A DNA stretch of 64,000 bases from Ignavibacteriae bacterium HGW-Ignavibacteriae-1 (GTDB lineage Bacteria > Bacteroidota > Ignavibacteria > Kapaibacteriales > UBA2268): contig PGYU01000005.1 of assembly GCA_002839825.1 (NCBI GenBank), forward strand, positions 186,001 through 250,000, given 5' to 3'. How positions within the stretch are numbered: position 1 is the first letter of the stretch; each line of letters starts with the position of its first letter. A program made the translations under genes and the position numbers. Below, piece after piece: positions 1-64,000 of this stretch. A model generated the notes under the pieces. That model had not been told where the DNA came from. It saw only the letters and a list, made by a program, of their open reading frames with translations, and did not search any database.

Positions 1-986
1 AATTGCCCGTCAATAACATTTTCTTCGCTTGTTACACTTTTTCCATCGGGAGATAATTTCAAAAGAACCAGTTTTTGTGCTTTAAGTGTTGTGAGCAATA
101 AGGAATTTTTCCAATTAGGGAACAAATCGCCATTATAATAATCCAAACCTGCTGCTGCTACTGTAAATGTCGGATATAGTGACTTAATTGGTTCAACGAT
201 ATTATTCGCTTCGCAAAATGCAATTTCTTGTGGTGTATCGCAATAGCCGTTTACAGTGGGCCATCCGTAGTTGCGACCTTTTTCTATGATATTTACTTCG
301 TCATCAGTACTCGGACCGTGTTCGGAGGAATATAGTATTCCATTTACCATAACTAATCCTTGAGGGTTGCGATGCCCAAAACTCCAAACTAAACTTCCGG
401 GAAATGGATTATCCGAAGGTACACTACCGTCAAGATTCATTCTCAGCACTTTGCCATTTATGCTTTCAGTATTTTGAGCCGATGAACTATTTCCGGCATC
501 ACCAATTGTAGCAAATAATTTCAAATCCTCGTCTATCCAAAGTCTTGCACCGTCATGAATTCCTGCACCCGGAATATTTTCAAGTAAAGTAATCGGCGAT
601 TCTAAAGCTGTACCGTTATAAGTTAGTCTGATAATTTTAATTCGTGTTGATGAATTTGCTCCATATGTATAAACCACATATACATAAGGCTCGGTAGCAA
701 AGTTTGGGTGTAATACCATTCCCATTAATCCACGTTCACTGCCTTGCAAAACGTCATCAATATTATATAGAACTTGCAATGCACCTGATTCAGGATTAAC
801 TCTGCTGATTCTGCCGTATCTTTCGGTCATCCAGATGTGATCATCCGGTCCCCATAGTATTTCCCAAGGAGTATTCAAATTCGTTGCCACATTTCTTGTA
901 GTGAAAGTTTCCTGGGCATGGTTGGTTTCGCAAGCACAGAACCCCACAAGTAAACATGCAATCAAGAGCGATTTATAAGTTTTCAT
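1..986 (-). CDS. PQQ-dependent sugar dehydrogenase-like lipoprotein (3' end outside window)
   Basis: Read in reverse, an open frame begins at the ATG at 984-986 and runs off the left edge without a stop, so about 328 N-terminal residues are visible. It opens with a signal peptide and a Cys-containing lipobox-like segment (GFCAC, near residue 18), suggesting a lipid-anchored exported protein. The next part carries motifs of the glucose/sorbosone dehydrogenase (GSDH) beta-propeller family: NLNTPWEILWGPD, MTERYGR, GIHDGARL, FGHRNPQG and SSEHGP followed by DEVN and GRNYGWP. Family members oxidise aldose sugars with PQQ in the periplasm. The true substrate cannot be told, and homologues without proven activity are common. 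It lies upstream of, and in the same direction as, the MFS gene that begins the next minus-strand block. Confidence 0.8.
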   Translation of the reverse strand, partial: MKTYKSLLIACLLVGFCACETNHAQETFTTRNVATNLNTPWEILWGPDDHIWMTERYGRISRVNPESGALQVLYNIDDVLQGSERGLMGMVLHPNFATEPYVYVVYTYGANSSTRIKIIRLTYNGTALESPITLLENIPGAGIHDGARLWIDEDLKLFATIGDAGNSSSAQNTESINGKVLRMNLDGSVPSDNPFPGSLVWSFGHRNPQGLVMVNGILYSSEHGPSTDDEVNIIEKGRNYGWPTVNGYCDTPQEIAFCEANNIVEPIKSLYPTFTVAAAGLDYYNGDLFPNWKNSLLLTTLKAQKLVLLKLSPDGKSVTSEENVIDGQ

Positions 987-1018
987 AATTCAAATCTTTA
1001 TTTGTGAACTAAATAAAT

Positions 1019-2404
1019 TCACGTTTTGATTTGGGCAATATTATTTTTGGGCAACATAAAAGCCAAAATAACGACGAAAATGCCAATTATACTAACAAAT
1101 AGAAATGAACTCATATAGCTTTGAATGCTGTTGCCCAGACTTGTTATCAATGCTCCCAGCAGTGCAGCACTAATGATTTGTCCTGTTCCCGTAGAAACCG
1201 TGACTACGCCTTGCCCTGATGCTCGCATGCCTCTATCGGTGTTGCTATTGACTAAAAATCTGAGTGGGGCACCCAATAATGCAGCTAAACTGAGCCCTAT
1301 CAAAATTCCGCCCGAATACATCCAATAAAGTTCGTCGCCTTTGAACCCAACAAGTAGGAATCCGAATGAAGTCAGTAAACCCGCTATCATTAGCGTTAAT
1401 CTTGGTCCAATTTTATCGGTAGCTCTCCCTGAGAGTAATGCTCCAATCAACATCGCAACTACCATTGGTATCAACATGAAACTTGCTGTCGAATCAGATA
1501 CTCCGAAAGTTTTAGTCAACATCGAGGGGACAAAAATTACAGCTGCTTCAGCCAAACCTGCACATAGCCCCAAAAGGAAAGTCAGTCTCAGAACCGGATT
1601 TTGGAGCAGTTCAATTTTGATTATACCGTCTTCGGCTTTTTCTTCAACTTTGTAAAATATTGGCAAAGCTATAATAGCATAAAGCACAAAAGGCAAAACT
1701 TGCCAAGATACAATGCTATTCAAAAAATTATCGGATTCGATTCTGTTTATTCCGATTGATAATGCGGCGAGTGCACTAATGAGCAAAAAAGTGCCAAGGA
1801 GGTCAAATTTCTTCCTCCTTTTTTTGACAAGTGACGGGAGTAAAGTCCTTGAAAAATATATGACAACGATGGCAATTGGAATGTTAATAACAAATATAAA
1901 TTGCCAATTATACATCAACAAAAGTCCGCCAACAATTGGTCCAATTATAAATGCTAAACCAAAAACGGCTCCAATCATACCGAGAGCGGAGCCTTGTTTT
2001 TCTTTTGGGAAAGTATCGCCAATTACAGCCGAAGCAACGGGAAATATCCCTCCCGAGCCAAATCCTTGTATCGCTCTGCCAATCAAAACTGTGGTGAAAT
2101 CAGGTGCTAAAGCAATAACAATCGAGCCGATTCCGAACAATGCCACATCAATGATATAAATAATTCGCCTGCCGTGTATGTCGGATAGTTTTGACATCAA
2201 TGGTGCAGAAAGCATGTTCATCAACAAATAAATATTGATTACCCAAGATGCATCTCTGGTGGAGATGTTGAACGCAGATTTAATAGCCGGAAGTGCAGGT
2301 CCAATAATAGCTATATCTAACGCACCCATAAGCACTCCCGTGAATAGGAGCGCCATTAACTTATAATTTACCTTAACTTGAGATGACTTTTCAGAAAGGG
2401 ACAT
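1019..2404 (-). CDS. MFS transporter (drug-efflux type)
   Basis: Polytopic membrane protein of about 461 residues with many hydrophobic segments. It carries the MFS loop signature in the form SKLSDIHGRRIIYI (loop 2-3) and a repeated form SGRATDKIGPR in the second half. The length and the motif GAVFGLAFIIGPIVGG after helix 4 fit the proton-coupled multidrug-efflux branch (DHA1/DHA2), but the substrate is unknown. The open frame extends upstream to 2482, deep inside DUF3127. I place the start at the ATG at 2402-2404 (MSLSEKSS), because it leaves only a 14-bp overlap with the upstream stop and removes a non-hydrophobic extension. It is the last gene of the prfB-hutI-DUF3127-MFS run. Confidence 0.85.
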   Translation of the reverse strand: MSLSEKSSQVKVNYKLMALLFTGVLMGALDIAIIGPALPAIKSAFNISTRDASWVINIYLLMNMLSAPLMSKLSDIHGRRIIYIIDVALFGIGSIVIALAPDFTTVLIGRAIQGFGSGGIFPVASAVIGDTFPKEKQGSALGMIGAVFGLAFIIGPIVGGLLLMYNWQFIFVINIPIAIVVIYFSRTLLPSLVKKRRKKFDLLGTFLLISALAALSIGINRIESDNFLNSIVSWQVLPFVLYAIIALPIFYKVEEKAEDGIIKIELLQNPVLRLTFLLGLCAGLAEAAVIFVPSMLTKTFGVSDSTASFMLIPMVVAMLIGALLSGRATDKIGPRLTLMIAGLLTSFGFLLVGFKGDELYWMYSGGILIGLSLAALLGAPLRFLVNSNTDRGMRASGQGVVTVSTGTGQIISAALLGALITSLGNSIQSYMSSFLFVSIIGIFVVILAFMLPKNNIAQIKT

Positions 2405-2747
2405 CTTCGTTTTCAGGCACAACGATACCGTCATCAAATGAATTTGAGACTTGGTCTGTGTTGTTTTCGATTCTCCAAGCATCTAACATATTGAAATACA
2501 TAGTATTTCCGTCCTTTTCCCATTTTCTGCCTTTTAAATTAAAATGCACTTTGACAGAAGAACCGACACCAAAATTATCAATCAATGCACATTTGTCCTG
2601 TACTAATTGAAATTTGAGGAAATCAGTATAAGTTGAGGCATTATTATAGGAACTGACTTCAATCACGAATTCTCGCTTTTTGAATGTATCATTTACTTGT
2701 TGTTCATCAAATTTTTCAACTAATTTACCTGTTACATCAAATGACAT
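2391..2747 (-). CDS. DUF3127 domain protein
   Basis: Small soluble protein of 118 residues with no signal peptide. The opening MSFDVTGKLVEKF, then FKKREFVIE, and the central FQLVQDKCALIDNF match the DUF3127 family, which is nearly confined to Bacteroidota-type genomes and is thought to have an OB-like beta fold. The last 20 residues are acidic (NSFDDGIVVPENEDVPF), a layout reminiscent of SSB tails. That resemblance is my inference and not evidence of DNA binding. The gene sits 12 bp after hutI and overlaps the following MFS gene, so it is co-transcribed with prfB and hutI. Its biological role is not known. Confidence 0.8.
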   Translation of the reverse strand: MSFDVTGKLVEKFDEQQVNDTFKKREFVIEVSSYNNASTYTDFLKFQLVQDKCALIDNFGVGSSVKVHFNLKGRKWEKDGNTMYFNMLDAWRIENNTDQVSNSFDDGIVVPENEDVPF

Positions 2748-2759
2748 AAAACCTCCGAA

Positions 2760-4010
2760 TTAATAATTAATTTTATTACCACCAATCCAAGTTGACTCTA
2801 CATGGTTGATGCCAAAATGATAAAAAATATCTGTGTATGAATCGCAATTACAAATTATGAAATCAGCATCTTTGCCAATTTCAAGGCTTCCCTTTATCGT
2901 TGAAAGTTCTAAGGCTCTTGCACCGTGCAATGTTGCGGCAACAATAGCTTCCTCTGCAGTCATTTTCATATTGATTACAGAAAGTGATAAAATCAGTTGC
3001 ATATTTTCCGTAAAACTCGAACCCGGATTTGTATCGGTAGAAATTGCAACTATAAGTCCCGAATCAATCATTTTTCTTGCATCGGCATAAGGCATTCGGA
3101 TAAAATACGCTGTTCCGGGCAACAAACAAGCAACAGTTTGGCTTTGCTTCAATGCTTCGATTGATTCGTCCGAGACAAAAAGCAAATGGTCAGCAGAAAC
3201 GGCTCCTAATTCTGCCGCTAATTTTGCAGCTGAAACATCGGCAAGCTCATCAGCATGCACTTTCAATTTCAATCCGGCTTCTTTTGCTGCTCTGAGGACT
3301 CTTTCGCCTTGCTCGAGTGTGTAATATCCTTTGTCAATGAACACATCGCAATATTCGGCAATTCCTTGCTCAACTACAGCCGGAATCATCTCATTGCAAA
3401 TTAAATCCACATATCCGTCGCGGTCATTTTTGAATTCAGGTGCAAAATCGTGTGCACCCAAAAATGTCGCTTTGATATTTATCGGGAGTTCATCTGCCAA
3501 TAATTTAATTGCTGATAGTTGGTTCAATTCTCCAAGCAAATTTAGCGAATATCCGCTTTTAATTTCAACCGTAGTCGTACCGTGTTTCATTGCCGAAATT
3601 GCAAGCTTCATACCGTTTTGAAATAATTCTTCGATGCTGGCATTGCGTGTAGCTTTAACTGTGGTTTGGATTCCACCACCTTCTTCGGCAATTTGTTGAT
3701 ATGTCACGCCTCTTAATCTGCGGGCAAATTCCGATGAGCGATTCCCGGCAAAAACTATGTGAGTATGTGAATCAACAAATCCGGGAAGAATAGTTTTTCC
3801 CTTTGCATCATAAGTTTCAGTTGGGTGAATATTATTAGTTTTAATGAATTCTAATGCAGCAATTGTTGTCCCGACGAATCGAATTTTTTCGTCAAATAAT
3901 ATGGCACCATCATGGATTTCGCCGATATTATTCATCTCCGCACCGATTTTTTCGGTTTTTCCCTGAGCGTCAACAGTAACTAAAGAACTAATATGTTTAA
4001 TGAATTTCAT
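2760..4010 (-). CDS. hutI: Imidazolonepropionase
   Basis: Enzyme of 416 residues that hydrolyses 4-imidazolone-5-propionate to N-formimino-L-glutamate in histidine degradation (cytoplasmic, metal-dependent amidohydrolase). Visible motifs: FVDSHTHIVFAG with metal ligands H82 and H84, VHADEL (H252), SADHLLF (H275) and STDTNPGSS (D326). All ligands are present and the length matches the family (about 405-420). It starts 18 bp after the prfB stop and ends 12 bp before DUF3127. No hutH, hutU or hutG is in the window, so the rest of the pathway, if present, is encoded elsewhere. Confidence 0.93.
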   Translation of the reverse strand: MKFIKHISSLVTVDAQGKTEKIGAEMNNIGEIHDGAILFDEKIRFVGTTIAALEFIKTNNIHPTETYDAKGKTILPGFVDSHTHIVFAGNRSSEFARRLRGVTYQQIAEEGGGIQTTVKATRNASIEELFQNGMKLAISAMKHGTTTVEIKSGYSLNLLGELNQLSAIKLLADELPINIKATFLGAHDFAPEFKNDRDGYVDLICNEMIPAVVEQGIAEYCDVFIDKGYYTLEQGERVLRAAKEAGLKLKVHADELADVSAAKLAAELGAVSADHLLFVSDESIEALKQSQTVACLLPGTAYFIRMPYADARKMIDSGLIVAISTDTNPGSSFTENMQLILSLSVINMKMTAEEAIVAATLHGARALELSTIKGSLEIGKDADFIICNCDSYTDIFYHFGINHVESTWIGGNKINY

Positions 4011-4028
4011 AGTATTACAAATTTATAC

Positions 4029-5124
4029 TTAATTTCCTAACAGCAAAAATGCTTTTATAAAATCGTCAATATCGCCGTCCATTACAGCGTGAATATCGGT
4101 GCGTTTGAACTCTGACCTGTGGTCGTTGACCATAGTATAAGGCTGGAACACGTATGAGCGAATTTGACTGCCCCATTCAATTCGTTTTTTGGTTCCTTCG
4201 ATTGCAGCTTTTGCGGCTTCTTCTTCCTCGCGGAGTTTTTGGTAAATTCGAGATTTGAGCATTTTGATTGCACGTTCGCGATTTTGAAATTGAGAACGTT
4301 CTTCTTGGCAAGCTACAACGATACCTGTCGGTAAATGTCGCAATCTGACTGCAGTTTCAACTTTATTAACATTCTGACCGCCCTTGCCTCCAGCTCTAAA
4401 AGTATCCCAATCTAAGTCAGCAGGGTTGATTTCGATTGCGACATCATCATCAACTTCCGGAAATACGAATACTGATGCAAAAGATGTGTGGCGCCTTGCA
4501 TTGCTATCAAAAGGGGAGATGCGGACTAATCTGTGAACTCCATTTTCCGCTTTAAGATATCCAAAAGCAAATTTCCCTGCAAATTCTAAAGTAGCGGACT
4601 TAATACCTGCACCGTCGCCGTCCAATCTGTCGAGTAGTGAAACTTTGAATTTTCTGCGTTCGCCCCATCTGATATACATTCTCATTAGCATTTCAGCCCA
4701 ATCTTGAGCCTCCGTTCCACCGGCTCCGGCATTAATATTCAAAAGTGCCGTTCTGTCGTCATCTTGTCCGCCCAACATATTCCGAACTTCGAGCTCTTCT
4801 ACGAAATCATTCGCCTTTTTAATTTCATCATTGATTTCCTGTTCGAGCGAATTATCTTCGGTTTCATTTGCAATTTGCCACATTGTTAGGGCATCTTCAA
4901 TTGCGTCTGCCATTTCTTGCCAAACGTTTACCCATTCATTTAGCTCAGACGTTTCTTGCATCAGCTTTTTAGCTTTTGCTGTATCATTCCAAAAGTCTTC
5001 AGATTCGCTTAGCTCACGATTTGCTTCAATAGTTGATTGTTTGCCGTCAATGTCAAAGGAACCTCCGCAAATTGTTCGAGCGAGTTTGCAAATCTTTTAT
5101 CAGTTCTTTTTGTGGTTCAAACAT
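4029..5124 (-). CDS. prfB: Peptide chain release factor 2 (with programmed +1 frameshift)
   Basis: RF2 ends translation at UGA and UAA. The long frame at 4029-4961 contains the anticodon-like SPF tripeptide (residues 203-205 of the full protein) and the catalytic GGQ in [14 protein letters not shown] (residues 248-250). The N-terminus lies in another frame. An ATG at 5122-5124 opens [13 protein letters not shown] and reaches an in-frame TGA at 5053-5055. Moving forward by one base at CTT-TGA-C gives [20 protein letters not shown] and joins the long frame. The spliced product is 364 residues, the size of E. coli RF2, with matching SPF and GGQ positions. An annotation taken from the long frame alone loses 54 N-terminal residues. 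It heads the operon with hutI. Confidence 0.95.
5052..5067 (-). promoter_or_regulatory. prfB +1 programmed ribosomal frameshift site
   Basis: On the minus strand the codons read CGG AGG TTC CTT TGA C. This is the RF2 autoregulatory layout: a Shine-Dalgarno-like CGGAGG three bases before the slippery CTT, then a UGA stop followed by C, a weak termination context. When RF2 is scarce the ribosome slips +1 and makes the full protein. E. coli has AGGGGG TAT CTT TGA C with identical spacing. Confidence 0.93.
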
Positions 5125-5330
5125 TTCACAACACCATTTTCATAATTTCACATTTAACATTTTCAAGACGAGAACAAGCAACTTTATTGTGATATTGATT
5201 ACAATTGTCACTATTTGATATTTCTTGCACTATTCTAGGATTTGTCGCTATGATATTCACTTTAAATTACTTGATTTCTCAAAAAATGAGTAATTTTGTA
5301 TGAATTTATAATAATAATTGACAGATAAAA

Positions 5331-6230
5331 ATGATGTCCGAAATAAAAATTCATGAAGTAGGATTGCGAGACGGCTTGCAAAATGAATCAAAAATTCTAC
5401 CTACACAAAATAAAATCGAATGGGCTGAAAAATTGGCTCAATCAGGCATAGACATTTTGCAAATCGGGTCTTTTGTTCACCCAACAAAGATGCCTCAAAT
5501 GGCAGACACAGACGAAATTTTGGAATATTTCAAATCACATAAGCCCACTATCACTCTATCTGCATTAGTTCTCAACGAAAAAGGACTTGAACGTGCATAC
5601 GCTTCACAAGTGGATTTGATATGTATGGGAGTTTCGGCAAGTGAAACTCACTCTCAAAAAAACACGGGAATGAGCGTAAGCAATGCTTTAGAGCGAATAT
5701 CCAAGATGGCGATTGATGCAAAAAGTAATGGTAGCAATGTACAGGTCTCCGTCCAATCTGCTTTTGGTTGCGGATTTGAAGGCAAAATTAGCGAGAAGAC
5801 TGTTTTATCAATCATCGAAAGCTACTTCAACAAGAGTTTGAATAATATCTCGCTCGCCGATACCGCAGGACACGCATATCCACAGCAAGTAGAGCGAATA
5901 ATTCAAGAGGTTTACCGAATGAATAAAGATGCCAACATCACTGTGCATTTCCATAATACTTACGGGCTTGGAATCGCGAATTGCTATGCTGCAATGAATT
6001 GCGGTGTGAAAACTTTTGAGACTGCTTTTGGAGGCTTAGGTGGATGCCCTTTTACAAAAGTTGCAGCAGGGAACGTTTCAACTGAGGATTTTGTGCATTT
6101 ACTACATCGAAACGAATTGAGAACTGATATACAAATTGAAAAAATCACTGAAGTGTCGCGATTAGCCGAAGCCTTTTTCGAGAAAAAATTGCAAAGCTAT
6201 GTTTATAATACCGGTATAGTAAATTATTAA
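5331..6230 (+). CDS. Hydroxymethylglutaryl-CoA lyase family protein
   Basis: HMGL-like TIM-barrel enzyme of 299 residues. Visible motifs are EVGLRDGLQNE (catalytic Arg-Asp), the HxH metal motif in VHFHNTYGLG, and the C-terminal loop GGLGGCPFTKVAAGN with its active-site cysteine. HMG-CoA lyase splits HMG-CoA into acetoacetate and acetyl-CoA in leucine breakdown; close relatives cleave other 3-hydroxy-3-methyl acyl-CoAs. The next gene, 12 bp downstream, is a CaiB-type CoA transferase. This suggests a pair that activates a dicarboxylic acid as its CoA ester and then cleaves it. Translation may start at 5331 or at the second Met at 5334. Specificity is not proven by sequence. Confidence 0.85.
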   Translation: MMSEIKIHEVGLRDGLQNESKILPTQNKIEWAEKLAQSGIDILQIGSFVHPTKMPQMADTDEILEYFKSHKPTITLSALVLNEKGLERAYASQVDLICMGVSASETHSQKNTGMSVSNALERISKMAIDAKSNGSNVQVSVQSAFGCGFEGKISEKTVLSIIESYFNKSLNNISLADTAGHAYPQQVERIIQEVYRMNKDANITVHFHNTYGLGIANCYAAMNCGVKTFETAFGGLGGCPFTKVAAGNVSTEDFVHLLHRNELRTDIQIEKITEVSRLAEAFFEKKLQSYVYNTGIVNY

Positions 6231-6242
6231 GAGGCAACCAAA

Positions 6243-7436
6243 ATGAAAATTTTAGAAGGAATTCTCGTTTTAGATTTGACAAACGTTTTGTCGGGACCTT
6301 TTGCAACGCTTCACTTGGCATGGCTCGGCGCAGAAGTTATCAAGGTCGAAAATCCTGTTGGGGGAGACTTGGCTCGCAATCTCGGATGCGTCAAGGAATA
6401 CAACGATATGCTCATGGGCACCAGCTTCATAGCACAAAATTGCAACAAAAAATCTATGACTTTGAACTTGAAGAAAGATAAAGCGAAAGAAATTTTTATA
6501 GAATTGGTTAGAATATCTGATATCGTTGTCGAAAACTTTCGTCCGGGAGTTATGGACAGACTTGGTCTGGGATATGAAGAATTGAAAAAACATAATCAAA
6601 AACTGATTTACTGTGCTATATCAGGTTTCGGTCAAACAGGTCCCGATGCCAACAAACCTGCATATGACCAAATTATCCAAGGTTTGAGCGGCGTGATGGC
6701 GATAAATGGCGACGAAACTCTCAATCCATTGCGTGCAGGATTTCCCGTTTGCGACACTGTCGGCGGGCTTAATGCAGCATTCGCAATTATGTCCGCTATG
6801 TATCATCGGGAGCGAACCGGCGAGGGGCAGTTCATTGATGTTGCATTGATTGATTCCACAATGCCATTGCTCGGTTGGGTAGCCGCAAACTTAATGATAG
6901 GAGGGCAAGAGCCGCCACTATTGGGCAATGACAACTTTTCATCTGCTCCGAGTGGTACTTTCAAAACTAAAGACGGTCACATAAATATTGCTGCAAACAA
7001 GCAAGAGCAGTGGGAAGATTTGGCTGATATTTTGGAACTATCCGAATTGAAGGACGACCCAAGATTTAAGATTCGCGACCACAGGAAAAAACATAGATTC
7101 GAACTCACTCCATATATTAACGAAAAACTTCAAGCAAAAGAGACAAAATATTGGGTTGAGCTGTTGAATAAATCGGGCATTCCGGCAGGGGAAATCTTAA
7201 AACTTGGCGATGCCCTTGACAGCCCTCAAATTCGCCATAGAAATACTTTTACAAATGTGGAAATAGACGGAATCGGAACAGTCGCAGCGTTCAACTCAAC
7301 AGCGAAATTCAGCAAAACGGAATCGAATGTGACCAAAGCACCACCGAAACTTTCAGAGCACACGCGGGAGATTTTGTCATTAATTGGGCTCAATGACGAA
7401 GACGCTTCAAAGCTAAAATCTGAAGATGTAATATAG
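6243..7436 (+). CDS. CaiB/BaiF family (class III) CoA transferase
   Basis: Protein of 397 residues, the usual size for class III CoA transferases, which move CoA between acids through an aspartyl-CoA intermediate. Characteristic segments: LEGILVLDLTNVLSGPFAT, GAEVIKVENP, a VVENFRPGVMDRLGLGY block, FGQTGP, and the putative nucleophile Asp in PVCDTVGG, followed by RTGEGQFIDVALID. It lies 12 bp behind the HMG-CoA-lyase-like gene, so the two probably act together, for example on 3-hydroxy-3-methylglutarate or citramalate. The actual acid is unknown. No unusual features in the sequence. Confidence 0.85.
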   Translation: MKILEGILVLDLTNVLSGPFATLHLAWLGAEVIKVENPVGGDLARNLGCVKEYNDMLMGTSFIAQNCNKKSMTLNLKKDKAKEIFIELVRISDIVVENFRPGVMDRLGLGYEELKKHNQKLIYCAISGFGQTGPDANKPAYDQIIQGLSGVMAINGDETLNPLRAGFPVCDTVGGLNAAFAIMSAMYHRERTGEGQFIDVALIDSTMPLLGWVAANLMIGGQEPPLLGNDNFSSAPSGTFKTKDGHINIAANKQEQWEDLADILELSELKDDPRFKIRDHRKKHRFELTPYINEKLQAKETKYWVELLNKSGIPAGEILKLGDALDSPQIRHRNTFTNVEIDGIGTVAAFNSTAKFSKTESNVTKAPPKLSEHTREILSLIGLNDEDASKLKSEDVI

Positions 7437-7507
7437 CCAATCAAGCAATTTAATATTGTCAAAAGCGTGTTCATAGCATTGTTGAATGATTAATATTGAT
7501 ATCGAAA

Positions 7508-8584
7508 ATGAAAAAAGCAGTTTTATGTGAATTCGGAGAATCTCATGACGATATATTTTTCGCTCAATTTGAATTTTTGAAGCAATCCGGTTACGAAACT
7601 TTTTTCATTGGCAATTCGATTTTTGGCGATAGAATGAAAAATTATCCCAACATTGACCACCTTTATTTTTTGGAATTTGGCAAAGGGAAAATTAGTGATT
7701 TCAAGCAAATCCGGGAAACTTGGAGAATTATCAAGCAAAATGAAATCAATAATATTATTTTGAACACTATTGGCGGAACTCCTGTAAGAAATTTCTGCTT
7801 ATTTCCATTTGGCAATAGAAACATAGCAGGTATAATACATAATGCCGGAAATCTGACAAGCAGAAGTTTCACTTATAATAGAATCATTAAGCCCAAAATA
7901 AAAAAAATATTCGCCTTGAATAAATATATTTGGGATAATATTAAAACTGATGCAAAGTTAAATAAATCATGGATTTATCCGATTTCGTATCCTGATTATA
8001 CACCAAAAATCAATAAACCAAGCGATGAATTTTGGGTAGTAATCCCAGGGCTGGTCGAATCCGACAGAAGAGATTACTTTCATCTGTTAGATTCGCTCAT
8101 AGCCAAGAGATTGCCTGAAAACATTAAATTTATCCTCTTAGGCAAATCTCAGCATTCAAAAGGCTACGGCAATGAAATTCGAAAAATAATTAATGAAAAT
8201 AATTTGCAGAATAATATAATCATGTTCGATGATTTCGTTGATTGGGATACATTTCGTTCATATATTACCAAGGCTGACTTATTGGCAACGCTGATTCATC
8301 CCGAATATGCCAACTTCGCTAATTATTCGACAAACAAAATCAGCGGAACATACCTTTTATCTTTCGGACATAATGTTCCGCTACTGAGCCACGAACACTT
8401 CATGACCTATGATGATATCAAGACTTCATCTCTTTTTTACAATCAGGGAAATTTAGCCGAAAGGATAGATTTTTTATACCAAAATCGTCAATACATCGAA
8501 AAAGTTAAATTGCATATGAATTCCAACCCTAATTTCGACTTCGAATTCAACAGAATGAAATATATTTCACTAATCGAAAGTTAA
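7508..8584 (+). CDS. Glycosyltransferase-like protein (GT-B fold suspected)
   Basis: Soluble protein of about 358 residues. The first half (MKKAVLCEFGESHDDIF...) looks like an N-terminal Rossmann half. The second half opens with EFWVVIPGLVESDRRDYFHL and continues with IKFILLGKSQ and IIMFDDFVDWDTFRSYITKADLLATL. This resembles the C-terminal nucleotide-sugar-binding half of group-1 glycosyltransferases. The usual E-x7-E motif is not clear, so the family assignment is tentative. I chose the ATG at 7508 over a TTG at 7496. It is separated from the CoA-transferase gene by about 70 bp and converges on the cytochrome operon, whose stop lies only 5 bp away. Confidence 0.55.
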   Translation: MKKAVLCEFGESHDDIFFAQFEFLKQSGYETFFIGNSIFGDRMKNYPNIDHLYFLEFGKGKISDFKQIRETWRIIKQNEINNIILNTIGGTPVRNFCLFPFGNRNIAGIIHNAGNLTSRSFTYNRIIKPKIKKIFALNKYIWDNIKTDAKLNKSWIYPISYPDYTPKINKPSDEFWVVIPGLVESDRRDYFHLLDSLIAKRLPENIKFILLGKSQHSKGYGNEIRKIINENNLQNNIIMFDDFVDWDTFRSYITKADLLATLIHPEYANFANYSTNKISGTYLLSFGHNVPLLSHEHFMTYDDIKTSSLFYNQGNLAERIDFLYQNRQYIEKVKLHMNSNPNFDFEFNRMKYISLIES

Positions 8585-8589
8585 TCCAT

Positions 8590-10830
8590 CTACCGCTTCG
8601 AAATAGTTTTCTTCTGCTTGGTTTTTGATTCATCAGTGATTTTCATGTTTTTCAGCTCTTCGAGATATTGCAAATCTTTGACTCTCGCTGGACTATAGCC
8701 CAGAGCTTCGAAGTCCATGATGCCGGTGGGTGAGTGGCAATCTTTACATTCGAATGCTTTGCCGGTTATTCCATGGTTGACCATCAATGTGCCGAATTGA
8801 CGCATCCAATTTGGTTCGACATTGACAAGTTTGCCATCTTTCAGCGGATATTCGGTTTTCCAGCCGTCAACGCCGAAGTAGTACATAAATTCATCCATCA
8901 TATAGAGTTTGAAGGGTGTTTCGTACATACGCTTGACAATTGGATGTTGAATAGCCTTCATGACTGCGTTTCTTGTTTTGCCGGTCTGATAGTATGTCGG
9001 GTAATCGAATGGCAATATCATAGCTCCGTATGGTCCTTGATTGGTCATATCTTCATACATATTGGCATTAAACAATTTGAATGGATATATTTTGCTTTTC
9101 CCTTGTTTCATGATCGAGCGAAGGTTTTTCTCAATCATTTCTGCTCGTTTTTTAACAGTTTCAGGAGGAAGAACGCTCAAAGTATTCGTAACGCGCTCCA
9201 CGTATTGGTCTATGTCAATGTCAGGATATTGTTTTTTCAGTTCGATTGCGGCATTTCTGACGGCAAGAATGATTTCCGGGTCGGTGATTTTTGTCAGTTG
9301 ATTCATCAATGGATTGTAAAGTCCCAAACCATTTGGATTGTCTCCTAAGGCATTTGCTAGGAAAGTTCCGTTGCCGTTGAACCATAAATATGCGAAGCCT
9401 TTGCCGGCTTGACCTGAACGGTAAATATCAGTTGGTGTGTACAATCCTTCTTCGGGTTCGTAAGTCGGATAGACCCAATCACGGAGCACAACATTCTTAT
9501 TTTCAAGATGAGTTATGTGGCAAGTTTCGCAAGCCAAACGATTCACGTGCCCATTCAAAATCACTCTGAATTGCTTGCTGCGAGTGTGCGGAGCGTCGGT
9601 ATGACAATTTTCACAAGCTACTTCTACGTCGGGCAAATCATTCGATACAAGGTCTGTGCCTTTTGTACCGCGGGGTAATTTATGACCCTGAGGCACATGG
9701 CAATCTGTACATTGCAAACCTGCTTTGTAATGAACGTCGTTTTCGTAGCTGAAGGGGTTTCCACGCTTAGCTCCGGGATGTAGTAATCGCTGATTTTTGT
9801 AGCCTAAGCTTTTTGCTGAAACATTATTTTCGTACAAATCTCCACCCATATTATGTTGGTGGCAATTCAAACAGTTGTCGTTTTGTGGTTTACCTACTGT
9901 TAGTGCGGCGCGCATTGTCCTATCTTGATTCCAACGAGTGCCATTGTCATCTTTTACAACATATTTATAATTCATATCGTAGGATTGGGAGTGACATATT
10001 AGGCAATCAATTCCGTCTTGAACAAATGTTGGTATGTCTCCAATCGGCATCATCAATTCTGTTGCCGGGTGATAATTCCCACCAATGTGACATTGCCCGC
10101 AACCTTCGCTTCTCCAAACAGTTTTTGATGATTTTGATACTTCGCCATTTTCGTCATGATGTTCGGGTGTAGTTTCTACTAATGCTGCCCACCCGGTCCA
10201 CGAAAAGCTGCCGGGAATGCCACAAGCTCTGTCAATTTTCCCTACAGGAATTTTTTGCATTCCTTCGTTGACCTTTCTACCATCGTAACCGTAAGTTGAA
10301 AAAACGTCACCTGAACTTTGGAATTTAAAGTGAACAGTCGAAAGGACGTCTTCCATTGTGTTTACCTTTTTGCTGCTTCCATCAGGCAAATGGACATTCA
10401 TTGTTTCATGGCATTGCAAACATGTTTTGGGTCCTTCGTACTGTCTAATTCCGGCATCACGGAAGTATTTTATATGGCTGAATTCGTTTTTTTGCTTATA
10501 GGAACGTGTTCGCATCAAAGTATTGATTCTTACGCTTCGCGAAAATTCATCTTCTTCGCTAATTGACTTATTAGCTCTTTGGAGCCTCAATTCCTTTGTC
10601 AAATCTTCAGCTAATGCTTCGAACTCTGAATCTGTAAGTTCGACAGAAGTGTCGAACGTTAAGCGTTCATTGGTTACACCTGTGTAGGATTCAAAAATTG
10701 GATTGTAAAGAAATGTCATAAAAATCAAGGCGAATACGCCAATTGCAATCAATGAATATGCTGCCCAAGCTCTTTTGTTTCTCGGTTTCAAAGGCGAAAA
10801 GAAATTTGATAATTTTTCTGTGAATTTCAT
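8590..10830 (-). CDS. Octaheme c-type cytochrome, tetrathionate-reductase (OTR)-like
   Basis: Protein of 746 residues with one N-terminal membrane helix (about 22-42) and eight CxxCH haem-binding motifs at roughly residues 137, 244, 276, 320, 374, 406, 434 and 695. The motif spacing and the flanking text (DCLICH, NCLNCH, LQCTDCH..GH, CENCHTDAPH, LNGHVNRLACETCHITH) recall octaheme tetrathionate-reductase-family cytochromes of the NrfA/HAO superfamily. The eighth motif lies after a haem-free stretch of about 260 residues, which I do not recognise. It is probably anchored in the inner membrane facing the periplasm. It follows the heptaheme gene by 11 bp. Substrate unknown: sulfur or nitrogen oxyanion reduction or extracellular electron transfer are all possible. 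Confidence 0.75.
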   Translation of the reverse strand: MKFTEKLSNFFSPLKPRNKRAWAAYSLIAIGVFALIFMTFLYNPIFESYTGVTNERLTFDTSVELTDSEFEALAEDLTKELRLQRANKSISEEDEFSRSVRINTLMRTRSYKQKNEFSHIKYFRDAGIRQYEGPKTCLQCHETMNVHLPDGSSKKVNTMEDVLSTVHFKFQSSGDVFSTYGYDGRKVNEGMQKIPVGKIDRACGIPGSFSWTGWAALVETTPEHHDENGEVSKSSKTVWRSEGCGQCHIGGNYHPATELMMPIGDIPTFVQDGIDCLICHSQSYDMNYKYVVKDDNGTRWNQDRTMRAALTVGKPQNDNCLNCHQHNMGGDLYENNVSAKSLGYKNQRLLHPGAKRGNPFSYENDVHYKAGLQCTDCHVPQGHKLPRGTKGTDLVSNDLPDVEVACENCHTDAPHTRSKQFRVILNGHVNRLACETCHITHLENKNVVLRDWVYPTYEPEEGLYTPTDIYRSGQAGKGFAYLWFNGNGTFLANALGDNPNGLGLYNPLMNQLTKITDPEIILAVRNAAIELKKQYPDIDIDQYVERVTNTLSVLPPETVKKRAEMIEKNLRSIMKQGKSKIYPFKLFNANMYEDMTNQGPYGAMILPFDYPTYYQTGKTRNAVMKAIQHPIVKRMYETPFKLYMMDEFMYYFGVDGWKTEYPLKDGKLVNVEPNWMRQFGTLMVNHGITGKAFECKDCHSPTGIMDFEALGYSPARVKDLQYLEELKNMKITDESKTKQKKTISKR

Positions 10831-10841
10831 TTTATACTCTT

Positions 10842-11771
10842 TTAAATTTTATTTTTATTAGTTATTATTCTTAGTATTATATGGAAAGCGATTCCACTCA
10901 TTGTGGCGATTAGGATGATTAAACTCAAAATATCAAGTGTTGCATTCCTTGTCGAGCCGATAACGTAAGCCCGGCTGAGCAATGAACCGTTTACAAAACC
11001 GTAACTTTTGCGGTCTTCTCTTAAAGTATAGCGATAAAGTTTATCGAAAAGCTTTGTATCCTTTGTATGGCAATTCTCACAGTTTCTGAGAGCCTTGTCT
11101 TTACTCATAATATTGTGGGAAAGATTAGGTGCATCGTACGAACTATGGCAATCAACGCATCTAACAGTTGCTAAATGTTTATTGATATTTGGCAACCACT
11201 CATGCGTTGAATTGATATCGGGCATAGACCTCTCAGTAAGGCTCACAAACTTTTCTGTTTGAGTATGACAATTAAGACACATTTTGTTGTCCGAACTGAT
11301 TTTGTCGAAATTTGGCAGACGATTTCTCTCGAAAACATGAGGGTCATGACAACTAAAACATGAAAATTTGTCGCCTAATTTTGAAAAATGTACTGATGAA
11401 GAGAATTCAGATTGGATATCGTTGAAATATAGCTCTGACTTTTTTTGAGAATATTCAGCTTTTTCGGAAAAAAATATTGAACCCGATGAATGACACGACA
11501 AGCACGTTAGTGATTTTGCCGAATCATTATTATGGGGCCACATGCCATATTCGCCTTTGTGGCAAACTATGCAATCTAATTTTGCATGATTTGAATTTAA
11601 GAAACTTGCTTTATCCACATGGTAGTTTTTTTTGTAGCCAAGCTCAGGAGCAAGAACCGACAATGTAGGTGAATTGTGACATTTGAAGCATCTATCATTT
11701 TGAACACTATCTAAAGCTACGACTTTTGTCGTTAAAATCAGGAGCATTATAGTTATCAATGCACTTTTCAT
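10842..11771 (-). CDS. Heptaheme c-type cytochrome with C-terminal membrane anchor
   Basis: Protein of 309 residues with a signal peptide (about 1-19) and seven CxxCH motifs at residues 28, 67, 90, 138, 165, 205 and 231. A single hydrophobic helix (about 280-301) near the C-terminus is preceded by AYVIGSTRNATLD. The layout fits a periplasmic electron carrier tethered to the inner membrane, probably taking electrons from a quinol-linked partner. SSVHFSKLGDKFSCFSCHDPH is typical of multihaem respiratory proteins. It is the first gene of a two-gene operon with the octaheme cytochrome 11 bp downstream, so it probably feeds that protein. No cytochrome b or NapC-type gene is adjacent. Confidence 0.75.
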   Translation of the reverse strand: MKSALITIMLLILTTKVVALDSVQNDRCFKCHNSPTLSVLAPELGYKKNYHVDKASFLNSNHAKLDCIVCHKGEYGMWPHNNDSAKSLTCLSCHSSGSIFFSEKAEYSQKKSELYFNDIQSEFSSSVHFSKLGDKFSCFSCHDPHVFERNRLPNFDKISSDNKMCLNCHTQTEKFVSLTERSMPDINSTHEWLPNINKHLATVRCVDCHSSYDAPNLSHNIMSKDKALRNCENCHTKDTKLFDKLYRYTLREDRKSYGFVNGSLLSRAYVIGSTRNATLDILSLIILIATMSGIAFHIILRIITNKNKI

Positions 11772-11815
11772 AAATTTATATTGCTAATCAGTAATATTAC
11801 ATATGCAATATAATA

Positions 11816-11845
11816 CATGTTACAGAAATGACAATAAAATAGTTG
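11816..11845 (-). promoter_or_regulatory. Possible promoter of the cytochrome operon
   Basis: On the minus strand, ATTG (11842-11845), 19 bases and TATATTG (11816-11822) approximate the Bacteroidota consensus TTTG-N19-TAnnTTTG, each box one base off. Start of transcription would fall about 40 bases before the heptaheme ATG. Imperfect match, so tentative. Confidence 0.4.
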
Positions 11846-12010
11846 AAAAGAATTTGTGAATTTCAGCTATAGGTCAAGGTAGATAAAAAATTACCGGCAG
11901 CTAATTAATAAATTAGTGACGAGTTTCTATTGAAAACATACAATATAAAGGGTGTTTTGAAATTTTGATTATTTTTGCTATTGAATTAGTAATAAATTTG
12001 GAGTCTTAGA

Positions 12011-13213
12011 ATGTTAAAAATATTTGCTTTGATAGCCATTGTCTTACTTAATATTTCTGTATTATCAGCTCAACAGCCAGTTGGAACTGGTGCTCTGATA
12101 CTGTCACGTGGCGCTTCACCAATTATAATGGGCGTTGGCGGCGCCGGAGTTGCTTTCCCGGTTTCGGATGCCACCTCATTTTCTAATAATCCTGCTCATC
12201 TCGGTTCCCTCATGAGGGAGGATAATTTGCTGTTCACATATAGTACAAATACTATGAATCCGTCGGAAATCCCATTTAAAAATATTGCTCTGAATATCGG
12301 TTATAATTTGGACGAGCATATTAATTTCCCGCTAACTATAGGGATGGCGTTAATGTTTCAGGATGCTGATTACGGAGAATTTACAAAAACTGACGATAAT
12401 GGAAATATAATAGGTAAATACTTTGCAACGGAATCTTCAAGATCATTTGCAATAAGTGCTTCGGCTGAATATTATGCTCATTTCTCCTTAGGTTTGACAT
12501 ATAAGATTTTCAACTCAGAATTAGAGCCCCTGAATTTCAATCAAAGTTATGAATCCGGAACCGGTCATGCAATTGATTTTGGTGCATCAGTCAGCCTACC
12601 GATTCTAAAAAAAGCTAAACTATTGGATCATATTTTTGTGGATATAGGAGCAAATCTTGCTTGGGCAATGCTTAATGTTGGCTCCGAGATTGATTATCTT
12701 TATTATTCAGAGCCATTTCCCAAAACTTCCTCCACAGGATATAGTATGTCTGTTGGGCTAAATTATGAAAAAGATGATTTCGAGCTTGAATTGATGAAAA
12801 TCAATTGGTCTGCGGCAGCAATGGAATCGCTTACATACTACGATTCCACAGGTTTTGCATATGATTATCCGTTTAACGAAATCAGTTTTGTAGATAACTT
12901 GATATTTATGAATGCAAATTCATATGTAAGAACAGGATTCGGTTGGAATATCTCTCTTCTCGAAACATTTACAATATTAAAAGGTTGGTCATACACAAGC
13001 AATACGATGCTTCCATCTGATGGTGTCGTAATTTCTTCTAGAGGAATTACAAAATATTTGAAATCGCAACACAATTCTAAGATATGGAACGTCATTGATA
13101 AAAACCTCAGTATTAGTTATTGTTTGACGAAAATTACAATTCCATTCTCCGAAAATAATGATAAATGGGTTTATGATACATTCCAAAGTATCAATATTGC
13201 ATTACGACTATGA
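12011..13213 (+). CDS. PorV/PorQ-like outer-membrane beta-barrel protein
   Basis: Exported protein of 400 residues with a clear signal peptide (about 1-20, ending SVLSAQQ). The mature start ALILSRGASPIIMGVGGAGVAF, followed by SDATSFSNNPAHLG, is the N-terminal signature shared by PorV/PorQ and UPF0164-type barrels (position-marking 'GxGGAxVA...NPA' segment). The rest alternates in a way that fits beta-strands and ends in an aromatic/Leu-rich strand. In T9SS organisms PorV shuttles cargo to the attachment complex, but such barrels are present in many copies and this one need not be PorV itself. It stands alone, transcribed away from the cytochrome operon and ahead of the subtilases. Confidence 0.6.
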   Translation: MLKIFALIAIVLLNISVLSAQQPVGTGALILSRGASPIIMGVGGAGVAFPVSDATSFSNNPAHLGSLMREDNLLFTYSTNTMNPSEIPFKNIALNIGYNLDEHINFPLTIGMALMFQDADYGEFTKTDDNGNIIGKYFATESSRSFAISASAEYYAHFSLGLTYKIFNSELEPLNFNQSYESGTGHAIDFGASVSLPILKKAKLLDHIFVDIGANLAWAMLNVGSEIDYLYYSEPFPKTSSTGYSMSVGLNYEKDDFELELMKINWSAAAMESLTYYDSTGFAYDYPFNEISFVDNLIFMNANSYVRTGFGWNISLLETFTILKGWSYTSNTMLPSDGVVISSRGITKYLKSQHNSKIWNVIDKNLSISYCLTKITIPFSENNDKWVYDTFQSINIALRL

Positions 13214-13348
13214 GCAAAAATTAATAATTTTCTTAAAGTGCTTTCTCCAATTTGAACGATCTACCTTGCTATGGGCTTAAAGCGAGGTATTTACCTATGG
13301 AATAAAATACTTAAGAAAATAAATTATAATTAATAAAATTATTAATTG

Positions 13349-13378
13349 TTTGGTCATGTAATTTATTGTATTATATTG
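13349..13378 (+). promoter_or_regulatory. Promoter of subtilase copy 1
   Basis: TTTG (13349-13352), 19 bases, TATATTG (13372-13378). This matches the Bacteroidota sigma-70-type consensus TTTG-N19-TAnnTTTG except for one missing T in the -7 box. It would give a leader of about 45 bases. The copy 2 promoter has a full -7 box, so the two duplicates may differ in strength. Confidence 0.55.
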
Positions 13379-13430
13379 CAAGTGTTAAAAAAATATTTTA
13401 ACATTTGTACCAAATATATAGGATTCAGTC

Positions 13431-14612
13431 ATGAACAAACTGAAGATTGCTATTTTAATCGCACTAAGTGGTTTGATTATTCATTCTTGCGATACAAATT
13501 TGCCTGTAGATTCTACATCTGCAGATATGTCAAATTCAGATAATAACACTTATATTGTTGTTGTCGAACAATCTGACGAGTTACAAGGGGCTGGCGGACA
13601 AAATTCGCTTATGAACATACTACAGGGGAACAATATTGACGAATCGAACATTACACATACATACAACTCACTTTTTCTTGGATTTTCAGCTAAATTAAGT
13701 CAAGAAGAAGTAATTGCCTTAAACAATGACAAACGAATTATCAGCGTTGAACTTGACCAAAAAATTCAGATGATTGATGAACTGGAAAGTATTGACAATG
13801 AAAGCGGTAAAAGTCCGGAATTGCAATCTCAGTATACTCCTTGGGGAATACCTGCAGTTGGCGGATCTGTAAATGCCAATTATTATACCGGAGTTGCTTG
13901 GATTCTTGATACAGGAATTGATTTAATGCATCCGGATTTGAATGTTGACTTGAATTTAAGCAGATCATTTGTAAATCGCGGAATTGATAGAAATACCGCT
14001 AAGGATTTTAATGGGCATGGTACCCATATCGCCGGTACTATTGCCGCCATAAACAATGGCTACGGAGTAGTTGGAGTTTGTGCCGGTGCAAAAGTAATCG
14101 CTGTTAAGGTTCTGGATTACAGAAGCTATGGATATATATCTGAATTCATAGCAGGATTAGACTATGTTGGCGCTAATCTGGTGTCAGGAAGAACAAATGT
14201 CGTCAATATGAGTCTTATTGCAAGCGCTTCGACTACACTTGATAATGCTGTTAAAAGATTAGCATCAAAAGGAGCCTATGTTGTAGTAGCAGCCGGCAAT
14301 TACGGAAGAAATGCTGCTTATTATTCTCCTGCAAGAGTAAATGCTACTAATGTTTTCACAATTTCTGCTTATGACAGCAGAGGCTACTTTGCTTCATTTT
14401 CAAATTATGGAAACCCACCTATAGCTTATTCTGCTCCGGGGCGTAGTATACGCTCAACTTATAAGAACGGATCGTATGCTACAATGTCTGGTACGTCAAT
14501 GTCAACACCACACGTTTCTGGGATTTTACTTGCCAATAACGGTAGTATTAACTGGAATGGAACTGTACGCTATGACAGAGATGGCACACCCGATAAAAAA
14601 GCTCATCGTTAA
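13431..14612 (+). CDS. Subtilisin-like serine protease lipoprotein, copy 1
   Basis: Peptidase S8 protein of 393 residues. A lipoprotein signal (lipobox ending HSC, Cys20) is followed by an Inhibitor_I9-like propeptide (about 40-115) and the catalytic domain. The triad is Asp160 (WILDTGIDL), His196 (NGHGTHIAG) and Ser356 (GTSMSTPHVSG), with oxyanion-hole Asn290 (AAGN). All are intact, so activity is expected. The oddity is the substrate-binding strand: residues 261-264 read SLIA where subtilisins, and copy 2, have SLGG. Two glycines lining the S1 pocket are replaced, which should change or restrict substrate choice. No T9SS sorting domain follows. It is the left member of a tandem duplication. 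Confidence 0.9.
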   Translation: MNKLKIAILIALSGLIIHSCDTNLPVDSTSADMSNSDNNTYIVVVEQSDELQGAGGQNSLMNILQGNNIDESNITHTYNSLFLGFSAKLSQEEVIALNNDKRIISVELDQKIQMIDELESIDNESGKSPELQSQYTPWGIPAVGGSVNANYYTGVAWILDTGIDLMHPDLNVDLNLSRSFVNRGIDRNTAKDFNGHGTHIAGTIAAINNGYGVVGVCAGAKVIAVKVLDYRSYGYISEFIAGLDYVGANLVSGRTNVVNMSLIASASTTLDNAVKRLASKGAYVVVAAGNYGRNAAYYSPARVNATNVFTISAYDSRGYFASFSNYGNPPIAYSAPGRSIRSTYKNGSYATMSGTSMSTPHVSGILLANNGSINWNGTVRYDRDGTPDKKAHR

Positions 14613-14634
14613 TCCATTTTTATTAAAATATATA

Positions 14635-14670
14635 ATGGACTGCTTGAAATTCAAGCAGTCCATTTTTTTT
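14635..14670 (+). terminator. Terminator of subtilase copy 1
   Basis: Perfect inverted repeat (ATGGACTGCTTGAA, one A, and its complement; 14635-14663) followed by eight T. It starts 23 bases after the stop and is nearly identical to the one after copy 2. Confidence 0.92.
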
Positions 14671-14729
14671 ATATAAAACTTTGAGTAATCGTATTACTCC
14701 AAATTGCTTCAATATATAGAAACTCCAAT

Positions 14730-14801
14730 TCATAATTTGAAAAGCTTGATTATCATTTTGCTTTTAATCATATATCGCTTTTTTATAGTCAAAATTGAAA
14801 C
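14730..14801 (-). pseudogene. Remnant of the GT2 glycosyltransferase C-terminus
   Basis: On the minus strand this segment reads VSILTIKKRYMIKSKM then IIKLFKL and a stop. The C-terminus of the GT2 gene at 16244 reads VSILTVKKRYLLKSKM then KIKLFKL before its last seven residues. The similarity is in frame and in the same relative position after a subtilase terminator. I conclude that the duplication carried along the end of the neighbouring GT2 gene. A TTA-TGA stop now falls seven codons early. There is no start or catalytic part, so it is a dead fragment. Confidence 0.8.
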
Positions 14802-14896
14802 TGAAAAATTGATTGCCTTTCTATAGGCTAAAACCAATTCCTTCTTAATAAATACCGCTTATTTAACATTAAATTTTGACTAACAAAAAAAATAAT

Positions 14897-14927
14897 TTTG
14901 TTAGTATTAAAACTATTATTATGTTTG
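14897..14927 (+). promoter_or_regulatory. Promoter of subtilase copy 2
   Basis: TTTG (14897-14900), exactly 19 bases, TATGTTTG (14920-14927). This is a full match to the Bacteroidota consensus TTTG-N19-TAnnTTTG, with a predicted leader of about 45-50 bases before the ATG at 14981. Confidence 0.7.
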
Positions 14928-14980
14928 CATTTGGAAAGAAAAAATGTTTTATTTTTGTTACAAAAATATAGGATTCAGAG

Positions 14981-16162
14981 ATGAATAAACTGATGATTGT
15001 TATTTCATTCGCATTATTGGTTTTGCTATTTAATTCATGCGAAACCAATGTGCCTGTAGATTCAACATCTACAGAATCTGCAAATTTAAATGACAATATT
15101 TATATTGTCATTATCGAAACAACTGACGAGTTGCAGCGGAATGGCGGAAAGAACCCGTTAATGAACATACTGATAGACAACAATATTGATGTAACGAATA
15201 TAACTCGTACTTACACTTCGCTTTTTCTTGGGTTTGCCGCTAAACTAAATCCTGAACAGGTCAATTCCTTAAACCATGACAAAAGAGTAATCAGCATTGA
15301 ACCCGACCAAGAATATAGGTTGATTGATGAACTTTTTAGTGTTGATAATGAAAGCGGTAAAAGTCCTGAATTGCAAGCACAGACAACTCCCTGGGGAATA
15401 AATGCTGTTGGTGGCTTTGTCACAGCTACCTCAAATACCGGAGTTGCTTGGGTTGTTGATACAGGTATTGACTTAGACCATATAGACTTGAATGTTGACT
15501 TGAATTTAAGCAAAACATTTGTCAATAGAGGCGATGATGCGAATACACCTGATGATTTTCATGGGCATGGCACACATGTCGGCGGTACGATTGCAGCCTT
15601 GAACAATAGTTACGGAGTAGTGGGAGTTTGTGCCGGTGCAACACTTATCGCTGTTAAAGTTTTGGATTACAAAGGCAGTGGTTATATTTCGGAAATCGTT
15701 GCAGGCTTAGACTATATTGGTGCAAATATGGTGTCAGGAAAAGCGAACGTTGTCAACATGAGTTTGGGTGGTAGTGCTTCGACCACACTTGATAATGCTG
15801 TTAAATCATTAGCATCTAAAGGGGCTTATGTAATTATAGCAGCAGGCAATTCTAGAAAACCTGCTTCTAATTATTCTCCTGCAAGAGTTGATGCTGTAAA
15901 TGTTTTCACTATTTCTGCATTTGACAATAAAGGGAACTTCGCTTCTTTTTCAAATTATGGAAACCCTCCAATTGATTATTCTGCTCCGGGCGTTAGCGTC
16001 CAATCAACGTATAAGGGCGGACAATATGCTACTATGTCAGGTACATCAATGTCCACACCACACGTTTCGGGGATTGTACTTGCAAATGACGGTACTATAA
16101 ATTGGAGCGGTACTGTGAAGAGAGACAGAGATAAAACACCTGATAAAAAAGCTCGTCGTTAA
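14981..16162 (+). CDS. Subtilisin-like serine protease lipoprotein, copy 2
   Basis: S8 peptidase of 393 residues, collinear with copy 1 without gaps and clearly its duplicate. The lipobox ends FNSC (Cys20), then an I9-like propeptide, Asp160 (WVVDTGIDL), His196 (HGHGTHVGG), Asn290 (AAGN) and Ser356 (GTSMSTPHVSG). Unlike copy 1 it keeps the standard substrate-binding SLGG at 261-264, so it is the better candidate for the ancestral activity. It is expected to be anchored by lipid in the periplasm or on the surface. It has its own promoter and terminator and converges on the intact GT2 gene. Confidence 0.92.
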   Translation: MNKLMIVISFALLVLLFNSCETNVPVDSTSTESANLNDNIYIVIIETTDELQRNGGKNPLMNILIDNNIDVTNITRTYTSLFLGFAAKLNPEQVNSLNHDKRVISIEPDQEYRLIDELFSVDNESGKSPELQAQTTPWGINAVGGFVTATSNTGVAWVVDTGIDLDHIDLNVDLNLSKTFVNRGDDANTPDDFHGHGTHVGGTIAALNNSYGVVGVCAGATLIAVKVLDYKGSGYISEIVAGLDYIGANMVSGKANVVNMSLGGSASTTLDNAVKSLASKGAYVIIAAGNSRKPASNYSPARVDAVNVFTISAFDNKGNFASFSNYGNPPIDYSAPGVSVQSTYKGGQYATMSGTSMSTPHVSGIVLANDGTINWSGTVKRDRDKTPDKKARR

Positions 16163-16184
16163 TCAATTGTTATTAAAATGTATA

Positions 16185-16220
16185 ATGGACTGCTTGAAAT
16201 TCAAGTAGTCCATTTTTTTT
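16185..16220 (+). terminator. Terminator of subtilase copy 2
   Basis: Same hairpin as after copy 1 (16185-16213), with one C-to-T change that leaves a G-U pair, followed by a run of T. Confidence 0.9.
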
Positions 16221-16243
16221 TAAACTATTTCTCTATACTTACA

Positions 16244-17167
16244 TCAATCTATAGATACTCCAAACCATAATTTGAAAAGCTTGATTTTCATTTTACTTTT
16301 TAGCAAATATCGCTTTTTTACAGTCAAAATCGAAACTACAAACTCTTTCAATGCTAAAGCGAGGTAATGAAAGCATTGCGAATATATGAAAAAACGTGTT
16401 TCAAATTTTGAACAGTGTTTCAAAAGATATTTGATTTTGCTTTCTGCAAGCATTTTTTCCTTTTGGAGGACAACGAAATCTTGTGTAGCACTTGCTCCTC
16501 TGTAATGCGTTATTGTTGCTTTAGGATTGGACACAACTTTATAACCCAAATCCCAAACTCTGCGGCAAAAATCAGTCTCTTCGGTGTAGAAAAAGAAATC
16601 TTCATCAAATCCTGATAGCTGTTCAAACACATCTCGCCTGATAAGCAGACACGCTCCATCGGCATATTCAACCTTATGAATTTCAGTCGAATTTATTTTA
16701 TTTTTTCTGCTAATAGTATGCAGATTATCTCTCATCCCGCGTATAAAGAACATATCCATCAAAGCGAGTTTATAGCCCGGAAAATACCCAAAACTTCGTT
16801 GGGGCTTTCCGTCCGGGTAAAATTCATAGAAACCCGAAACACCAATCTTTTCATCATCCGATAGTGCTTTTTCGGCAATTAGCAGACTTTGAGGATGAAA
16901 TTCTATATCGGCATTACTCACGATGACTAATTTGGAATTTGTTGCTCGCACTCCCACGTTTACAGCATAGGAGTAGCCTTTGTTTTCCTCATTTTTGATA
17001 ATCTTAACATCGGGGAAATTCTTCGAAATAATCTGAACAGAGTCATCCGGCGAGGCATTATCCACAACCACAATCTTAGCATCAGAGCTATAAGTATCAA
17101 AAATTGATTTGATACAACTACACGTCAAGTCTCCGGTTTTATAGTTAATTATAACAAAATCTATCAT
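16244..17167 (-). CDS. Family 2 glycosyltransferase (rhamnosyltransferase-like)
   Basis: GT-A fold enzyme of 307 residues. Motifs in order: IINYKTGDLTCSCIKSI, VVVDNASPDDS (nucleotide binding), NKGYSYAVNVG, VSNADIEFHP (metal-binding region), GACLLIRRDVFEQLSGFDEDFFFY and TEETDFCRRVWDLGYKV (catalytic ED region). This is the WbbL-type subgroup that adds sugars such as rhamnose to surface polysaccharide; the sugar is not determined. The start is the ATG at 17165-17167; a TTG one codon earlier is less likely. Its last 100 or so bases lie inside the subtilase duplication, and a broken copy of them is found at 14730-14801. Confidence 0.87.
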   Translation of the reverse strand: MIDFVIINYKTGDLTCSCIKSIFDTYSSDAKIVVVDNASPDDSVQIISKNFPDVKIIKNEENKGYSYAVNVGVRATNSKLVIVSNADIEFHPQSLLIAEKALSDDEKIGVSGFYEFYPDGKPQRSFGYFPGYKLALMDMFFIRGMRDNLHTISRKNKINSTEIHKVEYADGACLLIRRDVFEQLSGFDEDFFFYTEETDFCRRVWDLGYKVVSNPKATITHYRGASATQDFVVLQKEKMLAESKIKYLLKHCSKFETRFFIYSQCFHYLALALKEFVVSILTVKKRYLLKSKMKIKLFKLWFGVSID

Positions 17168-17252
17168 CAATTCATCATATTTTCATAAACAAGCATTACA
17201 AAAATAGGATAAATTTGCAAATTTGATGAACTATCAAATTATAAATATCGTA

Positions 17253-17325
17253 GTCATTCTGAAGCAAAGCGAAGAATCCATGCCTTTAATGAAAACTTGA
17301 TTCTTCACCTTCGGCTCAGAATGAC
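17253..17325 (+). repeat. Imperfect long hairpin repeat
   Basis: GTCATTCTGA (17253-17262) pairs with TCAGAATGAC (17316-17325), and the inner GAAGAATC (17271-17278) pairs with GATTCTTC (17299-17306). The GC-richer text differs from the surrounding AT-rich spacer and looks like a dispersed, non-coding repeat. It has no T-run, so it is not an obvious terminator. Confidence 0.6.
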
Positions 17326-17382
17326 CGACCTTCGGACAGAACGCTGTTTTTTCCCGTCAGGTGTTACAAAGGCGATAAGAAA

Positions 17383-17411
17383 CCTTCCGAAGGTTTCGAA
17401 CCTTCGGAAGG
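17383..17411 (+). repeat. Perfect 13-bp inverted repeat
   Basis: CCTTCCGAAGGTT, a 3-base loop TCG, then the exact complement. It lies about 45 bases beyond the stop of the convergent minus-strand T9SS gene. It may be a dispersed palindromic repeat or may protect the 3' end of the transcript. Confidence 0.7.
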
Positions 17412-17456
17412 TTGTGAATTCAAATCAAAAAAATCATAGTTCAGATTACAAAAAAT

Positions 17457-20381
17457 CTAATTATCAATTTTCACTAATTTTGTGCATATTATTTCGCCTG
17501 CCACTATCATACAGACATTGTAGAAGCCGTTTGTGTAGGTAGCGGTGTTGATTTCATATTCGAAAATTCCGTTGCCTAAACGGGGGAATTCAATTCGCTC
17601 ACTTACTCTGCCGAGTAGGTCGTTGATTTGAAGTGTCACATCGTTTCGCTCAATAATTTGCATTCGCACGGTGAGTTTATCATTGAATGGCGATGGCAGC
17701 ACTTCTAATGAGTTGGAATTGTTATTGGGCAAACCGATTTTGACCACGTTTGGGTTACTCAAATAAATTTGCAACTCAGACATAGCAAGGTACAAGCAAT
17801 TATCTATTCGAAGGTCTTTGACCCAAATCTCCGGTTCCTTCTGTCTGACATCGTGAACGATAAATCTTAATTTAATTTCCACATCTTTATTGAATCCTGT
17901 GGGCTTTGTCCAGATTCCTGAATAGCGGTAAATGGCTTTACTTCCCGATGAATCAATTTTATTAATCGTCCAAGCCTGATTGAGCAATGTGAGTTGCTCT
18001 TCGTCGAATTCAAATATAAATTCTACTTTTTTCCGGTAGGTGATGGCATCGGCATATTTCAACTTGACCACCAAGTCAACTGTATCGCCTTTGAAGACGA
18101 ATGGATGATTTTGTGAAGTAACTCGCGTATAGACCTCAAATTCCGGCTCTAAGTGAACGTGAACCATATGCGATTCCGTGCAACCTAAATTATCAACGAC
18201 TGTCAGGGTGTAATCACCTGATTTGTCAATTGTAATGCTATTGCCACTGCTTCCGTCGCTCCAATGATTTTCGTACTCAGGATAGGGACTTTCTAAAACG
18301 ATTGGAGAGCATGAAATTGTATCAGTAGGGAAGAAGCGCTTTGTGAAACTATACTTGTTCAATTCAATTATATCAATTTTCTCCGATAAGCATGATTGGT
18401 GCTGCGGATGTGCCGAAGTTCTGACTATCAAATCACTGTCATCGTGCGCCAAAACTCCGTAGTATCTTAAAATCACGCTCGAATAAGGTTTTACTCGGAT
18501 GCTGTAGAGTATTATATCATCATTTTCATCGGAAATATATTCACCTTCCAAATATCCGAACCTATTTACAATTTTGTCGTTGTAATATAATTCCGGTCTG
18601 AGTACATCTGTCCAACGGTTCAACGAAGAATCAAATATTTGAACTTGTTTGTATATTTTTGTCAGAATTTCCGAATCGTAGAGAGTTACTTTTAGGTCGT
18701 CTATTGCTTCGTTGCTTGTGTTAGTAATATTGACGATTATTTCAATTGTGTCGCCTTTGCATTTGTTTTTATATTTGGCACTATGTTTTATCTCAATTAT
18801 TTCTCTGCCCGGATAGACAGAAATTTTATACTTGCCGACTGAAGGGCGATGTGCCACAGGCATGTCAGGGAAATATACTTCGTTTGTAAGCTCTCTGCCG
18901 TGCAAAGTGTCGTTTGGCGGAACATATGCTCTGATGCTTAACCATGCAATTCCTCGCTCGTCGAAATTGGCACCGGGAATCGTTGTTTTCAAAATTCCGT
19001 CCGAATCCATTTGGAAATCGCCCGAAACGTAGGCAAACTCTTTGGGGAGCAAGTTGTGTACCGAAATATCGCTTTTGTCGTCGGGGTCGTCCTTCCATAT
19101 TTTGAACTTATATTCCAATGTGTCACCAATGCAGGGATAGTAAGTGCTGACAGAACTATTTATGCCCGCTCCGGCTTCTCTTATTATTACATCATCAAAA
19201 AACATTCCATAACGATAAGAAATGTCAAGCGCACCTTCTTCTCTTCCATAACCAAGCCAAAACCAAGTCATAGGTTTATCAGGAGAAAATACGTCGGATT
19301 TTACATGAATCCATTTATCGTGTTCAAGTAAAGTTTTATCAATTAGAAATTTGTCATCAAGATTAAATAATAATTCTCTGAATTCTGTGAATGAACATGG
19401 GTCATAGTCAGCTAAATATGATAAAGCATATACGTCAATATCATCAATTACATTATTTATAGTTCCACTATGATTATGTGTATTTATTAAAACCTGAAAT
19501 TCCAGTATGTATTTTTTGGATGGTATTAATGGATTAATTAAATTTTGGTAGATTGATTCTCCTCTTAATTCGAATTTTGATTTCCAAGGTTCCCTCCCTG
19601 CATTTAAAACAACTTGAGCTCCAATATAAGCGATGTTTTTTATATCGCCATCATAAGTTTCAGGATTATAATAAACATGACTTTTAAATCCGTGACTACT
19701 ATAATCATAATAAAGCTGTTTATAATAATGTGAAATTAAAGATGTATGAGAATACGGATGCGAGTTTGATGAGGGTTTATAATATATATTTCTTCCGTAC
19801 AAATCGGAACTCGAGCCATACCATTGTTGAATGCCGGCATTAGCACACGCAGCAGTTAACGGATGAAAATAATCTAAAGATGATGTGAATTTAAACTCAT
19901 TGAAATTTCCATTACATATATAATTGCCCAAAAAGTTACAATTTGACACTTCTTTAAATTTAACAGGTATTTGTAGTTCAACTATTCTTATTACATTCTC
20001 TTTAGTTATTATTTCAACAATTAAGTATAATAAGTCAGAATTATAACTAGTATTTAGAAAGTATGTAAAACTATTACCGAGTATTTTAGTTGCACCCCAT
20101 TCAGATTGGTTTGGAAACGGTCGATTATAATTTTTATAATAATTGGAGCTTACACTTAGTATTTTATCAATATTATTGATTTCGGATGATAAATCGATAA
20201 AAACACTATCTCCCGGGCTAATTGATTTATTTATAATTATTAACTCATCAATTGATTGTAATTTTGAATTATCATAAATACTTAATTTCTTATCATCAAA
20301 ATCAAATTGATAAAAATCTTGAGAATAGAGAGGGAAATATAAATATGACAATAAAAATAAAAAAATTAATAATATTTTCAT
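17457..20381 (-). CDS. Large secreted protein with T9SS C-terminal sorting domain
   Basis: Protein of 974 residues with a signal peptide (about 1-20, ending PLYSQ). The C-terminal 80 residues form a type A T9SS sorting domain: VLPSPFNDKLTVRM, then LQINDLLGRV and TNGFYNVCMIV, ending TKLVKIDN. The middle has Ig/PKD-like beta text, such as WSDGSSGNSITIDKSGDYTLTVVD split over about residues 715-740, and DUF11-like clauses about boundary quantities. No catalytic motif was recognised. A good ribosome-binding site (AAGGAG) precedes the ATG. It is probably an adhesin or structural surface protein exported through the outer membrane and anchored or released there. Confidence 0.8.
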   Translation of the reverse strand: MKILLIFLFLLSYLYFPLYSQDFYQFDFDDKKLSIYDNSKLQSIDELIIINKSISPGDSVFIDLSSEINNIDKILSVSSNYYKNYNRPFPNQSEWGATKILGNSFTYFLNTSYNSDLLYLIVEIITKENVIRIVELQIPVKFKEVSNCNFLGNYICNGNFNEFKFTSSLDYFHPLTAACANAGIQQWYGSSSDLYGRNIYYKPSSNSHPYSHTSLISHYYKQLYYDYSSHGFKSHVYYNPETYDGDIKNIAYIGAQVVLNAGREPWKSKFELRGESIYQNLINPLIPSKKYILEFQVLINTHNHSGTINNVIDDIDVYALSYLADYDPCSFTEFRELLFNLDDKFLIDKTLLEHDKWIHVKSDVFSPDKPMTWFWLGYGREEGALDISYRYGMFFDDVIIREAGAGINSSVSTYYPCIGDTLEYKFKIWKDDPDDKSDISVHNLLPKEFAYVSGDFQMDSDGILKTTIPGANFDERGIAWLSIRAYVPPNDTLHGRELTNEVYFPDMPVAHRPSVGKYKISVYPGREIIEIKHSAKYKNKCKGDTIEIIVNITNTSNEAIDDLKVTLYDSEILTKIYKQVQIFDSSLNRWTDVLRPELYYNDKIVNRFGYLEGEYISDENDDIILYSIRVKPYSSVILRYYGVLAHDDSDLIVRTSAHPQHQSCLSEKIDIIELNKYSFTKRFFPTDTISCSPIVLESPYPEYENHWSDGSSGNSITIDKSGDYTLTVVDNLGCTESHMVHVHLEPEFEVYTRVTSQNHPFVFKGDTVDLVVKLKYADAITYRKKVEFIFEFDEEQLTLLNQAWTINKIDSSGSKAIYRYSGIWTKPTGFNKDVEIKLRFIVHDVRQKEPEIWVKDLRIDNCLYLAMSELQIYLSNPNVVKIGLPNNNSNSLEVLPSPFNDKLTVRMQIIERNDVTLQINDLLGRVSERIEFPRLGNGIFEYEINTATYTNGFYNVCMIVAGEIICTKLVKIDN

Positions 20382-20396
20382 AAATCACTCTCCTTG

Positions 20397-20431
20397 AAAA
20401 AAATTCGGGGCTTACCATATAAGTAAGCCCC
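20397..20431 (-). terminator. Terminator of the 63-residue gene
   Basis: GGGGCTTAC (20407-20415) pairs with GTAAGCCCC (20423-20431), followed on the minus strand by a run of seven T. It lies just after the small gene and before the ribosome-binding site of the large T9SS gene, so the latter needs read-through or its own promoter. Confidence 0.85.
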
Positions 20432-20437
20432 TTTATA

Positions 20438-20629
20438 TTATTGAGTTAATGAAATAAGAATAAGACTGCCAACCGGCTCATCGTTAAAATACGCACCAAT
20501 GTAATACATCCCTGAGCCTTCGTTTTCATCTTGTTGAATTTTCGCTCGTTTGAAAAAAGGAGTTTTAGGTACGACTAAATTAGCTGTGTCTAAATATTCA
20601 TATGTATATTTAGCATCTCCGACCCTCAT
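20438..20629 (-). CDS. Small hypothetical protein (63 residues)
   Basis: Not recognised. The start is the ATG at 20627-20629, five bases after a strong GGGAGG ribosome-binding site; a longer reading to 20641 would lose that site. The product begins MRVGDAKYTYEYLDTANL, has no signal peptide or membrane segment, and ends GSLILISLTQ. Its mixed composition includes KTPFFKRAKIQQ and the acidic QDENEGSG. A near-perfect promoter lies about 85 bases upstream and an intrinsic terminator directly follows, so it is a complete single-gene unit. It could be a small cytosolic regulator or an accessory of the secreted neighbour. No function is assigned. Confidence 0.6.
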   Translation of the reverse strand: MRVGDAKYTYEYLDTANLVVPKTPFFKRAKIQQDENEGSGMYYIGAYFNDEPVGSLILISLTQ

Positions 20630-20714
20630 AAAACCTCCCACAAAATTTTTGTTAAAAATTTACTTTTCCTATTCGCAATACACTTTTTAAGTTCCTTATC
20701 ACGAATAGCTTTTG

Positions 20715-20746
20715 CAAACATAATATAGCTTTTTTAAATTTCCAAA
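20715..20746 (-). promoter_or_regulatory. Promoter of the 63-residue gene
   Basis: On the minus strand TTTG (20743-20746), 20 bases, TATGTTTG (20715-20722). Both boxes match the Bacteroidota consensus and the spacing lies in the accepted 19-21 range. Transcription would start near 20708, leaving about 80 bases of leader. Confidence 0.65.
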
Positions 20747-20806
20747 TATTTTATCAACTTTTCCATAAAAAAAATGTAATCTGAATGTCTTGAATGCTCC
20801 TTACAC

Positions 20807-20843
20807 AAAAAACCCTCATCAAATCAAGTCTGACAAGGGTTTT
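20807..20843 (-). terminator. Terminator after the 303-residue T9SS protein
   Basis: Stem AAAACCCT/AGGGTTTT (8 bp) with a loop of about 19 bases, followed on the minus strand by T residues. It lies 23 bases past the stop at 20866. Confidence 0.75.
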
Positions 20844-20865
20844 AGAGAGCGATTATTTTACGTGT

Positions 20866-21777
20866 TTATTTTTGGATTACAAATCTACCGGATTCTGGAA
20901 TGCCGCCCTTGGTGATTGTGTAGTTATATACGCCATTGCCCAGACTCACTCCAGTGATGACGTGATTGATTTTGCCGGCACTTGATACATTGACATTTTG
21001 CTTAGATACCACATTGCCCGATACGTCGCTGATAGTCAATTCATATACGCCCTGTGTAGGTGCGTTGAATTCGAGATTGATTGCATCATTTGCAGGATTG
21101 GGGAATACATTTGCATTATATCGTGCTGCAGATTGGTCGGATTTTTGGAAAAGATTGGCTTCGTCTTCAAATGGACTACCGTCCCAAAGCATCACTCTCA
21201 TTAGCTGATGTTGTGGATTTTTTTCGAATTTGTTACCCTTGCCATGTTTGCCTTTGCCCTTGCCTTTGCCATAATTTGGGCAATTTGCCGAATCGTTCGT
21301 ACATTCCGGTTTTTCGACGTTTTCTTGTTTCCATTCGCGTTTCATAGTTCGCATGTCATTTTGCCATTGTTCCGATTTTGGCTGAATTTCTTCTTTTAAA
21401 TTTGCGAAAAAGTCAGAATGGTTCTCGATTATAGGTAGTAACTGACTATGCATTTCTTGCATTTGCTCTCTCATCGGATTATTTTTGCCTTTTTTGCCGC
21501 CTTTGTTGCCTCTGTCCGGTGTGAAATTTCTCATGTGTTCGAGTCCGTCTTTCTTGAATTCGGTAGCTTTTGCTCTCGCATTATTCAAAATCGCCAATTC
21601 ATCGCTATTCAATTCTTTGTCAATTTGGCTCTTCCAAATATTCATTTGGGGGTGAATGTTTTGTTCTGCGTAAGTCCGGATGTCCGCTTTCAAATCGTCG
21701 AAGTTTTTTTGAGTCTGCGAAAACAATAGGATTGATGAAAATGCTATAAAAACTGTAATTGCTAAGATGCGTTTCAT
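20866..21777 (-). CDS. Secreted protein with Lys/Gly-rich segment and T9SS sorting domain
   Basis: Protein of 303 residues with a signal peptide (about 1-20, ending LLFSQ). It has a charged, mostly helical region (about 25-165, rich in Glu, Lys, Gln and Met), then a short Cys pair (CTNDSANC) and a Gly-Lys-His run (GKGKGKGKHGKGNK, about 172-185). A T9SS sorting domain starts near residue 225 (NVFPNPANDAINLEF, YELTISDVSGNV, GNGVYNYTI, SGRFVIQK). The helical part vaguely recalls Spy/CpxP-like or metal-sensing periplasmic proteins, but I cannot support that. It is monocistronic, with a terminator downstream. Confidence 0.75.
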   Translation of the reverse strand: MKRILAITVFIAFSSILLFSQTQKNFDDLKADIRTYAEQNIHPQMNIWKSQIDKELNSDELAILNNARAKATEFKKDGLEHMRNFTPDRGNKGGKKGKNNPMREQMQEMHSQLLPIIENHSDFFANLKEEIQPKSEQWQNDMRTMKREWKQENVEKPECTNDSANCPNYGKGKGKGKHGKGNKFEKNPQHQLMRVMLWDGSPFEDEANLFQKSDQSAARYNANVFPNPANDAINLEFNAPTQGVYELTISDVSGNVVSKQNVNVSSAGKINHVITGVSLGNGVYNYTITKGGIPESGRFVIQK

Positions 21778-21846
21778 TTTGATACTCCAAGTCTAATTTA
21801 AAAATCATTTACAGAAATTAGACAATTGAACGCATAAAAGGTTTAA

Positions 21847-22662
21847 TCACTTGGCAACAATCACATCAATACTCGCTCCGAGCGGTGCCAATTCGGTCTG
21901 TGCGGGGCTTTGTCCGATGACGGTATTTGAAGTGAAAGTTTCGCTTCCAATGTATTGAACATTGCCTAAAACGAAGCCTTTTTCTTCCAAAATCGCTTTG
22001 ACTTCCTCTAAAGTATGCCCTAAAAGCACCGGAACGGGATTTTGTGCATCTGAACCCTTGCTGACGACCAAATCAATTATCTGCCCATATGGCATCAGCT
22101 GACCCGAATTTTTGCTTTGGCTCATTACTGAGTCTTTGGGAATATAGTCCGAGAAATCATAGGTTATTTCGCCAATTTGGAAGCCGCGTTTCATCAATTC
22201 AAATCGTGCAGTGCTTAGGTGCATCCCTATCAAATGGGGGACAGCAACTGTTTCTTTGCCTTTGCTTACAGTCAGATAGATGGTTCGCCCAACTTTTACT
22301 TTAGTTGACGAACTGGGAACCTGCTTGATTACTGTTTCAGGAGGGAATTCCTCACTATATTGTTGGGTAGAAACAGCGTAGTTCAATCCATTTTGCTTCA
22401 GAATGCTTGAAGCATTTCGCAAATTCGTGCCTGTCACTTCCGGCACTTTGACGAGGTCACGGTTATGAACCAACGCAGGCATTAACCACGCATCAAAAAT
22501 TAGCAACAAAAAATAGACAGAAACAAGAAAAATCCCGACTACATATAGATATGGCAATGCCTGTTTGTGGTCAAACTTCATGTTAAACCCGGAAAATTTG
22601 TCATCGTCTTTCGGGCGATACTTGCTATATGGCTTATGCTCTGTATTTAATTCCTCGTTCAT
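21847..22662 (-). CDS. PASTA-domain membrane protein
   Basis: Protein of 271 residues. A cytoplasmic tail of about 32 residues and one membrane helix (about 35-57) are followed by three PASTA repeats, starting near VKVPEVTGTNLRNASSIL, VAVPHLIGMHLSTARFEL and NPVPVLLGHTLEEVKAIL. Each repeat has the usual 'VPxLxGxxxxxAxxxL...G' pattern and ends with a TVSKG/VVSKG/IVAK strand. PASTA domains bind peptidoglycan or muropeptides outside the inner membrane. There is no kinase or penicillin-binding domain, so it is a stand-alone PASTA protein of the kind found in this superphylum. It is divergently transcribed from nrnA. Confidence 0.88.
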   Translation of the reverse strand: MNEELNTEHKPYSKYRPKDDDKFSGFNMKFDHKQALPYLYVVGIFLVSVYFLLLIFDAWLMPALVHNRDLVKVPEVTGTNLRNASSILKQNGLNYAVSTQQYSEEFPPETVIKQVPSSSTKVKVGRTIYLTVSKGKETVAVPHLIGMHLSTARFELMKRGFQIGEITYDFSDYIPKDSVMSQSKNSGQLMPYGQIIDLVVSKGSDAQNPVPVLLGHTLEEVKAILEEKGFVLGNVQYIGSETFTSNTVIGQSPAQTELAPLGASIDVIVAK

Positions 22663-22768
22663 TTCAATTTATTCTATCAAATCTCAAAATTTTATCAAGT
22701 ACAAATCTAATAATATTTCGTGTCACTTACGTTAATAATTCAGTTAAGAAGTAAATTTTGGAGATAAA

Positions 22769-23803
22769 TTGCAAATACCCGAAAAAGTTCGAAATCTGTT
22801 ATATCCGGCATTCGAACAAGCCCGCACAGCCATACACAAATCCGGACGCATTTGGATTTCGACTCACCGCAACCCCGATGGCGACGCAATAGGTTCAGAG
22901 CTCGCTCTCTACCATGCTTTGACAGTGATAGGCAAGAAAGTTGAAATCGTAAATTGCGACCCAACACCATATAATTTGATGTTTACCGATAGAGATTCTA
23001 TTATCAAAAGTCATGAAAATTACCGGTTTGATGCTTCGGAAGTTGATTTGATAATCATTGCCGATTTAAACGATTCGTCTCGTCTCGGAACACTTGCACC
23101 GATTTTCAATGAATCTAAAGCATATAAACTATTGATTGACCATCATACGGAAGCAAACATAAATGTAGACTTGTCCATTGTCAATACCCAAGCAACATCC
23201 ACAGGCGAGTTGGTGTATTATTTTTTGAAATTTCTCGAAATTGAAATGAATAGCGACATAGCACAAAATCTCTATTTGGCAATTATGACTGATACGGGCA
23301 GTTTCCGCTTCCCCAGAACTGATGCAAGCACTCATCAAATCGTAGCCGATATCATGCAATATGACGTCGATCCGGTCGAAATTTACGAGCAGGTCTATAA
23401 CACAAATTCCATTAATTCCATACATATTCTCGGCTCGGCGCTCAAAAATATCACGCTACATTATGGCGGAAAATTGGCAATAATGCGAATAAGTGCCGAG
23501 ATGCTCCGTTCCGCAAATGCTTCAAACGACGACATTGACAATTTCGTCAATCATACTCTTTCAATTGATGGGACAAAAATTGGTGTGATGATAGCAGAGG
23601 TAATAGGTAGCAATGAATTGAGGATTTCAATGCGCTCAAAGGGCGAGTATTCAGCGCGGAAAATTAGCTCGCATTTTGGTGGTGGCGGGCATTTGAACGC
23701 AGCCGGGGCAAGAGTGAAAAATATTTCCTTAGATGAAGCATATAAGCAAATAATTGAATTCGCAGAATCTGTAATCGAAAGTGAAGGAATTGATAATGAA
23801 TAA
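22769..23803 (+). CDS. nrnA: DHH-family bifunctional oligoribonuclease/PAP phosphatase
   Basis: Protein of 344 residues that degrades very short RNAs and 3'-phosphoadenosine-5'-phosphate. The DHH domain shows HRNPDGDAIGSE (His33, Asp37, Asp39), IADLND and LLIDHHTE (DHH near 124). The C-terminal DHHA1 domain has the substrate-binding GGGGHLNAAGA. The start codon is TTG at 22769, preceded at good spacing by TTTTGGAG; no ATG offers a better start. It overlaps mazG by 8 bases, so the two are translationally coupled. Confidence 0.92.
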   Translation: MQIPEKVRNLLYPAFEQARTAIHKSGRIWISTHRNPDGDAIGSELALYHALTVIGKKVEIVNCDPTPYNLMFTDRDSIIKSHENYRFDASEVDLIIIADLNDSSRLGTLAPIFNESKAYKLLIDHHTEANINVDLSIVNTQATSTGELVYYFLKFLEIEMNSDIAQNLYLAIMTDTGSFRFPRTDASTHQIVADIMQYDVDPVEIYEQVYNTNSINSIHILGSALKNITLHYGGKLAIMRISAEMLRSANASNDDIDNFVNHTLSIDGTKIGVMIAEVIGSNELRISMRSKGEYSARKISSHFGGGGHLNAAGARVKNISLDEAYKQIIEFAESVIESEGIDNE

Positions 23804-24614
23804 AAAAGCTGAAATCCCGCTTCCTTCCAATCCGGAGGATGCAATATCGCAATTTGAAGCATTTGTTGAAATTGTGAAAATTCTCCGTAGAGATTGTCCT
23901 TGGGACAGCACTCAGACTAACCGCTCGATTGCACATCTGATGATAGAGGAAGTTTACGAAGCTATTGATGCAATTTACGAAAACGACGATGCCGAATTTT
24001 CGAAAGAATTAGGCGATATATTGCTTCATATTGTGCTCCATGCAGTGATAGCCGAGGAAAGGAAGGCATTCGATTTAAAAGATGTCGTTAAGAAAATCTC
24101 AGCGAAAATGATTCATCGTCATCCGCACGTTTTCGGCGACACGAGTGTAGATGGGGTAGAGCAGGTGATGCAAAATTGGGAAGCCTTGAAGCTGAAGGAA
24201 TCCGGTAGCGGAGAAAGAAAGTCAGTACTCGATGGCGTCCCGAATAATCTTCCGGCTTTGCTCAGAGCAGAACGAATTCAGCACAAGGCATCTCGTGTTG
24301 GATTTGATTGGGATAATCCCGATGACGTTTGGGCAAAGGTTTTCGAGGAAATCACAGAATTCCGTCATGAACTGAAAAGCGGAGATAATGAAAAAGCTGA
24401 ACAGGAATTTGGCGACTTGCTTTTTGCATTGGTAAATGCGGCACGATTTGAAGGCATTGTTGCAGAGCAAGCTTTGCATCTGACGAACAACAAGTTCACC
24501 AAACGCTTTTACTATATTGAAAAAATTGCTATTGAACGTGGGCTTGACCTCAATGATATGACTTTGGAGGAGATGGACGAAATTTGGAACGCTGCGAAAA
24601 ATTTTGATAAATAA
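23796..24614 (+). CDS. mazG: Nucleoside triphosphate pyrophosphohydrolase MazG
   Basis: Protein of 272 residues that hydrolyses NTPs to NMP and pyrophosphate. Two MazG modules are visible. The first has CPWDSTQTNRSIAHLMIEEVYE with the E-E-x-x-E helix and ELGDILLHIVLHAVIAEE. The second has FEEITEFRHELK and EFGDLLFALVNAARF. The start is the ATG at 23796, inside the last codons of nrnA (the frame stays open back to 23781). The promoter of the next gene overlaps its final codons. Confidence 0.93.
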   Translation: MNKKAEIPLPSNPEDAISQFEAFVEIVKILRRDCPWDSTQTNRSIAHLMIEEVYEAIDAIYENDDAEFSKELGDILLHIVLHAVIAEERKAFDLKDVVKKISAKMIHRHPHVFGDTSVDGVEQVMQNWEALKLKESGSGERKSVLDGVPNNLPALLRAERIQHKASRVGFDWDNPDDVWAKVFEEITEFRHELKSGDNEKAEQEFGDLLFALVNAARFEGIVAEQALHLTNNKFTKRFYYIEKIAIERGLDLNDMTLEEMDEIWNAAKNFDK

Positions 24615-24633
24615 GTAGATTTTCATATATTTG
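24603..24633 (+). promoter_or_regulatory. Promoter of the cysteine-rich protein / TonB receptor pair
   Basis: TTTG (24603-24606), exactly 19 bases, TATATTTG (24626-24633): a full match to TTTG-N19-TAnnTTTG. It overlaps the end of mazG and would start transcription about 30 bases before the ATG at 24672. Confidence 0.75.
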
Positions 24634-24671
24634 TACTGTAACTTTTTGCATTTTTTAGTGTTTATATAGAT

Positions 24672-25172
24672 ATGTTAATGATAAAATACATAATGTCTGT
24701 AATTTTGATGGTGACAACCTTATCTGTCACCATTGGAGTCACGTTGCATGAACACTTATGTGGCATATCCGGCGAAGTTACTATCAATATTATCGAAAAA
24801 AATGATTGTCATTGTGAAAGTGAAGCATCTTCTTGCGAGATTTCACAGGAACATTCAGCGTCTTGTTGCGGTGTCGAATCCGAAAAAGTCAATTATCCGG
24901 TTGAATTAAGCGTTGCAAAATGTTGCAAAGAAACGATTACTGTAATTCAGATTGACGAACAATTCCTGAGTAACACAATTCATGAATACTTAATCAAATA
25001 TCCGACTGAGTATATTCGGACATTTGCTATTGATTTTTACGAAAAACACGAAATCAAAACTTGGGAAAAGCGGCTAAAAATGCTTTACTCAGGATTTAAA
25101 GATAATTTAATCAAATTTATTTACCTCCTTTCTAAATTCGAACGAGAAGAACTCCCCAAATCCTCATTGTAA
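24672..25172 (+). CDS. Cysteine-rich secreted protein (HYC_CC_PP-like)
   Basis: Protein of 166 residues with a hydrophobic N-terminus (signal peptide, about 5-24), then LHEHLCGISGEVT, CHCESEASSC, ASCCGVESEK and AKCCKET. The order of His, single Cys and two CC pairs matches the HYC_CC_PP-type small exported proteins found next to TonB receptors in Bacteroidota. The CC pairs suggest soft-metal (copper-like) binding or redox roles; that is inference. The C-terminal 60 residues are charged, with no anchor. It lies 59 bases before the TonB receptor and has a consensus promoter. Confidence 0.65.
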   Translation: MLMIKYIMSVILMVTTLSVTIGVTLHEHLCGISGEVTINIIEKNDCHCESEASSCEISQEHSASCCGVESEKVNYPVELSVAKCCKETITVIQIDEQFLSNTIHEYLIKYPTEYIRTFAIDFYEKHEIKTWEKRLKMLYSGFKDNLIKFIYLLSKFEREELPKSSL

Positions 25173-25231
25173 TTCCTTTTTTGTATTTTCTATACAATCA
25201 ATTAATTTTTTTTATTAATTAGGATCAATCA

Positions 25232-27451
25232 ATGAGAAATCATATTTTGTTAATTTTATTTTCAATATTTTTTATAAATGTTAATCTTTTTTCGCAACAA
25301 AACATAACAGGTACTGTATATGGAGTGGGTGCGGAAGAGGAAAAAATTCCATTGAGCAAAGCCCGCATCACATGGATGAATTCCGATATCGGCACTTTAA
25401 CCGATGATAAGGGCAACTTCAAAATTGAAGCAATCGAAGATGGTCACAATTTGATCGTCAGCTTTTTGGGTTATGTCAGCGACACCGTCCATGTCCACGA
25501 CTATGAAGGTTCGTTAGAAATTGTAATGAATACATTTTCTACGACCGATGAAGTCACAGTAACCGGAAGGATGAATGATGCTACAATTTCAAAATCGGAT
25601 ATGTCAAGCAATTTTAAAATCTCCGAAAAAGGCTTACAAAAGGCAGCTTGCTGTAATTTGGCTGAAAGTTTTGTGACAAATGCCGCTGCAGATGTCGAAT
25701 TTTCAGATGCCGTTACAGGCGCGCGGCAGATTAAACTCCTCGGTTTGCAAGGTATTTACAGCCAGTTGATGTTTGAGAATGTTCCGTCACTCAGAGGATT
25801 GGCTACATCATTTGGTTTGTCTTACGTTCCGGGACCTTGGATGCAATCAATTTCAATTTCAAAAGGTACATCGTCCGTTGTAAATGGTTATGAATCAATT
25901 ACCGGGCAAATAAATCTCGATTTCAAAAAGCCTGAAGAATATAACCCTATGCATTTCAATGTGTTTACTGAAGAAATTGGGCGATTTGAAGCAAATGTTG
26001 ACGCAACGTACAGATTATCTGATGAAGTAAGTACGATGATGTTATTGCATGGAAATAGCAGCAGTTTTGATCATGACTACAACGGAAACGGTTTTACAGA
26101 CCATCCTTTGGTACAGCAATTCAATTTCATGAACCGCTGGAAACTTCAGTATGACGGATACGAATCTGTAACAGGAGCACATATTATCGTTGAAGACCGC
26201 CAAGGCGGACAAAGTGATTATTTGCGTGGAATTAATAAAGAAGCCTACGGCATTGACATTAAAACTAATCGTTTCCAAGTGTTTTCTAAAAATGGATTTT
26301 TGTTGGACGATGACGCTCTTTCTTCAATTGGAACGATTGTTTCATTTACTCATCATAGCCAAAAATCTTTTTTCGGCAAACGTACTTATGATGGCGAACA
26401 AAATTCATTTTATGCGAATTTCATTTACGACCATAGTTTTGCAGATTACGAAGCAGAAGAAAAATACGCTAAATTGACCACCGGCTTAAGTTTTCAGTAC
26501 GATAATTTGAATGAAAATTTGGATTTAAACCCGACAAATCGTAACGAACTTGTTCCGGGTATCTTCACTGAATTTTCTTATTCAGGACTTCAAAACTTCA
26601 TATTTACTGCAGGATTGAGAGCGGATAATCATAATCTATATGGAACTTTTATCACACCTCGATTCCACATAAAATATGACCTGACTGAAAGTACAGTATT
26701 CAGAGCCTCTGCAGGGAAGGGCTATCGCTCATCTTATATTTATGCAGAAAATTCTGCAATCCTTGCTTCATCGAGAAATATTATTATCGAAAGTGACTTA
26801 AATCAAGAAGAAGCATGGAATTACGGGCTAAATACTACTTCGGAATTCGATTTCGCAGGCGTTTATTTCACACTTAATATAGATTATTTCCATACACAGT
26901 TTATAAATCAAGTAGTTATGGATATGGATAGAGATGTAAATTCGATATATTTCTCAAATCTCGATGGCGAATCATACTCAAACAGCTTCCAAATTGACTT
27001 AATTATCGAACCGTTCAGCGGCTTTACAGCATCAACCGCGTATAGAATTAATGATGTGAAAAGCACCTATAACGGGGTGTTGATGGATAAGCCTTTGCAA
27101 AGTTTCGTCAAAAGCTTTTTGAATCTTGCTTACACATTGCCTGACGAATCTTGGAGTTTCGATTTTACTTTTGATTACAACGGCAAAGGTAGATTGCCAT
27201 CTACGGCAAACAATCCTGAAGAATACCGTCTAGGAGATGAGTTCCCGGGTTACTTGATGCTACACTCGCAAGTCACTAAGCGTTTCGGGCAATTTGAAAT
27301 TTATGTAGGTGGCGAAAACCTCAGCAATTTCATTCAGCCGAACCCTATTATCGCTGCGAACGACCCATTCGGACCGTATTTCGATACTTCGATGATTTGG
27401 GGACCGATTATGGGTAGAAAAATTTATATGGGTGCAAGATACACACTCTAA
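25232..27451 (+). CDS. TonB-dependent receptor (metal-type candidate)
   Basis: Outer-membrane receptor of 739 residues. A signal peptide ends near residue 22 (LFSQQNITG) and is followed by a carboxypeptidase-regulatory-like beta domain (about 24-105). The plug domain has DEVTVTGR, AACCNLAESF and the loops KLLGLQGIYSQLMFENVPSL and GYESITGQINLDFKKPE. A 22-strand-type barrel then ends in MGARYTL. The CC within the plug motif is characteristic of receptors paired with HYC_CC_PP proteins, suggesting uptake of a thiophilic metal or its chelate. Substrate unproven. A strong hairpin terminator follows. Confidence 0.85.
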   Translation: MRNHILLILFSIFFINVNLFSQQNITGTVYGVGAEEEKIPLSKARITWMNSDIGTLTDDKGNFKIEAIEDGHNLIVSFLGYVSDTVHVHDYEGSLEIVMNTFSTTDEVTVTGRMNDATISKSDMSSNFKISEKGLQKAACCNLAESFVTNAAADVEFSDAVTGARQIKLLGLQGIYSQLMFENVPSLRGLATSFGLSYVPGPWMQSISISKGTSSVVNGYESITGQINLDFKKPEEYNPMHFNVFTEEIGRFEANVDATYRLSDEVSTMMLLHGNSSSFDHDYNGNGFTDHPLVQQFNFMNRWKLQYDGYESVTGAHIIVEDRQGGQSDYLRGINKEAYGIDIKTNRFQVFSKNGFLLDDDALSSIGTIVSFTHHSQKSFFGKRTYDGEQNSFYANFIYDHSFADYEAEEKYAKLTTGLSFQYDNLNENLDLNPTNRNELVPGIFTEFSYSGLQNFIFTAGLRADNHNLYGTFITPRFHIKYDLTESTVFRASAGKGYRSSYIYAENSAILASSRNIIIESDLNQEEAWNYGLNTTSEFDFAGVYFTLNIDYFHTQFINQVVMDMDRDVNSIYFSNLDGESYSNSFQIDLIIEPFSGFTASTAYRINDVKSTYNGVLMDKPLQSFVKSFLNLAYTLPDESWSFDFTFDYNGKGRLPSTANNPEEYRLGDEFPGYLMLHSQVTKRFGQFEIYVGGENLSNFIQPNPIIAANDPFGPYFDTSMIWGPIMGRKIYMGARYTL

Positions 27452-27472
27452 TTCTTCTCGCACTGAAATATT

Positions 27473-27510
27473 AAAAGGGTGAATGCAGTCGCATTCACCC
27501 TTTTATTTTT
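27473..27510 (+). terminator. Terminator between the TonB receptor and glnN (bidirectional)
   Basis: AAAAGGGTGAATGC, loop AGTC, exact complement (27473-27504), followed by a T-rich run. It also yields four T on the minus strand, so it probably serves both convergent genes. Confidence 0.92.
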
Positions 27511-27543
27511 TTAATTCACTTTCTACTTATTTAAACTTTTATT

Positions 27544-29733
27544 TTAGTGCAAAAATAATAATTCGCGATATTTTGGTAATTGCCAATATTTATCGTCCAC
27601 CATCAACTCCAATTTATCTGCATGAGAGCGAATTATGTCGAATAATGGTTTTACCTTTGAGCAGAAATGTTCTGCTTTTTCGGCATCATCGCTTTTTTGA
27701 GATGCTGCTTTGCGCTCTATTTCCAATTCATTCAAATGTTTTATCATACCTTCGAGATGAGATGAAATCTTAATTAATTGATTTTTATGAGCTTCAGCTT
27801 CGGCAATTAATCCGATTTCTTTTAATCCCTGAACATTTTTAATTAATTCATTTTGATATGAAACAACCGACGGAATTATCATTGTCTGGGCAATTTCATC
27901 AACTAATACAGCCTCAATTTCCAATTTATGAATATATTCCAAAATTGCGACATTATATCGAGCAATTATCTCATCACGACTGAAAACGCCGGTATTAGCA
28001 AGAAACTCGATATTATGCTCTTTAATCATTTCATTTAAGGCTATTGGTGTCGTCTTGAGATTTGGCAGACCACGTTTTTCCGCCTCTTGTACCCATTCCT
28101 CACTATAATTATCGCCATTAAAAATAATAGGTTCGCATTCGATTAACATTTCAATTAAAGTATTTTTAATTGCAGTTTCCTTTTCTTTTCCTTTCGAAAT
28201 TAGTTTGTCAACTTTAATTTTGAATTCGGAAAATGTATCCGCAGTTATTATATTCAATATTGTCATAGGGTTAGACACATTTACCGATGAACCTACCGCA
28301 CGAAATTCAAATTTATTTCCGGTAAATGGAAATGGCGAAGTACGATTTCTGTCAGTTGTATGGAGTTTATGGAATGGCACTAAAAGATGCTCCAATCCCG
28401 AATTTACCTGAACACTTTCATCCTTGTATTCAATTCCGTTTTTGAATGCATCTAAAACTTTTTGCACATTATCACCCGTAAATACAGAAATAATTGCCGG
28501 AGGAGCTTCATGGGCACCTAAACGATGTTCATTACCGGCATTGGCGATGCTGGCGCGCAATAAATCGGCATGTTTATAAACTGCATAAATCGTATTTATG
28601 AAAAAAGTCATAAACATCAAATTAGTTTCGGGATGGTCGCCCGGTTCGAGCAAATTGACGCCCGTATTCGTGGACATTGACCAATTATTATGTTTGCCTG
28701 AGCCATTTAATCCGTTGAAGGGTTTTTCGTGCATCAGCACCCTTAATCCATGTTTTTTCGATATGCGGTCAATTTTATCCATCAGCAACAAATTATGGTC
28801 TGCGGCAATATTTGCATACTCAAAATGCGGTGCACATTCAAATTGATTCGGTGCTACTTCATTGTGACGAGTCTTAATAGGAATCCCCAATCGCAAGGCT
28901 TCTTGTTCGAAATCAATTATAAAATTGTAAACACGTTCGGGAATCGAAGCGAAATAATGGTCTTCGAGCTGTTGTCCGCGTGCTGAAGCATTACCGTAAA
29001 GAGTCCGACCGCACAAAATCAAATCCGGACGTGCATTGAACAATGATTCATCAACCACGAAATATTCTTGTTCCCAGCCGAGAGTTGGGATGACTTTGTT
29101 GATATTTTCATCAAAATATTTACACACACCAACTGCAGCCTTGTTAAGCAAACTCATAGATTTGAGCAGAGGGGCTTTCATGTCGAGCGATTCGCCGGAA
29201 TATGAAATCAAAATTGCCGGAACGCAAAGGGTTTTGCCATATTTGCCGCGACGAATGAAAATCGGAGATTTCGGGTCCCAGATAGTATAACTACGGGCAT
29301 TGTGTGTACTTCGCAATCCTCCGGACGGAAAACTCGAGCCGTCGGGCTCTTGCACAATCAATTCCAATCCTGAAAGCATTTCAATAGCTCGCCAATGCTT
29401 GTCAAATTTGAAAAAAGTATCGTGCTTTTCGGAAGTTTTGCCGGTGAGCGGTTGGAACCAATGCGTATAGTGAGTTACTCCATGGTCAATCGCCCAATTC
29501 TTGAGTCCAATGGCAATCATATCGGCTGTATCGGAATCTAAGGCGATATCGTTTTCGATGCAATTCTCGAATTTTTCGTAAACATCAATCGCAAGGTACT
29601 TTTTCTTGGCTTCAGGACCAAAGACGTATTGGTTGAAATACTCTGAAACAGGCTTGTCCATTGGTTTCAAATACGAAGTATCGTAGTTCTTCTTAGCAGC
29701 GATATTCTGAATGCTCCCAAGTCTGACGGTCAT
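27544..29733 (-). CDS. glnN: Glutamine synthetase type III
   Basis: Cytoplasmic enzyme of 729 residues that makes glutamine from glutamate, ammonia and ATP. The size and text are those of the GSIII family typical of Bacteroidota and cyanobacteria. Motifs include DHGVTHYTHWFQPLTG, GWEQEYFVVDE, RHNEVAPNQFECAPHFE (metal-binding and catalytic), NGSGKHNNWSMSTNTG (ATP and glutamate loop) and NEHRLGAHEAPPAI. The 200-residue C-terminal helical extension special to GSIII is present. No P-II or ammonium-transporter gene is adjacent. Confidence 0.96.
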   Translation of the reverse strand: MTVRLGSIQNIAAKKNYDTSYLKPMDKPVSEYFNQYVFGPEAKKKYLAIDVYEKFENCIENDIALDSDTADMIAIGLKNWAIDHGVTHYTHWFQPLTGKTSEKHDTFFKFDKHWRAIEMLSGLELIVQEPDGSSFPSGGLRSTHNARSYTIWDPKSPIFIRRGKYGKTLCVPAILISYSGESLDMKAPLLKSMSLLNKAAVGVCKYFDENINKVIPTLGWEQEYFVVDESLFNARPDLILCGRTLYGNASARGQQLEDHYFASIPERVYNFIIDFEQEALRLGIPIKTRHNEVAPNQFECAPHFEYANIAADHNLLLMDKIDRISKKHGLRVLMHEKPFNGLNGSGKHNNWSMSTNTGVNLLEPGDHPETNLMFMTFFINTIYAVYKHADLLRASIANAGNEHRLGAHEAPPAIISVFTGDNVQKVLDAFKNGIEYKDESVQVNSGLEHLLVPFHKLHTTDRNRTSPFPFTGNKFEFRAVGSSVNVSNPMTILNIITADTFSEFKIKVDKLISKGKEKETAIKNTLIEMLIECEPIIFNGDNYSEEWVQEAEKRGLPNLKTTPIALNEMIKEHNIEFLANTGVFSRDEIIARYNVAILEYIHKLEIEAVLVDEIAQTMIIPSVVSYQNELIKNVQGLKEIGLIAEAEAHKNQLIKISSHLEGMIKHLNELEIERKAASQKSDDAEKAEHFCSKVKPLFDIIRSHADKLELMVDDKYWQLPKYRELLFLH

Positions 29734-29841
29734 AAAATTGACTCCATATAAAATGTTTTAAAATTTATGACTTATGACGATGTAAAGCAAAAATTTGAGA
29801 GAGTGTGGAAAAGTTTTTGTTAAGCTAAACTTAATTTAAGG

Positions 29842-30822
29842 TTAAAAGAAACAATTATCAAGCTCTCCTTTGGCGATTCCTCTAAAGTATGCGTCCAAAT
29901 CAAATTGATTCAGAAGATTTGAAATTACGTTGTACTCATGCTTCACACCTATAAGTGCTGTTTCAATATCGGAAGTTTCAGCCGTATTAAAATAATCGCC
30001 GTAAATTTTGCACTCTTTGATGAAACCATTTTCAACGTTTAAATGGACTTCGATATTTCCGGCTGAAGTTCTTTCCAATTTTTCAAAATTGTACTTTGCC
30101 TGATAGCCAAAATTCCAATCCCAAGTGCTATATTTCTCGTCGGCTAATTTCTTAATCGCTTCATTGTCTTCCGCATTGAATTCATACATTTTGGCATCAG
30201 AATAAATAGACTGAATGTGCTTCATAATCAGTTGTGTAAATTCGTCGAGTGCAATAGGTTGGGGCAGATGTTCGCTAATATTTGTAACGCGCGAACGAAC
30301 TGATTTTACGGCTTTATCTTGAAATTTCAAGGGATTGACTTTGAGTGCTTCAGTCAAATCGGATATTTGCGATGTGAAAAGCAATGTGCCATGCTGAAGA
30401 ACGCGATTCCGAATGACATGAACAGCATTACCGGAGAATTTTTTCCCTTCGATTGTTAAATCGTTTCGTCCTTCGAATATTGCATTTACACCGAGTGATT
30501 GCAAAACGTCTAAAATTGGTTGAGTGTATTTGCGAAAATCAACCAAGTTACTGTCTTCGCCATTGACGATAAACGTGAAATTCAGATTCCCCAAATCGTG
30601 AAAAACTGCACCGCCACCGGACAATCTTCGGACCACTTTGATGTCATTTTGGCGGACATGCTCAAGATTGATTTCGGCAAGAGTGTTTTGGTGTTTGCCG
30701 ACTACAATGGCGTTGTTATTTCGCCAAAGCATGAAAATATCGTCTTGGAAATTTTTGAAAAGATGCTCTTCGGTTGCCATGTTGATATATGGCTCAATCG
30801 AAGTATTGTATATACAAAGCAT
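29842..30822 (-). CDS. lplA: Lipoate-protein ligase A
   Basis: Protein of 326 residues that activates free lipoate with ATP and attaches it to the E2 and GcvH proteins. Signature segments: LWRNNNAIVVGKHQN, VVRRLSGGGAVFHDLGNLNFTF (lipoyl-AMP binding), KFSGNAVHVIRNRVLQHGTLL and a conserved Lys in GKKFSG. The C-terminal accessory domain (about 245-326) is present. A lipoamide dehydrogenase gene is about 13 kb away in this window, but there is no operon link. Confidence 0.92.
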   Translation of the reverse strand: MLCIYNTSIEPYINMATEEHLFKNFQDDIFMLWRNNNAIVVGKHQNTLAEINLEHVRQNDIKVVRRLSGGGAVFHDLGNLNFTFIVNGEDSNLVDFRKYTQPILDVLQSLGVNAIFEGRNDLTIEGKKFSGNAVHVIRNRVLQHGTLLFTSQISDLTEALKVNPLKFQDKAVKSVRSRVTNISEHLPQPIALDEFTQLIMKHIQSIYSDAKMYEFNAEDNEAIKKLADEKYSTWDWNFGYQAKYNFEKLERTSAGNIEVHLNVENGFIKECKIYGDYFNTAETSDIETALIGVKHEYNVISNLLNQFDLDAYFRGIAKGELDNCFF

Positions 30823-30887
30823 AAGTCTGTTTCTATCTGATTTATTGTTTATTTTATAAATGCGAAAAACATTATTGTTAGCTAAAT

Positions 30888-31313
30888 TTATTTACTCGGA
30901 GAAGCATTTGTGGCTTCTTGTGCTGCCAACCTAAAAGCATCAACTACGCGTTTGTATTTGAGCGCTTCAGAGCCTTTCAACTTGGAACGTTCCAAGAATG
31001 CTACAAAATTGTTTGCTACTGCAAATGCAATTTCAAATTTGATTGGCGTGTTTTCGGTTATATTTTTTTGCAAAATTTCATCAATAAATGGTTTGAGCGT
31101 GGTTTTGACTTCGATGAATGAATTAACTTCCGCACCTGCGATTTCTACATCATCAATTTGATTATAAGCAAATAATAAATCACCGGCATTTACTCCGGGC
31201 TTGAGCATGACTGCTTTTTTGTCGGTTTGACTATATGTAGAATCGGGGTTTATTCCGAAAAATAGAACAGTAGTAAAAATAAACAATAAGCAAAATTTTA
31301 AAGGCACTTTCAT
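30888..31313 (-). CDS. Secreted hypothetical protein
   Basis: Protein of 141 residues with a signal peptide (about 1-28, ending STYSQ). The mature part (TDKKAVMLKPGVNAGDLLFAYNQIDDVEIAGAEV, given in two halves: residues 31-47 and 48-64) is mixed alpha/beta with an alanine-rich tail. No cysteine, no anchor and no recognised domain. It follows the PorQ-like gene by only 8 bases on the same strand, so it is probably co-expressed with that barrel and may be its periplasmic partner. That is inference. Confidence 0.6.
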   Translation of the reverse strand: MKVPLKFCLLFIFTTVLFFGINPDSTYSQTDKKAVMLKPGVNAGDLLFAYNQIDDVEIAGAEVNSFIEVKTTLKPFIDEILQKNITENTPIKFEIAFAVANNFVAFLERSKLKGSEALKYKRVVDAFRLAAQEATNASPSK

Positions 31314-31321
31314 TTTCCCTC

Positions 31322-32275
31322 TTAGAATAATTGTTTTACACCTAAACTAATGCTGAATCTATGCAAATTGACGGCTGAACCGTAACGAGTGAATCCATAG
31401 TCGAAATTAATCATGTCGGTTTTGACACCAATGCCGCCCGAAAATCCGGTCAAGCCTTTGTCCACTTCCGATGATGTGAGTGAGCGAGCTTCGTTATCGT
31501 AGCCCAATCTTGCTTGAATGTATTCGCCCAAATAAATTTCGGCGCCTACATTGAATCTTTTGAATCTATCAAAAAAGTTATCAGCTTGGTCGGACAAATG
31601 ATGCAATGATAAATTGAATAAAACCGGCAAACCTTGCAATCTGTGGTTGAAGCCAACTCTGAAATCCAAAGGTAAAGGTTCGTTTTGATTGCCAATTTTC
31701 GTGATTTGAGTGCCAATATGCAAAATTGACATTGCAAGATTGGTTCTGCCATCGGGCAATAAATACAAGAGACCTGCATCGAAAGCAACCGCAGAAGTGC
31801 TTACTTCTTCAATTCCCGTAAAAATATATTTTAGAGTCAATCCATAATAAAAATCTTTGTCGAGTTCATTTGAATAGCTTACACCGAACAAGAAATCATT
31901 TGCCCCGAAAGTGCGACCATCACGATTGCCCATCCCATCGGCATATTCGAATGCTCCATAGCTTGTGTATCCAATTGATGCGGCTAAAGAGCCACTTTCT
32001 TCGGTATGATGAGTATAACTTACATTGCCGGAATTAATATACAATACATGCTTCAAAAAAGTCACCGATAGAGGTTTTGTGTGTATCGTACTGACTGTTG
32101 CGGGATTGAAATACATTGACGTAGGGTCATCTTCCATAGCAACGAAGGAACCTGAAAGTCCTGATGCACGGGCGCTCGAAACATATCTCAAAAAGCTGAA
32201 AGGCGAGTCAATCGCAATTCCTTCGCTCACAGCAGCTAATAATAATATTACAACGGCAAATTTAAGTTTGTTCAT
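31322..32275 (-). CDS. PorQ/PorV-like outer-membrane protein
   Basis: Beta-barrel protein of 317 residues with a signal peptide (about 1-20). The mature region begins SFLRYVSSARASGLSGSFVAM followed by DDPTSMYFNPA, matching PorQ/PorV-type proteins of type IX secretion. Later strands include YYGLTLKYIFTG and ARLGYDNEA, ending LGVKQLF. PorQ helps attach T9SS cargo at the outer membrane. It lies downstream of the par operon on the same strand, after a gap of 57 bases. Confidence 0.72.
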   Translation of the reverse strand: MNKLKFAVVILLLAAVSEGIAIDSPFSFLRYVSSARASGLSGSFVAMEDDPTSMYFNPATVSTIHTKPLSVTFLKHVLYINSGNVSYTHHTEESGSLAASIGYTSYGAFEYADGMGNRDGRTFGANDFLFGVSYSNELDKDFYYGLTLKYIFTGIEEVSTSAVAFDAGLLYLLPDGRTNLAMSILHIGTQITKIGNQNEPLPLDFRVGFNHRLQGLPVLFNLSLHHLSDQADNFFDRFKRFNVGAEIYLGEYIQARLGYDNEARSLTSSEVDKGLTGFSGGIGVKTDMINFDYGFTRYGSAVNLHRFSISLGVKQLF

Positions 32276-32332
32276 TTTGTCACCATATTGTTATCGAAAA
32301 CGTAGATATGCGCCATAGGCAAGTCTTTTCCC

Positions 32333-32740
32333 TTAATTATTTTCGTTAATTATGTCCAAGAAAAATTTTGGCGGCTTCATAGGCTTACGCGATTTTGAAT
32401 TCATAAATATATGCTCTGTAAATCCATTTGTTATTATCGTATTATCTTTCAAAATATTATAATTGAACCTTAGCAAAGCGCCACCTGTGTATTCTAAAGC
32501 GGCCTGAATCTCCAAAACATCGTCATAATAAGCCGGATGGTTATATTTGGCATATGCCTGAGTAAGCGGTAGCATAAAACCTTCGTCTTCCATTTTGCGG
32601 TAATTCATGTCATGGGTTCGCATTAATTCAGTTCTACCGATTTCGAATAATGTTAAGTAATTTCCGTTATACAGGAAGCCCATACGGTCAGTATCGGCAT
32701 ACCTTACACGAAAAGTAGCAACATTTTGAAATGTCTTCAT
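32333..32740 (-). CDS. Acyl-CoA thioesterase (YbgC/4-hydroxybenzoyl-CoA thioesterase family)
   Basis: Hot-dog-fold protein of 135 residues. The signature FRVRYADTDRMGFLYNGNYLTLFEIGR holds the catalytic Asp (YADTD) in the usual place, followed by YRKMEDEGFMLPL. Family members hydrolyse short or aromatic acyl-CoA thioesters. It lies one base after the parB stop and is therefore translated from the same transcript as NUDIX, parA and parB. Confidence 0.85.
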   Translation of the reverse strand: MKTFQNVATFRVRYADTDRMGFLYNGNYLTLFEIGRTELMRTHDMNYRKMEDEGFMLPLTQAYAKYNHPAYYDDVLEIQAALEYTGGALLRFNYNILKDNTIITNGFTEHIFMNSKSRKPMKPPKFFLDIINENN

Positions 32741-32741
32741 C

Positions 32742-33686
32742 CTAATATTCTTTCACTTTATCAAACAATTCAATCAATCTTTCCAAATCATCAGACGAAT
32801 AAAACTCAAATTCGATAATGCCGCTTTCCTTAGATTTTGGAATTACTCTCACATTTGTTCCGAATGCTACGCGAAGTTTGTCAGCCTTATCATTCAAAAT
32901 TGCTTTTGTTGATTCGGCTATTGGATTTTTCTCGGGGAATTTTGCCTTGGGTTTGTCAATTGCAATTTTACCCGATTCGATTCTTTTAACCAATGTTTCC
33001 GTGTCGCGAACATTCAATTTCTTTTCAATTATCTCATTTCCAGCCCAAATCATCTTTGCTGCATCATTCAACCCCAACAATGCTCTTGCGTGACCCATGC
33101 TCAGACGCTTCTCGCGAAGCATTTCCTGCACTTTGAGCGGCAATCGCAACAGTCGCAAAAAGTTTGCTATAGTAGAGCGGTCCTTGTTAAATAATTCGGC
33201 GATTTGCTCTTGAGTATAATTAAATTTTTCGATAAATTCGTTGTATCCGTACGCTTCTTCCATCGGATTGAGGTCTTTTCGCTGAATATTTTCTTCCAAT
33301 GCTATTACAAGCATCTGCGAATCAGATTTGACAGCGAGAACGTAAGCCGGAATGACCTTTAAATCAGCTTCGATTGACGCTCTGAGACGTCGCTCGCCAC
33401 TGACTAATTCATAACCGTTAATTGTTTTGCGAACGATTATCGGTTGCAATATTCCATGCTTTTTGATAGAATTAGTCAAATCTTCGAGTCCGTCCGGGTC
33501 GAAGTTTTTCCTTGGCTGATATGGATTGACTCTTATTTCGTTGACATTTACTTCGGCAAATAATTTGCTTTCAGCCGTTTCTTTGCCACTCAAACTGAAT
33601 CCCTTATCGGTATCAAATTCAACTGAAGAAATCAAGGCTCCGAGACCTTTGCCCAAACCCGTTTTCTTTTTCGGTAACTTATTCAT
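32742..33686 (-). CDS. parB: Chromosome partitioning protein ParB
   Basis: Protein of 314 residues that binds parS and CTP and loads condensin near the origin. Seen are the N-terminal [10 protein letters not shown] segment (ParA contact), the [11 protein letters not shown] box, the CTP-binding [26 protein letters not shown], a helix-turn-helix region ([23 protein letters not shown]) given by two parts around residues 165-190, and a C-terminal dimerisation part. It overlaps parA by 8 bases. parAB usually lie near the replication origin, but no dnaA, gidA or origin is visible here. Confidence 0.95.
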
Positions 33687-34464
33687 TATTTCTCAAAAAT
33701 TTTCTGTTATTATCCACTAATTCAGTTGCAAGGTCTATATAATTTTGTGTGCCCGAGCAAGTCGCATCGTAAAGTAAGACCGGCAATCCGTGACTTGGTG
33801 CTTCAGATAACCTTACATTTCGATTAATCACAGTCTTGAATACTTTTTTTCCAAAATGTTGTTTGACTTCCTCTGCAACTTGGTTGGACAAACGAAGTCT
33901 CGAATCAAACATTGTCAGAAGCACGCCTTCGATTTCCAAATCTGTGTTTAGTTGGTATTGCACAATTGATATTGTATTGAGCAATTGTCCGAGCCCTTCG
34001 AGCGCATAATATTCGCATTGGACAGGTATCAGTACCGAATCCGCAGCAGATAATGCATTCAAAGTCAATAATCCCAAAGACGGGGGACAATCAATTATCA
34101 AAAAATCATAATCATCACGAATATCTTTCAAAACATTTTTGAGAATAAGTTCGCGATGTTTAATGCTCACCATTTCGATTTCTGCGCCTACGAGATTGAT
34201 ATGCGATGGCAAAAGTGACAAGTAGGGCATCTCAGTTTGCATAATCGTAGAATTGACTTCGATGTCATTGACTAATACTTCGTAAATTGTGTGGTCGGAA
34301 CGTTTAGTATCAATGCCCACTCCGGCAGAAGTATTTGCCTGAGGGTCAATATCTATCAGCAATACTTTATACTCATTTGCTGCAAGTGATGCAGATAAAT
34401 TGATAGAAGTCGTAGTTTTGCCTACTCCGCCTTTTTGGTTTGCTATTGCTATTACTTTGCCCAT
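33679..34464 (-). CDS. parA: Chromosome partitioning ATPase ParA (Soj)
   Basis: Protein of 261 residues with the deviant Walker A motif [10 protein letters not shown] at residues 11-20, the A' motif [12 protein letters not shown], Walker [15 protein letters not shown] and the typical [10 protein letters not shown]. It drives chromosome segregation with ParB by ATP-dependent DNA binding. Short N-terminus without HTH, so it is the Soj type. It starts 3 bases after the NUDIX gene. Confidence 0.96.
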
Positions 34465-34467
34465 TGT

Positions 34468-35013
34468 CTATAAACCATATTTTAAAGAATAATAAAATAA
34501 TGCTGTTAGAATTACCGAATGATTCAACTCACCGGATAATATCATATTTCTAATTTCAGGAATCGGAATCGTCACTACATCAATCACTTCGTGGCTGTCC
34601 AAATTTTGAACGCTTAATTTCTTGCAATCCAACCATACAAAACTTGTGCATTTATTAGTCAAAAAAGCAGGATTGGGGAGACTGACACCAATTTGAATCG
34701 GTTCGCCTGAGCCCATAAAGCCCGTTTCTTCAATACATTCACGTTTTGCGGCATCAAGTGCGGATTCGTTTTTCTCTTTCAATCCACCGGGTAATTCTAA
34801 GCTGACAGAATCAGACCCATGCCTGTATTGCTTCACAAAAACGATATTGCCGTCATCAGTAATAGGAATGATATTTACCCAATCAGGTGAGTCAAGAACC
34901 GTAAAAAAACCTCGTTGCATACTAACGGGGTTCAATCTTTCGATGCTTTTAGCCCTGAAAATTCTCAAATCGGCTACCTGAGTTTCCGACAATGTTTCCC
35001 ATTTACTAATCAA
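34468..35013 (-). CDS. NUDIX hydrolase (ADP-ribose pyrophosphatase type)
   Basis: Protein of 181 residues. The complete Nudix box G-x5-E-x7-R-E-x2-E-E-x-G is visible: GLKEKNE at about 93-99, then RECIEETGF at about 107-115. The preceding VKQYRHGSDSVSLELPGG is typical of ADP-ribose and nucleotide-sugar pyrophosphatases. The only usable start in frame is the TTG at 35011-35013, since a stop lies three codons upstream. It heads the par operon, an arrangement of no obvious functional link. Confidence 0.85.
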   Translation of the reverse strand: MISKWETLSETQVADLRIFRAKSIERLNPVSMQRGFFTVLDSPDWVNIIPITDDGNIVFVKQYRHGSDSVSLELPGGLKEKNESALDAAKRECIEETGFMGSGEPIQIGVSLPNPAFLTNKCTSFVWLDCKKLSVQNLDSHEVIDVVTIPIPEIRNMILSGELNHSVILTALFYYSLKYGL

Positions 35014-35220
35014 TAAACGTGCTTATGAATTTATACAAAATACAAATTTAAGAAAAAAATCGGTCAAGTTTTCAACTAAGTTTAAACCTGATTACAAATC
35101 AAGCTGAATTTACTCTAAAATTATAGTTTAGGAGATACAAATCATATCTCCGATAATAAGATTATAATTTTTTTCGCTACTTTTCGTATTGACTAAAATA
35201 TTAATTACGAGAATGAAAAT

Positions 35221-36027
35221 ATGAAAATTATATCTTGGAACATAAATGGAATCCGCTCCTTACTTGGGCAAAATCCATCGCGAAAATATGACCAAGTATC
35301 ACGTGATAACAAGCTCTTCGCCTTCATAGAACAGGAAAACCCCGACATCATAATGCTACAAGAAACAAAGGCAGAACCTGAGCAAATCATACCCGAGTTA
35401 AGATTTCCTCCCGGCTATGTCGGATATTTCAACCATTCTCGAGCTCGCAAAGGCTACAGCGGCGTTGTAACCTACTCTAAGATTGAAGCAATTCGCTCTG
35501 AGACAAGCATTGGAATTGACATTTTTGATATCGAAGGCAGAGTTTCCGAGACTGAATTCAAGGATTTCGTTCTTTTCAATATATATTTCCCGAATGGCAC
35601 TTCAGGTATGAATAGGGTAGAGTATAAGCTCGAGTTTTACGATGCACTGTTCAATCATGTCGAGAGAGTCAGAGCCACAGGGAAACCTGTCATCATTAGT
35701 GGCGATTATAACACTGCTCATTTTCCGATTGATTTGGCTCGCCCCAAAGAAAATGAAGACGTTTCGGGCTTTTTGCCAATTGAACGAGAAAAATTAGATA
35801 AAATCGTAAATATGGGCTATATTGATACATACCGAATGTTTAATCAAGATGGTGGCAATTACACTTGGTGGAGCCAACGAGGAAGAGCGAGAGAGAGTAA
35901 CGTGGGCTGGCGGATTGATTATCATTTTGTGACTGACAATTTCAAAAGTGCTATCCGAAACTCTTATCACATGCCTGATGTACAAGGCTCAGACCATTGT
36001 CCTATAGTTTTAGAAGTTGATTTATAA
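35221..36027 (+). CDS. xth: Exodeoxyribonuclease III / AP endonuclease
   Basis: Protein of 268 residues of the exonuclease III family, cutting DNA 5' to abasic sites and trimming 3' ends. Motifs: ISWNINGIRS (Asn7-type), IIMLQETKAEP (metal Glu), the block around YSGVVTYSK, SGDYNTAHFPIDLARP (catalytic Asp-Asn; Asn variant typical for this subgroup), WRIDYHFVTD and QGSDHCPIVLE (catalytic His). All active-site positions are present. A palindrome resembling a ParB half-site lies within the gene (see findings). Confidence 0.94.
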   Translation: MKIISWNINGIRSLLGQNPSRKYDQVSRDNKLFAFIEQENPDIIMLQETKAEPEQIIPELRFPPGYVGYFNHSRARKGYSGVVTYSKIEAIRSETSIGIDIFDIEGRVSETEFKDFVLFNIYFPNGTSGMNRVEYKLEFYDALFNHVERVRATGKPVIISGDYNTAHFPIDLARPKENEDVSGFLPIEREKLDKIVNMGYIDTYRMFNQDGGNYTWWSQRGRARESNVGWRIDYHFVTDNFKSAIRNSYHMPDVQGSDHCPIVLEVDL

Positions 36028-36041
36028 ATATTGGAGAAATC

Positions 36042-36512
36042 ATGACAAATAAAAAAATAAATATTTGGGTTATTGTTGTTCTTGTTGTTTTAATTGGGAT
36101 TCAGTTTATTCCCGTTGACCGTTCAAATCCGCCTGTAAATTACGAACCCGATTGGGATTCACCCAAAACTAAGGAACTTTTTGCCCGCGCTTGTATGGAT
36201 TGTCACAGTAACGAAACTGTTTGGCCCTGGTATTCATACGTGGCGCCATTTTCATTCATGGTGGATTACGACATTAAAAAAGGTCGTGAATATTTCAATA
36301 TCTCCGAACCTGTTTTGGAGCACGCCAATGATGCGGGACGCGAAGTCAAACGTGGCGATATGCCTGTCAGGTTATACTCACTTTTCCATTCGAAAGCTAA
36401 ACTAACTGAAGCTGAAAAGATAGAATTCATCAAGGGTTTGGAGGCTACTTTTGGCACAAGCACAAATCCTCACAAATACGAAAGCATTTACTCGCATCCA
36501 GAGGAGCATTAG
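36042..36512 (+). CDS. Haem-binding domain protein (monohaem cytochrome type)
   Basis: Protein of 156 residues with an N-terminal membrane helix (about 5-23), then NYEPDWDSPKTKELFARAC and a single CxxCH (CMDCHSNETVWPWYSYVAP). This is the signature of the Haem_bd family, periplasmic single-haem proteins of Bacteroidota. A good ribosome-binding site (TTGGAG) precedes the ATG. It is 14 bases behind xth, so probably on the same transcript, although no functional link is evident. Probably an electron carrier; partner unknown. Confidence 0.85.
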   Translation: MTNKKINIWVIVVLVVLIGIQFIPVDRSNPPVNYEPDWDSPKTKELFARACMDCHSNETVWPWYSYVAPFSFMVDYDIKKGREYFNISEPVLEHANDAGREVKRGDMPVRLYSLFHSKAKLTEAEKIEFIKGLEATFGTSTNPHKYESIYSHPEEH

Positions 36513-36517
36513 TCGCT

Positions 36518-36898
36518 TTATTGAATGTATCTAACTTTGCAAGCTTGCAGTCCCAATTTTCGGGAAATTGCGGCTCTGTTTTTTGCGATTAATCTATAAA
36601 AAGGATTTGCCAATAAGGAGCAAAACTTATTGGCAAATATTCCAAATATATTATAAGGGAAACTTAGAGATTTAGCTATCTCAAAAATCGCAAACGATTC
36701 TGTAAAAATTGCGCCTTTTTTGACCAAAATGACCGTTTTTGAAGCTAATTCTATATCTAAATTCAGCTTTTTGCTTACTTCGTGATTTTCATCAAAGGGA
36801 ATAATATCGAACTCCTGATTGTCCAATCTTCGTGAAAGCCAATCAGCAGAATGCGAACAAATTCCACAATCACCGTCAAAAAATATTATATTTTTCAT
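36518..36898 (-). CDS. DCC-family thiol-disulfide oxidoreductase
   Basis: Protein of 126 residues. The N-terminal FFDGDCGICSHSADWL contains the D-x-x-C-x-x-C signature of the DCC (YuxK/DUF393) family, followed by the conserved FDENHE segment and FAIFEIAKSLSFP. The start is the ATG at 36896-36898, which shares its A with the purD stop (TGATG), so translation is coupled to purD; a TTG one codon earlier is ignored. Redox role inferred from the family; substrate unknown. Confidence 0.83.
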   Translation of the reverse strand: MKNIIFFDGDCGICSHSADWLSRRLDNQEFDIIPFDENHEVSKKLNLDIELASKTVILVKKGAIFTESFAIFEIAKSLSFPYNIFGIFANKFCSLLANPFYRLIAKNRAAISRKLGLQACKVRYIQ

Positions 36899-38181
36899 CA
36901 AAAGAATTTCAATCCTTTGAATCCGATGTCCTTCCTATTTATCATGTTGTAAAAAACGATGTGACTGACAGCATCATAGACATTGGCGATGGATTCTGCT
37001 AATGAATCGCCCTTTGCAGTAACTCCAAGCACTCTGCCACCATTTGTAAGTATCATGCCGGTTTCGGATTTTGTTCCTGCGTGATAAACATTTGCTCCTG
37101 AATTTATCGCATCTTCAATTCCTGTGATTTCAAATCCTTTCTCGTAATCATCGGGATATCCGCCTGAAGCAAGAACTACGCAAGTTGAAAAGGTGTTTTC
37201 AATCACTTTAACAGCATTTCTATCAATTTTTCCCGTCGCTGCCGTATAGAGCAATTTTGCAAAATCACCTTCGAGCAATTCAAGCACAGCTTGGGTTTCG
37301 GGGTCTCCGAATCTCACATTGAATTCGACCACGCTCGGCTCATCGTTTTCAATCATCAATCCACAATAAAGGCAGCCGATAAATGGAGTGCCTTCCTTTT
37401 GCATCCCTTCTAAGAGCGGTTTGATGACCCTTTCCTCGACTTTTTGAAGAACAGATTTTGTGACAATTGGAGCAGGAGCGAATGCACCCATTCCGCCGGT
37501 GTTTTTGCCCTCATCGTTATCGAATTGCCGCTTGTGGTCTTGCGATGCCGGTGTCAAAAAATAATCTGTACCATCGGTTATTGCAAAAATCGAAGCCTCT
37601 TCGCCACGAAGAAATTCTTCGATTACCACTCTATTTCCGGCATTCCCGAACAATCCGGAGAACATTTCATTCAAAGCATTATGAGCGTCAAAATGATTTT
37701 CGGCGATGATTACACCTTTACCTGCAGCCAGACCGTCAGCTTTGAGCACAATCGGCAATGTGTGACCATCAATGTATCGATGTGCTTCATCGTATTGCGA
37801 AGCCGTAAAAGTCCGATAAGCTGCAGTAGGTACTTTGTATTTGAGCATCATAGCCTTCGCAAAATCCTTTGATGATTCCAATTTTGCTGCAGCTGAAATA
37901 GGTCCGAAAACATTGATTCCTTCGAGAATCAGTCTGTCAGCCAACCCATCAGCCAAAGGTTGCTCAGGACCAACAACTACGAGGTCAATTGCGAATTGTT
38001 TGCAAAATTGGCTAATGCTGTTGAAATCTTCAACTCTTGCATTGACATGTTGAAAAGTTTTTAGTATGCCCGGATTACCCGGTAAGGCGTACAACATTCC
38101 GGCAGAAGGCGATTCCGCAATAGCACGAGCCAAAGCGTGTTCTCTGCCACCACTTCCAATTAATAGTATGTTCGTTTTCAT
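36898..38181 (-). CDS. purD: Phosphoribosylamine-glycine ligase (GAR synthetase)
   Basis: ATP-grasp enzyme of 427 residues, second step of de novo purine synthesis. Motifs: LLIGSGGREHALARAI, LYALPGNPG, VVGPEQPLADGLADRL, LPIVLKADGLAAGKGVII, VVIEEFLRGEEASIFA, NTGGMGAFAPAP and VVEFNVRFGDPETQAVL. Length and domain order are standard. It is followed with a shared base by the DCC protein. No other pur genes are close. Confidence 0.97.
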   Translation of the reverse strand: MKTNILLIGSGGREHALARAIAESPSAGMLYALPGNPGILKTFQHVNARVEDFNSISQFCKQFAIDLVVVGPEQPLADGLADRLILEGINVFGPISAAAKLESSKDFAKAMMLKYKVPTAAYRTFTASQYDEAHRYIDGHTLPIVLKADGLAAGKGVIIAENHFDAHNALNEMFSGLFGNAGNRVVIEEFLRGEEASIFAITDGTDYFLTPASQDHKRQFDNDEGKNTGGMGAFAPAPIVTKSVLQKVEERVIKPLLEGMQKEGTPFIGCLYCGLMIENDEPSVVEFNVRFGDPETQAVLELLEGDFAKLLYTAATGKIDRNAVKVIENTFSTCVVLASGGYPDDYEKGFEITGIEDAINSGANVYHAGTKSETGMILTNGGRVLGVTAKGDSLAESIANVYDAVSHIVFYNMINRKDIGFKGLKFF

Positions 38182-38306
38182 GATTTTTTATTCTGAAATT
38201 TTAAAAAAATTCAGATGCAATGTAACATTATTTAAAATAATTATCGAAGTTTGAACGAAATATTTTATTTTGCTTATCTGATTTTATACATTTTCAAATA
38301 AGAATT

Positions 38307-39347
38307 ATGGCAAAAGAAACACCTCAAACCTCTACGTCCATCAAGTTAATGGACGACAAAATGAAAGCCGTTCAAATTGCAATAGACCAAATTGAACGAG
38401 CACACGGCAAAGGCTCTATAATGCGACTAAACGACCAACACGTCGTAAACGTAGAAGCAATTTCCACAGGATGCCTCTCACTTGATGCCGCAATTGGTAT
38501 CGGTGGAGTGCCACGCGGCAGAATCATCGAAATTTTCGGTCCTGAATCTTCAGGGAAAACTACTGTTTGCTTGCACGTTATCGCCGAAGCACAAAAAAAT
38601 GGCGGATTGGCTGCCTTTGTGGACACAGAGCACGCTCTCGATATTAATTATGCTCAAAGACTTGGAATTGACCTCAACAATCTGTTGCTATCGCAGCCTG
38701 AGTTTGGCGAACAAGCACTTGAAATCGTCGAAACCTTGGTCAGAAGCGGTGCAATTGACGTAGTAGTAGTTGACTCTGTTGCAGCACTTACTCCAAGAGT
38801 AGAGATTGAAGGCGATATGGGCGATGCTCAAATGGGTTCGCAAGCGAGATTGATGTCTCAAGCTATGCGTAAATTAAATGCTGCTATCGGCAAATCCAAA
38901 ACTACTGTGATTTTCACTAATCAACTTCGTAGCAAAATCGGCGTTATTTATGGCAATCCCGAAACTACAACCGGTGGTAATGCACTCAAATTCTATGCTT
39001 CTGTCCGAATTGACATCAGACGCAAAGAAGTTATCAAAGAAGGGCAGGACATCATCGGTAACCGCGTTAGATGCAAAATTGTCAAAAATAAAGTTGCTCC
39101 TCCATTCAAGGAAGTAGAATTTGACATCATGTACAATGAAGGCATTTCAAAACTTGGCGATTTGATGGACGTGGCAACTGAATACGGAATCATTGTTAAG
39201 AGCGGCTCATGGTACACTTACGGTACTGACAGAGCACAAGGTCGTGAAGGATTGAAAAAAATCCTCAGCGACAACAAGGATTTGCAGAAAAAGCTCGAAC
39301 AAGACATGAAAGATGCTTGGGCAAGCAAGGCTAAGAAAGCAGAATAA
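38307..39347 (+). CDS. recA: Recombinase RecA
   Basis: Protein of 346 residues. Walker [10 protein letters not shown] (78-86), the MAW-type signature ([15 protein letters not shown]) and [22 protein letters not shown] (split over about 192-213) identify RecA. It catalyses homologous strand exchange and co-protease activity. The C-terminal tail is short ([13 protein letters not shown]). I saw no LexA box in the 125-base space between the divergent purD and recA. Convergent with the AbgT transporter. Confidence 0.98.
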
Positions 39348-39371
39348 TTTTTTTATTTGAAATGCGATTGA

Positions 39372-40901
39372 TTAAGGAATGTAATAGGTTGGAGCTCCCG
39401 GTCCCAATGGGATGTTGAGCATAATCCAAGCTATAAACATCGGTATTCTGACGATTGCAAATGTTATAGCGAAAGGCAACATAAGCGAAATAATGGTACC
39501 AATTCCCACATCTTTCACGTATTTTTGAGCGAATACAATCACCAATGGGAAGTATGGCAACAACGGAGTGAGAATGTTTGAATAAGAATCACCAATTCTA
39601 TATGCCGCTTGAATTGTTTCGGGCGAATATGCAGGGTCCATCAACATAAACATCGGTACAAAAATTGGTGCCAAAATAGCCCACTTTGCAGATGCACTAC
39701 CAATTGCCAGATTTATAATTGAGGAAACAATGATAAAAACTATAAGCAGTGGGATTCCTGTAAAACCGATATTTTGCAAGAAATCTGCTCCGCTAATAGC
39801 GACGATTTGCCCTAAGTTCGACCAATTAAAGTACGCCACGAATTGAGCCGCAGCGAATGCCAAAACAATATATCCACCCATCGAAGCCATTGCTTCACTC
39901 GACATCTTAGACATTTGTTTATCATTTGTGATACTTTTGGTGACAATGCCATAAACTAATCCCGGTATGAGGAACATGAAAAACATAATTGCAACGATGC
40001 TCCTTAAAAATACCTGAATTCCACCGTCTTCATCACGCAAAATTCCATTTTCGGGGATAACCATAAACATTAGGATAATTGATGCGGCTACCATAGATAA
40101 AATTGCAAAAAGCAAACCCTTTTTTTCTAACTTTGTTAATTCATTTGATTCATCTTCCAAATCACCTTCACGGACGTATTTGCCTAATCTCGGTTCGACG
40201 ATTTTGTCGGTTACCCATGTGCCGGCAATTGCCAAAACGGGAACTGAGGCAGCCATGATGTACCAATTGGAAGTAGCATCAACAGTATAGCTTGGGTCCA
40301 TAATGCGTGCAGCGGGTTCGGTAAAAGCGGCAATCAGAGGGTCTAAACTTGTTAGAAAGATATTTGCACCGAAACCACCCGAAACACCAGCAAATGCTGC
40401 TGCAAGTCCTGCCAAAGGATGTCTTTTCATGCCGTAAAATATCGCTGCACCAAGAGGAATTAGTACAACATAACCTGCATCAGCGGCGACGCTCGAGAGC
40501 ATTCCGGCAGTAACTACCGAAAATGTTACCAATTGCTTTGGGACGCTTTTTACGAAAGCTTTCAGAGCAGCCGCAATAAAGCCCGAACGTTCTGCAATTC
40601 CAATCCCTAACATGACCACCAATACTAATCCCAAGGGAGGGAAATCAGTAAAAGTTTTGACCATGTCAACAAAAATTCTGCGGATGCCTTCGGCGGATAA
40701 TAAATTAACAGCTTTCACTTCCGAGCCGTTGCCCGGATGAACAACCGTGATACCCATCATCGCAACTATCCAAGAAGCCACTAATACCATGCCTATCAAG
40801 ATTAGGAACAGGCTCACGGGTTGTGGCAATTTATTTCCAACTCTCTCAACTTTATCAAGAAAGCGTTGTGTGAAATTCGGTTTTGTACTTTTTTCTGACA
40901 T
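39372..40901 (-). CDS. AbgT family transporter
   Basis: Membrane protein of 509 residues with about 11-13 helices. The start RFLDKVERVGNKLPQPVSLFL, the early MLGIGIAERSGFIAA, ADAGYVVLIPLGAAIFY, ANIFLTSLDPLIAAFTEPA and the late GIGTIISLMLPFAITF are typical for the AbgT/p-aminobenzoyl-glutamate transporter family. Family members import p-aminobenzoyl-glutamate, and some export sulfonamides. Which direction applies here cannot be read. It is not linked to a peptidase of the AbgA/AbgB type. Confidence 0.88.
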   Translation of the reverse strand: MSEKSTKPNFTQRFLDKVERVGNKLPQPVSLFLILIGMVLVASWIVAMMGITVVHPGNGSEVKAVNLLSAEGIRRIFVDMVKTFTDFPPLGLVLVVMLGIGIAERSGFIAAALKAFVKSVPKQLVTFSVVTAGMLSSVAADAGYVVLIPLGAAIFYGMKRHPLAGLAAAFAGVSGGFGANIFLTSLDPLIAAFTEPAARIMDPSYTVDATSNWYIMAASVPVLAIAGTWVTDKIVEPRLGKYVREGDLEDESNELTKLEKKGLLFAILSMVAASIILMFMVIPENGILRDEDGGIQVFLRSIVAIMFFMFLIPGLVYGIVTKSITNDKQMSKMSSEAMASMGGYIVLAFAAAQFVAYFNWSNLGQIVAISGADFLQNIGFTGIPLLIVFIIVSSIINLAIGSASAKWAILAPIFVPMFMLMDPAYSPETIQAAYRIGDSYSNILTPLLPYFPLVIVFAQKYVKDVGIGTIISLMLPFAITFAIVRIPMFIAWIMLNIPLGPGAPTYYIP

Positions 40902-40971
40902 ATTCTCCCTATTTAATAAATTAGCATTAGCTAAAATAAAGTTTAATATTTAGAAAAACAAATTTTAATTC

Positions 40972-41004
40972 AAAAAAAAAGGACTGACCCCTTAGAGTCA
41001 GTCC
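40972..41004 (-). terminator. Terminator of the acyl-CoA dehydrogenase gene
   Basis: GGACTGAC (40981-40988) pairs with GTCAGTCC (40997-41004), followed on the minus strand by a run of nine T. It lies 22 bases past the stop codon at 41027. Confidence 0.92.
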
Positions 41005-41026
41005 CATAATCTAATCAAAAAATTAA

Positions 41027-42169
41027 TTATACAATTCCGTTTCGCTTGATAATATCTCGGGCGATTACAAGTTTCTGAATCTCCGAAGTGCCCTCAAATA
41101 TGCGATTAATACGAGAATCACGGTAAAATCTTTCGATTGGCATTTCGCGTGAAAAGCCCATTCCACCATGAATTTGCATTGCATAATCAACGCATTTGTC
41201 CAAAGCTTCTGATACAAATAGTTTTACCATTGCAGATTGGCGTGAAAGCATCTCGTGCTTGTCATAAAGCACTGCTGTGCGGTAAACCAATGATTCTGAA
41301 GTATAAATCAAGGTAGCCATTTCGGCAAGCATAAACTGAATCGCTTGGAAATTTGCAATAGGTTCGCCGAACTGCTTGCGTTCTTTCGCATATTTAGTCG
41401 AAAGTTCGAGCAATTCTTTACAAGCGCCCAAACAAGCTGCACCAAGACCGAGTCTGCCCGCATCTAAAGTTTTCATTGCAAGCAAAAATCCGCGACCTTC
41501 GCCACCAAGCATATTCTCTTTTGGCACTCGTACGTTATCAAAAGTCAATGATGATGTTTTGCTACCGCGAATACCCATTTTCTTTTCAGGTGCACCCGAA
41601 GAGAATCCCGGAGCATCTTTTTCAACAACGAAAGCCGTGATACCACGTGGTGTACGCGCAAAAACCGAAAATGTATCGGCAAATGGACCGTTGGTTATCC
41701 ATTGTTTTTCGCCGTTAATTATCCAGTCATCGCCGTCAGGGACAGCTTTAGTACGTAAATCAAAAGCATCGGAACCGGCGCGCTCTTCAGTCAAAGCAAA
41801 TGCTGCCACTTTTTCACCTGATGCCAAAGGTACTACATATTTTTTGCGAATTTCTTCGCTGCCACCCAAATAGATGGCATTTGTACCAATCGAAACATGC
41901 GCACCAATGAAAGTAGCTGTCGAAAGGCAAGCTCTGCCAATTTCCTCTTGGATAATACAGTAACCGACTTCTCCGAAACCACTGCCTCCATATTCTATTG
42001 GAAAAGCAGCACCCAATATGCCGAGTTCGCCTATCTTTCGGATTATCTCCATAGGAATAGCCTCGTTTTCATCTATTTGAGATGCTATTGGCTTTAGTTC
42101 ATTGTCTGCAAAGTCGCGAACCATTTCTCGCAACATCGTTTGTTCTTCAGTGAAATTCAATTCAAACAT
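41027..42169 (-). CDS. Acyl-CoA dehydrogenase
   Basis: Flavoprotein of 380 residues that oxidises acyl-CoA to enoyl-CoA. Signatures: GFGEVGYCIIQEEIGRAC, FALTEERAGSD (substrate and FAD contact), WITNGPFADTF, the FGEPIANFQAIQFMLAEM helix, IHGGMGFSREMPIERFYRDSR and the catalytic-base segment IFEGTSEIQ. The length is that of the short/branched-chain group; chain specificity cannot be read. It is followed by a strong terminator and preceded (36 bases) by the enoyl-reductase-type SDR genes, so the three may form one lipid-metabolism unit. Confidence 0.93.
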   Translation of the reverse strand: MFELNFTEEQTMLREMVRDFADNELKPIASQIDENEAIPMEIIRKIGELGILGAAFPIEYGGSGFGEVGYCIIQEEIGRACLSTATFIGAHVSIGTNAIYLGGSEEIRKKYVVPLASGEKVAAFALTEERAGSDAFDLRTKAVPDGDDWIINGEKQWITNGPFADTFSVFARTPRGITAFVVEKDAPGFSSGAPEKKMGIRGSKTSSLTFDNVRVPKENMLGGEGRGFLLAMKTLDAGRLGLGAACLGACKELLELSTKYAKERKQFGEPIANFQAIQFMLAEMATLIYTSESLVYRTAVLYDKHEMLSRQSAMVKLFVSEALDKCVDYAMQIHGGMGFSREMPIERFYRDSRINRIFEGTSEIQKLVIARDIIKRNGIV

Positions 42170-42205
42170 TAAATCCTCTATATAAAAATGAATAATTTTT
42201 AGTTA

Positions 42206-43015
42206 TTAGCCGTAATAATCGGGTAAATATGTGAAAATACTTTGCCCGCCGTCAACCATAATTGTTTGCCCGGTCAACCAAGCCGATTCCTCCGAAGAGA
42301 GTATAGCAATCATTTTTGCAGCATCTTCGGGATATGTGTTTCGTTGGTATGGATTGTGCTCACGAGCAATTTTAAGCATTTTTTCAAAATCAGGAATCTT
42401 TCCCGATGCCGGAGTGGCTGCGGGTCCTGCCATAATCGAATTTGCAGTGATTTTATACGGAGCAAGCTCAAATGCTAATTGGCGCACGATGCTTTCCAAT
42501 GCAGCTTTTGCCAGTGATACAGTGCCGTACTGGTTTGTAGCTACTCTTGCACCATTTGATGACATCGCAAATAATCGCGAATTTTCAGCCAATAATTTGG
42601 CATTGAACAAATCCTGAGCCCAGTAAATCATACTGTTAGCCATCACATTGAGCGACATTTCGATACGTTTTTGGGTGATTTGCTTTTCGACACTTTCATC
42701 AATAAAAGGTCCCAAAGTACCAAATGCAATCGAATGAACAAAAACGCCCAAATAGGAGTCGTCCATATCAAAATCCGCTCTTAGTGCGTCAACCACCGAC
42801 TTGCGATTATCGGCATCAGCAGCATTCATATTGAAAAATTTCGCCTTGACGCCCATAGCCTCAAGTTCTTCTTGGAATTCTTCTGCTTTTTTCCGAGCAG
42901 AGCCCAAATCAAGATGAACGCCATAGATATTATACCCGCGTTTAGCTAGTTCTATTCCGGTTGCTTTGCCAAAACCGCTTGAAATTCCTAATATTAATGC
43001 GTTGTTTCTTTTCAT
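42206..43015 (-). CDS. Enoyl-ACP-reductase-type SDR, paralogue 1
   Basis: Rossmann-fold SDR of 269 residues with the dinucleotide motif LGISSGFGKATG and a catalytic Tyr-x6-Lys (YGTVSLAK) after SSNGARVATNQ. Classical SDRs have Tyr-x3-Lys; x6 is typical of FabI/FabL enoyl-ACP reductases. HSIAFG replaces the usual NNAG and also resembles enoyl reductases. The C-terminal TGQTIMVDGGQSI is standard. Likely last step of fatty-acid elongation, but it could be a specialised enoyl reductase. It lies 16 bases after its paralogue. Confidence 0.75.
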   Translation of the reverse strand: MKRNNALILGISSGFGKATGIELAKRGYNIYGVHLDLGSARKKAEEFQEELEAMGVKAKFFNMNAADADNRKSVVDALRADFDMDDSYLGVFVHSIAFGTLGPFIDESVEKQITQKRIEMSLNVMANSMIYWAQDLFNAKLLAENSRLFAMSSNGARVATNQYGTVSLAKAALESIVRQLAFELAPYKITANSIMAGPAATPASGKIPDFEKMLKIAREHNPYQRNTYPEDAAKMIAILSSEESAWLTGQTIMVDGGQSIFTYLPDYYG

Positions 43016-43031
43016 AAAATGTATATGATAA

Positions 43032-43847
43032 TTAGTGTGTTTCTATGAAGTTCATTATACTTTCCCCACCGTCAACACCGAGTACCTGCCCGGTTATCCA
43101 GTAGAAATTTTCGTCTGCGAGTAATGCGACTGCTTTTGCAACATCATCCGGCACAGTATTCCGATTGAAAGGGTTGTGCTCTTTAGCGTGAGCCAACATC
43201 TTTGCAAATCCCGGAATTTTATTACTTGCCGGAGTATCTGTCAATCCTGCCAATATTGCATTTGCAGTGATTTGATAAGGCGCCAATTCGATAGCAATCT
43301 GACGAATATATGCTTCCAATGCACATTTTGCGGCGGAAATTGCTCCATAATTATTCATCGCACGCGTTGAGCCGATTGAAGTCAATCCAAAAATTCTCGA
43401 GTTCGGTGCCAAAAGTTTATTGAAAAATAAATCTTGAGTCCAATATACTAATGAATTCGCCATTACATCCATCGTCATTTCGATTTGCTTCTTGGAAACG
43501 CTGCCTTCTTGAGTTTCGGCGAAAAGTGGTTTAATCGCACCAAAAGCGAGCGAATGAATAAGCACTCTGAGTGTATGATTTTCGACTTCGTTATAATCCT
43601 TCTGAATTTCTTGTACGATTTCCTTACGTACACCGTCATCTGCGGCATTAGCATTGAAAAAGATCGCTTTCACCCCGAATGATTCGAGTTCCTGGCGATA
43701 TTCCTCTGCTTTGTGCTTGGCAGAGCCCATATCAAGGTGAGCACCGTAAATGTTGTATCCCATCTTTGCTAATTCACGGGCACAAGACAAGCCGAAACCG
43801 CTCGATACTCCCAATATCAGGGCATATAATTCTCTATCTTTTTTCAT
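43032..43847 (-). CDS. Enoyl-ACP-reductase-type SDR, paralogue 2
   Basis: SDR of 271 residues, collinear with the next gene over its whole length (ALILGVSSGFGLSCARELAK, IHSLAFGAIKP, catalytic YGAISAAK with Tyr-x6-Lys after TSIGSTRAMNN, and TGQVLGVDGGESI). It is a tandem duplicate. It differs in the loop following the NAD motif and before the catalytic helix (KPLFAETQEGSVSKKQIEM), so the two copies may have separate substrates or form a hetero-oligomer. First gene of the SDR-SDR-acyl-CoA dehydrogenase run. Confidence 0.75.
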   Translation of the reverse strand: MKKDRELYALILGVSSGFGLSCARELAKMGYNIYGAHLDMGSAKHKAEEYRQELESFGVKAIFFNANAADDGVRKEIVQEIQKDYNEVENHTLRVLIHSLAFGAIKPLFAETQEGSVSKKQIEMTMDVMANSLVYWTQDLFFNKLLAPNSRIFGLTSIGSTRAMNNYGAISAAKCALEAYIRQIAIELAPYQITANAILAGLTDTPASNKIPGFAKMLAHAKEHNPFNRNTVPDDVAKAVALLADENFYWITGQVLGVDGGESIMNFIETH

Positions 43848-44094
43848 CTTTTATCCTAAAAATAGTCCAAATTTTCGTATCTTGAACAAAAAATTGTATT
43901 TTTTTGTACTCTAAAATTTAATTTCGTAACGTAAAGAATATTAAAAATAAGCAAAATTTACATGAATTCAAATATATGAATGAATTCTCAAACAAGAATA
44001 TAAATATTTATGAATTTTAAATGTCTATAACATAATTTAATAGGCAATTGAAGAACAATTTTATTTTATTAAAGACTTAAAAAGGTTTAGAATT

Positions 44095-45495
44095 ATGAAT
44101 AATCACGAATGCGACGTTTTAGTTATCGGCTCAGGTCCCGGCGGTTATGTAGCTGCCATCAGAGCTTCACAATTAGGATTGAGTGCGATTTGTGTCGAAA
44201 AAGGCGATATCGGCGGAGTGTGTTTGAATATCGGTTGTATCCCTACCAAAGCATTGCTCAAAAGCGCTGAATATATGCACTTCCTTTCCCATGCCTCAGA
44301 TTTCGGCTTCGGAATTGAAAATATCAATGTTGATTACCCGAAAGTTATTGAACGCTCCCGCAAAGTTGCAAGTCAAATGTCTCGTGGCGTCCAATCTCTT
44401 TTCAAAAAATATAAAGTCAATACCGTTGTCGGTCATGGCAAAATTGTATCGAAAAATACTGTCGAAGTCAGCGACCCTGAAGGCAAAGCGACTGATACAA
44501 TCAAAGCAAAACATATAATAATTGCGACCGGGGCGCGACCCAGAATTTTCCCGGGAATCGAAGTTGACCGCAAGAAAATCATCACTTCAACTCAAGCTTT
44601 GCTCGGAACCACTTTACCAAAATCTATCATCGTGATGGGTGCAGGTGCGATTGGTGTCGAATTTGCATACTTCTTCAACGCTTTCGGAGCGAAAGTGACA
44701 ATAGTTGAATATATGGACAGAATTTTGCCAATCGAAGATGTCGATATTTCAAAAGAATTGGAACGCCATTTCCGCAAATCGGGAATTGAGCTTAAAACTA
44801 AAAATATGGTAAAATCTGCTGTCGCCAAAGGTGATGGGGTAGAAGTAACTGTCGAAAAAGACGGCAAAACTGAAGTCCTTACTGCAGATATGGCTTTGAA
44901 CGCTATCGGTATCCAAGCTAACACCGAGAATATCGGCTTGGAAGACGTCGGCGTTCATACCGAAAAAGGATTTATTAAGGTTGACAAATATTGCAAAACA
45001 AACGTTGATGGCATTTATGCAATCGGAGACGTTGCCGGAGCTCCATGGTTAGCACATAAAGCATCCGCAGAAGCTGTGACATTAGCTGAATATTTGGCAG
45101 GGCACGGTGGCGAAGGCATAGATTACAACAATATCCCGGGATGTACATATTGCAATCCACAAGTGGCAAGCGTTGGTTTGACTGAGGAAAAAGCGAAAGC
45201 CGAAGGCTACGACGTCAAAATCGGCAAATTCCCTTTTACTGCAAGCGGCAAAGCACACGGAATCGGCGAAGCAAAAGGTTTTGTCAAATTGGTCTTCGAT
45301 GCCAAATATGGCGAATTGCTCGGTGCACACATGATTGGACCCGACGTAACTGAAATGATTGCAGAAATGGGATTGGCACGCTCTCTCGGAGCTACTGCCG
45401 AAACAATCTATAAGACCATTCACGCTCACCCGACTTTGAGTGAAGCAGTCATGGAAGCGGCAGCCCAAGCATACGGCGAAGCTGTGAATATTTAA
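44095..45495 (+). CDS. lpdA: Dihydrolipoyl dehydrogenase
   Basis: Flavoprotein disulfide reductase of 466 residues, the E3 part of 2-oxoacid dehydrogenase or glycine-cleavage complexes. The FAD motif VIGSGPGGYVAAIRA is followed by the redox pair GGVCLNIGCIPTK (Cys43, Cys48), the NAD motif VMGAGAIGVEFAYFF, AIGDVAGAPWLAHKASAE and the C-terminal catalytic HAHPTLSEAVMEA. No E1 or E2 gene is adjacent. It is followed by the palindrome-rich spacer. Confidence 0.95.
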   Translation: MNNHECDVLVIGSGPGGYVAAIRASQLGLSAICVEKGDIGGVCLNIGCIPTKALLKSAEYMHFLSHASDFGFGIENINVDYPKVIERSRKVASQMSRGVQSLFKKYKVNTVVGHGKIVSKNTVEVSDPEGKATDTIKAKHIIIATGARPRIFPGIEVDRKKIITSTQALLGTTLPKSIIVMGAGAIGVEFAYFFNAFGAKVTIVEYMDRILPIEDVDISKELERHFRKSGIELKTKNMVKSAVAKGDGVEVTVEKDGKTEVLTADMALNAIGIQANTENIGLEDVGVHTEKGFIKVDKYCKTNVDGIYAIGDVAGAPWLAHKASAEAVTLAEYLAGHGGEGIDYNNIPGCTYCNPQVASVGLTEEKAKAEGYDVKIGKFPFTASGKAHGIGEAKGFVKLVFDAKYGELLGAHMIGPDVTEMIAEMGLARSLGATAETIYKTIHAHPTLSEAVMEAAAQAYGEAVNI

Positions 45496-45619
45496 GATTA
45501 CCAAGAAAAACGAAGAAACCTCACCCCGACCCTCTCCGAAGGAGAGGGAGTAAAACAACCAAAATACCCCAAAACCCGTTCCCCCTCTATCAAGAGGGGG
45601 TTAGGGGGTGTGTTGTTTT

Positions 45620-45670
45620 TTCTCGTCCTGAAATACGTTGACAAACATAGCCCATGAATTTATTCGTGGG
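45620..45670 (+). repeat. Repeat element, inverted relative to 48018-48059
   Basis: Begins TTCTCGTCCTGAAATAC and continues GTTGACAAACATAGCCCATG to a CCCATGAAT/ATTCGTGGG hairpin. About 42 bases recur in reverse orientation at 48018-48059 with few differences. Confidence 0.75.
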
Positions 45671-45771
45671 GTTTGAAACGAACGTAAACATAGCCCACGG
45701 TTTTAACCGTGGGAAAAGATAAGACAACCACCCCGTCTGCTTCGCAGACACCCCTCAAGAGGGGAATTAAA

Positions 45772-45805
45772 ATTGTAGGGACACGGCGCGCCGTGTCCCT
45801 ACAAT
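45772..45805 (+). repeat. Perfect 34-base palindrome
   Basis: Two 17-base arms without a spacer: ATTGTAGGGACACGGCG and its exact complement, with GGCGCGCC at the centre. The repeat at 45813-45833 plus its flank (TTTCTGTCCCTAC) belongs to the same GTAGGGACA-type family. Confidence 0.9.
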
Positions 45806-45992
45806 AGCAAAAGGACAGAACGCTTTTCTGTCCCTACAAAATCCCCCCGCTCCCTGAGCCTGTCGAAGGGTCGCGGTGAGGTGATCTAATTTTTTTTTCC
45901 ACATTTCCCAAATTTTTCCCTAATTTTGAGATAATTTCGGCGTTCATGTGTCATAGTATATATATACGGAACAAGTATTTCAAGGAAATTTT

Positions 45993-47210
45993 ATGAAAAG
46001 AGCATTTTTATTTCTCGCAGTAGCAATACTGTATTGCAACTTTACTCTGGCTCAAGAGCCTGACCCCGACCCCAATCTGCTATGGAAGACTGAAAATGGT
46101 TACAATTCATTTGTTATACACCCCAATGGCAATATAATTGCATCTAAGGGACTGGCTGTGACTGAGTTAAACGGAAATACTGGTGAAGTAATCCGTGAAT
46201 TTCCATTTTACTTTGAGTTTTATGCTTTGAGTCGCGACGGTAAGTATCTGGCAGGTGGTATTGATAGTCTTATTGTCATTGATTATGAGACAGGTGAAAT
46301 AGTTAAAAAGTTAGACGTAGAAAGCTCAAGTCGTGTTGATTTTATGCCGGACAATGAACGTCTCTTGATAAGAACATCTTATGAAGAATCGGAAAAACAA
46401 TTTTGTCTTTATAATTACATTACCGACGAAAAGAGCTTTTTTGGAGTAGGTAGCAATATAGGCATCTGGAATTTTACTATTTCACCCGATGGTAAATTTT
46501 TAGCAATAGGTGGATTTATTTTCCATCCTGGAGGTGAAAATCAGACCATACTTTTACTTTATGATGCGGTAACTTGGAAACCAATTAAAAATTTAGCAAC
46601 AATAGATGCTGATAATGAAGTCAACTCAATTAAATTTTCGCCTGATTCAAGATTTGTAGGATTTGGATTGAATGGAGAACATTTACATGTATATAATATA
46701 GAAAATTTATCACTTCACAAATATTATGATTCTGCTTTTGGTTTTGGTTTTTTCACTAATGATTTTATTACAATAGTGGGTGCGTCTTTAAAACCACTAT
46801 TTTTGAAAATAGTCCAATTGGGTAATAACGAGATTATATATACCAAGAAAAAATTTTCAGGATATCCCGAACATAACGAAACTAATAATTCAATGGTTTT
46901 GCTAAATGAAATAATACATTGCTATGATTTTGAAAAAATCTTTATAGGTGCAAGTATAGATACCGAAAACTTGGCTCCGTTTACTTTTGAATACAAAGAT
47001 AAAACTTTGCACATCAAAAATCCAAATTTTAAATCTTCACAAATAACCGGTCAAATCGCAGATTTAAACGGCAAAATCATTCGTGAATTGGAATTTAACA
47101 AACCAACATGCAACCTTCCCATACCCCTTGAGTTGCTCAGCGGCACATACTTTTTACATATCAAAGATGGCGGAAAGGAATATGTTAGTAAATTTTGGGT
47201 GGTGAATTAA
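45993..47210 (+). CDS. Secreted beta-propeller-like protein with T9SS sorting domain
   Basis: Protein of 405 residues with a signal peptide (about 1-20, ending TLAQ). The central part has WD40/YVTN-like repeats: VIHPNGNIIASKG, LSRDGKYLAGG, DFMPDNERLLI, ISPDGKFLAIGG and KFSPDSRFVGFG. A short T9SS-type C-terminal domain follows (IKNPNFKSSQITGQ, ADLNGKIIRE, LLSGTYFLHIKDG and VSKFWVVN). It is probably a cell-surface or released binding protein; ligand unknown. It lies within the repeat-rich island and its base composition is slightly lower in GC than the flanks. Confidence 0.75.
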   Translation: MKRAFLFLAVAILYCNFTLAQEPDPDPNLLWKTENGYNSFVIHPNGNIIASKGLAVTELNGNTGEVIREFPFYFEFYALSRDGKYLAGGIDSLIVIDYETGEIVKKLDVESSSRVDFMPDNERLLIRTSYEESEKQFCLYNYITDEKSFFGVGSNIGIWNFTISPDGKFLAIGGFIFHPGGENQTILLLYDAVTWKPIKNLATIDADNEVNSIKFSPDSRFVGFGLNGEHLHVYNIENLSLHKYYDSAFGFGFFTNDFITIVGASLKPLFLKIVQLGNNEIIYTKKKFSGYPEHNETNNSMVLLNEIIHCYDFEKIFIGASIDTENLAPFTFEYKDKTLHIKNPNFKSSQITGQIADLNGKIIRELEFNKPTCNLPIPLELLSGTYFLHIKDGGKEYVSKFWVVN

Positions 47211-47212
47211 TA

Positions 47213-47277
47213 AGAAATCCCCCTTAATCCCCCTTTGAAAGGAGGAAAGCGAGCTTGCGAGCAGGGGGATTTGTATT
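47213..47277 (+). repeat. Direct repeat, left copy (brackets the toxin-antitoxin pair)
   Basis: About 65 bases: AAATCCCCC...GGGGGATTT with inner TTAATCCCCCTTTG and AAAGCGAGCTTGCGAGCAG. Recurs in the same orientation at 48064-48132. Confidence 0.85.
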
Positions 47278-47341
47278 GTTAGTCCTAAAATATAATATCG
47301 ATTTGTACGTATAAAATATTAGAATATATACGTGAGAATAT

Positions 47342-47587
47342 ATGGATACGAAACTGACATTAAATATTGATAAAAGCATTGTTGAAGAGGCTAAATTGCT
47401 CGCTAAATCAAAAAAGACGAGTCTGTCGCAATTGATTGAGAATTACCTTAATTCGTTGATTAATAATAATCGCGGCGACATTGCAATTTCTCCTTTAGTT
47501 GCTGAACTTTCAGGCGTTATTGAAATTGAATCGGATGTTGATGCCCGAGACGATTATGCCGAATACCTCATGAACAAATATCAATAA
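47342..47587 (+). CDS. Antitoxin, DUF6364-like
   Basis: Protein of 81 residues starting MDTKLTLNIDKSIVEEAKLL, then AKSKKTSLSQLIENYLNSL. This ribbon-helix-helix-like N-terminus is typical of antitoxins of PIN-domain toxins (DUF6364 type). The C-terminal half is acidic (EIESDVDARDDYAEYL) and should wrap the toxin. It lies 6 bases before the toxin gene, in the usual antitoxin-first order, and such pairs normally repress their own transcription. Confidence 0.82.
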   Translation: MDTKLTLNIDKSIVEEAKLLAKSKKTSLSQLIENYLNSLINNNRGDIAISPLVAELSGVIEIESDVDARDDYAEYLMNKYQ

Positions 47588-47593
47588 TCGAAA

Positions 47594-48016
47594 ATGAAAA
47601 ACATTTTCATAGACAATGATATTGTTCTTGATTTGTTAACGATGCGTCAACCGCACTACGAAGCCGTTGCTAAAGTTTTTACTCTTGCTGAAAATGGAAA
47701 AATCAAACTTTCGGTCTCACCATTGACTTTTGCCAATACCAATTATATTTTGTCGAAGAAATTATCGGCAATCCGGAGTCGCGAAATTCTTGGTAAATTG
47801 AGAATGTTAGTCAATATACTGCCAATTACAGCAAAAACTATTGATATGGCATTGACCGATGCTTTGTTTAAAGATTTTGAAGATGCAATACAATATCATA
47901 CCGCATTGCAAAACAGACAAGATATAATTTTAACTCGGAATTTGAAGGATTTCAAAAAGTCGAAATTGCCGGTTATGACAGCTTCTGAATATCTTTCAGC
48001 ATCAGAGAATATCTAA
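47594..48016 (+). CDS. PIN-domain toxin (VapC-like ribonuclease)
   Basis: Protein of 140 residues. The PIN-domain acidic residues are seen in FIDNDIVLDLL (first Asp), DFEDAIQYHTAL (second acidic cluster) and ILTRNLKDF (third Asp). The N-terminus and length match VapC-type endoribonucleases, which cut tRNA or rRNA when the antitoxin is lost. It follows the antitoxin by 6 bases. The pair is bracketed by direct repeats. No bacteriophage or plasmid genes surround it. Confidence 0.85.
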   Translation: MKNIFIDNDIVLDLLTMRQPHYEAVAKVFTLAENGKIKLSVSPLTFANTNYILSKKLSAIRSREILGKLRMLVNILPITAKTIDMALTDALFKDFEDAIQYHTALQNRQDIILTRNLKDFKKSKLPVMTASEYLSASENI

Positions 48017-48017
48017 T

Positions 48018-48059
48018 AAATTCGTGGGCTATGTTTGTCAATGTTTTAGGACGAGAAAC
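48018..48059 (-). repeat. Inverted copy of the 45620-45670 element
   Basis: On the minus strand: GTTTCTCGTCCTAAAACATT then GACAAACATAGCCCACGAAT, nearly the same as 45620-45660. The stop of the toxin gene lies directly to its left. Confidence 0.75.
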
Positions 48060-48063
48060 AAAA

Positions 48064-48132
48064 TAAGAAATCCACCTTAATCCCCCTTTGCCAAAGGGGG
48101 AAAGCGAGCTTGCGAGCAGGGGGATTTGTATT
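48064..48132 (+). repeat. Direct repeat, right copy
   Basis: Near-identical to 47213-47277 with a perfect inner hairpin CCCCCTTTG/CAAAGGGGG; the left copy has lost part of this arm. About 850 bases separate the copies. Confidence 0.85.
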
Positions 48133-48138
48133 TTTACC

Positions 48139-49380
48139 CTACTCATACCTGCTTTGTGAGTCGAAATTTTTCAGAATGTCTTTGATGGCATCTTTGTGAA
48201 CGAGGAAACAGGTCATTTTGAGCTTGATGTAATCTTCGTGGAATAAGTAATAGCCTTTGAACTTTCCGTTATTGGCGCCGCTTCCCGAATCTTTTATCAA
48301 ATACCATGTACCGCTTTCGTTTTCGAACCAACCGCATAGATGTATTGCGTGGTCGTCGCCTGTGCTGCCATTGCTGAAACGGAATTGACGCGCATTGTCA
48401 TCAATATAGGCTGAAGGGATGTCAAAACTCGGCACTACGGCGGCATCGGCATAGGAATAAATTCCCGCTTCGGACACATCACCGCTCAATGTCATCGAAT
48501 AGCCGTTGCGAATCGCACTTCTGAGCCCCGACATGAAATCGTTTAGCGGAATATTGTAGTAATCATGCGATTTCCACCAATTGTCCGGCACATCATAAAT
48601 TGTTTTCTTCCCAAATCCTTGTTCGTAGAGAGACATCATATCTACATAATCGTCCGGGTTCAGCTTCACAACGTCATCGCGGAAGGTCTTTGGTGTGTAT
48701 TTTTTTCCGTTCCAAGTGAAGTCGGTTGGTGGCTCGCCCATGTATTTGTTCAAAATGGATTTGATATTGTCCAAAACTTGTTGTTCGTTCCAAATGTTAT
48801 TCGTTTTGCAAAAATCGAGATAGGATTTCATTTCAGTAACCATTTTACTGTGGTTGTGATATTCTTGTCCGGGAAGCATTCCTGTGTAAACTTCGTTAGG
48901 AACACAACCATATTCTTTCCACATTGCCATAACGGCATTGGTTTGCGAACCTTCGCTAAATTCTGAATCACCTCGTTCGGAAATGAATCGCCGAGCTTTT
49001 TCGATATATTGATACCAAACTGTGTGCATTTCCGAAAGTTTGATTTCCTTGTTGTGAATGCGTTTCAGTTCAGATTCAAAAAATGAAGTCGCTGCAAAGC
49101 ACCAGCAAGTACCTGTGGATGCTTGCTTGACAGGGTCATTATGCCACACGCTTTTGAATCCGTCGAGATTGTCGGGAACTTTGATATTGGAAAAATCGAG
49201 CATGAAACGTTTTTTTTGTGCTTTCTCTTTTTTCTCAAATTTTTCAATATGGACCTTCATGCTGTCCCAAGTTTCATTTTTGGGTTCAATCATCATACCT
49301 TTGTCAATTCGTGGTTGCTGATTGAAAGCGGCTTGCGAGCTTATAATTGCTACGAAAATTATTAAAATATACTTTTTCAT
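48139..49380 (-). CDS. Secreted C1-family (bleomycin-hydrolase/PepC-like) peptidase
   Basis: Protein of 413 residues with a signal peptide (about 1-20). The catalytic-Cys region VKQASTGTCWCFAATSF (Gln86, Cys92) and the catalytic His in GDDHAIHLCGW match the aminopeptidase C/bleomycin hydrolase branch of papain-like peptidases. The third position, normally Asn in a NSWG motif, reads KDSGSG, so Asp may replace Asn. Members normally are cytoplasmic, whereas the signal peptide here points to the periplasm, as in several Bacteroidota homologues. A -7 box (TATATTTG on the minus strand at 49409-49416) precedes it. Confidence 0.82.
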   Translation of the reverse strand: MKKYILIIFVAIISSQAAFNQQPRIDKGMMIEPKNETWDSMKVHIEKFEKKEKAQKKRFMLDFSNIKVPDNLDGFKSVWHNDPVKQASTGTCWCFAATSFFESELKRIHNKEIKLSEMHTVWYQYIEKARRFISERGDSEFSEGSQTNAVMAMWKEYGCVPNEVYTGMLPGQEYHNHSKMVTEMKSYLDFCKTNNIWNEQQVLDNIKSILNKYMGEPPTDFTWNGKKYTPKTFRDDVVKLNPDDYVDMMSLYEQGFGKKTIYDVPDNWWKSHDYYNIPLNDFMSGLRSAIRNGYSMTLSGDVSEAGIYSYADAAVVPSFDIPSAYIDDNARQFRFSNGSTGDDHAIHLCGWFENESGTWYLIKDSGSGANNGKFKGYYLFHEDYIKLKMTCFLVHKDAIKDILKNFDSQSRYE

Positions 49381-49521
49381 TTGTCACCTGAATAGAATTT
49401 TGATTTTTCAAATATACATATTTTTAAAATTATGAAAAAAATCAAGACATGATTATGCAATTTCAAAATTTTTATTGATTATATTTGCATGATTTAGTAA
49501 TCAAAATTGATATTTTGCAGA

Positions 49522-51594
49522 ATGAAGCAGGAAAATAAAATTTTATACATGTTAAAGCAACTAAGCCTTTCATTAATATTCCTTTTGTTGTTCACTTTCA
49601 GCAGCCATGCCGATAACGGTGATACAGCCACAGATTCGTCAGCAGACAGCGTAAACTACGAACTCAAACCTCGATTTGGGCTTTATGGACATTTCTCGTA
49701 TAATCTCCACACAGCAGATTTTTCCAAATTACCGAATGTAGCAGGATGCTGCCCGAATTATAGCTTCGGGACAGGCACCGGATTTGCATTCGGTGGATTG
49801 TTCGAATATCCTTGGGATGAGAAACTGCATCTAACTGTACGATTGGGCTATTCAAGCTATGACGGAACTTTGTCTGAAGATGAGCCGAGAACTATCATCA
49901 TTGATGGAGTGTCTCAAATCGGAATTTTCGAACATAGCATTCAAGCCAATTATGGCACAATCGGAATTGAACCTATGGCAGGATATTATTTCATGCCGGA
50001 TTTGATTGCATATGCAGGTTTCCGAATCGGATATTTAGCAAATGCACACTATATCCAAACCGAGAAAATTATCTCGCCATCTGATAGAGGCACTTATAAT
50101 GATGGCACACGCGAGCGGAATTTATCTTTTGGCGACATTCCCGATGTTTCGGACATTCAGTTTGGAATCAAAATCGGAGCGGGATCTCATTTCCCGATGA
50201 ATAAGGACAAATCTGTGATTCTATCACCGGAAGTGTTCTTTACATTTAATGCAACTCCGGTAGTAAAGGGAGTAAGTTGGAATGCTCATTCGATTAGCGG
50301 CGGAGTTTCGGTCAAATATAAGGAACCACCACCACCGCCACCGCCACCGCCACCACCACCATCGCCACCGTTTCCGGAACCGGATTTGCCTATAGCTCCA
50401 CCGGTATTGGATGCATCTGTAATGATTGTAAAAGTAGATTCACTTGGCAAAGTAGATAAAAATTTCAACATTAAGATTGAAGATTTTGTTTCGCTCAATT
50501 TGCGTCCATTGTTGACATATGTGTTCTTTGATTCTTTGTCATCGGACATTCCGAGCAGATATAAAAGGTTGAATCCGAACCAAACTGAATCTTATACAAA
50601 TAAGGATTTGCAAAATTTAGATGCACTCGAAACATATTATCATGTCTTGAATATTGTGGGCAAACGCATGAGGGATTATCCTGATGCAACGATAAAAATC
50701 ACAGGCTGCAACTCCAACATCGGCGAGGAACGCAACAACAAGGATTTGTCGAGAGATAGAGCCGTGAATGTTCGAGATTATTTACGAGATGTTTGGGGAA
50801 TTGAAGGTACTAGAATGCCGATTGACAGTCGCAATTTGCCGTTAAAAGCTACTCGTGATGACGAGCCCGGAGGTTCTGAAGAAAACCGTCGCGTCGAAAT
50901 TACTTCCACTGATTGGCGTATCACCGAGCCTGTTGTGACTATTGATACACTTAGAATTATAAGCGATTATGATTTGAGATTTATCACAGAAACGAAATCT
51001 GCCGTTGGCATCAAGGATTGGAAAGTAAATGCCAGCTTTGACGGTAATGAATTGGTAAATTTCAAAGGTTCGGGCAACCCCAAGAAGGAACTCGATTGGG
51101 AATTGAACGACAAAACACCATATTATCCGCGCACTGCAGGAAATATTTTCTATTCAATCCAAGTTACAGATAGTTTGGGTCAGACTTTGGAATCGCCTAA
51201 AAACAGATTGCCAATTGAACAGTTAACTATAGACCGTAAGCGACTCGAGCGAATTCAAGATAAGGAATTCGAATATTACAGCTTAATTTTGTTCGATTTC
51301 GGTAAGCATGAATTGCATTCCGAGCACAGAAAAGTTTTGGACTTCATCAAAGAACGGGCAACTGAAAAATCACAAATTTATGTTCGTGGATATACAGATG
51401 CTATGGGCGACGACGATGTGAATAAGCGATTATCCGAACGCAGAGCGAAATCTGTAGCAGACAGACTCAAACTCAAAAATGCTATCGTCGAAGGTATCGG
51501 CGAAGATATGTTGCTTTATAGCAATGACACCCCAGAAGGAAGATTTTACTGCCGTACAGTTCAAATAATTATCGAAACACCGGTTGAAGATTAA
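49522..51594 (+). CDS. Outer-membrane protein with proline hinge and two OmpA-like domains
   Basis: Protein of about 690 residues. A signal peptide (ending SSHAD) is followed by an N-terminal eight-strand-type barrel (about 45-265, FGLYGHFSYNLH to WNAHSISGGVSVKY). A proline run (about 12-13 Pro plus Ser) comes next. Two OmpA/MotB-like peptidoglycan-binding domains follow: the first with IKITGCNSNIGEE and LSRDRAVNVRDYL, the second with LILFDFGKHELHSEH, IYVRGYTDAMGDD and LSERRAKSVADRL. The start is the ATG at 49522; one at 49549 would also retain the signal. The role is probably to tie the outer membrane to the wall. Confidence 0.85.
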   Translation: MKQENKILYMLKQLSLSLIFLLLFTFSSHADNGDTATDSSADSVNYELKPRFGLYGHFSYNLHTADFSKLPNVAGCCPNYSFGTGTGFAFGGLFEYPWDEKLHLTVRLGYSSYDGTLSEDEPRTIIIDGVSQIGIFEHSIQANYGTIGIEPMAGYYFMPDLIAYAGFRIGYLANAHYIQTEKIISPSDRGTYNDGTRERNLSFGDIPDVSDIQFGIKIGAGSHFPMNKDKSVILSPEVFFTFNATPVVKGVSWNAHSISGGVSVKYKEPPPPPPPPPPPPSPPFPEPDLPIAPPVLDASVMIVKVDSLGKVDKNFNIKIEDFVSLNLRPLLTYVFFDSLSSDIPSRYKRLNPNQTESYTNKDLQNLDALETYYHVLNIVGKRMRDYPDATIKITGCNSNIGEERNNKDLSRDRAVNVRDYLRDVWGIEGTRMPIDSRNLPLKATRDDEPGGSEENRRVEITSTDWRITEPVVTIDTLRIISDYDLRFITETKSAVGIKDWKVNASFDGNELVNFKGSGNPKKELDWELNDKTPYYPRTAGNIFYSIQVTDSLGQTLESPKNRLPIEQLTIDRKRLERIQDKEFEYYSLILFDFGKHELHSEHRKVLDFIKERATEKSQIYVRGYTDAMGDDDVNKRLSERRAKSVADRLKLKNAIVEGIGEDMLLYSNDTPEGRFYCRTVQIIIETPVED

Positions 51595-51664
51595 ATTCAC
51601 TTGTTTTTTTTGATGATAGTGATTATATTGTGTTTGAATTTTTTAACATTAAAAATTTTATTCT

Positions 51665-52345
51665 ATGGAATTGACACTTGCTGAAGAATTGCTTTTGCTT
51701 GGCATGGATGACAAAACCGGTGAAATACTATTATCGGTATCAACCGCTCTGCCATTTGGATTAGCAGGAGCCTTGTTATTAGACTTATTTATAGCTAAAA
51801 AAATCGAGATTCGTGACGAAAAAATTTACTCAATTGATTCATCACCTACGGACAATAAATTGCTTGATGAAGCACATGGACTGATTCAAGTGAAAGTAGA
51901 GCCCGAAAATACTTCATTTTGGATAAAGAATTTCAATTCGTCAATTGATGATTTGACTGAAAAAATCATCACAGGACTTGTTGACAGAGGTGTTTTGAAG
52001 CGTGAAGAGAAGAAGATTCTTTGGCTGATTCCCGTAGAAAGATTCCCCACCCAAGACCCAATGCCCGAAGTATTGAGCCGAATCGCCATCAGACGCATCG
52101 TTTTGGAAAATGAAGAGCCTGACAACCGTACTTTAGCCTTATTGAGTTTGATAAAAGCATCAAATTTGATTGATGAGCTTTTCCTTAAAGATGAACGTCG
52201 CCAAGCTGCGAATATAATCGAAGATTACATAAAAAATGAAAGAATAGGCAAAGTTGTAGCCGATATTAATAACGAAGTAACAGCAATTATCGCCTCTTCA
52301 GTAGCGGGTTCAGTTGCTGCGGCAAGTGTTGTAGGGAACTTTTGA
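51665..52345 (+). CDS. GPP34 (Golgi phosphoprotein 3-like) family protein
   Basis: Protein of 226 residues. MELTLAEELLLLGMDDKTGE, the helix LPFGLAGALLLDLFIAKKIE and the C-terminal helices LTEKIITGLVDRGVLKREEK match the GPP34 family. Eukaryotic GOLPH3 members bind phosphatidylinositol-4-phosphate and retain glycosyltransferases; the bacterial function is not known, although the membrane-associating hydrophobic beta-hairpin is conserved. Its stop codon overlaps the start of the YkvA-like gene (TGATG). A DUF5684 membrane protein comes next, so a membrane-linked operon is likely. Confidence 0.85.
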   Translation: MELTLAEELLLLGMDDKTGEILLSVSTALPFGLAGALLLDLFIAKKIEIRDEKIYSIDSSPTDNKLLDEAHGLIQVKVEPENTSFWIKNFNSSIDDLTEKIITGLVDRGVLKREEKKILWLIPVERFPTQDPMPEVLSRIAIRRIVLENEEPDNRTLALLSLIKASNLIDELFLKDERRQAANIIEDYIKNERIGKVVADINNEVTAIIASSVAGSVAAASVVGNF

Positions 52346-52710
52346 TGAAAGATATCGAAAAAGACATATTGCTTAATCCGGAAATAGCTCGAAATTACGA
52401 CGAGAAATCATTTTGGTCTAAGATTAAAATGAATGCCGGAAAATGGAGTTACAAAATTTTATCAAAAGTCTTTGTTCTATATCATGTCGTGCGAGATGAA
52501 GATACCCCAACTTGGGCAAAAACAGTAATCTACGGCGCTTTGGGTTATTTCATTTTACCGCTCGATGCAATCCCGGACTTAATTCCTATGGTAGGTTATA
52601 GTGATGACCTTGGTGCTCTCGTAGCCGCTGTGTCTATAGTTTTGTCGCATATAAAGCCCAAACATGTTGAACTCTCTAAGCAATCATTGAAAAAGTTTTT
52701 CAAAGACTAA
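52345..52710 (+). CDS. YkvA/DUF1232 family membrane protein
   Basis: Protein of 121 residues whose core WAKTVIYGALGYFILPLDAIPDLIPMVGYSDDLGALVAA (given in two halves at about residues 56-75 and 76-95) carries the DUF1232 hallmark 'YFxxPxDxIPDxIPxxGxxDDxxAL'. Family members are small membrane-associated proteins of unknown function. The start is the ATG that shares its A with the GPP34 stop; the earlier TTG at 52342 is less likely. Translational coupling with GPP34 suggests a shared membrane task. Confidence 0.88.
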   Translation: MKDIEKDILLNPEIARNYDEKSFWSKIKMNAGKWSYKILSKVFVLYHVVRDEDTPTWAKTVIYGALGYFILPLDAIPDLIPMVGYSDDLGALVAAVSIVLSHIKPKHVELSKQSLKKFFKD

Positions 52711-52765
52711 AATAATTGAGAATCTTTCTCATTTTTTATAAGTTTCATTAATTCAGGAGTGTCTT

Positions 52766-53161
52766 ATGGATTATTCAGACGGTATGTCCCCCGAAGTCGG
52801 TGGCGGATTGTTAGCGCTTGGTGCAGGATTTATGATTTTCGGGTTGATAATACTTTTAATATGTATTATTAGCTTATGGAAAATTTTCGAAAAAGCCGGA
52901 GAACCCGGTTGGGCTGCTCTGATACCCATTTACAACATAATTATTATGCTTAAAATTGTGGGTCGCCCAATTTGGTGGATAGTTCTCTTGCTGATTCCAT
53001 TTTTAAACATTATTTTTGGTATTATTCTGTACTTGGATTTGGCTAAAGCCTACAATAAAAGCACAGGTTTTGCTGTTGGTCTTATCCTACTCAGTATAAT
53101 TTTCTTACCGATTTTGGCTTTTGACAATTCGGAATATGTAGGAACTAAGACTCAGTTCTAA
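52766..53161 (+). CDS. DUF5684 membrane protein
   Basis: Protein of 131 residues, mostly membrane helices. LWKIFEKAGEPGWAALIPIYN, the following IVGRPIWWIVLLLIPFLNII, and DLAKAYNKSTGFAVGLILL match DUF5684 ('GKPGWxxxIPIYN', like signal-peptidase-I-associated small proteins). Likely four helices. Role unknown. It is 55 bases after YkvA and before a strong terminator, so it is probably the last gene of that unit. Confidence 0.85.
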   Translation: MDYSDGMSPEVGGGLLALGAGFMIFGLIILLICIISLWKIFEKAGEPGWAALIPIYNIIIMLKIVGRPIWWIVLLLIPFLNIIFGIILYLDLAKAYNKSTGFAVGLILLSIIFLPILAFDNSEYVGTKTQF

Positions 53162-53190
53162 GTACCATTCCGTTTTTAAATTTTATACGA

Positions 53191-53218
53191 GGGATTCAAT
53201 TATGAATCCCTTTTTTTT
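53191..53218 (+). terminator. Terminator of the GPP34-YkvA-DUF5684 unit
   Basis: GGGATTCA (53191-53198) pairs with TGAATCCC (53203-53210), followed by eight T. Confidence 0.92.
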
Positions 53219-53297
53219 AGTTAATGTCACCGAATTTTCATAATTTTGTAATACAGTAACATGACAAGTTTATGAAAAAAAGTTTAAATAAATATTA

Positions 53298-53416
53298 TTT
53301 TAGTGTCAAAAACACGCTCGAGAAGCCTATTGGGAACGAGCGTCCTAAAAATCGCGCTTGGAAGATAAACCAATTCAAACACTATACAACTGATGCTCCG
53401 GTTTAGCGTAGCATCA
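53298..53416 (+). promoter_or_regulatory. Candidate structured leader of the ornithine/carbamoyl-phosphate operon
   Basis: The 324-base spacer 53162-53485 holds a terminator, then this non-coding stretch. A GC-rich stem ACGCTCG (53314-53320)/CGAGCGT (53337-53343) is enclosed by TTTTAG (53298-53303)/CTAAAA (53345-53350). A second stem TGATGCT (53391-53397)/AGCATCA (53410-53416) follows. GTGT (53303-53306) and ACAC (53312-53315) could form a competing helix. The motif does not match a riboswitch class I know; it could be an attenuator or a simple mRNA-stability element. Confidence 0.45.
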
Positions 53417-53485
53417 TTCCTGTTCAAAAATTTGCATCTAAATAATTTTAATAATTTTATAAAATAATATTCAAAAGGTATCATT

Positions 53486-54406
53486 ATGACTAAAGATTTT
53501 TTAATGGTTCGTGATTTTACGAACCCGGAAATTCACGAAACTTTCGAGATTGCTCTCGACATGAAAAAAGACAGAAAAAAATATGCTAATGCCCTACAAG
53601 GCGAAACATTGGCTATGATATTCGAAAAGCCATCTCTCAGAACTCGCACAACTTTCGACGTTGGAATCCAGCAACTTGGAGGATATTCATTATACTTATC
53701 TCCGGCAGAAATCAATCTTGGTAAACGTGAATCAGTTTACGACGTAGCCAAAAATCTCGAACGCATGGTGCAAGGCATCATGATTCGTACTTTCGGGCAC
53801 GATATAGTTGAAAATATGTCTAAGTATGCTTCAATTCCGATTATTAATGGTTTGACCGATTATTCGCATCCTTGCCAAGCTATGGCAGATTTCTTGACAA
53901 TTAAGGAATACAAAGGCAGCTTCAAAGGTTTGAAACTTACTTATATGGGCGATGGCAATAATGTGGCTCATTCGTTGATGGATGCAGGTGCAAGATTGGG
54001 TGTTGACGTTACAATCGGTTGCCCCAGAGGATATGAACCAAACTTGATGGCATATCAACAAGCTGTTGAAGATGCTAAAGAAACAGGTGCTAAAATTGTT
54101 GTCGAACATGACCCTGCAAAAGCTGTGGCAAATGCAGATGCTGTTTATACAGACGTTTGGGCTTCGATGGGACAAGAATCTGAAACTGATTTACGTAAAG
54201 CAATCTTTATGCCTTATCAAGTAAACGAAGATTTGATGTCCAAAGCAAAATCAGATGCTATATTTATGCACTGCTTGCCTGCACATCGCGGATGGGAAGT
54301 AACTGACGGAGTTATTGATGCTCCAAATTCAGTTGTATTCCCTGAAGCTGAAAACAGACTTCATGCCCAAAAAGCAATTATGTATCAACTCATGAAGCGT
54401 GACTAA
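53486..54406 (+). CDS. Ornithine carbamoyltransferase
   Basis: Enzyme of 306 residues. The carbamoyl-phosphate loop reads EKPSLRTRTTF (Leu in place of Thr in STRTR, seen in part of the family), followed by HPCQAMADFLTI, the ornithine SMG loop DVWASMGQE and MHCLPAHRGWEVTD. It forms citrulline from ornithine and carbamoyl phosphate or runs backwards in arginine catabolism. HCLP and SMG argue against the succinylornithine variant of Bacteroides. It is the first gene of a four-gene operon, with carbamate kinase starting 1 base after the stop, which points to a catabolic or carbamoyl-phosphate-exchange role. Confidence 0.9.
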   Translation: MTKDFLMVRDFTNPEIHETFEIALDMKKDRKKYANALQGETLAMIFEKPSLRTRTTFDVGIQQLGGYSLYLSPAEINLGKRESVYDVAKNLERMVQGIMIRTFGHDIVENMSKYASIPIINGLTDYSHPCQAMADFLTIKEYKGSFKGLKLTYMGDGNNVAHSLMDAGARLGVDVTIGCPRGYEPNLMAYQQAVEDAKETGAKIVVEHDPAKAVANADAVYTDVWASMGQESETDLRKAIFMPYQVNEDLMSKAKSDAIFMHCLPAHRGWEVTDGVIDAPNSVVFPEAENRLHAQKAIMYQLMKRD

Positions 54407-54407
54407 A

Positions 54408-55349
54408 ATGCACAAGAAAGCACTCATCGCTGTAGGCGGCAATTCCTTAATCAAAGCCGGCGAACGCGGTACAATCGAAGAACAATATTACAACGCTCAC
54501 CAAACTGCCAAAAGCATCGTAAAGATGATTAAATCAGGATGGCACGTTGTTGTTACTCATGGTAATGGACCACAAGCCGGTGCTGCATTGCTCAGGTCGG
54601 AACGCGCAGCAAGCGAAGTTTACACACATACTTTGGATATGTGCGTTGCAACTACTCAAAGCGAAATCGGATATATAATGCACCGCGCTTTAGAATATGA
54701 ACTTCGCCAAAACGGACTCGACCATATTGTTACAACTGTACCGACTATGGTAGCCGTTGACCCCGAAGATGCTGCTTTCAAAAATCCAACTAAGCCGATT
54801 GGTCCATTTTATACCAAAGAAGTGGCAATGGAAAAGAAGCGAAATCTTGGGTGGGACGTTGTAGAAGATGCGGCACGTGGTTACAGACGAGTAGTTGCTT
54901 CCCCTGAGCCGAAAAAAGTGCTTCAACTTGAAATTATAAATAAAGTTATTGAATTCGGTGCTGTAGTTATTGCTCTTGGTGGTGGCGGAATTCCCGTTAT
55001 TGACAAAGGTAAAGGCGTAATTGTCGGGAGTGAAGCCGTGATTGATAAGGATAGGTCCTCATCGTTATTGGCAAATAAACTCGATGTTGATTTGTTCATC
55101 ATCTCGACTGACGCTGACCAAGTCTATCTTGATTTTAAAAAGAAAACTCAAAAGGGTTTACGCGAAGTCACCACCGACAAACTTATGGAATACCACAATG
55201 CCGGTCAATTTCCTGCGGGAAGTATGGGTCCTAAGGTCGAATCTGTTGTCAAATATATTCGCAACGGCGGTCGCCATGCTATTATTACTTCTTACGAACA
55301 TTTGATGGATGCATTAGAAGGTAATGCCGGAACACATATTAAAAAGTAA
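54408..55349 (+). CDS. arcC: Carbamate kinase
   Basis: Amino-acid-kinase-fold enzyme of 313 residues: KKALIAVGGNSLIKAG, VVVTHGNGPQAGAALL, the ALGGGGIPV loop and SMGPKVESVVKYIRNGG. It makes ATP from carbamoyl phosphate and ADP, or carbamoyl phosphate in the reverse direction from ammonia and CO2. The start is the ATG at 54408 one base after the OTC stop; the frame is open three codons further up. It is tightly coupled to OTC, the pattern of arginine fermentation operons, but arginine deiminase is missing from the window. Confidence 0.95.
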   Translation: MHKKALIAVGGNSLIKAGERGTIEEQYYNAHQTAKSIVKMIKSGWHVVVTHGNGPQAGAALLRSERAASEVYTHTLDMCVATTQSEIGYIMHRALEYELRQNGLDHIVTTVPTMVAVDPEDAAFKNPTKPIGPFYTKEVAMEKKRNLGWDVVEDAARGYRRVVASPEPKKVLQLEIINKVIEFGAVVIALGGGGIPVIDKGKGVIVGSEAVIDKDRSSSLLANKLDVDLFIISTDADQVYLDFKKKTQKGLREVTTDKLMEYHNAGQFPAGSMGPKVESVVKYIRNGGRHAIITSYEHLMDALEGNAGTHIKK

Positions 55350-55400
55350 TTTGCCATTTTTAATGAATTGAAATTAATTAAAAAATTAAGAGAAACAAAA

Positions 55401-56315
55401 ATGAATCTAAATCATGTAATCGAATCTCAACAGTTTACTTTGCCAAAGATAAAGGAATTGTTTGAACGCACCGAGCTGATGAAAAAAATCGTTGCTCGTG
55501 GCGGAACAAAGGATTATGAGAATAAAATTATGGCAAATTTGTTCTACAAACCTTCTACAAGAACTCGTTTTTCATTTGCATCGGCTATGTACCGACTTGG
55601 TGGTAAAGTAATGACTACAGAACAAGCCGGAGAATTTTCTTCCGAAGTTGAAGGCGAAAAACTCGAAGACACAATTCGTATTATCGCCCACTATTCGGAT
55701 GTTATTGTTCTTCGTCACGTCGAAGAAGGTGGGGCAGAGCGCGCCGCGTCGGTCTCGACAGTTCCGATTATCAATGCAGGTGACGGTTCCGGCGGACAGC
55801 ACCCAACTCAAGCACTTTTGGATTTATATACCATTTACAGCGAATGTAACACACTCGACGGTATGTCGGTTGCTTTTATAGGTGCTTTGGATACAGGCAG
55901 AACAGTTCGCTCATTGGCATATTTGCTATCGAAATATGACCGAACCAAGCTTTATTTTATAGCTCCCGATGAAATGCAAATCAAACCCGACATTTTGGAA
56001 TATCTCGATAAACGTAATGTAAGCTACGAATTGGCAAACACTACAAAAGGTATTGTAAATAGAGTTGATGTAATTTACCAAACAAGAATCAACCAAAATA
56101 GATTGAAATCAAAAAAGATTGATTTATCGGTCTATAATATTGATTCCGATGTGTTGAAAGTCATGAAAAACGACGCCATAATCATGCACCCATTACCGCG
56201 TTCGGTCGAAATTAGCCACGAAGTTGATTCAGACCATCGCGCCAAATACTTCCGCCAATCCGAAAACGGTATCTACGTTCGGATGGCACTTCTAACTATG
56301 CTATTTGACAATTAA
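55401..56315 (+). CDS. pyrB: Aspartate carbamoyltransferase catalytic chain
   Basis: Protein of 304 residues of the carbamoyltransferase fold. PSTRTRFSFASAMYRLGGKV (carbamoyl phosphate), GDGSGGQHPTQALLDLYTI and IIMHPLPRSVEISHEVDSD (ATCase-type HPLPR) are diagnostic for pyrimidine synthesis; HPLPR distinguishes it from OTC (HCLP). The start is the ATG at 55401; a possible upstream ATG at 55368 lies in a less conserved extension. It is embedded between carbamate kinase and ornithine aminotransferase, an unusual place for a pyrimidine gene. No pyrI-type regulatory chain follows. Confidence 0.88.
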   Translation: MNLNHVIESQQFTLPKIKELFERTELMKKIVARGGTKDYENKIMANLFYKPSTRTRFSFASAMYRLGGKVMTTEQAGEFSSEVEGEKLEDTIRIIAHYSDVIVLRHVEEGGAERAASVSTVPIINAGDGSGGQHPTQALLDLYTIYSECNTLDGMSVAFIGALDTGRTVRSLAYLLSKYDRTKLYFIAPDEMQIKPDILEYLDKRNVSYELANTTKGIVNRVDVIYQTRINQNRLKSKKIDLSVYNIDSDVLKVMKNDAIIMHPLPRSVEISHEVDSDHRAKYFRQSENGIYVRMALLTMLFDN

Positions 56316-56337
56316 TAATATTATAAGGAATAAATAT

Positions 56338-57537
56338 ATGAATACTCAAGATTATATCAATATCGAAAATGAACTCGGTGCCCATAATTATCATCCGCTT
56401 GATGTGGTGATTCACGAAGCAAAAGGTTGCTGGGTAGTTGATGTTGAAGGCAAACGCTTTCTCGATTGCCTCGCTGCATATTCGGCAGTCAACCAAGGTC
56501 ATTGCCATCCGGCAATCATGGAAACTTTCATGGAACAAGCTAAAAAAGTGACTCTCACAAGCCGCGCCTTCAGAAATGACCAATTACCAAGATTGTACAA
56601 AAAATTGAACGAACTCACCGGCTATGAAATGTCATTGCCGATGAACTCAGGAGCTGAAGCAGTAGAATCAGCTATCAAATTAGCACGCCGTTGGGCTTAT
56701 GATGTGAAAGGCGTTGCCGAAAACAAAGCTGAAATCATAGTAGCTACGGGTAACTTCCATGGTCGCACAACTACAATTGTAGGCTTTTCTGACGACCCAA
56801 GTTCCAACAAAGGTTTCGGACCATATTGTACAGAAGCTTTCCCAATGCATGAATACGGTAATATCGAAGATTTGAAAAGCAAAATCACACCAAACACTGC
56901 AGCCGTAATGATTGAACCAATTCAAGGCGAAGGCGGTATCGTAATTCCTCCGGACGGCTATTTGAAAGCGGTAGAGCAAATTTGTCGCGAAAACAATGTG
57001 CTTTTCATTTGCGACGAAATCCAATCAGGATTGGGCAGAAGCGGCAAATTATTCGCACACCAATACGAAGATGTTCGCCCCGATATGGTAATCATCGGCA
57101 AAGCTCTTTCCGGCGGCTTCTATCCCGTATCGGCTGTACTTGCAGACAAAAACGTAATGCTCGTCATTCATCCGGGAGAACACGGCTCGACTTTCGGCGG
57201 CAATCCGCTCGGAGCAGCAGTTGCTGTGAAATCACTTGAAGTAATGGTTGACGAAAAATTGATTGAACGTTCAAACGAAATGGGCAACTATTTCATGGAA
57301 AAACTTCGCGCTATTGACAGTCCTATGATTGAAAATGTACGTGGACGCGGATTGTGGATAGGCTTTGTACTCAAAACTAAGGCTCGCCCATATTGCGAAA
57401 AGCTCAAAGAAGAAGGATTATTATGTAAAGAAACTCACGTCAATATCATTCGTTTTGCACCACCACTCGTCATCACTAAAGATGAAATTGATTGGGCAGT
57501 TGCAAAAATCGAAAAAGTTGTCAAAAGCTTCGATTAA
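56338..57537 (+). CDS. rocD: Ornithine aminotransferase
   Basis: Class III PLP enzyme of 399 residues. It converts ornithine and 2-oxoglutarate to glutamate semialdehyde and glutamate. MNSGAEAVESAIKLARRWAY, NFHGRTTTIVGFSDDPSS, IQGEGGIVIPPDGYL, FICDEIQSGLGRSGK and IIGKALSGGFYPVSA (catalytic Lys) are all ornithine-aminotransferase-like. A ribosome-binding site AAGGAA precedes the ATG at 56338. Last gene of the operon. Together with OTC and carbamate kinase it would take citrulline or ornithine to glutamate and proline. Confidence 0.92.
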   Translation: MNTQDYINIENELGAHNYHPLDVVIHEAKGCWVVDVEGKRFLDCLAAYSAVNQGHCHPAIMETFMEQAKKVTLTSRAFRNDQLPRLYKKLNELTGYEMSLPMNSGAEAVESAIKLARRWAYDVKGVAENKAEIIVATGNFHGRTTTIVGFSDDPSSNKGFGPYCTEAFPMHEYGNIEDLKSKITPNTAAVMIEPIQGEGGIVIPPDGYLKAVEQICRENNVLFICDEIQSGLGRSGKLFAHQYEDVRPDMVIIGKALSGGFYPVSAVLADKNVMLVIHPGEHGSTFGGNPLGAAVAVKSLEVMVDEKLIERSNEMGNYFMEKLRAIDSPMIENVRGRGLWIGFVLKTKARPYCEKLKEEGLLCKETHVNIIRFAPPLVITKDEIDWAVAKIEKVVKSFD

Positions 57538-57560
57538 TAGTATTTCACTAATTTCTAAGA

Positions 57561-57590
57561 AACTCCGCCCATAAAGCGGAGTTTTTTTTT
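57561..57590 (+). terminator. Terminator of the ornithine operon
   Basis: AACTCCGC (57561-57568) pairs with GCGGAGTT (57576-57582 plus flank), followed by nine or ten T. Confidence 0.93.
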
Positions 57591-57730
57591 TGTTATTGTG
57601 GTGATTATCGTGGAAAATTATGACACTTATTGCAAATTTGACGTAAATACTTTAAGTTTGTGAATAGGAATATTTGCGATCCAAAAAGGATGATACAGAA
57701 CTAAACTTTAAAATTTGAAAAGAGGAAAAT

Positions 57731-58090
57731 ATGCAAAAAATTTTGATTATCATCAATGACGCTCCTTATGGGACTGAAAAAGCATACAATGCTTTAAGAA
57801 TGGCTATGACTTTGCAAAAAGAACATTGCGACAAAGTAGAAATTAAAATTTTCCTATTGGCAGATGCTGTTCTATGTGGTCTTCCTAATCAGAACACTCC
57901 AAACGGATATTATAATATTGAAAGGATGATAAAATCTGTAATCCAAAAAGGAGGAGAAGTCAAGAGCTGTGGTGGATGTTCTGAAGCTCGTGGTATTGAC
58001 AAAATTTCGTTCATTGAAGGGGTGAATTTGAGCAATATGAAAGAATTTGCCCAATGGACTGTTGATTGCGACAAAGTATTAACATTTTAA
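57731..58090 (+). CDS. DsrE-family protein
   Basis: Cytoplasmic protein of 119 residues. MQKILIIINDAPYGTEKAYN, then ALRMAMTLQKE and the cysteine segment VKSCGGCSEARG match the DsrE/DsrF-like family, whose members carry persulfide sulfur on a conserved cysteine (TusD-like). The two cysteines CGGC are in the typical place. A specific partner cannot be named. It is transcribed alone, convergent with sppA. Confidence 0.85.
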   Translation: MQKILIIINDAPYGTEKAYNALRMAMTLQKEHCDKVEIKIFLLADAVLCGLPNQNTPNGYYNIERMIKSVIQKGGEVKSCGGCSEARGIDKISFIEGVNLSNMKEFAQWTVDCDKVLTF

Positions 58091-58130
58091 AAAATATATA
58101 TTGATGGTAATTGTAAAAACCCCACAAAAA

Positions 58131-58160
58131 AAAGCTGTCTCATTTTAGAGAGACAGCTTT
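58131..58160. terminator. Bidirectional terminator between DsrE and sppA
   Basis: AAAGCTGTCTC (58131-58141), loop of eight, exact complement (58150-58160). T-rich downstream on plus, and a run of seven T beyond the stem on the minus strand. Confidence 0.88.
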
Positions 58161-58187
58161 ATTTAACTTTAAGTGAATTTCGTAACT

Positions 58188-60173
58188 CTATTTGATTTCA
58201 ATCATATAGGGCATTGACATAAGAACGTTTTCTTTTTCTGACATTTTGTACATATCTAAAGCATGTTTTAAATGTGGTTGAATTGCTTTTGGCATCATAT
58301 CCATTAAAGAGGTGTATTGGTTTTGGCTGAATCCGAGAGCTTCAACAAAATTTGTTTTGTATTTTAATTCGCTATCGTCATCATCTCCCAATCCAATTAA
58401 TCTTAAAAATGCTACCATTTCATCTTCGGCTTCTGGGAATGACCTGACATAAACTTTTTTATCAAGTGGAATTCCCAATCTATTTTTCACCATGTCTATC
58501 GCGTCATCCAATCCACCGAGAGCATCTATGAGATTGTGTTTCATAGCATCTTCGCCCGTCCAAACTCTGCCACGTGCCAATGAGCGTACTTCATCATACG
58601 TCATGTTACGGCTTTTTGCAACTTTGTTCAAAAAGCGGTCATACATAGCTTTTGAAATTGTATATAATTTTTGCTTTGATGCATCATCGAATGGATAAAG
58701 CGTATTTAGGAATTGTGCTGACTTGTTGGAAGCTATTGTGTCAGTAGTGATTCCGAGTTTATCCATAGTGCCTGTGAAATTAGGAATAGCAAGTACAACA
58801 CCAATTGAGCCTGTTATTGTAGCAGGATGTGCAATGATAGTATCGCAAGCCATAGCCATATAATATCCGCCGGATGCAGCTACATCACTCATCGAAGCGT
58901 AAACAGGTTTGACTTTGCGAGTTTTAATGATTTCTTCCCATATTTCGTCAGAACCGATTACCGAACCGCCCGGACTGTCAATGCGAAGTATGATTGCTTT
59001 CACATTTTCGTCTTCTCTGGCTTTGCGGAGTTGGCGAACATAATCACCGGAACGAATCGAATAGTCATCGCTGAATGAATTATCACGACCGGAATTGATA
59101 CCGCCTACGCCATTGATTATTGCGATAGTAACGTTTTCGTCATGAATTTCACTCTTATCAGAATGTATAGTCGAAATATATGCTGCAGGTGAAATAAATC
59201 TGAGTTTCCCTTCATAGTCTATATCTGTGTAAGAATCGGCTGATTCATGCACATTTAGCGGGAAATTGTATGCGTCACCATTGGCTCTGTATTTAATAAA
59301 TTCGAGCACACTCATCTCTTGAGCCATAACATCTATGAAACCTAATGCCTGTAGGCTGTCTGCTGTGTAATAGCCTGTTTTTAGCGCTTCCTTGATGAAT
59401 TCCTTATCCAAATTCCGATATTTTGCAATCGCATTGACAAAATTTTCCATTCTTTGATTGATTATCACAGTTGTTTGGTGACGAGCTGAATCTGTATATT
59501 TTGTCTTAGAAAACATATCGCCGGCTGACTTGAAATCTTCGAAATGCTCTACATGATATTTAATTCCGAGTTTCTCGAACAAACCCGTAAAGAACATAGA
59601 TGTTACTGCAAATCCGTTCATTTCTACCAAGCCTTCCATCGGAACGAAGATAGTATCAGCGGGTAAAGAATGGAAATATTGGCCTTCGGCACCCATTTCC
59701 ATAAATGCATAAATAAATTTACCTGATGATTTGAAATCTTCGAGTGCGTCTTGCATTTCCATTGATTTTGCCCATCCAATTCCGGTCAAGCCCGGTTTTA
59801 GATATATACCTTTGATATTATCATCAGTTTTGGCATTTTCAATTGCGCGCAAGGTTTGCAAAAATGAAGCGCCACCCGAGCTTCCGGTAAAAATGCTGAA
59901 TGGACTTTGTTTGCTGTACTCTTGCAACCCGTCATCAAATGTCAAATATAGAACAGAATTTTCTTTAACTGTAATTTCCTTTGAATCGAACATTGAACCA
60001 AAAGAAGCAAACATAATTGCGATAAAAATAAAGAAAATCACTATTAAAGCACCGATTACTACGAGTGGAATTACCCAACCTGAACTACGCTTTCTTTGAT
60101 ATGGCGGAGGAGGATATGGTGGCATAGACGGTTGATTTGGTCTTGTTCCAGTTTCTTCGTTATTTAGACTCAT
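58188..60173 (-). CDS. sppA: Signal peptide peptidase SppA (67K type)
   Basis: Membrane-anchored protease of 661 residues that degrades cleaved signal peptides in the periplasm. A proline-rich cytoplasmic stretch (PPYPPPPYQRKR), one membrane helix (about 33-58) and two ClpP-fold halves are seen. The catalytic Lys is K215 in FEDFKSAGDMF and the nucleophile Ser434 is in SDVAASGGYYMAMACD, equivalents of E. coli Lys209 and Ser409. Full length for the tandem type. Preceded by a -7-like box at 60229-60236 on the minus strand. Confidence 0.95.
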   Translation of the reverse strand: MSLNNEETGTRPNQPSMPPYPPPPYQRKRSSGWVIPLVVIGALIVIFFIFIAIMFASFGSMFDSKEITVKENSVLYLTFDDGLQEYSKQSPFSIFTGSSGGASFLQTLRAIENAKTDDNIKGIYLKPGLTGIGWAKSMEMQDALEDFKSSGKFIYAFMEMGAEGQYFHSLPADTIFVPMEGLVEMNGFAVTSMFFTGLFEKLGIKYHVEHFEDFKSAGDMFSKTKYTDSARHQTTVIINQRMENFVNAIAKYRNLDKEFIKEALKTGYYTADSLQALGFIDVMAQEMSVLEFIKYRANGDAYNFPLNVHESADSYTDIDYEGKLRFISPAAYISTIHSDKSEIHDENVTIAIINGVGGINSGRDNSFSDDYSIRSGDYVRQLRKAREDENVKAIILRIDSPGGSVIGSDEIWEEIIKTRKVKPVYASMSDVAASGGYYMAMACDTIIAHPATITGSIGVVLAIPNFTGTMDKLGITTDTIASNKSAQFLNTLYPFDDASKQKLYTISKAMYDRFLNKVAKSRNMTYDEVRSLARGRVWTGEDAMKHNLIDALGGLDDAIDMVKNRLGIPLDKKVYVRSFPEAEDEMVAFLRLIGLGDDDDSELKYKTNFVEALGFSQNQYTSLMDMMPKAIQPHLKHALDMYKMSEKENVLMSMPYMIEIK

Positions 60174-60352
60174 TTTTTTTAAACTCCAGAAATAATTGTA
60201 AAAACTTTACATTGCATATACGTTTATTGCAAATATAAAGTTTCGTTTTGGATTGAATTGTTGTAATCAGTCATCTCTCACCTTATTAATTCAATTGAAA
60301 ACTGAAAATCAGATTGTTGATTTGAATTAGGTGAAATAGGCAGCGCAATTTT

Positions 60353-63172
60353 CTATAAATTATAAACTCTCAAATTATAAGTGAAATTCAGCAAAAAGTA
60401 TTGTTGCAACACGTTCGAGCGAACGTCATCAATGTATGATTCGGAAATATTCCGTGTGATGGCATTATTTTGCTTCAGCACATCGAATGCGGTGATTCGC
60501 AATTCCGCTCTGTTGTCCTTGAGGAATTTTCTCCCAAAACTCAGATTCCAAAGATAAACATTTGGATTGATGGCGTCCGAAAGCCCTTTGTAATACTGAT
60601 GCTCGAAATTTGATTCTACCACAAATCCACCTAAGAAAATCCAATTCAATCTGAGTGAAGATTTTTGGATAAAGTAATCCGAGTTCAAATCTTTAACGAG
60701 CGAATTTGTCACATAATTAAGCATAGATGTTGTCGAAACTGTGAAATCGAGTTCTGTACTTATGTTGGAGCTAACGACTGCGTTCAGCGAAATATTTTTA
60801 GATTCGGCAACATTGCGTTGTTCATTTATTATGCTTGGTATTTGGCTGAAATCGAATGAACCTGTCAAATTCACATTGGATTTTATCAAGCCAACATATT
60901 TCCCGTAACTCAAAAAAGAGCGCATTGAATTGAAGCCGTCAATATTAATAGGTTGAGTGAATTGACCGCCGGCAGGCAAGTTTATACCTTCGTAAAGCAT
61001 CGTATCGCGAGCCGCAACGAAGGTATTCTTGGAAATATAACTATCGGATTTACCAAATGCAATCATCGCAAAAAACATGTCTGAATTTTGTTGATTTACT
61101 TTGGAATAACGCATCATCAAATCGTGGCGGCTGCTTTCATTCAGATTTGTGTTACCGGTTGATAAATTCATTGGATTGCTATTATTCAAGACCTCTTGCA
61201 ATTGGTCTATCGAAGGTAAACTTACTCGGTTGCGATAAAACATCCTTAGATTGGATTCCTTGTTGAATTCGTAACGCATGAAAAATCGCGGAAGGATATT
61301 GTTGTACTGCCGCTTTTCGTCAAAACTATTCGGATATTGCGAGACATTCTCCAAAGTATTCCATTCGTTACTCATTCTCAGTGATGCCATGAGTCCTGCA
61401 TTGTTATATCTAAGCGATACACCTGCAACGTGCGTCAACAAATCCGATTCGTACATACTCGACAATGTTGGGCTTAAGACAGGCATTAACAAAGTCTCAG
61501 GGTCATTATTATCAATATAAGTTAATTTGTCGGATTTATCTCGTCGCATCGTATTTTCATATTCAAATTCTACCGAAAAATTTTCAAACAGGGGCTCTGT
61601 ATATTCAAATTCGGTTTCAATTTCATAACCGTTTTTATCAAGTTCGCCAAATTGGCTTAATGAATCGGAAAAATCTTCATCTTCGTAATATTCTTCAAAA
61701 ATTGACTTTTGCCTATTGTCTCCGCTGTTTTCATTGTAGGAAGTTGAAAGTTGAACTGAAAATACGCGTCCTTTTTTCGCAAATCTATGTCCGTAAAAAA
61801 GGTCGTTGGATAAATTCATTCCCTGAAGTTTTGAATCAAAGTCAGTTTGTGTATTATTAGCTAATTGATTATCAATCAAAAGCCCTGTATTAGTCAGAGA
61901 TACTCCATCATTGGATTGGAATGACAAACGTGGTCTGATAATCATATAATTTGACGAATCAATATTGTACTTAATCCGCATATTAAAACGATGATTCCAG
62001 TTATTCGACAAACTCTCGGAAATTTCTTCAGATCTTTGCGATTCAGGAGTATTCAAAATGTATTCGCGTAAAATATTTTCACGACGGTCATTTTCGGTAT
62101 GATTCAAAAAGTAGGAGCCTGTTACTTCAAAGTTTTGAGCCCAATTATCCGAATAATTGATACCAAAAGCATTTGTTGTGACAATTCCTGATTGCTGCGA
62201 GACCATGAAATCATTAATATCCGCACCTCCTCGTCTTAAGGAGCCGCCTCCACCGGGACCTCGACCATGTGGTCTGGCACCCGGCGGCATGCCTCTACCG
62301 GAAGATGCGCCCATAACGCCCAACAAATCTTCGGAAGCAAAATTTTGATTATTTAAATTGTTGGATTGAAATAAAATCGCAAAACGCGAATCACCGCTGA
62401 AAAAGTTCACGATTCCACCTGCATTATAGCGGTCGTCAGTACCGTACCCTGCATAAACCTTACCGAAGGAAGCATTTCGCATGTCCGCTCTTGTGATAAT
62501 GTTCAAAGTTTTAGAAGTTTCGCCGTCGTCGTTTCCGGTGAAAGCGGCTTGGTCGCTACGTCGGTCGAAAACTTGGATTTTATCAATCATTTCAGCGGGT
62601 AAATTTTTCAGTGCTGCAGTTGGGTCATCTCCCATAAAAGGACGCCCGTCAACCAAAACTTCCTTAACAGTTTCGCCTTGAGTTTTGGTCTGACCGTCTT
62701 CGACGATTACTCCGGGCATCTTTCGCACCAAATCTTCAGCACTTGCATCTTGAGTTGTTTTGAATGCCGAAGCGTTGAATTGGGTAGTATCGCCCATTAA
62801 TTCCGCAGTAACGGATTGTCCCGTAACTGTAACTTCATCCGTCATCGAACTTGTAGGAAGCAAGAAAAGATTGCCCATATCGAGCGATTTGCCGTCAAAA
62901 TCGAAAATCCGCTCAATCGGCATATAGCCGACGTGAGTAATTCGGATTAGATACTTGCCACGCTTGACTTCATCGAAGCTGAATTCGCCGCTTTGACGAG
63001 TTGATTGAGTAGTTCTGTTCGAATCGGGTATAGTAATAATGCTCACCGTGGCATCTCGAATAGCTTTTGAGGATTCGGATTCGACTGCTTTGCCCTTCAA
63101 ACTACCAACTTGCGAGAAGACTGATAACTGACAAAATAGAAACACTAATACAATTTTTATGCAAAATTTCAT
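60353..63172 (-). CDS. Outer-membrane beta-barrel protein (OMP_b-brl_3 / TonB-receptor-like)
   Basis: Protein of about 939 residues. The signal peptide (ending VFSQ) is followed by a carboxypeptidase-regulatory-like domain (about 22-105), a TonB plug-like segment (DEVTVTGQSVTAEL, MPGVIVEDGQTKTQGETVKE, VLVDGRPF) and a long C-terminal barrel of the PF14905 type. In the first barrel loops (about residues 290-320) there is an Arg/Gly/Pro-rich insert (SGRGMPPGARPHGRGPGGGG and so on). The start is the ATG at 63170-63172; the TTG at 63205 is less likely. Such proteins accompany TonB-type uptake or outer-membrane assembly; ligand unknown. Confidence 0.83.
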   Translation of the reverse strand: MKFCIKIVLVFLFCQLSVFSQVGSLKGKAVESESSKAIRDATVSIITIPDSNRTTQSTRQSGEFSFDEVKRGKYLIRITHVGYMPIERIFDFDGKSLDMGNLFLLPTSSMTDEVTVTGQSVTAELMGDTTQFNASAFKTTQDASAEDLVRKMPGVIVEDGQTKTQGETVKEVLVDGRPFMGDDPTAALKNLPAEMIDKIQVFDRRSDQAAFTGNDDGETSKTLNIITRADMRNASFGKVYAGYGTDDRYNAGGIVNFFSGDSRFAILFQSNNLNNQNFASEDLLGVMGASSGRGMPPGARPHGRGPGGGGSLRRGGADINDFMVSQQSGIVTTNAFGINYSDNWAQNFEVTGSYFLNHTENDRRENILREYILNTPESQRSEEISESLSNNWNHRFNMRIKYNIDSSNYMIIRPRLSFQSNDGVSLTNTGLLIDNQLANNTQTDFDSKLQGMNLSNDLFYGHRFAKKGRVFSVQLSTSYNENSGDNRQKSIFEEYYEDEDFSDSLSQFGELDKNGYEIETEFEYTEPLFENFSVEFEYENTMRRDKSDKLTYIDNNDPETLLMPVLSPTLSSMYESDLLTHVAGVSLRYNNAGLMASLRMSNEWNTLENVSQYPNSFDEKRQYNNILPRFFMRYEFNKESNLRMFYRNRVSLPSIDQLQEVLNNSNPMNLSTGNTNLNESSRHDLMMRYSKVNQQNSDMFFAMIAFGKSDSYISKNTFVAARDTMLYEGINLPAGGQFTQPINIDGFNSMRSFLSYGKYVGLIKSNVNLTGSFDFSQIPSIINEQRNVAESKNISLNAVVSSNISTELDFTVSTTSMLNYVTNSLVKDLNSDYFIQKSSLRLNWIFLGGFVVESNFEHQYYKGLSDAINPNVYLWNLSFGRKFLKDNRAELRITAFDVLKQNNAITRNISESYIDDVRSNVLQQYFLLNFTYNLRVYNL

Positions 63173-63371
63173 TTTCAATTTCAATTTAAATTTTAAGTCA
63201 AACAACTAGTCTTAGACAATTGAAAATGAAAAAAAGTTTAACAAAAATTTATTTTGGGTTTAGTTATTTTGCTTGTAAAAATCTTTGCTTGTTTGAAAAT
63301 ATTTTAGTATTTTAAAATATGTTTAACTTGTATCGGTTATAAAGATGAAAACTTTGACTGAATTTGGACTT

Positions 63372-63390
63372 GGCTACGGCACTCGTAGCC
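63372..63390 (+). repeat. Short perfect hairpin upstream of the last gene
   Basis: GGCTACG (63372-63378), loop GCACT, CGTAGCC (63384-63390). It lies 42 bases before the ATG at 63432 and would be part of its leader, or a short repeat. Confidence 0.6.
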
Positions 63391-63431
63391 ATTGTTTGCC
63401 TTTTGGAGCAGCAGACAGCAGAACTAAAAGC

Positions 63432-64000
63432 ATGTTTGGCAAAGCACTTTTGAAAATTTTCATGGTGATGTTGATACTCATTCCATCATCACTTTCCGCC
63501 CAACAGCTATTCATAAAGAATGTTGGGCAATGGGATAGTGATATAATGTATGCAGGGAGTGGGGAAGGATATCAAATGGTAATAGCGAAAAGCGGTATAT
63601 ACATTAATCATCAACAAGTTAACAAAGTCGAAGAAAAGCAAGATGAATTCGGAAATAAAAGGAATGAAGCATTATTAAGTAGCGATAATTTACGATTGCA
63701 TTTTGCCGGAAGCCAAATTGAAAATAAAATAACAGGAAAAATAATATCGGGGAGAATATCCCCGATTACTTTTGATTTTTGGAATTACGGTCCAAATAGT
63801 GATTGGTACTGGGATGTGCCATGCTACGAAGAATTAATAATTTCTAATATTTATCCCGATATTTCTTTGAAATTTTATTACGAAGGCGATAATATTCGTT
63901 ACGATTTCGAACTTGGCGAATCAGCTAACTCTAACCAAATAAAAATTTTAGTGCAGGGCTCCCAAAGTGGCGAAATAATTGACAATGAATTGATTATCAA
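63432..64000 (+). CDS. Secreted DUF7948-like protein (5' part)
   Basis: The frame runs off the right edge. The chosen ATG at 63432 starts MFGKALLKIFMVMLILIPSS, a good signal peptide ending SAQQ. The mature N-terminus LFIKNVGQWDSDIMYAGSGE, then the WNYGPNSDWYWDVPCYEELI region and NIYPDISLKFYYEGDNIRYD resemble the DUF7948 domain found at the front of SBBP-repeat and T9SS cargo proteins. An ATG at 63345 is in frame, but its 29-residue extension is non-hydrophobic and coincides with a DNA hairpin, so I do not favour it. Function unknown; extracellular role expected. Confidence 0.75.
   Translation, partial: MFGKALLKIFMVMLILIPSSLSAQQLFIKNVGQWDSDIMYAGSGEGYQMVIAKSGIYINHQQVNKVEEKQDEFGNKRNEALLSSDNLRLHFAGSQIENKITGKIISGRISPITFDFWNYGPNSDWYWDVPCYEELIISNIYPDISLKFYYEGDNIRYDFELGESANSNQIKILVQGSQSGEIIDNELII

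Follow-up and report, generated by a model that had tools for sequence, protein, structure and literature searches.

A heptaheme and octaheme cytochrome gene pair related to OTR and its proposed electron input from cytochrome b561

Background

Multihaem cytochromes encoded side by side raise the questions of where their electrons come from and what, if anything, they reduce. To our knowledge, the crystal structure of octaheme tetrathionate reductase (OTR) has been determined and its natural role is cryptic. In the current analysis we have considered a stretch of 64,000 nucleotides of an Ignavibacteriae genome, referred to here as the window, that encodes an OTR-type octaheme protein next to a heptaheme protein. 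The modular electron input that we propose for this octaheme protein is visible only by comparison with its relatives.

The gene pair

The heptaheme c-type cytochrome gene (10842..11771, minus strand, 309 aa) lies upstream and is the first of the pair; it is followed by the octaheme c-type cytochrome gene (8590..10830, minus strand, 746 aa). The two are separated by a gap of 11 nt (10831..10841, minus strand), at which most of the relatives have a cytochrome b561 gene of about 210-250 codons. The CxxCH motifs start at residues 28, 67, 90, 138, 165, 205 and 231 of the heptaheme protein and at residues 137, 244, 276, 320, 374, 406, 434 and 695 of the octaheme protein. The pair with fifteen such motifs, as originally predicted, is thus borne out by the reading frames and by motif counts far above those of composition-matched shuffled proteins (means of 0.03 and 0.01), and no other ORF of the 64-kb window has multiple CxxCH motifs.

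A near-identical copy of the pair is found in the locus L004 (JAGXRP010000045.1), the octaheme proteins of the two sharing 95% sequence identity. This contig is titled Desulfobulbaceae and is largely syntenic with the window; the bin is probably mislabelled or chimeric. The dN/dS values of the two genes against the L004 copies are 0.043 and 0.069, with dS of about 0.5-0.6, and both genes are therefore maintained under strong purifying selection. Two subtilase genes in tandem (S8 with I9 prodomain) are also present in the window at 13431-14612 and 14981-16162, of which L004 has a single copy; the tandem is probably a recent duplication.

A scan of the locus for promoters and terminators gave counts not above those of shuffled sequence. 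Beyond the heptaheme, b561 and octaheme genes, no conserved neighbour is common to all the relatives. The NrfD/hydrogenase genes beside the copy of Rhabdochromatium marinum and the M16 peptidase and radical-SAM genes beside members of the group F2 (described below) are not general.

Both of the membrane anchors that had been proposed for the pair are recovered in the hydropathy profiles. The heptaheme protein has an N-terminal signal peptide and a C-terminal helix at residues 276-304 (anchor codons of about residues 276-309 at 10845..10946, minus strand; AF2 helix 277-308). The octaheme protein has one helix at residues 20-47, close to the N-terminus, which from its charge pattern is probably an uncleaved signal anchor.

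Relationship of the octaheme protein to OTR

A single-sequence search of the PDB with the octaheme protein has identified the Shewanella OTR (1SP3) with an E-value of 9.9e-15, the match covering haem 8 and the 'LGY' segment that follows it. A profile of 27 family sequences matches 1SP3 with an E-value of 8.8e-47 in three stretches that span haems 1 to 8. OTR is the only full-length match of this profile, while the matches to NrfA and to the eight-haem nitrite reductase are short and confined to the region around haems 4-6. The eight CxxCH motifs are retained in the order of OTR.

The AF2 model of the octaheme protein has a pLDDT of 69.8, falling below 50 around K355. The sole significant match of this model in Foldseek is again 1SP3 (E-value 4e-7), with poor superposition (rmsd 12.6), and the structure models therefore support only the relation to OTR, haem placement being beyond their reach. 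Motifs 7 and 8, at residues 434 and 695, are 261 residues apart (haem-free stretch at 8749..9516, minus strand), in agreement with the stretch of about 260 residues noted beforehand. As the corresponding spacing in OTR is already 179 residues (1SP3 numbering), the long gap is a feature of OTR to which a clade-specific insertion has been added.

The original prediction also described the protein as resembling OTR-type reductases and suggested a search against TIGR04315. That search gives 85.3 bits against a curated cut-off of 375, and relatives of the window type score about 55-86 bits. The kinship with OTR therefore stands, through the homology to 1SP3 over haems 1-8 and the Foldseek match, whereas membership of the OTR family proper does not, the protein belonging to a separate clade. 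The likeness to HAO that had been mentioned together with OTR has found no support beyond the short matches around haems 4-6. Other known families have been considered as well. Membership of the HAO/ONR/NrfA group was rejected on account of these short matches and the lack of a CxxCK motif, and that of the MccA sulfite reductases on account of the lack of a CX3-17CH motif (the haem motif of MccA is CX15CH). The score against MmcA (TIGR04314) is 24.5 bits with a cut-off of 250, and haem 2 is present.

A sister clade with scattered hosts

In the maximum-likelihood tree the relatives fall into three groups: F1 (the window type, 19 rows), F2 (7 rows) and I3, which comprises the two shorter proteins L031 and L032. 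F1 has support values of 98/99, and a branch with 100/98 separates F1, F2 and I3 together from the OTRs. The octaheme protein belongs to this strongly supported, unnamed sister clade of OTR. One protein, L024_1, is probably a relative of HAO/hydrazine dehydrogenase, with a match to NF052343 in one A1 member and a very long branch; it was grouped with the OTRs in the alignment used for haem ligands, and the conserved positions are unchanged by it.

The hosts of F1 include Bacteroidota, Calditrichota, Poribacteria, Pseudomonadota, Spirochaetota and others; most are metagenome bins and some of the assignments may be wrong. This scattered occurrence points to horizontal transfer. Only two of the 396 sampled genomes of the window's own phylum encode a full-length F1 copy, and the OTR-like matches on plasmids are all weak and partial. 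The F1 clade is not simply a replacement of OTR, since a true OTR is also present in 8 of the 24 carrier genomes. Octaheme proteins of this family are encoded without heptaheme or b561 in L005, L017 and the F2 clade (L021-L028). Operons that are nearly identical to each other, flanks included, are found in L014 and L015 (SulCav bins labelled Caldithrix and Turneriella), which may be due to recent transfer or to misbinning. No description of a heptaheme-b561-octaheme operon was found in the open literature searched, which is weak evidence of absence.

Haem ligands and the presumed active site

OTR is known to have seven bis-His haems and a catalytic haem 2 that is ligated by a highly conserved lysine (PMC11024163). 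Seven His residues outside the CxxCH motifs of the octaheme protein (119, 167, 367, 383, 415, 428 and 686) are conserved in the alignment of F1, F2, I3 and OTR. The sole non-haem cysteine, Cys203 (codon at 10222..10224, minus strand), is aligned with Cys64 of OTR. From these conserved positions, seven of the haems should be bis-His ligated, and haem 2 should be the catalytic one, for which a lysine is expected as the distal ligand.

The candidate for this lysine lies in a KR(G/A) motif, residues 354-357 A-K-R-G (9760..9771, minus strand), proposed as the counterpart of K153-H154-G155 at haem 2 of OTR. K355 and R356 are invariant in all 28 clade members and are followed by G or A at position 357. 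The OTRs read CHxxGGGxxxxKHGDL in 27 of the 28 sequences of the data set, and the I3 proteins L031 and L032 read CHEHSFSEDYKRG. By phmmer against 1SP3 and also by hhalign, the K-R-G of these two proteins pairs with K153-H154-G155. In F1 and F2 about 22 extra residues precede the motif as compared with I3 and OTR. Direct alignment of F1 with OTR (MAFFT, four modes) places Glu334 and various other residues, and no conserved lysine, opposite K153. It was at first read from this alignment that the catalytic lysine has been lost, a reading set aside in favour of the short-loop bridge that L031 and L032 provide by two methods. The catalytic lysine is thus probably kept as K355 in a displaced KR(G/A) motif, in which Arg356 would replace His154 of OTR. 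Since direct F1-to-OTR alignment does not support it and the model has a pLDDT below 50 at K355, this is a step that we infer.

The single exception among the OTRs is encoded by the host itself (C39:13821-15080; L064 7768-9225, minus strand). This atypical protein passes TIGR04315 with 488 bits and has NHGG in place of the canonical KHG lysine and Phe in place of Cys64.

The heptaheme anchor and cytochrome b561 in relatives

Eighteen F1 loci with upstream DNA, the window and L030 included, form the basis of the counts given here. A heptaheme gene is present in 16 of them and is missing in L005 and L017. Twelve of these 16 loci, among them that of the cultured R. marinum, have a b561, encoded either between heptaheme and octaheme or as a fusion. 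A protein of about 210-250 aa lies between heptaheme and octaheme in L006-L012, L014, L015, L019 and L020, and L030 encodes heptaheme and b561 as a single fusion protein. PF01292 (cytochrome b561) matches the proteins of L006, L010, L012, L014 and L020 with E-values of 1e-22 to 1e-28; that of L019 clusters with the other operon b561s when read in the right frame. The b561s keep four His residues, which are enough for two haems b. The heptaheme-type loci devoid of b561 are the window, L004, L013 and L016. A 924-aa cytochrome b/b6 fusion with 11 haem motifs is encoded at 12613-15387 in L016, just downstream of its b561-less octaheme gene, and may serve as a substitute quinol module.

The heptaheme protein has seven candidate distal His residues (62, 80, 128, 145, 190, 199 and 219); its AF2 model is too weak for placement of the haems. 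It was considered as a member of the NapC/NrfH family (TIGR03153/PF03264), which has an N-terminal anchor, and rejected with 20.7 bits against 134.2 and an anchor at the C-terminus instead. His297 within the anchor helix is kept in all 13 anchored heptahemes aligned, and the helix resembles the one found in true OTRs that are encoded beside b561.

In the collected loci of true OTRs, each of the 26 proteins with a helical C-terminal anchor containing H(G/A/S) (L033-L048, L050-L057, L068 and L073) has a b561 encoded next to it, as against none of the 10 OTR or I3 proteins that are without such a helix. R. marinum encodes both arrangements: in L073 a b561 comes after a true OTR, and the F1 operon is present with all three genes. 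In L013 and L016 the heptaheme is replaced by a hexaheme, and haem 7, its presumed ligand His199, the anchor helix and b561 have all been lost. The heptahemes of the window and L004 retain the anchor and haem 7, with b561 gone from the operon. The co-occurrence of helix and b561 suggests that the helix is probably a b561-docking element, borne by OTR itself in the true OTRs and by the heptaheme protein in F1. This pairing could be a general rule for the electron input of OTR-type proteins.

A candidate b561 in the host genome

No PF01292 cytochrome b has been found on the contig of the window by profile search. Judging from the relatives, the missing operon b561 is a derived state. The observation that no cytochrome b is adjacent to the pair holds; the electron source, which had been left open, now has a specific candidate in the b561 of the relatives. 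PF01292 is matched at three places elsewhere in the host genome, one in C17 and two in C8, and the genome of L004 has the corresponding three places.

The b561 of C17 shares 38-54% identity with those operon b561s that are in the correct frame (54% with that of L030) and 27-37% with the ones linked to OTR, and in the b561 tree it nests inside the operon clade; the rows L009 and L019 of this tree look mis-framed, with very long branches, and were ignored. The gene follows that of a 13-haem protein, which shares 48% identity with the window heptaheme over its C-terminal part together with the anchor. The C-terminus of the window heptaheme is at most 42% identical to heptahemes other than that of the near-identical L004. 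It is plausible that the C17 b561 serves both the 13-haem protein and the window heptaheme; since it has its own 13-haem partner, such sharing is no more than plausible. The C17 cluster (L062 6858-12674, minus strand) encodes a hexaheme cytochrome, a 415-aa protein, a Rieske protein, a small c-type cytochrome, the 13-haem cytochrome with its anchor of the b561 type and the b561, and is a possible quinol:cytochrome c complex.

Proposed pathway and its alternatives

Taken together, we consider it fairly probable that the pair belongs to a quinol-linked respiratory reductase, of which it forms the periplasmic half. A small dihaem membrane b561 would oxidise menaquinol, and the heptaheme protein, docked on it through the C-terminal helix, would take up the electrons and pass them along its seven bis-His haems. 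They would then enter the N-terminally anchored octaheme protein, an OTR-type enzyme with a Lys-ligated haem 2, which would reduce a small soluble oxyanion. With the b561 gene gone from the operon of the window, the b561 of C17 probably acts in trans as the cognate subunit. For the substrate we can only guess at a sulfur oxyanion such as tetrathionate, because relatives come from sulfidic settings (R. marinum, Thiomargarita and the SulCav bins). Nitrite is less likely, as the host genome encodes NrfHA (above cut-off) in addition to the atypical OTR of C39. A bolder reading, which we offer tentatively, would give the pair an enzyme class of its own inside the OTR superfamily: a dedicated respiratory complex, from menaquinol to octaheme protein, that would have a re-lined active site with KR(G/A) for KHG, a substrate other than tetrathionate and one b561 in trans common to the heptaheme and the 13-haem partner.

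The occurrence of the octaheme family without heptaheme or b561 (L005, L017 and F2) weighs against the reductase pathway. The octaheme protein could instead be an electron conduit that passes quinol electrons to other cytochromes or to extracellular acceptors and is no enzyme. MmcA of Methanosarcina, an OTR relative without haem 2 and its lysine, is a precedent (PMC11024163), multihaem cytochromes and b/c modules abound in the host genome, and the replacement of His154 would agree with such a role, as would a ligation of haem 2 by the newly conserved His326 or His351. Each of these two His residues is, however, missing from some clade members while K355 is present in all, and the haem-2 motif and Cys203 are likewise conserved clade-wide. 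A mass of about 10 kDa per haem also puts the protein in the 'peptide replete' class (>7 kDa per haem), which is associated with catalytic proteins (PMC7096707). We therefore regard a mere conduit as unlikely.

A flow of electrons in the reverse direction, with a reduced compound (e.g. a sulfur species) as electron donor to the octaheme protein and the quinone pool fed through heptaheme and b561, would suit the phototrophic sulfur oxidiser Rhabdochromatium and the Thiomargarita bin among the relatives, and b/c modules of the CbcL/MtoC type are proposed to work both ways (PMC6295460). It is improbable in view of the fact that the best-characterised activity of OTR is that of a reductase and that most other hosts are from lineages such as Zixibacteria, Cloacimonetes and Calditrichota, which are largely anaerobic. 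The redox range of OTR resembles that of MmcA, -100 to -450 mV (PMC11024163), and is low though compatible with donation to quinone. The loss from the operon of a b561 that most relatives have could also mean that the pair is a stranded, non-working remnant. The low dN/dS values, and the intact state of all the motifs and the anchor in two separate assemblies, make this very improbable.

Comparison with known systems

The F1 clade and the OTR-b561 pairs suggest a path, open to testing, by which electrons of the quinone pool may reach enzymes of the OTR type. The complete F1 operon of three genes and a true OTR that has a b561 of its own are both present in the cultured strain Rhabdochromatium marinum DSM 5261, so that donor and substrate could be addressed in one organism.

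The octaheme protein shares with OTR (SO4144, PDB 1SP3, TIGR04315) the order of the eight CxxCH motifs, the seven distal His, the Cys64/Cys203 position, a similar C-terminal region after haem 8 and the fold match. It differs in having an N-terminal anchor with an N-terminal extension of about 110 aa, insertions that precede K355 and haem 8, KR(G/A) for KHG, and a separate heptaheme partner that bears the presumed b561-docking helix. MmcA (TIGR04314) is likewise an OTR-related clade, yet it has seven haems and is without haem 2. The OTR-b561 pairs, which occur in many Bacteroidota and in R. marinum (L073), resemble the present system in tying an OTR-type protein to b561 through a His-containing C-terminal anchor. 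There the anchor is on OTR, whereas in the window it is on the heptaheme protein and the operon is devoid of b561.

In its design, the pair may also be likened to quinol:cytochrome c oxidoreductases that combine a dihaem b-type with a multihaem c-type cytochrome, namely CbcL/MtrH/MtoC (3-23 haems) and Mco of ANME (PMC6295460, PMC9012536). CbcL has nine haems and a HydC/FdnI-like b (PMC6295460), and Mco consists of a VhtC-like b and a 7-11 haem protein (PMC9012536). A b561-multihaem module of this kind, recognised by PF01292 adjacent or fused, is found in 12 relatives and not beside the window pair, and the natural fusion in L030 has the layout of CbcL. In contrast to CbcL and Mco, the module of the F1 clade is coupled to a dedicated octaheme OTR-like protein.
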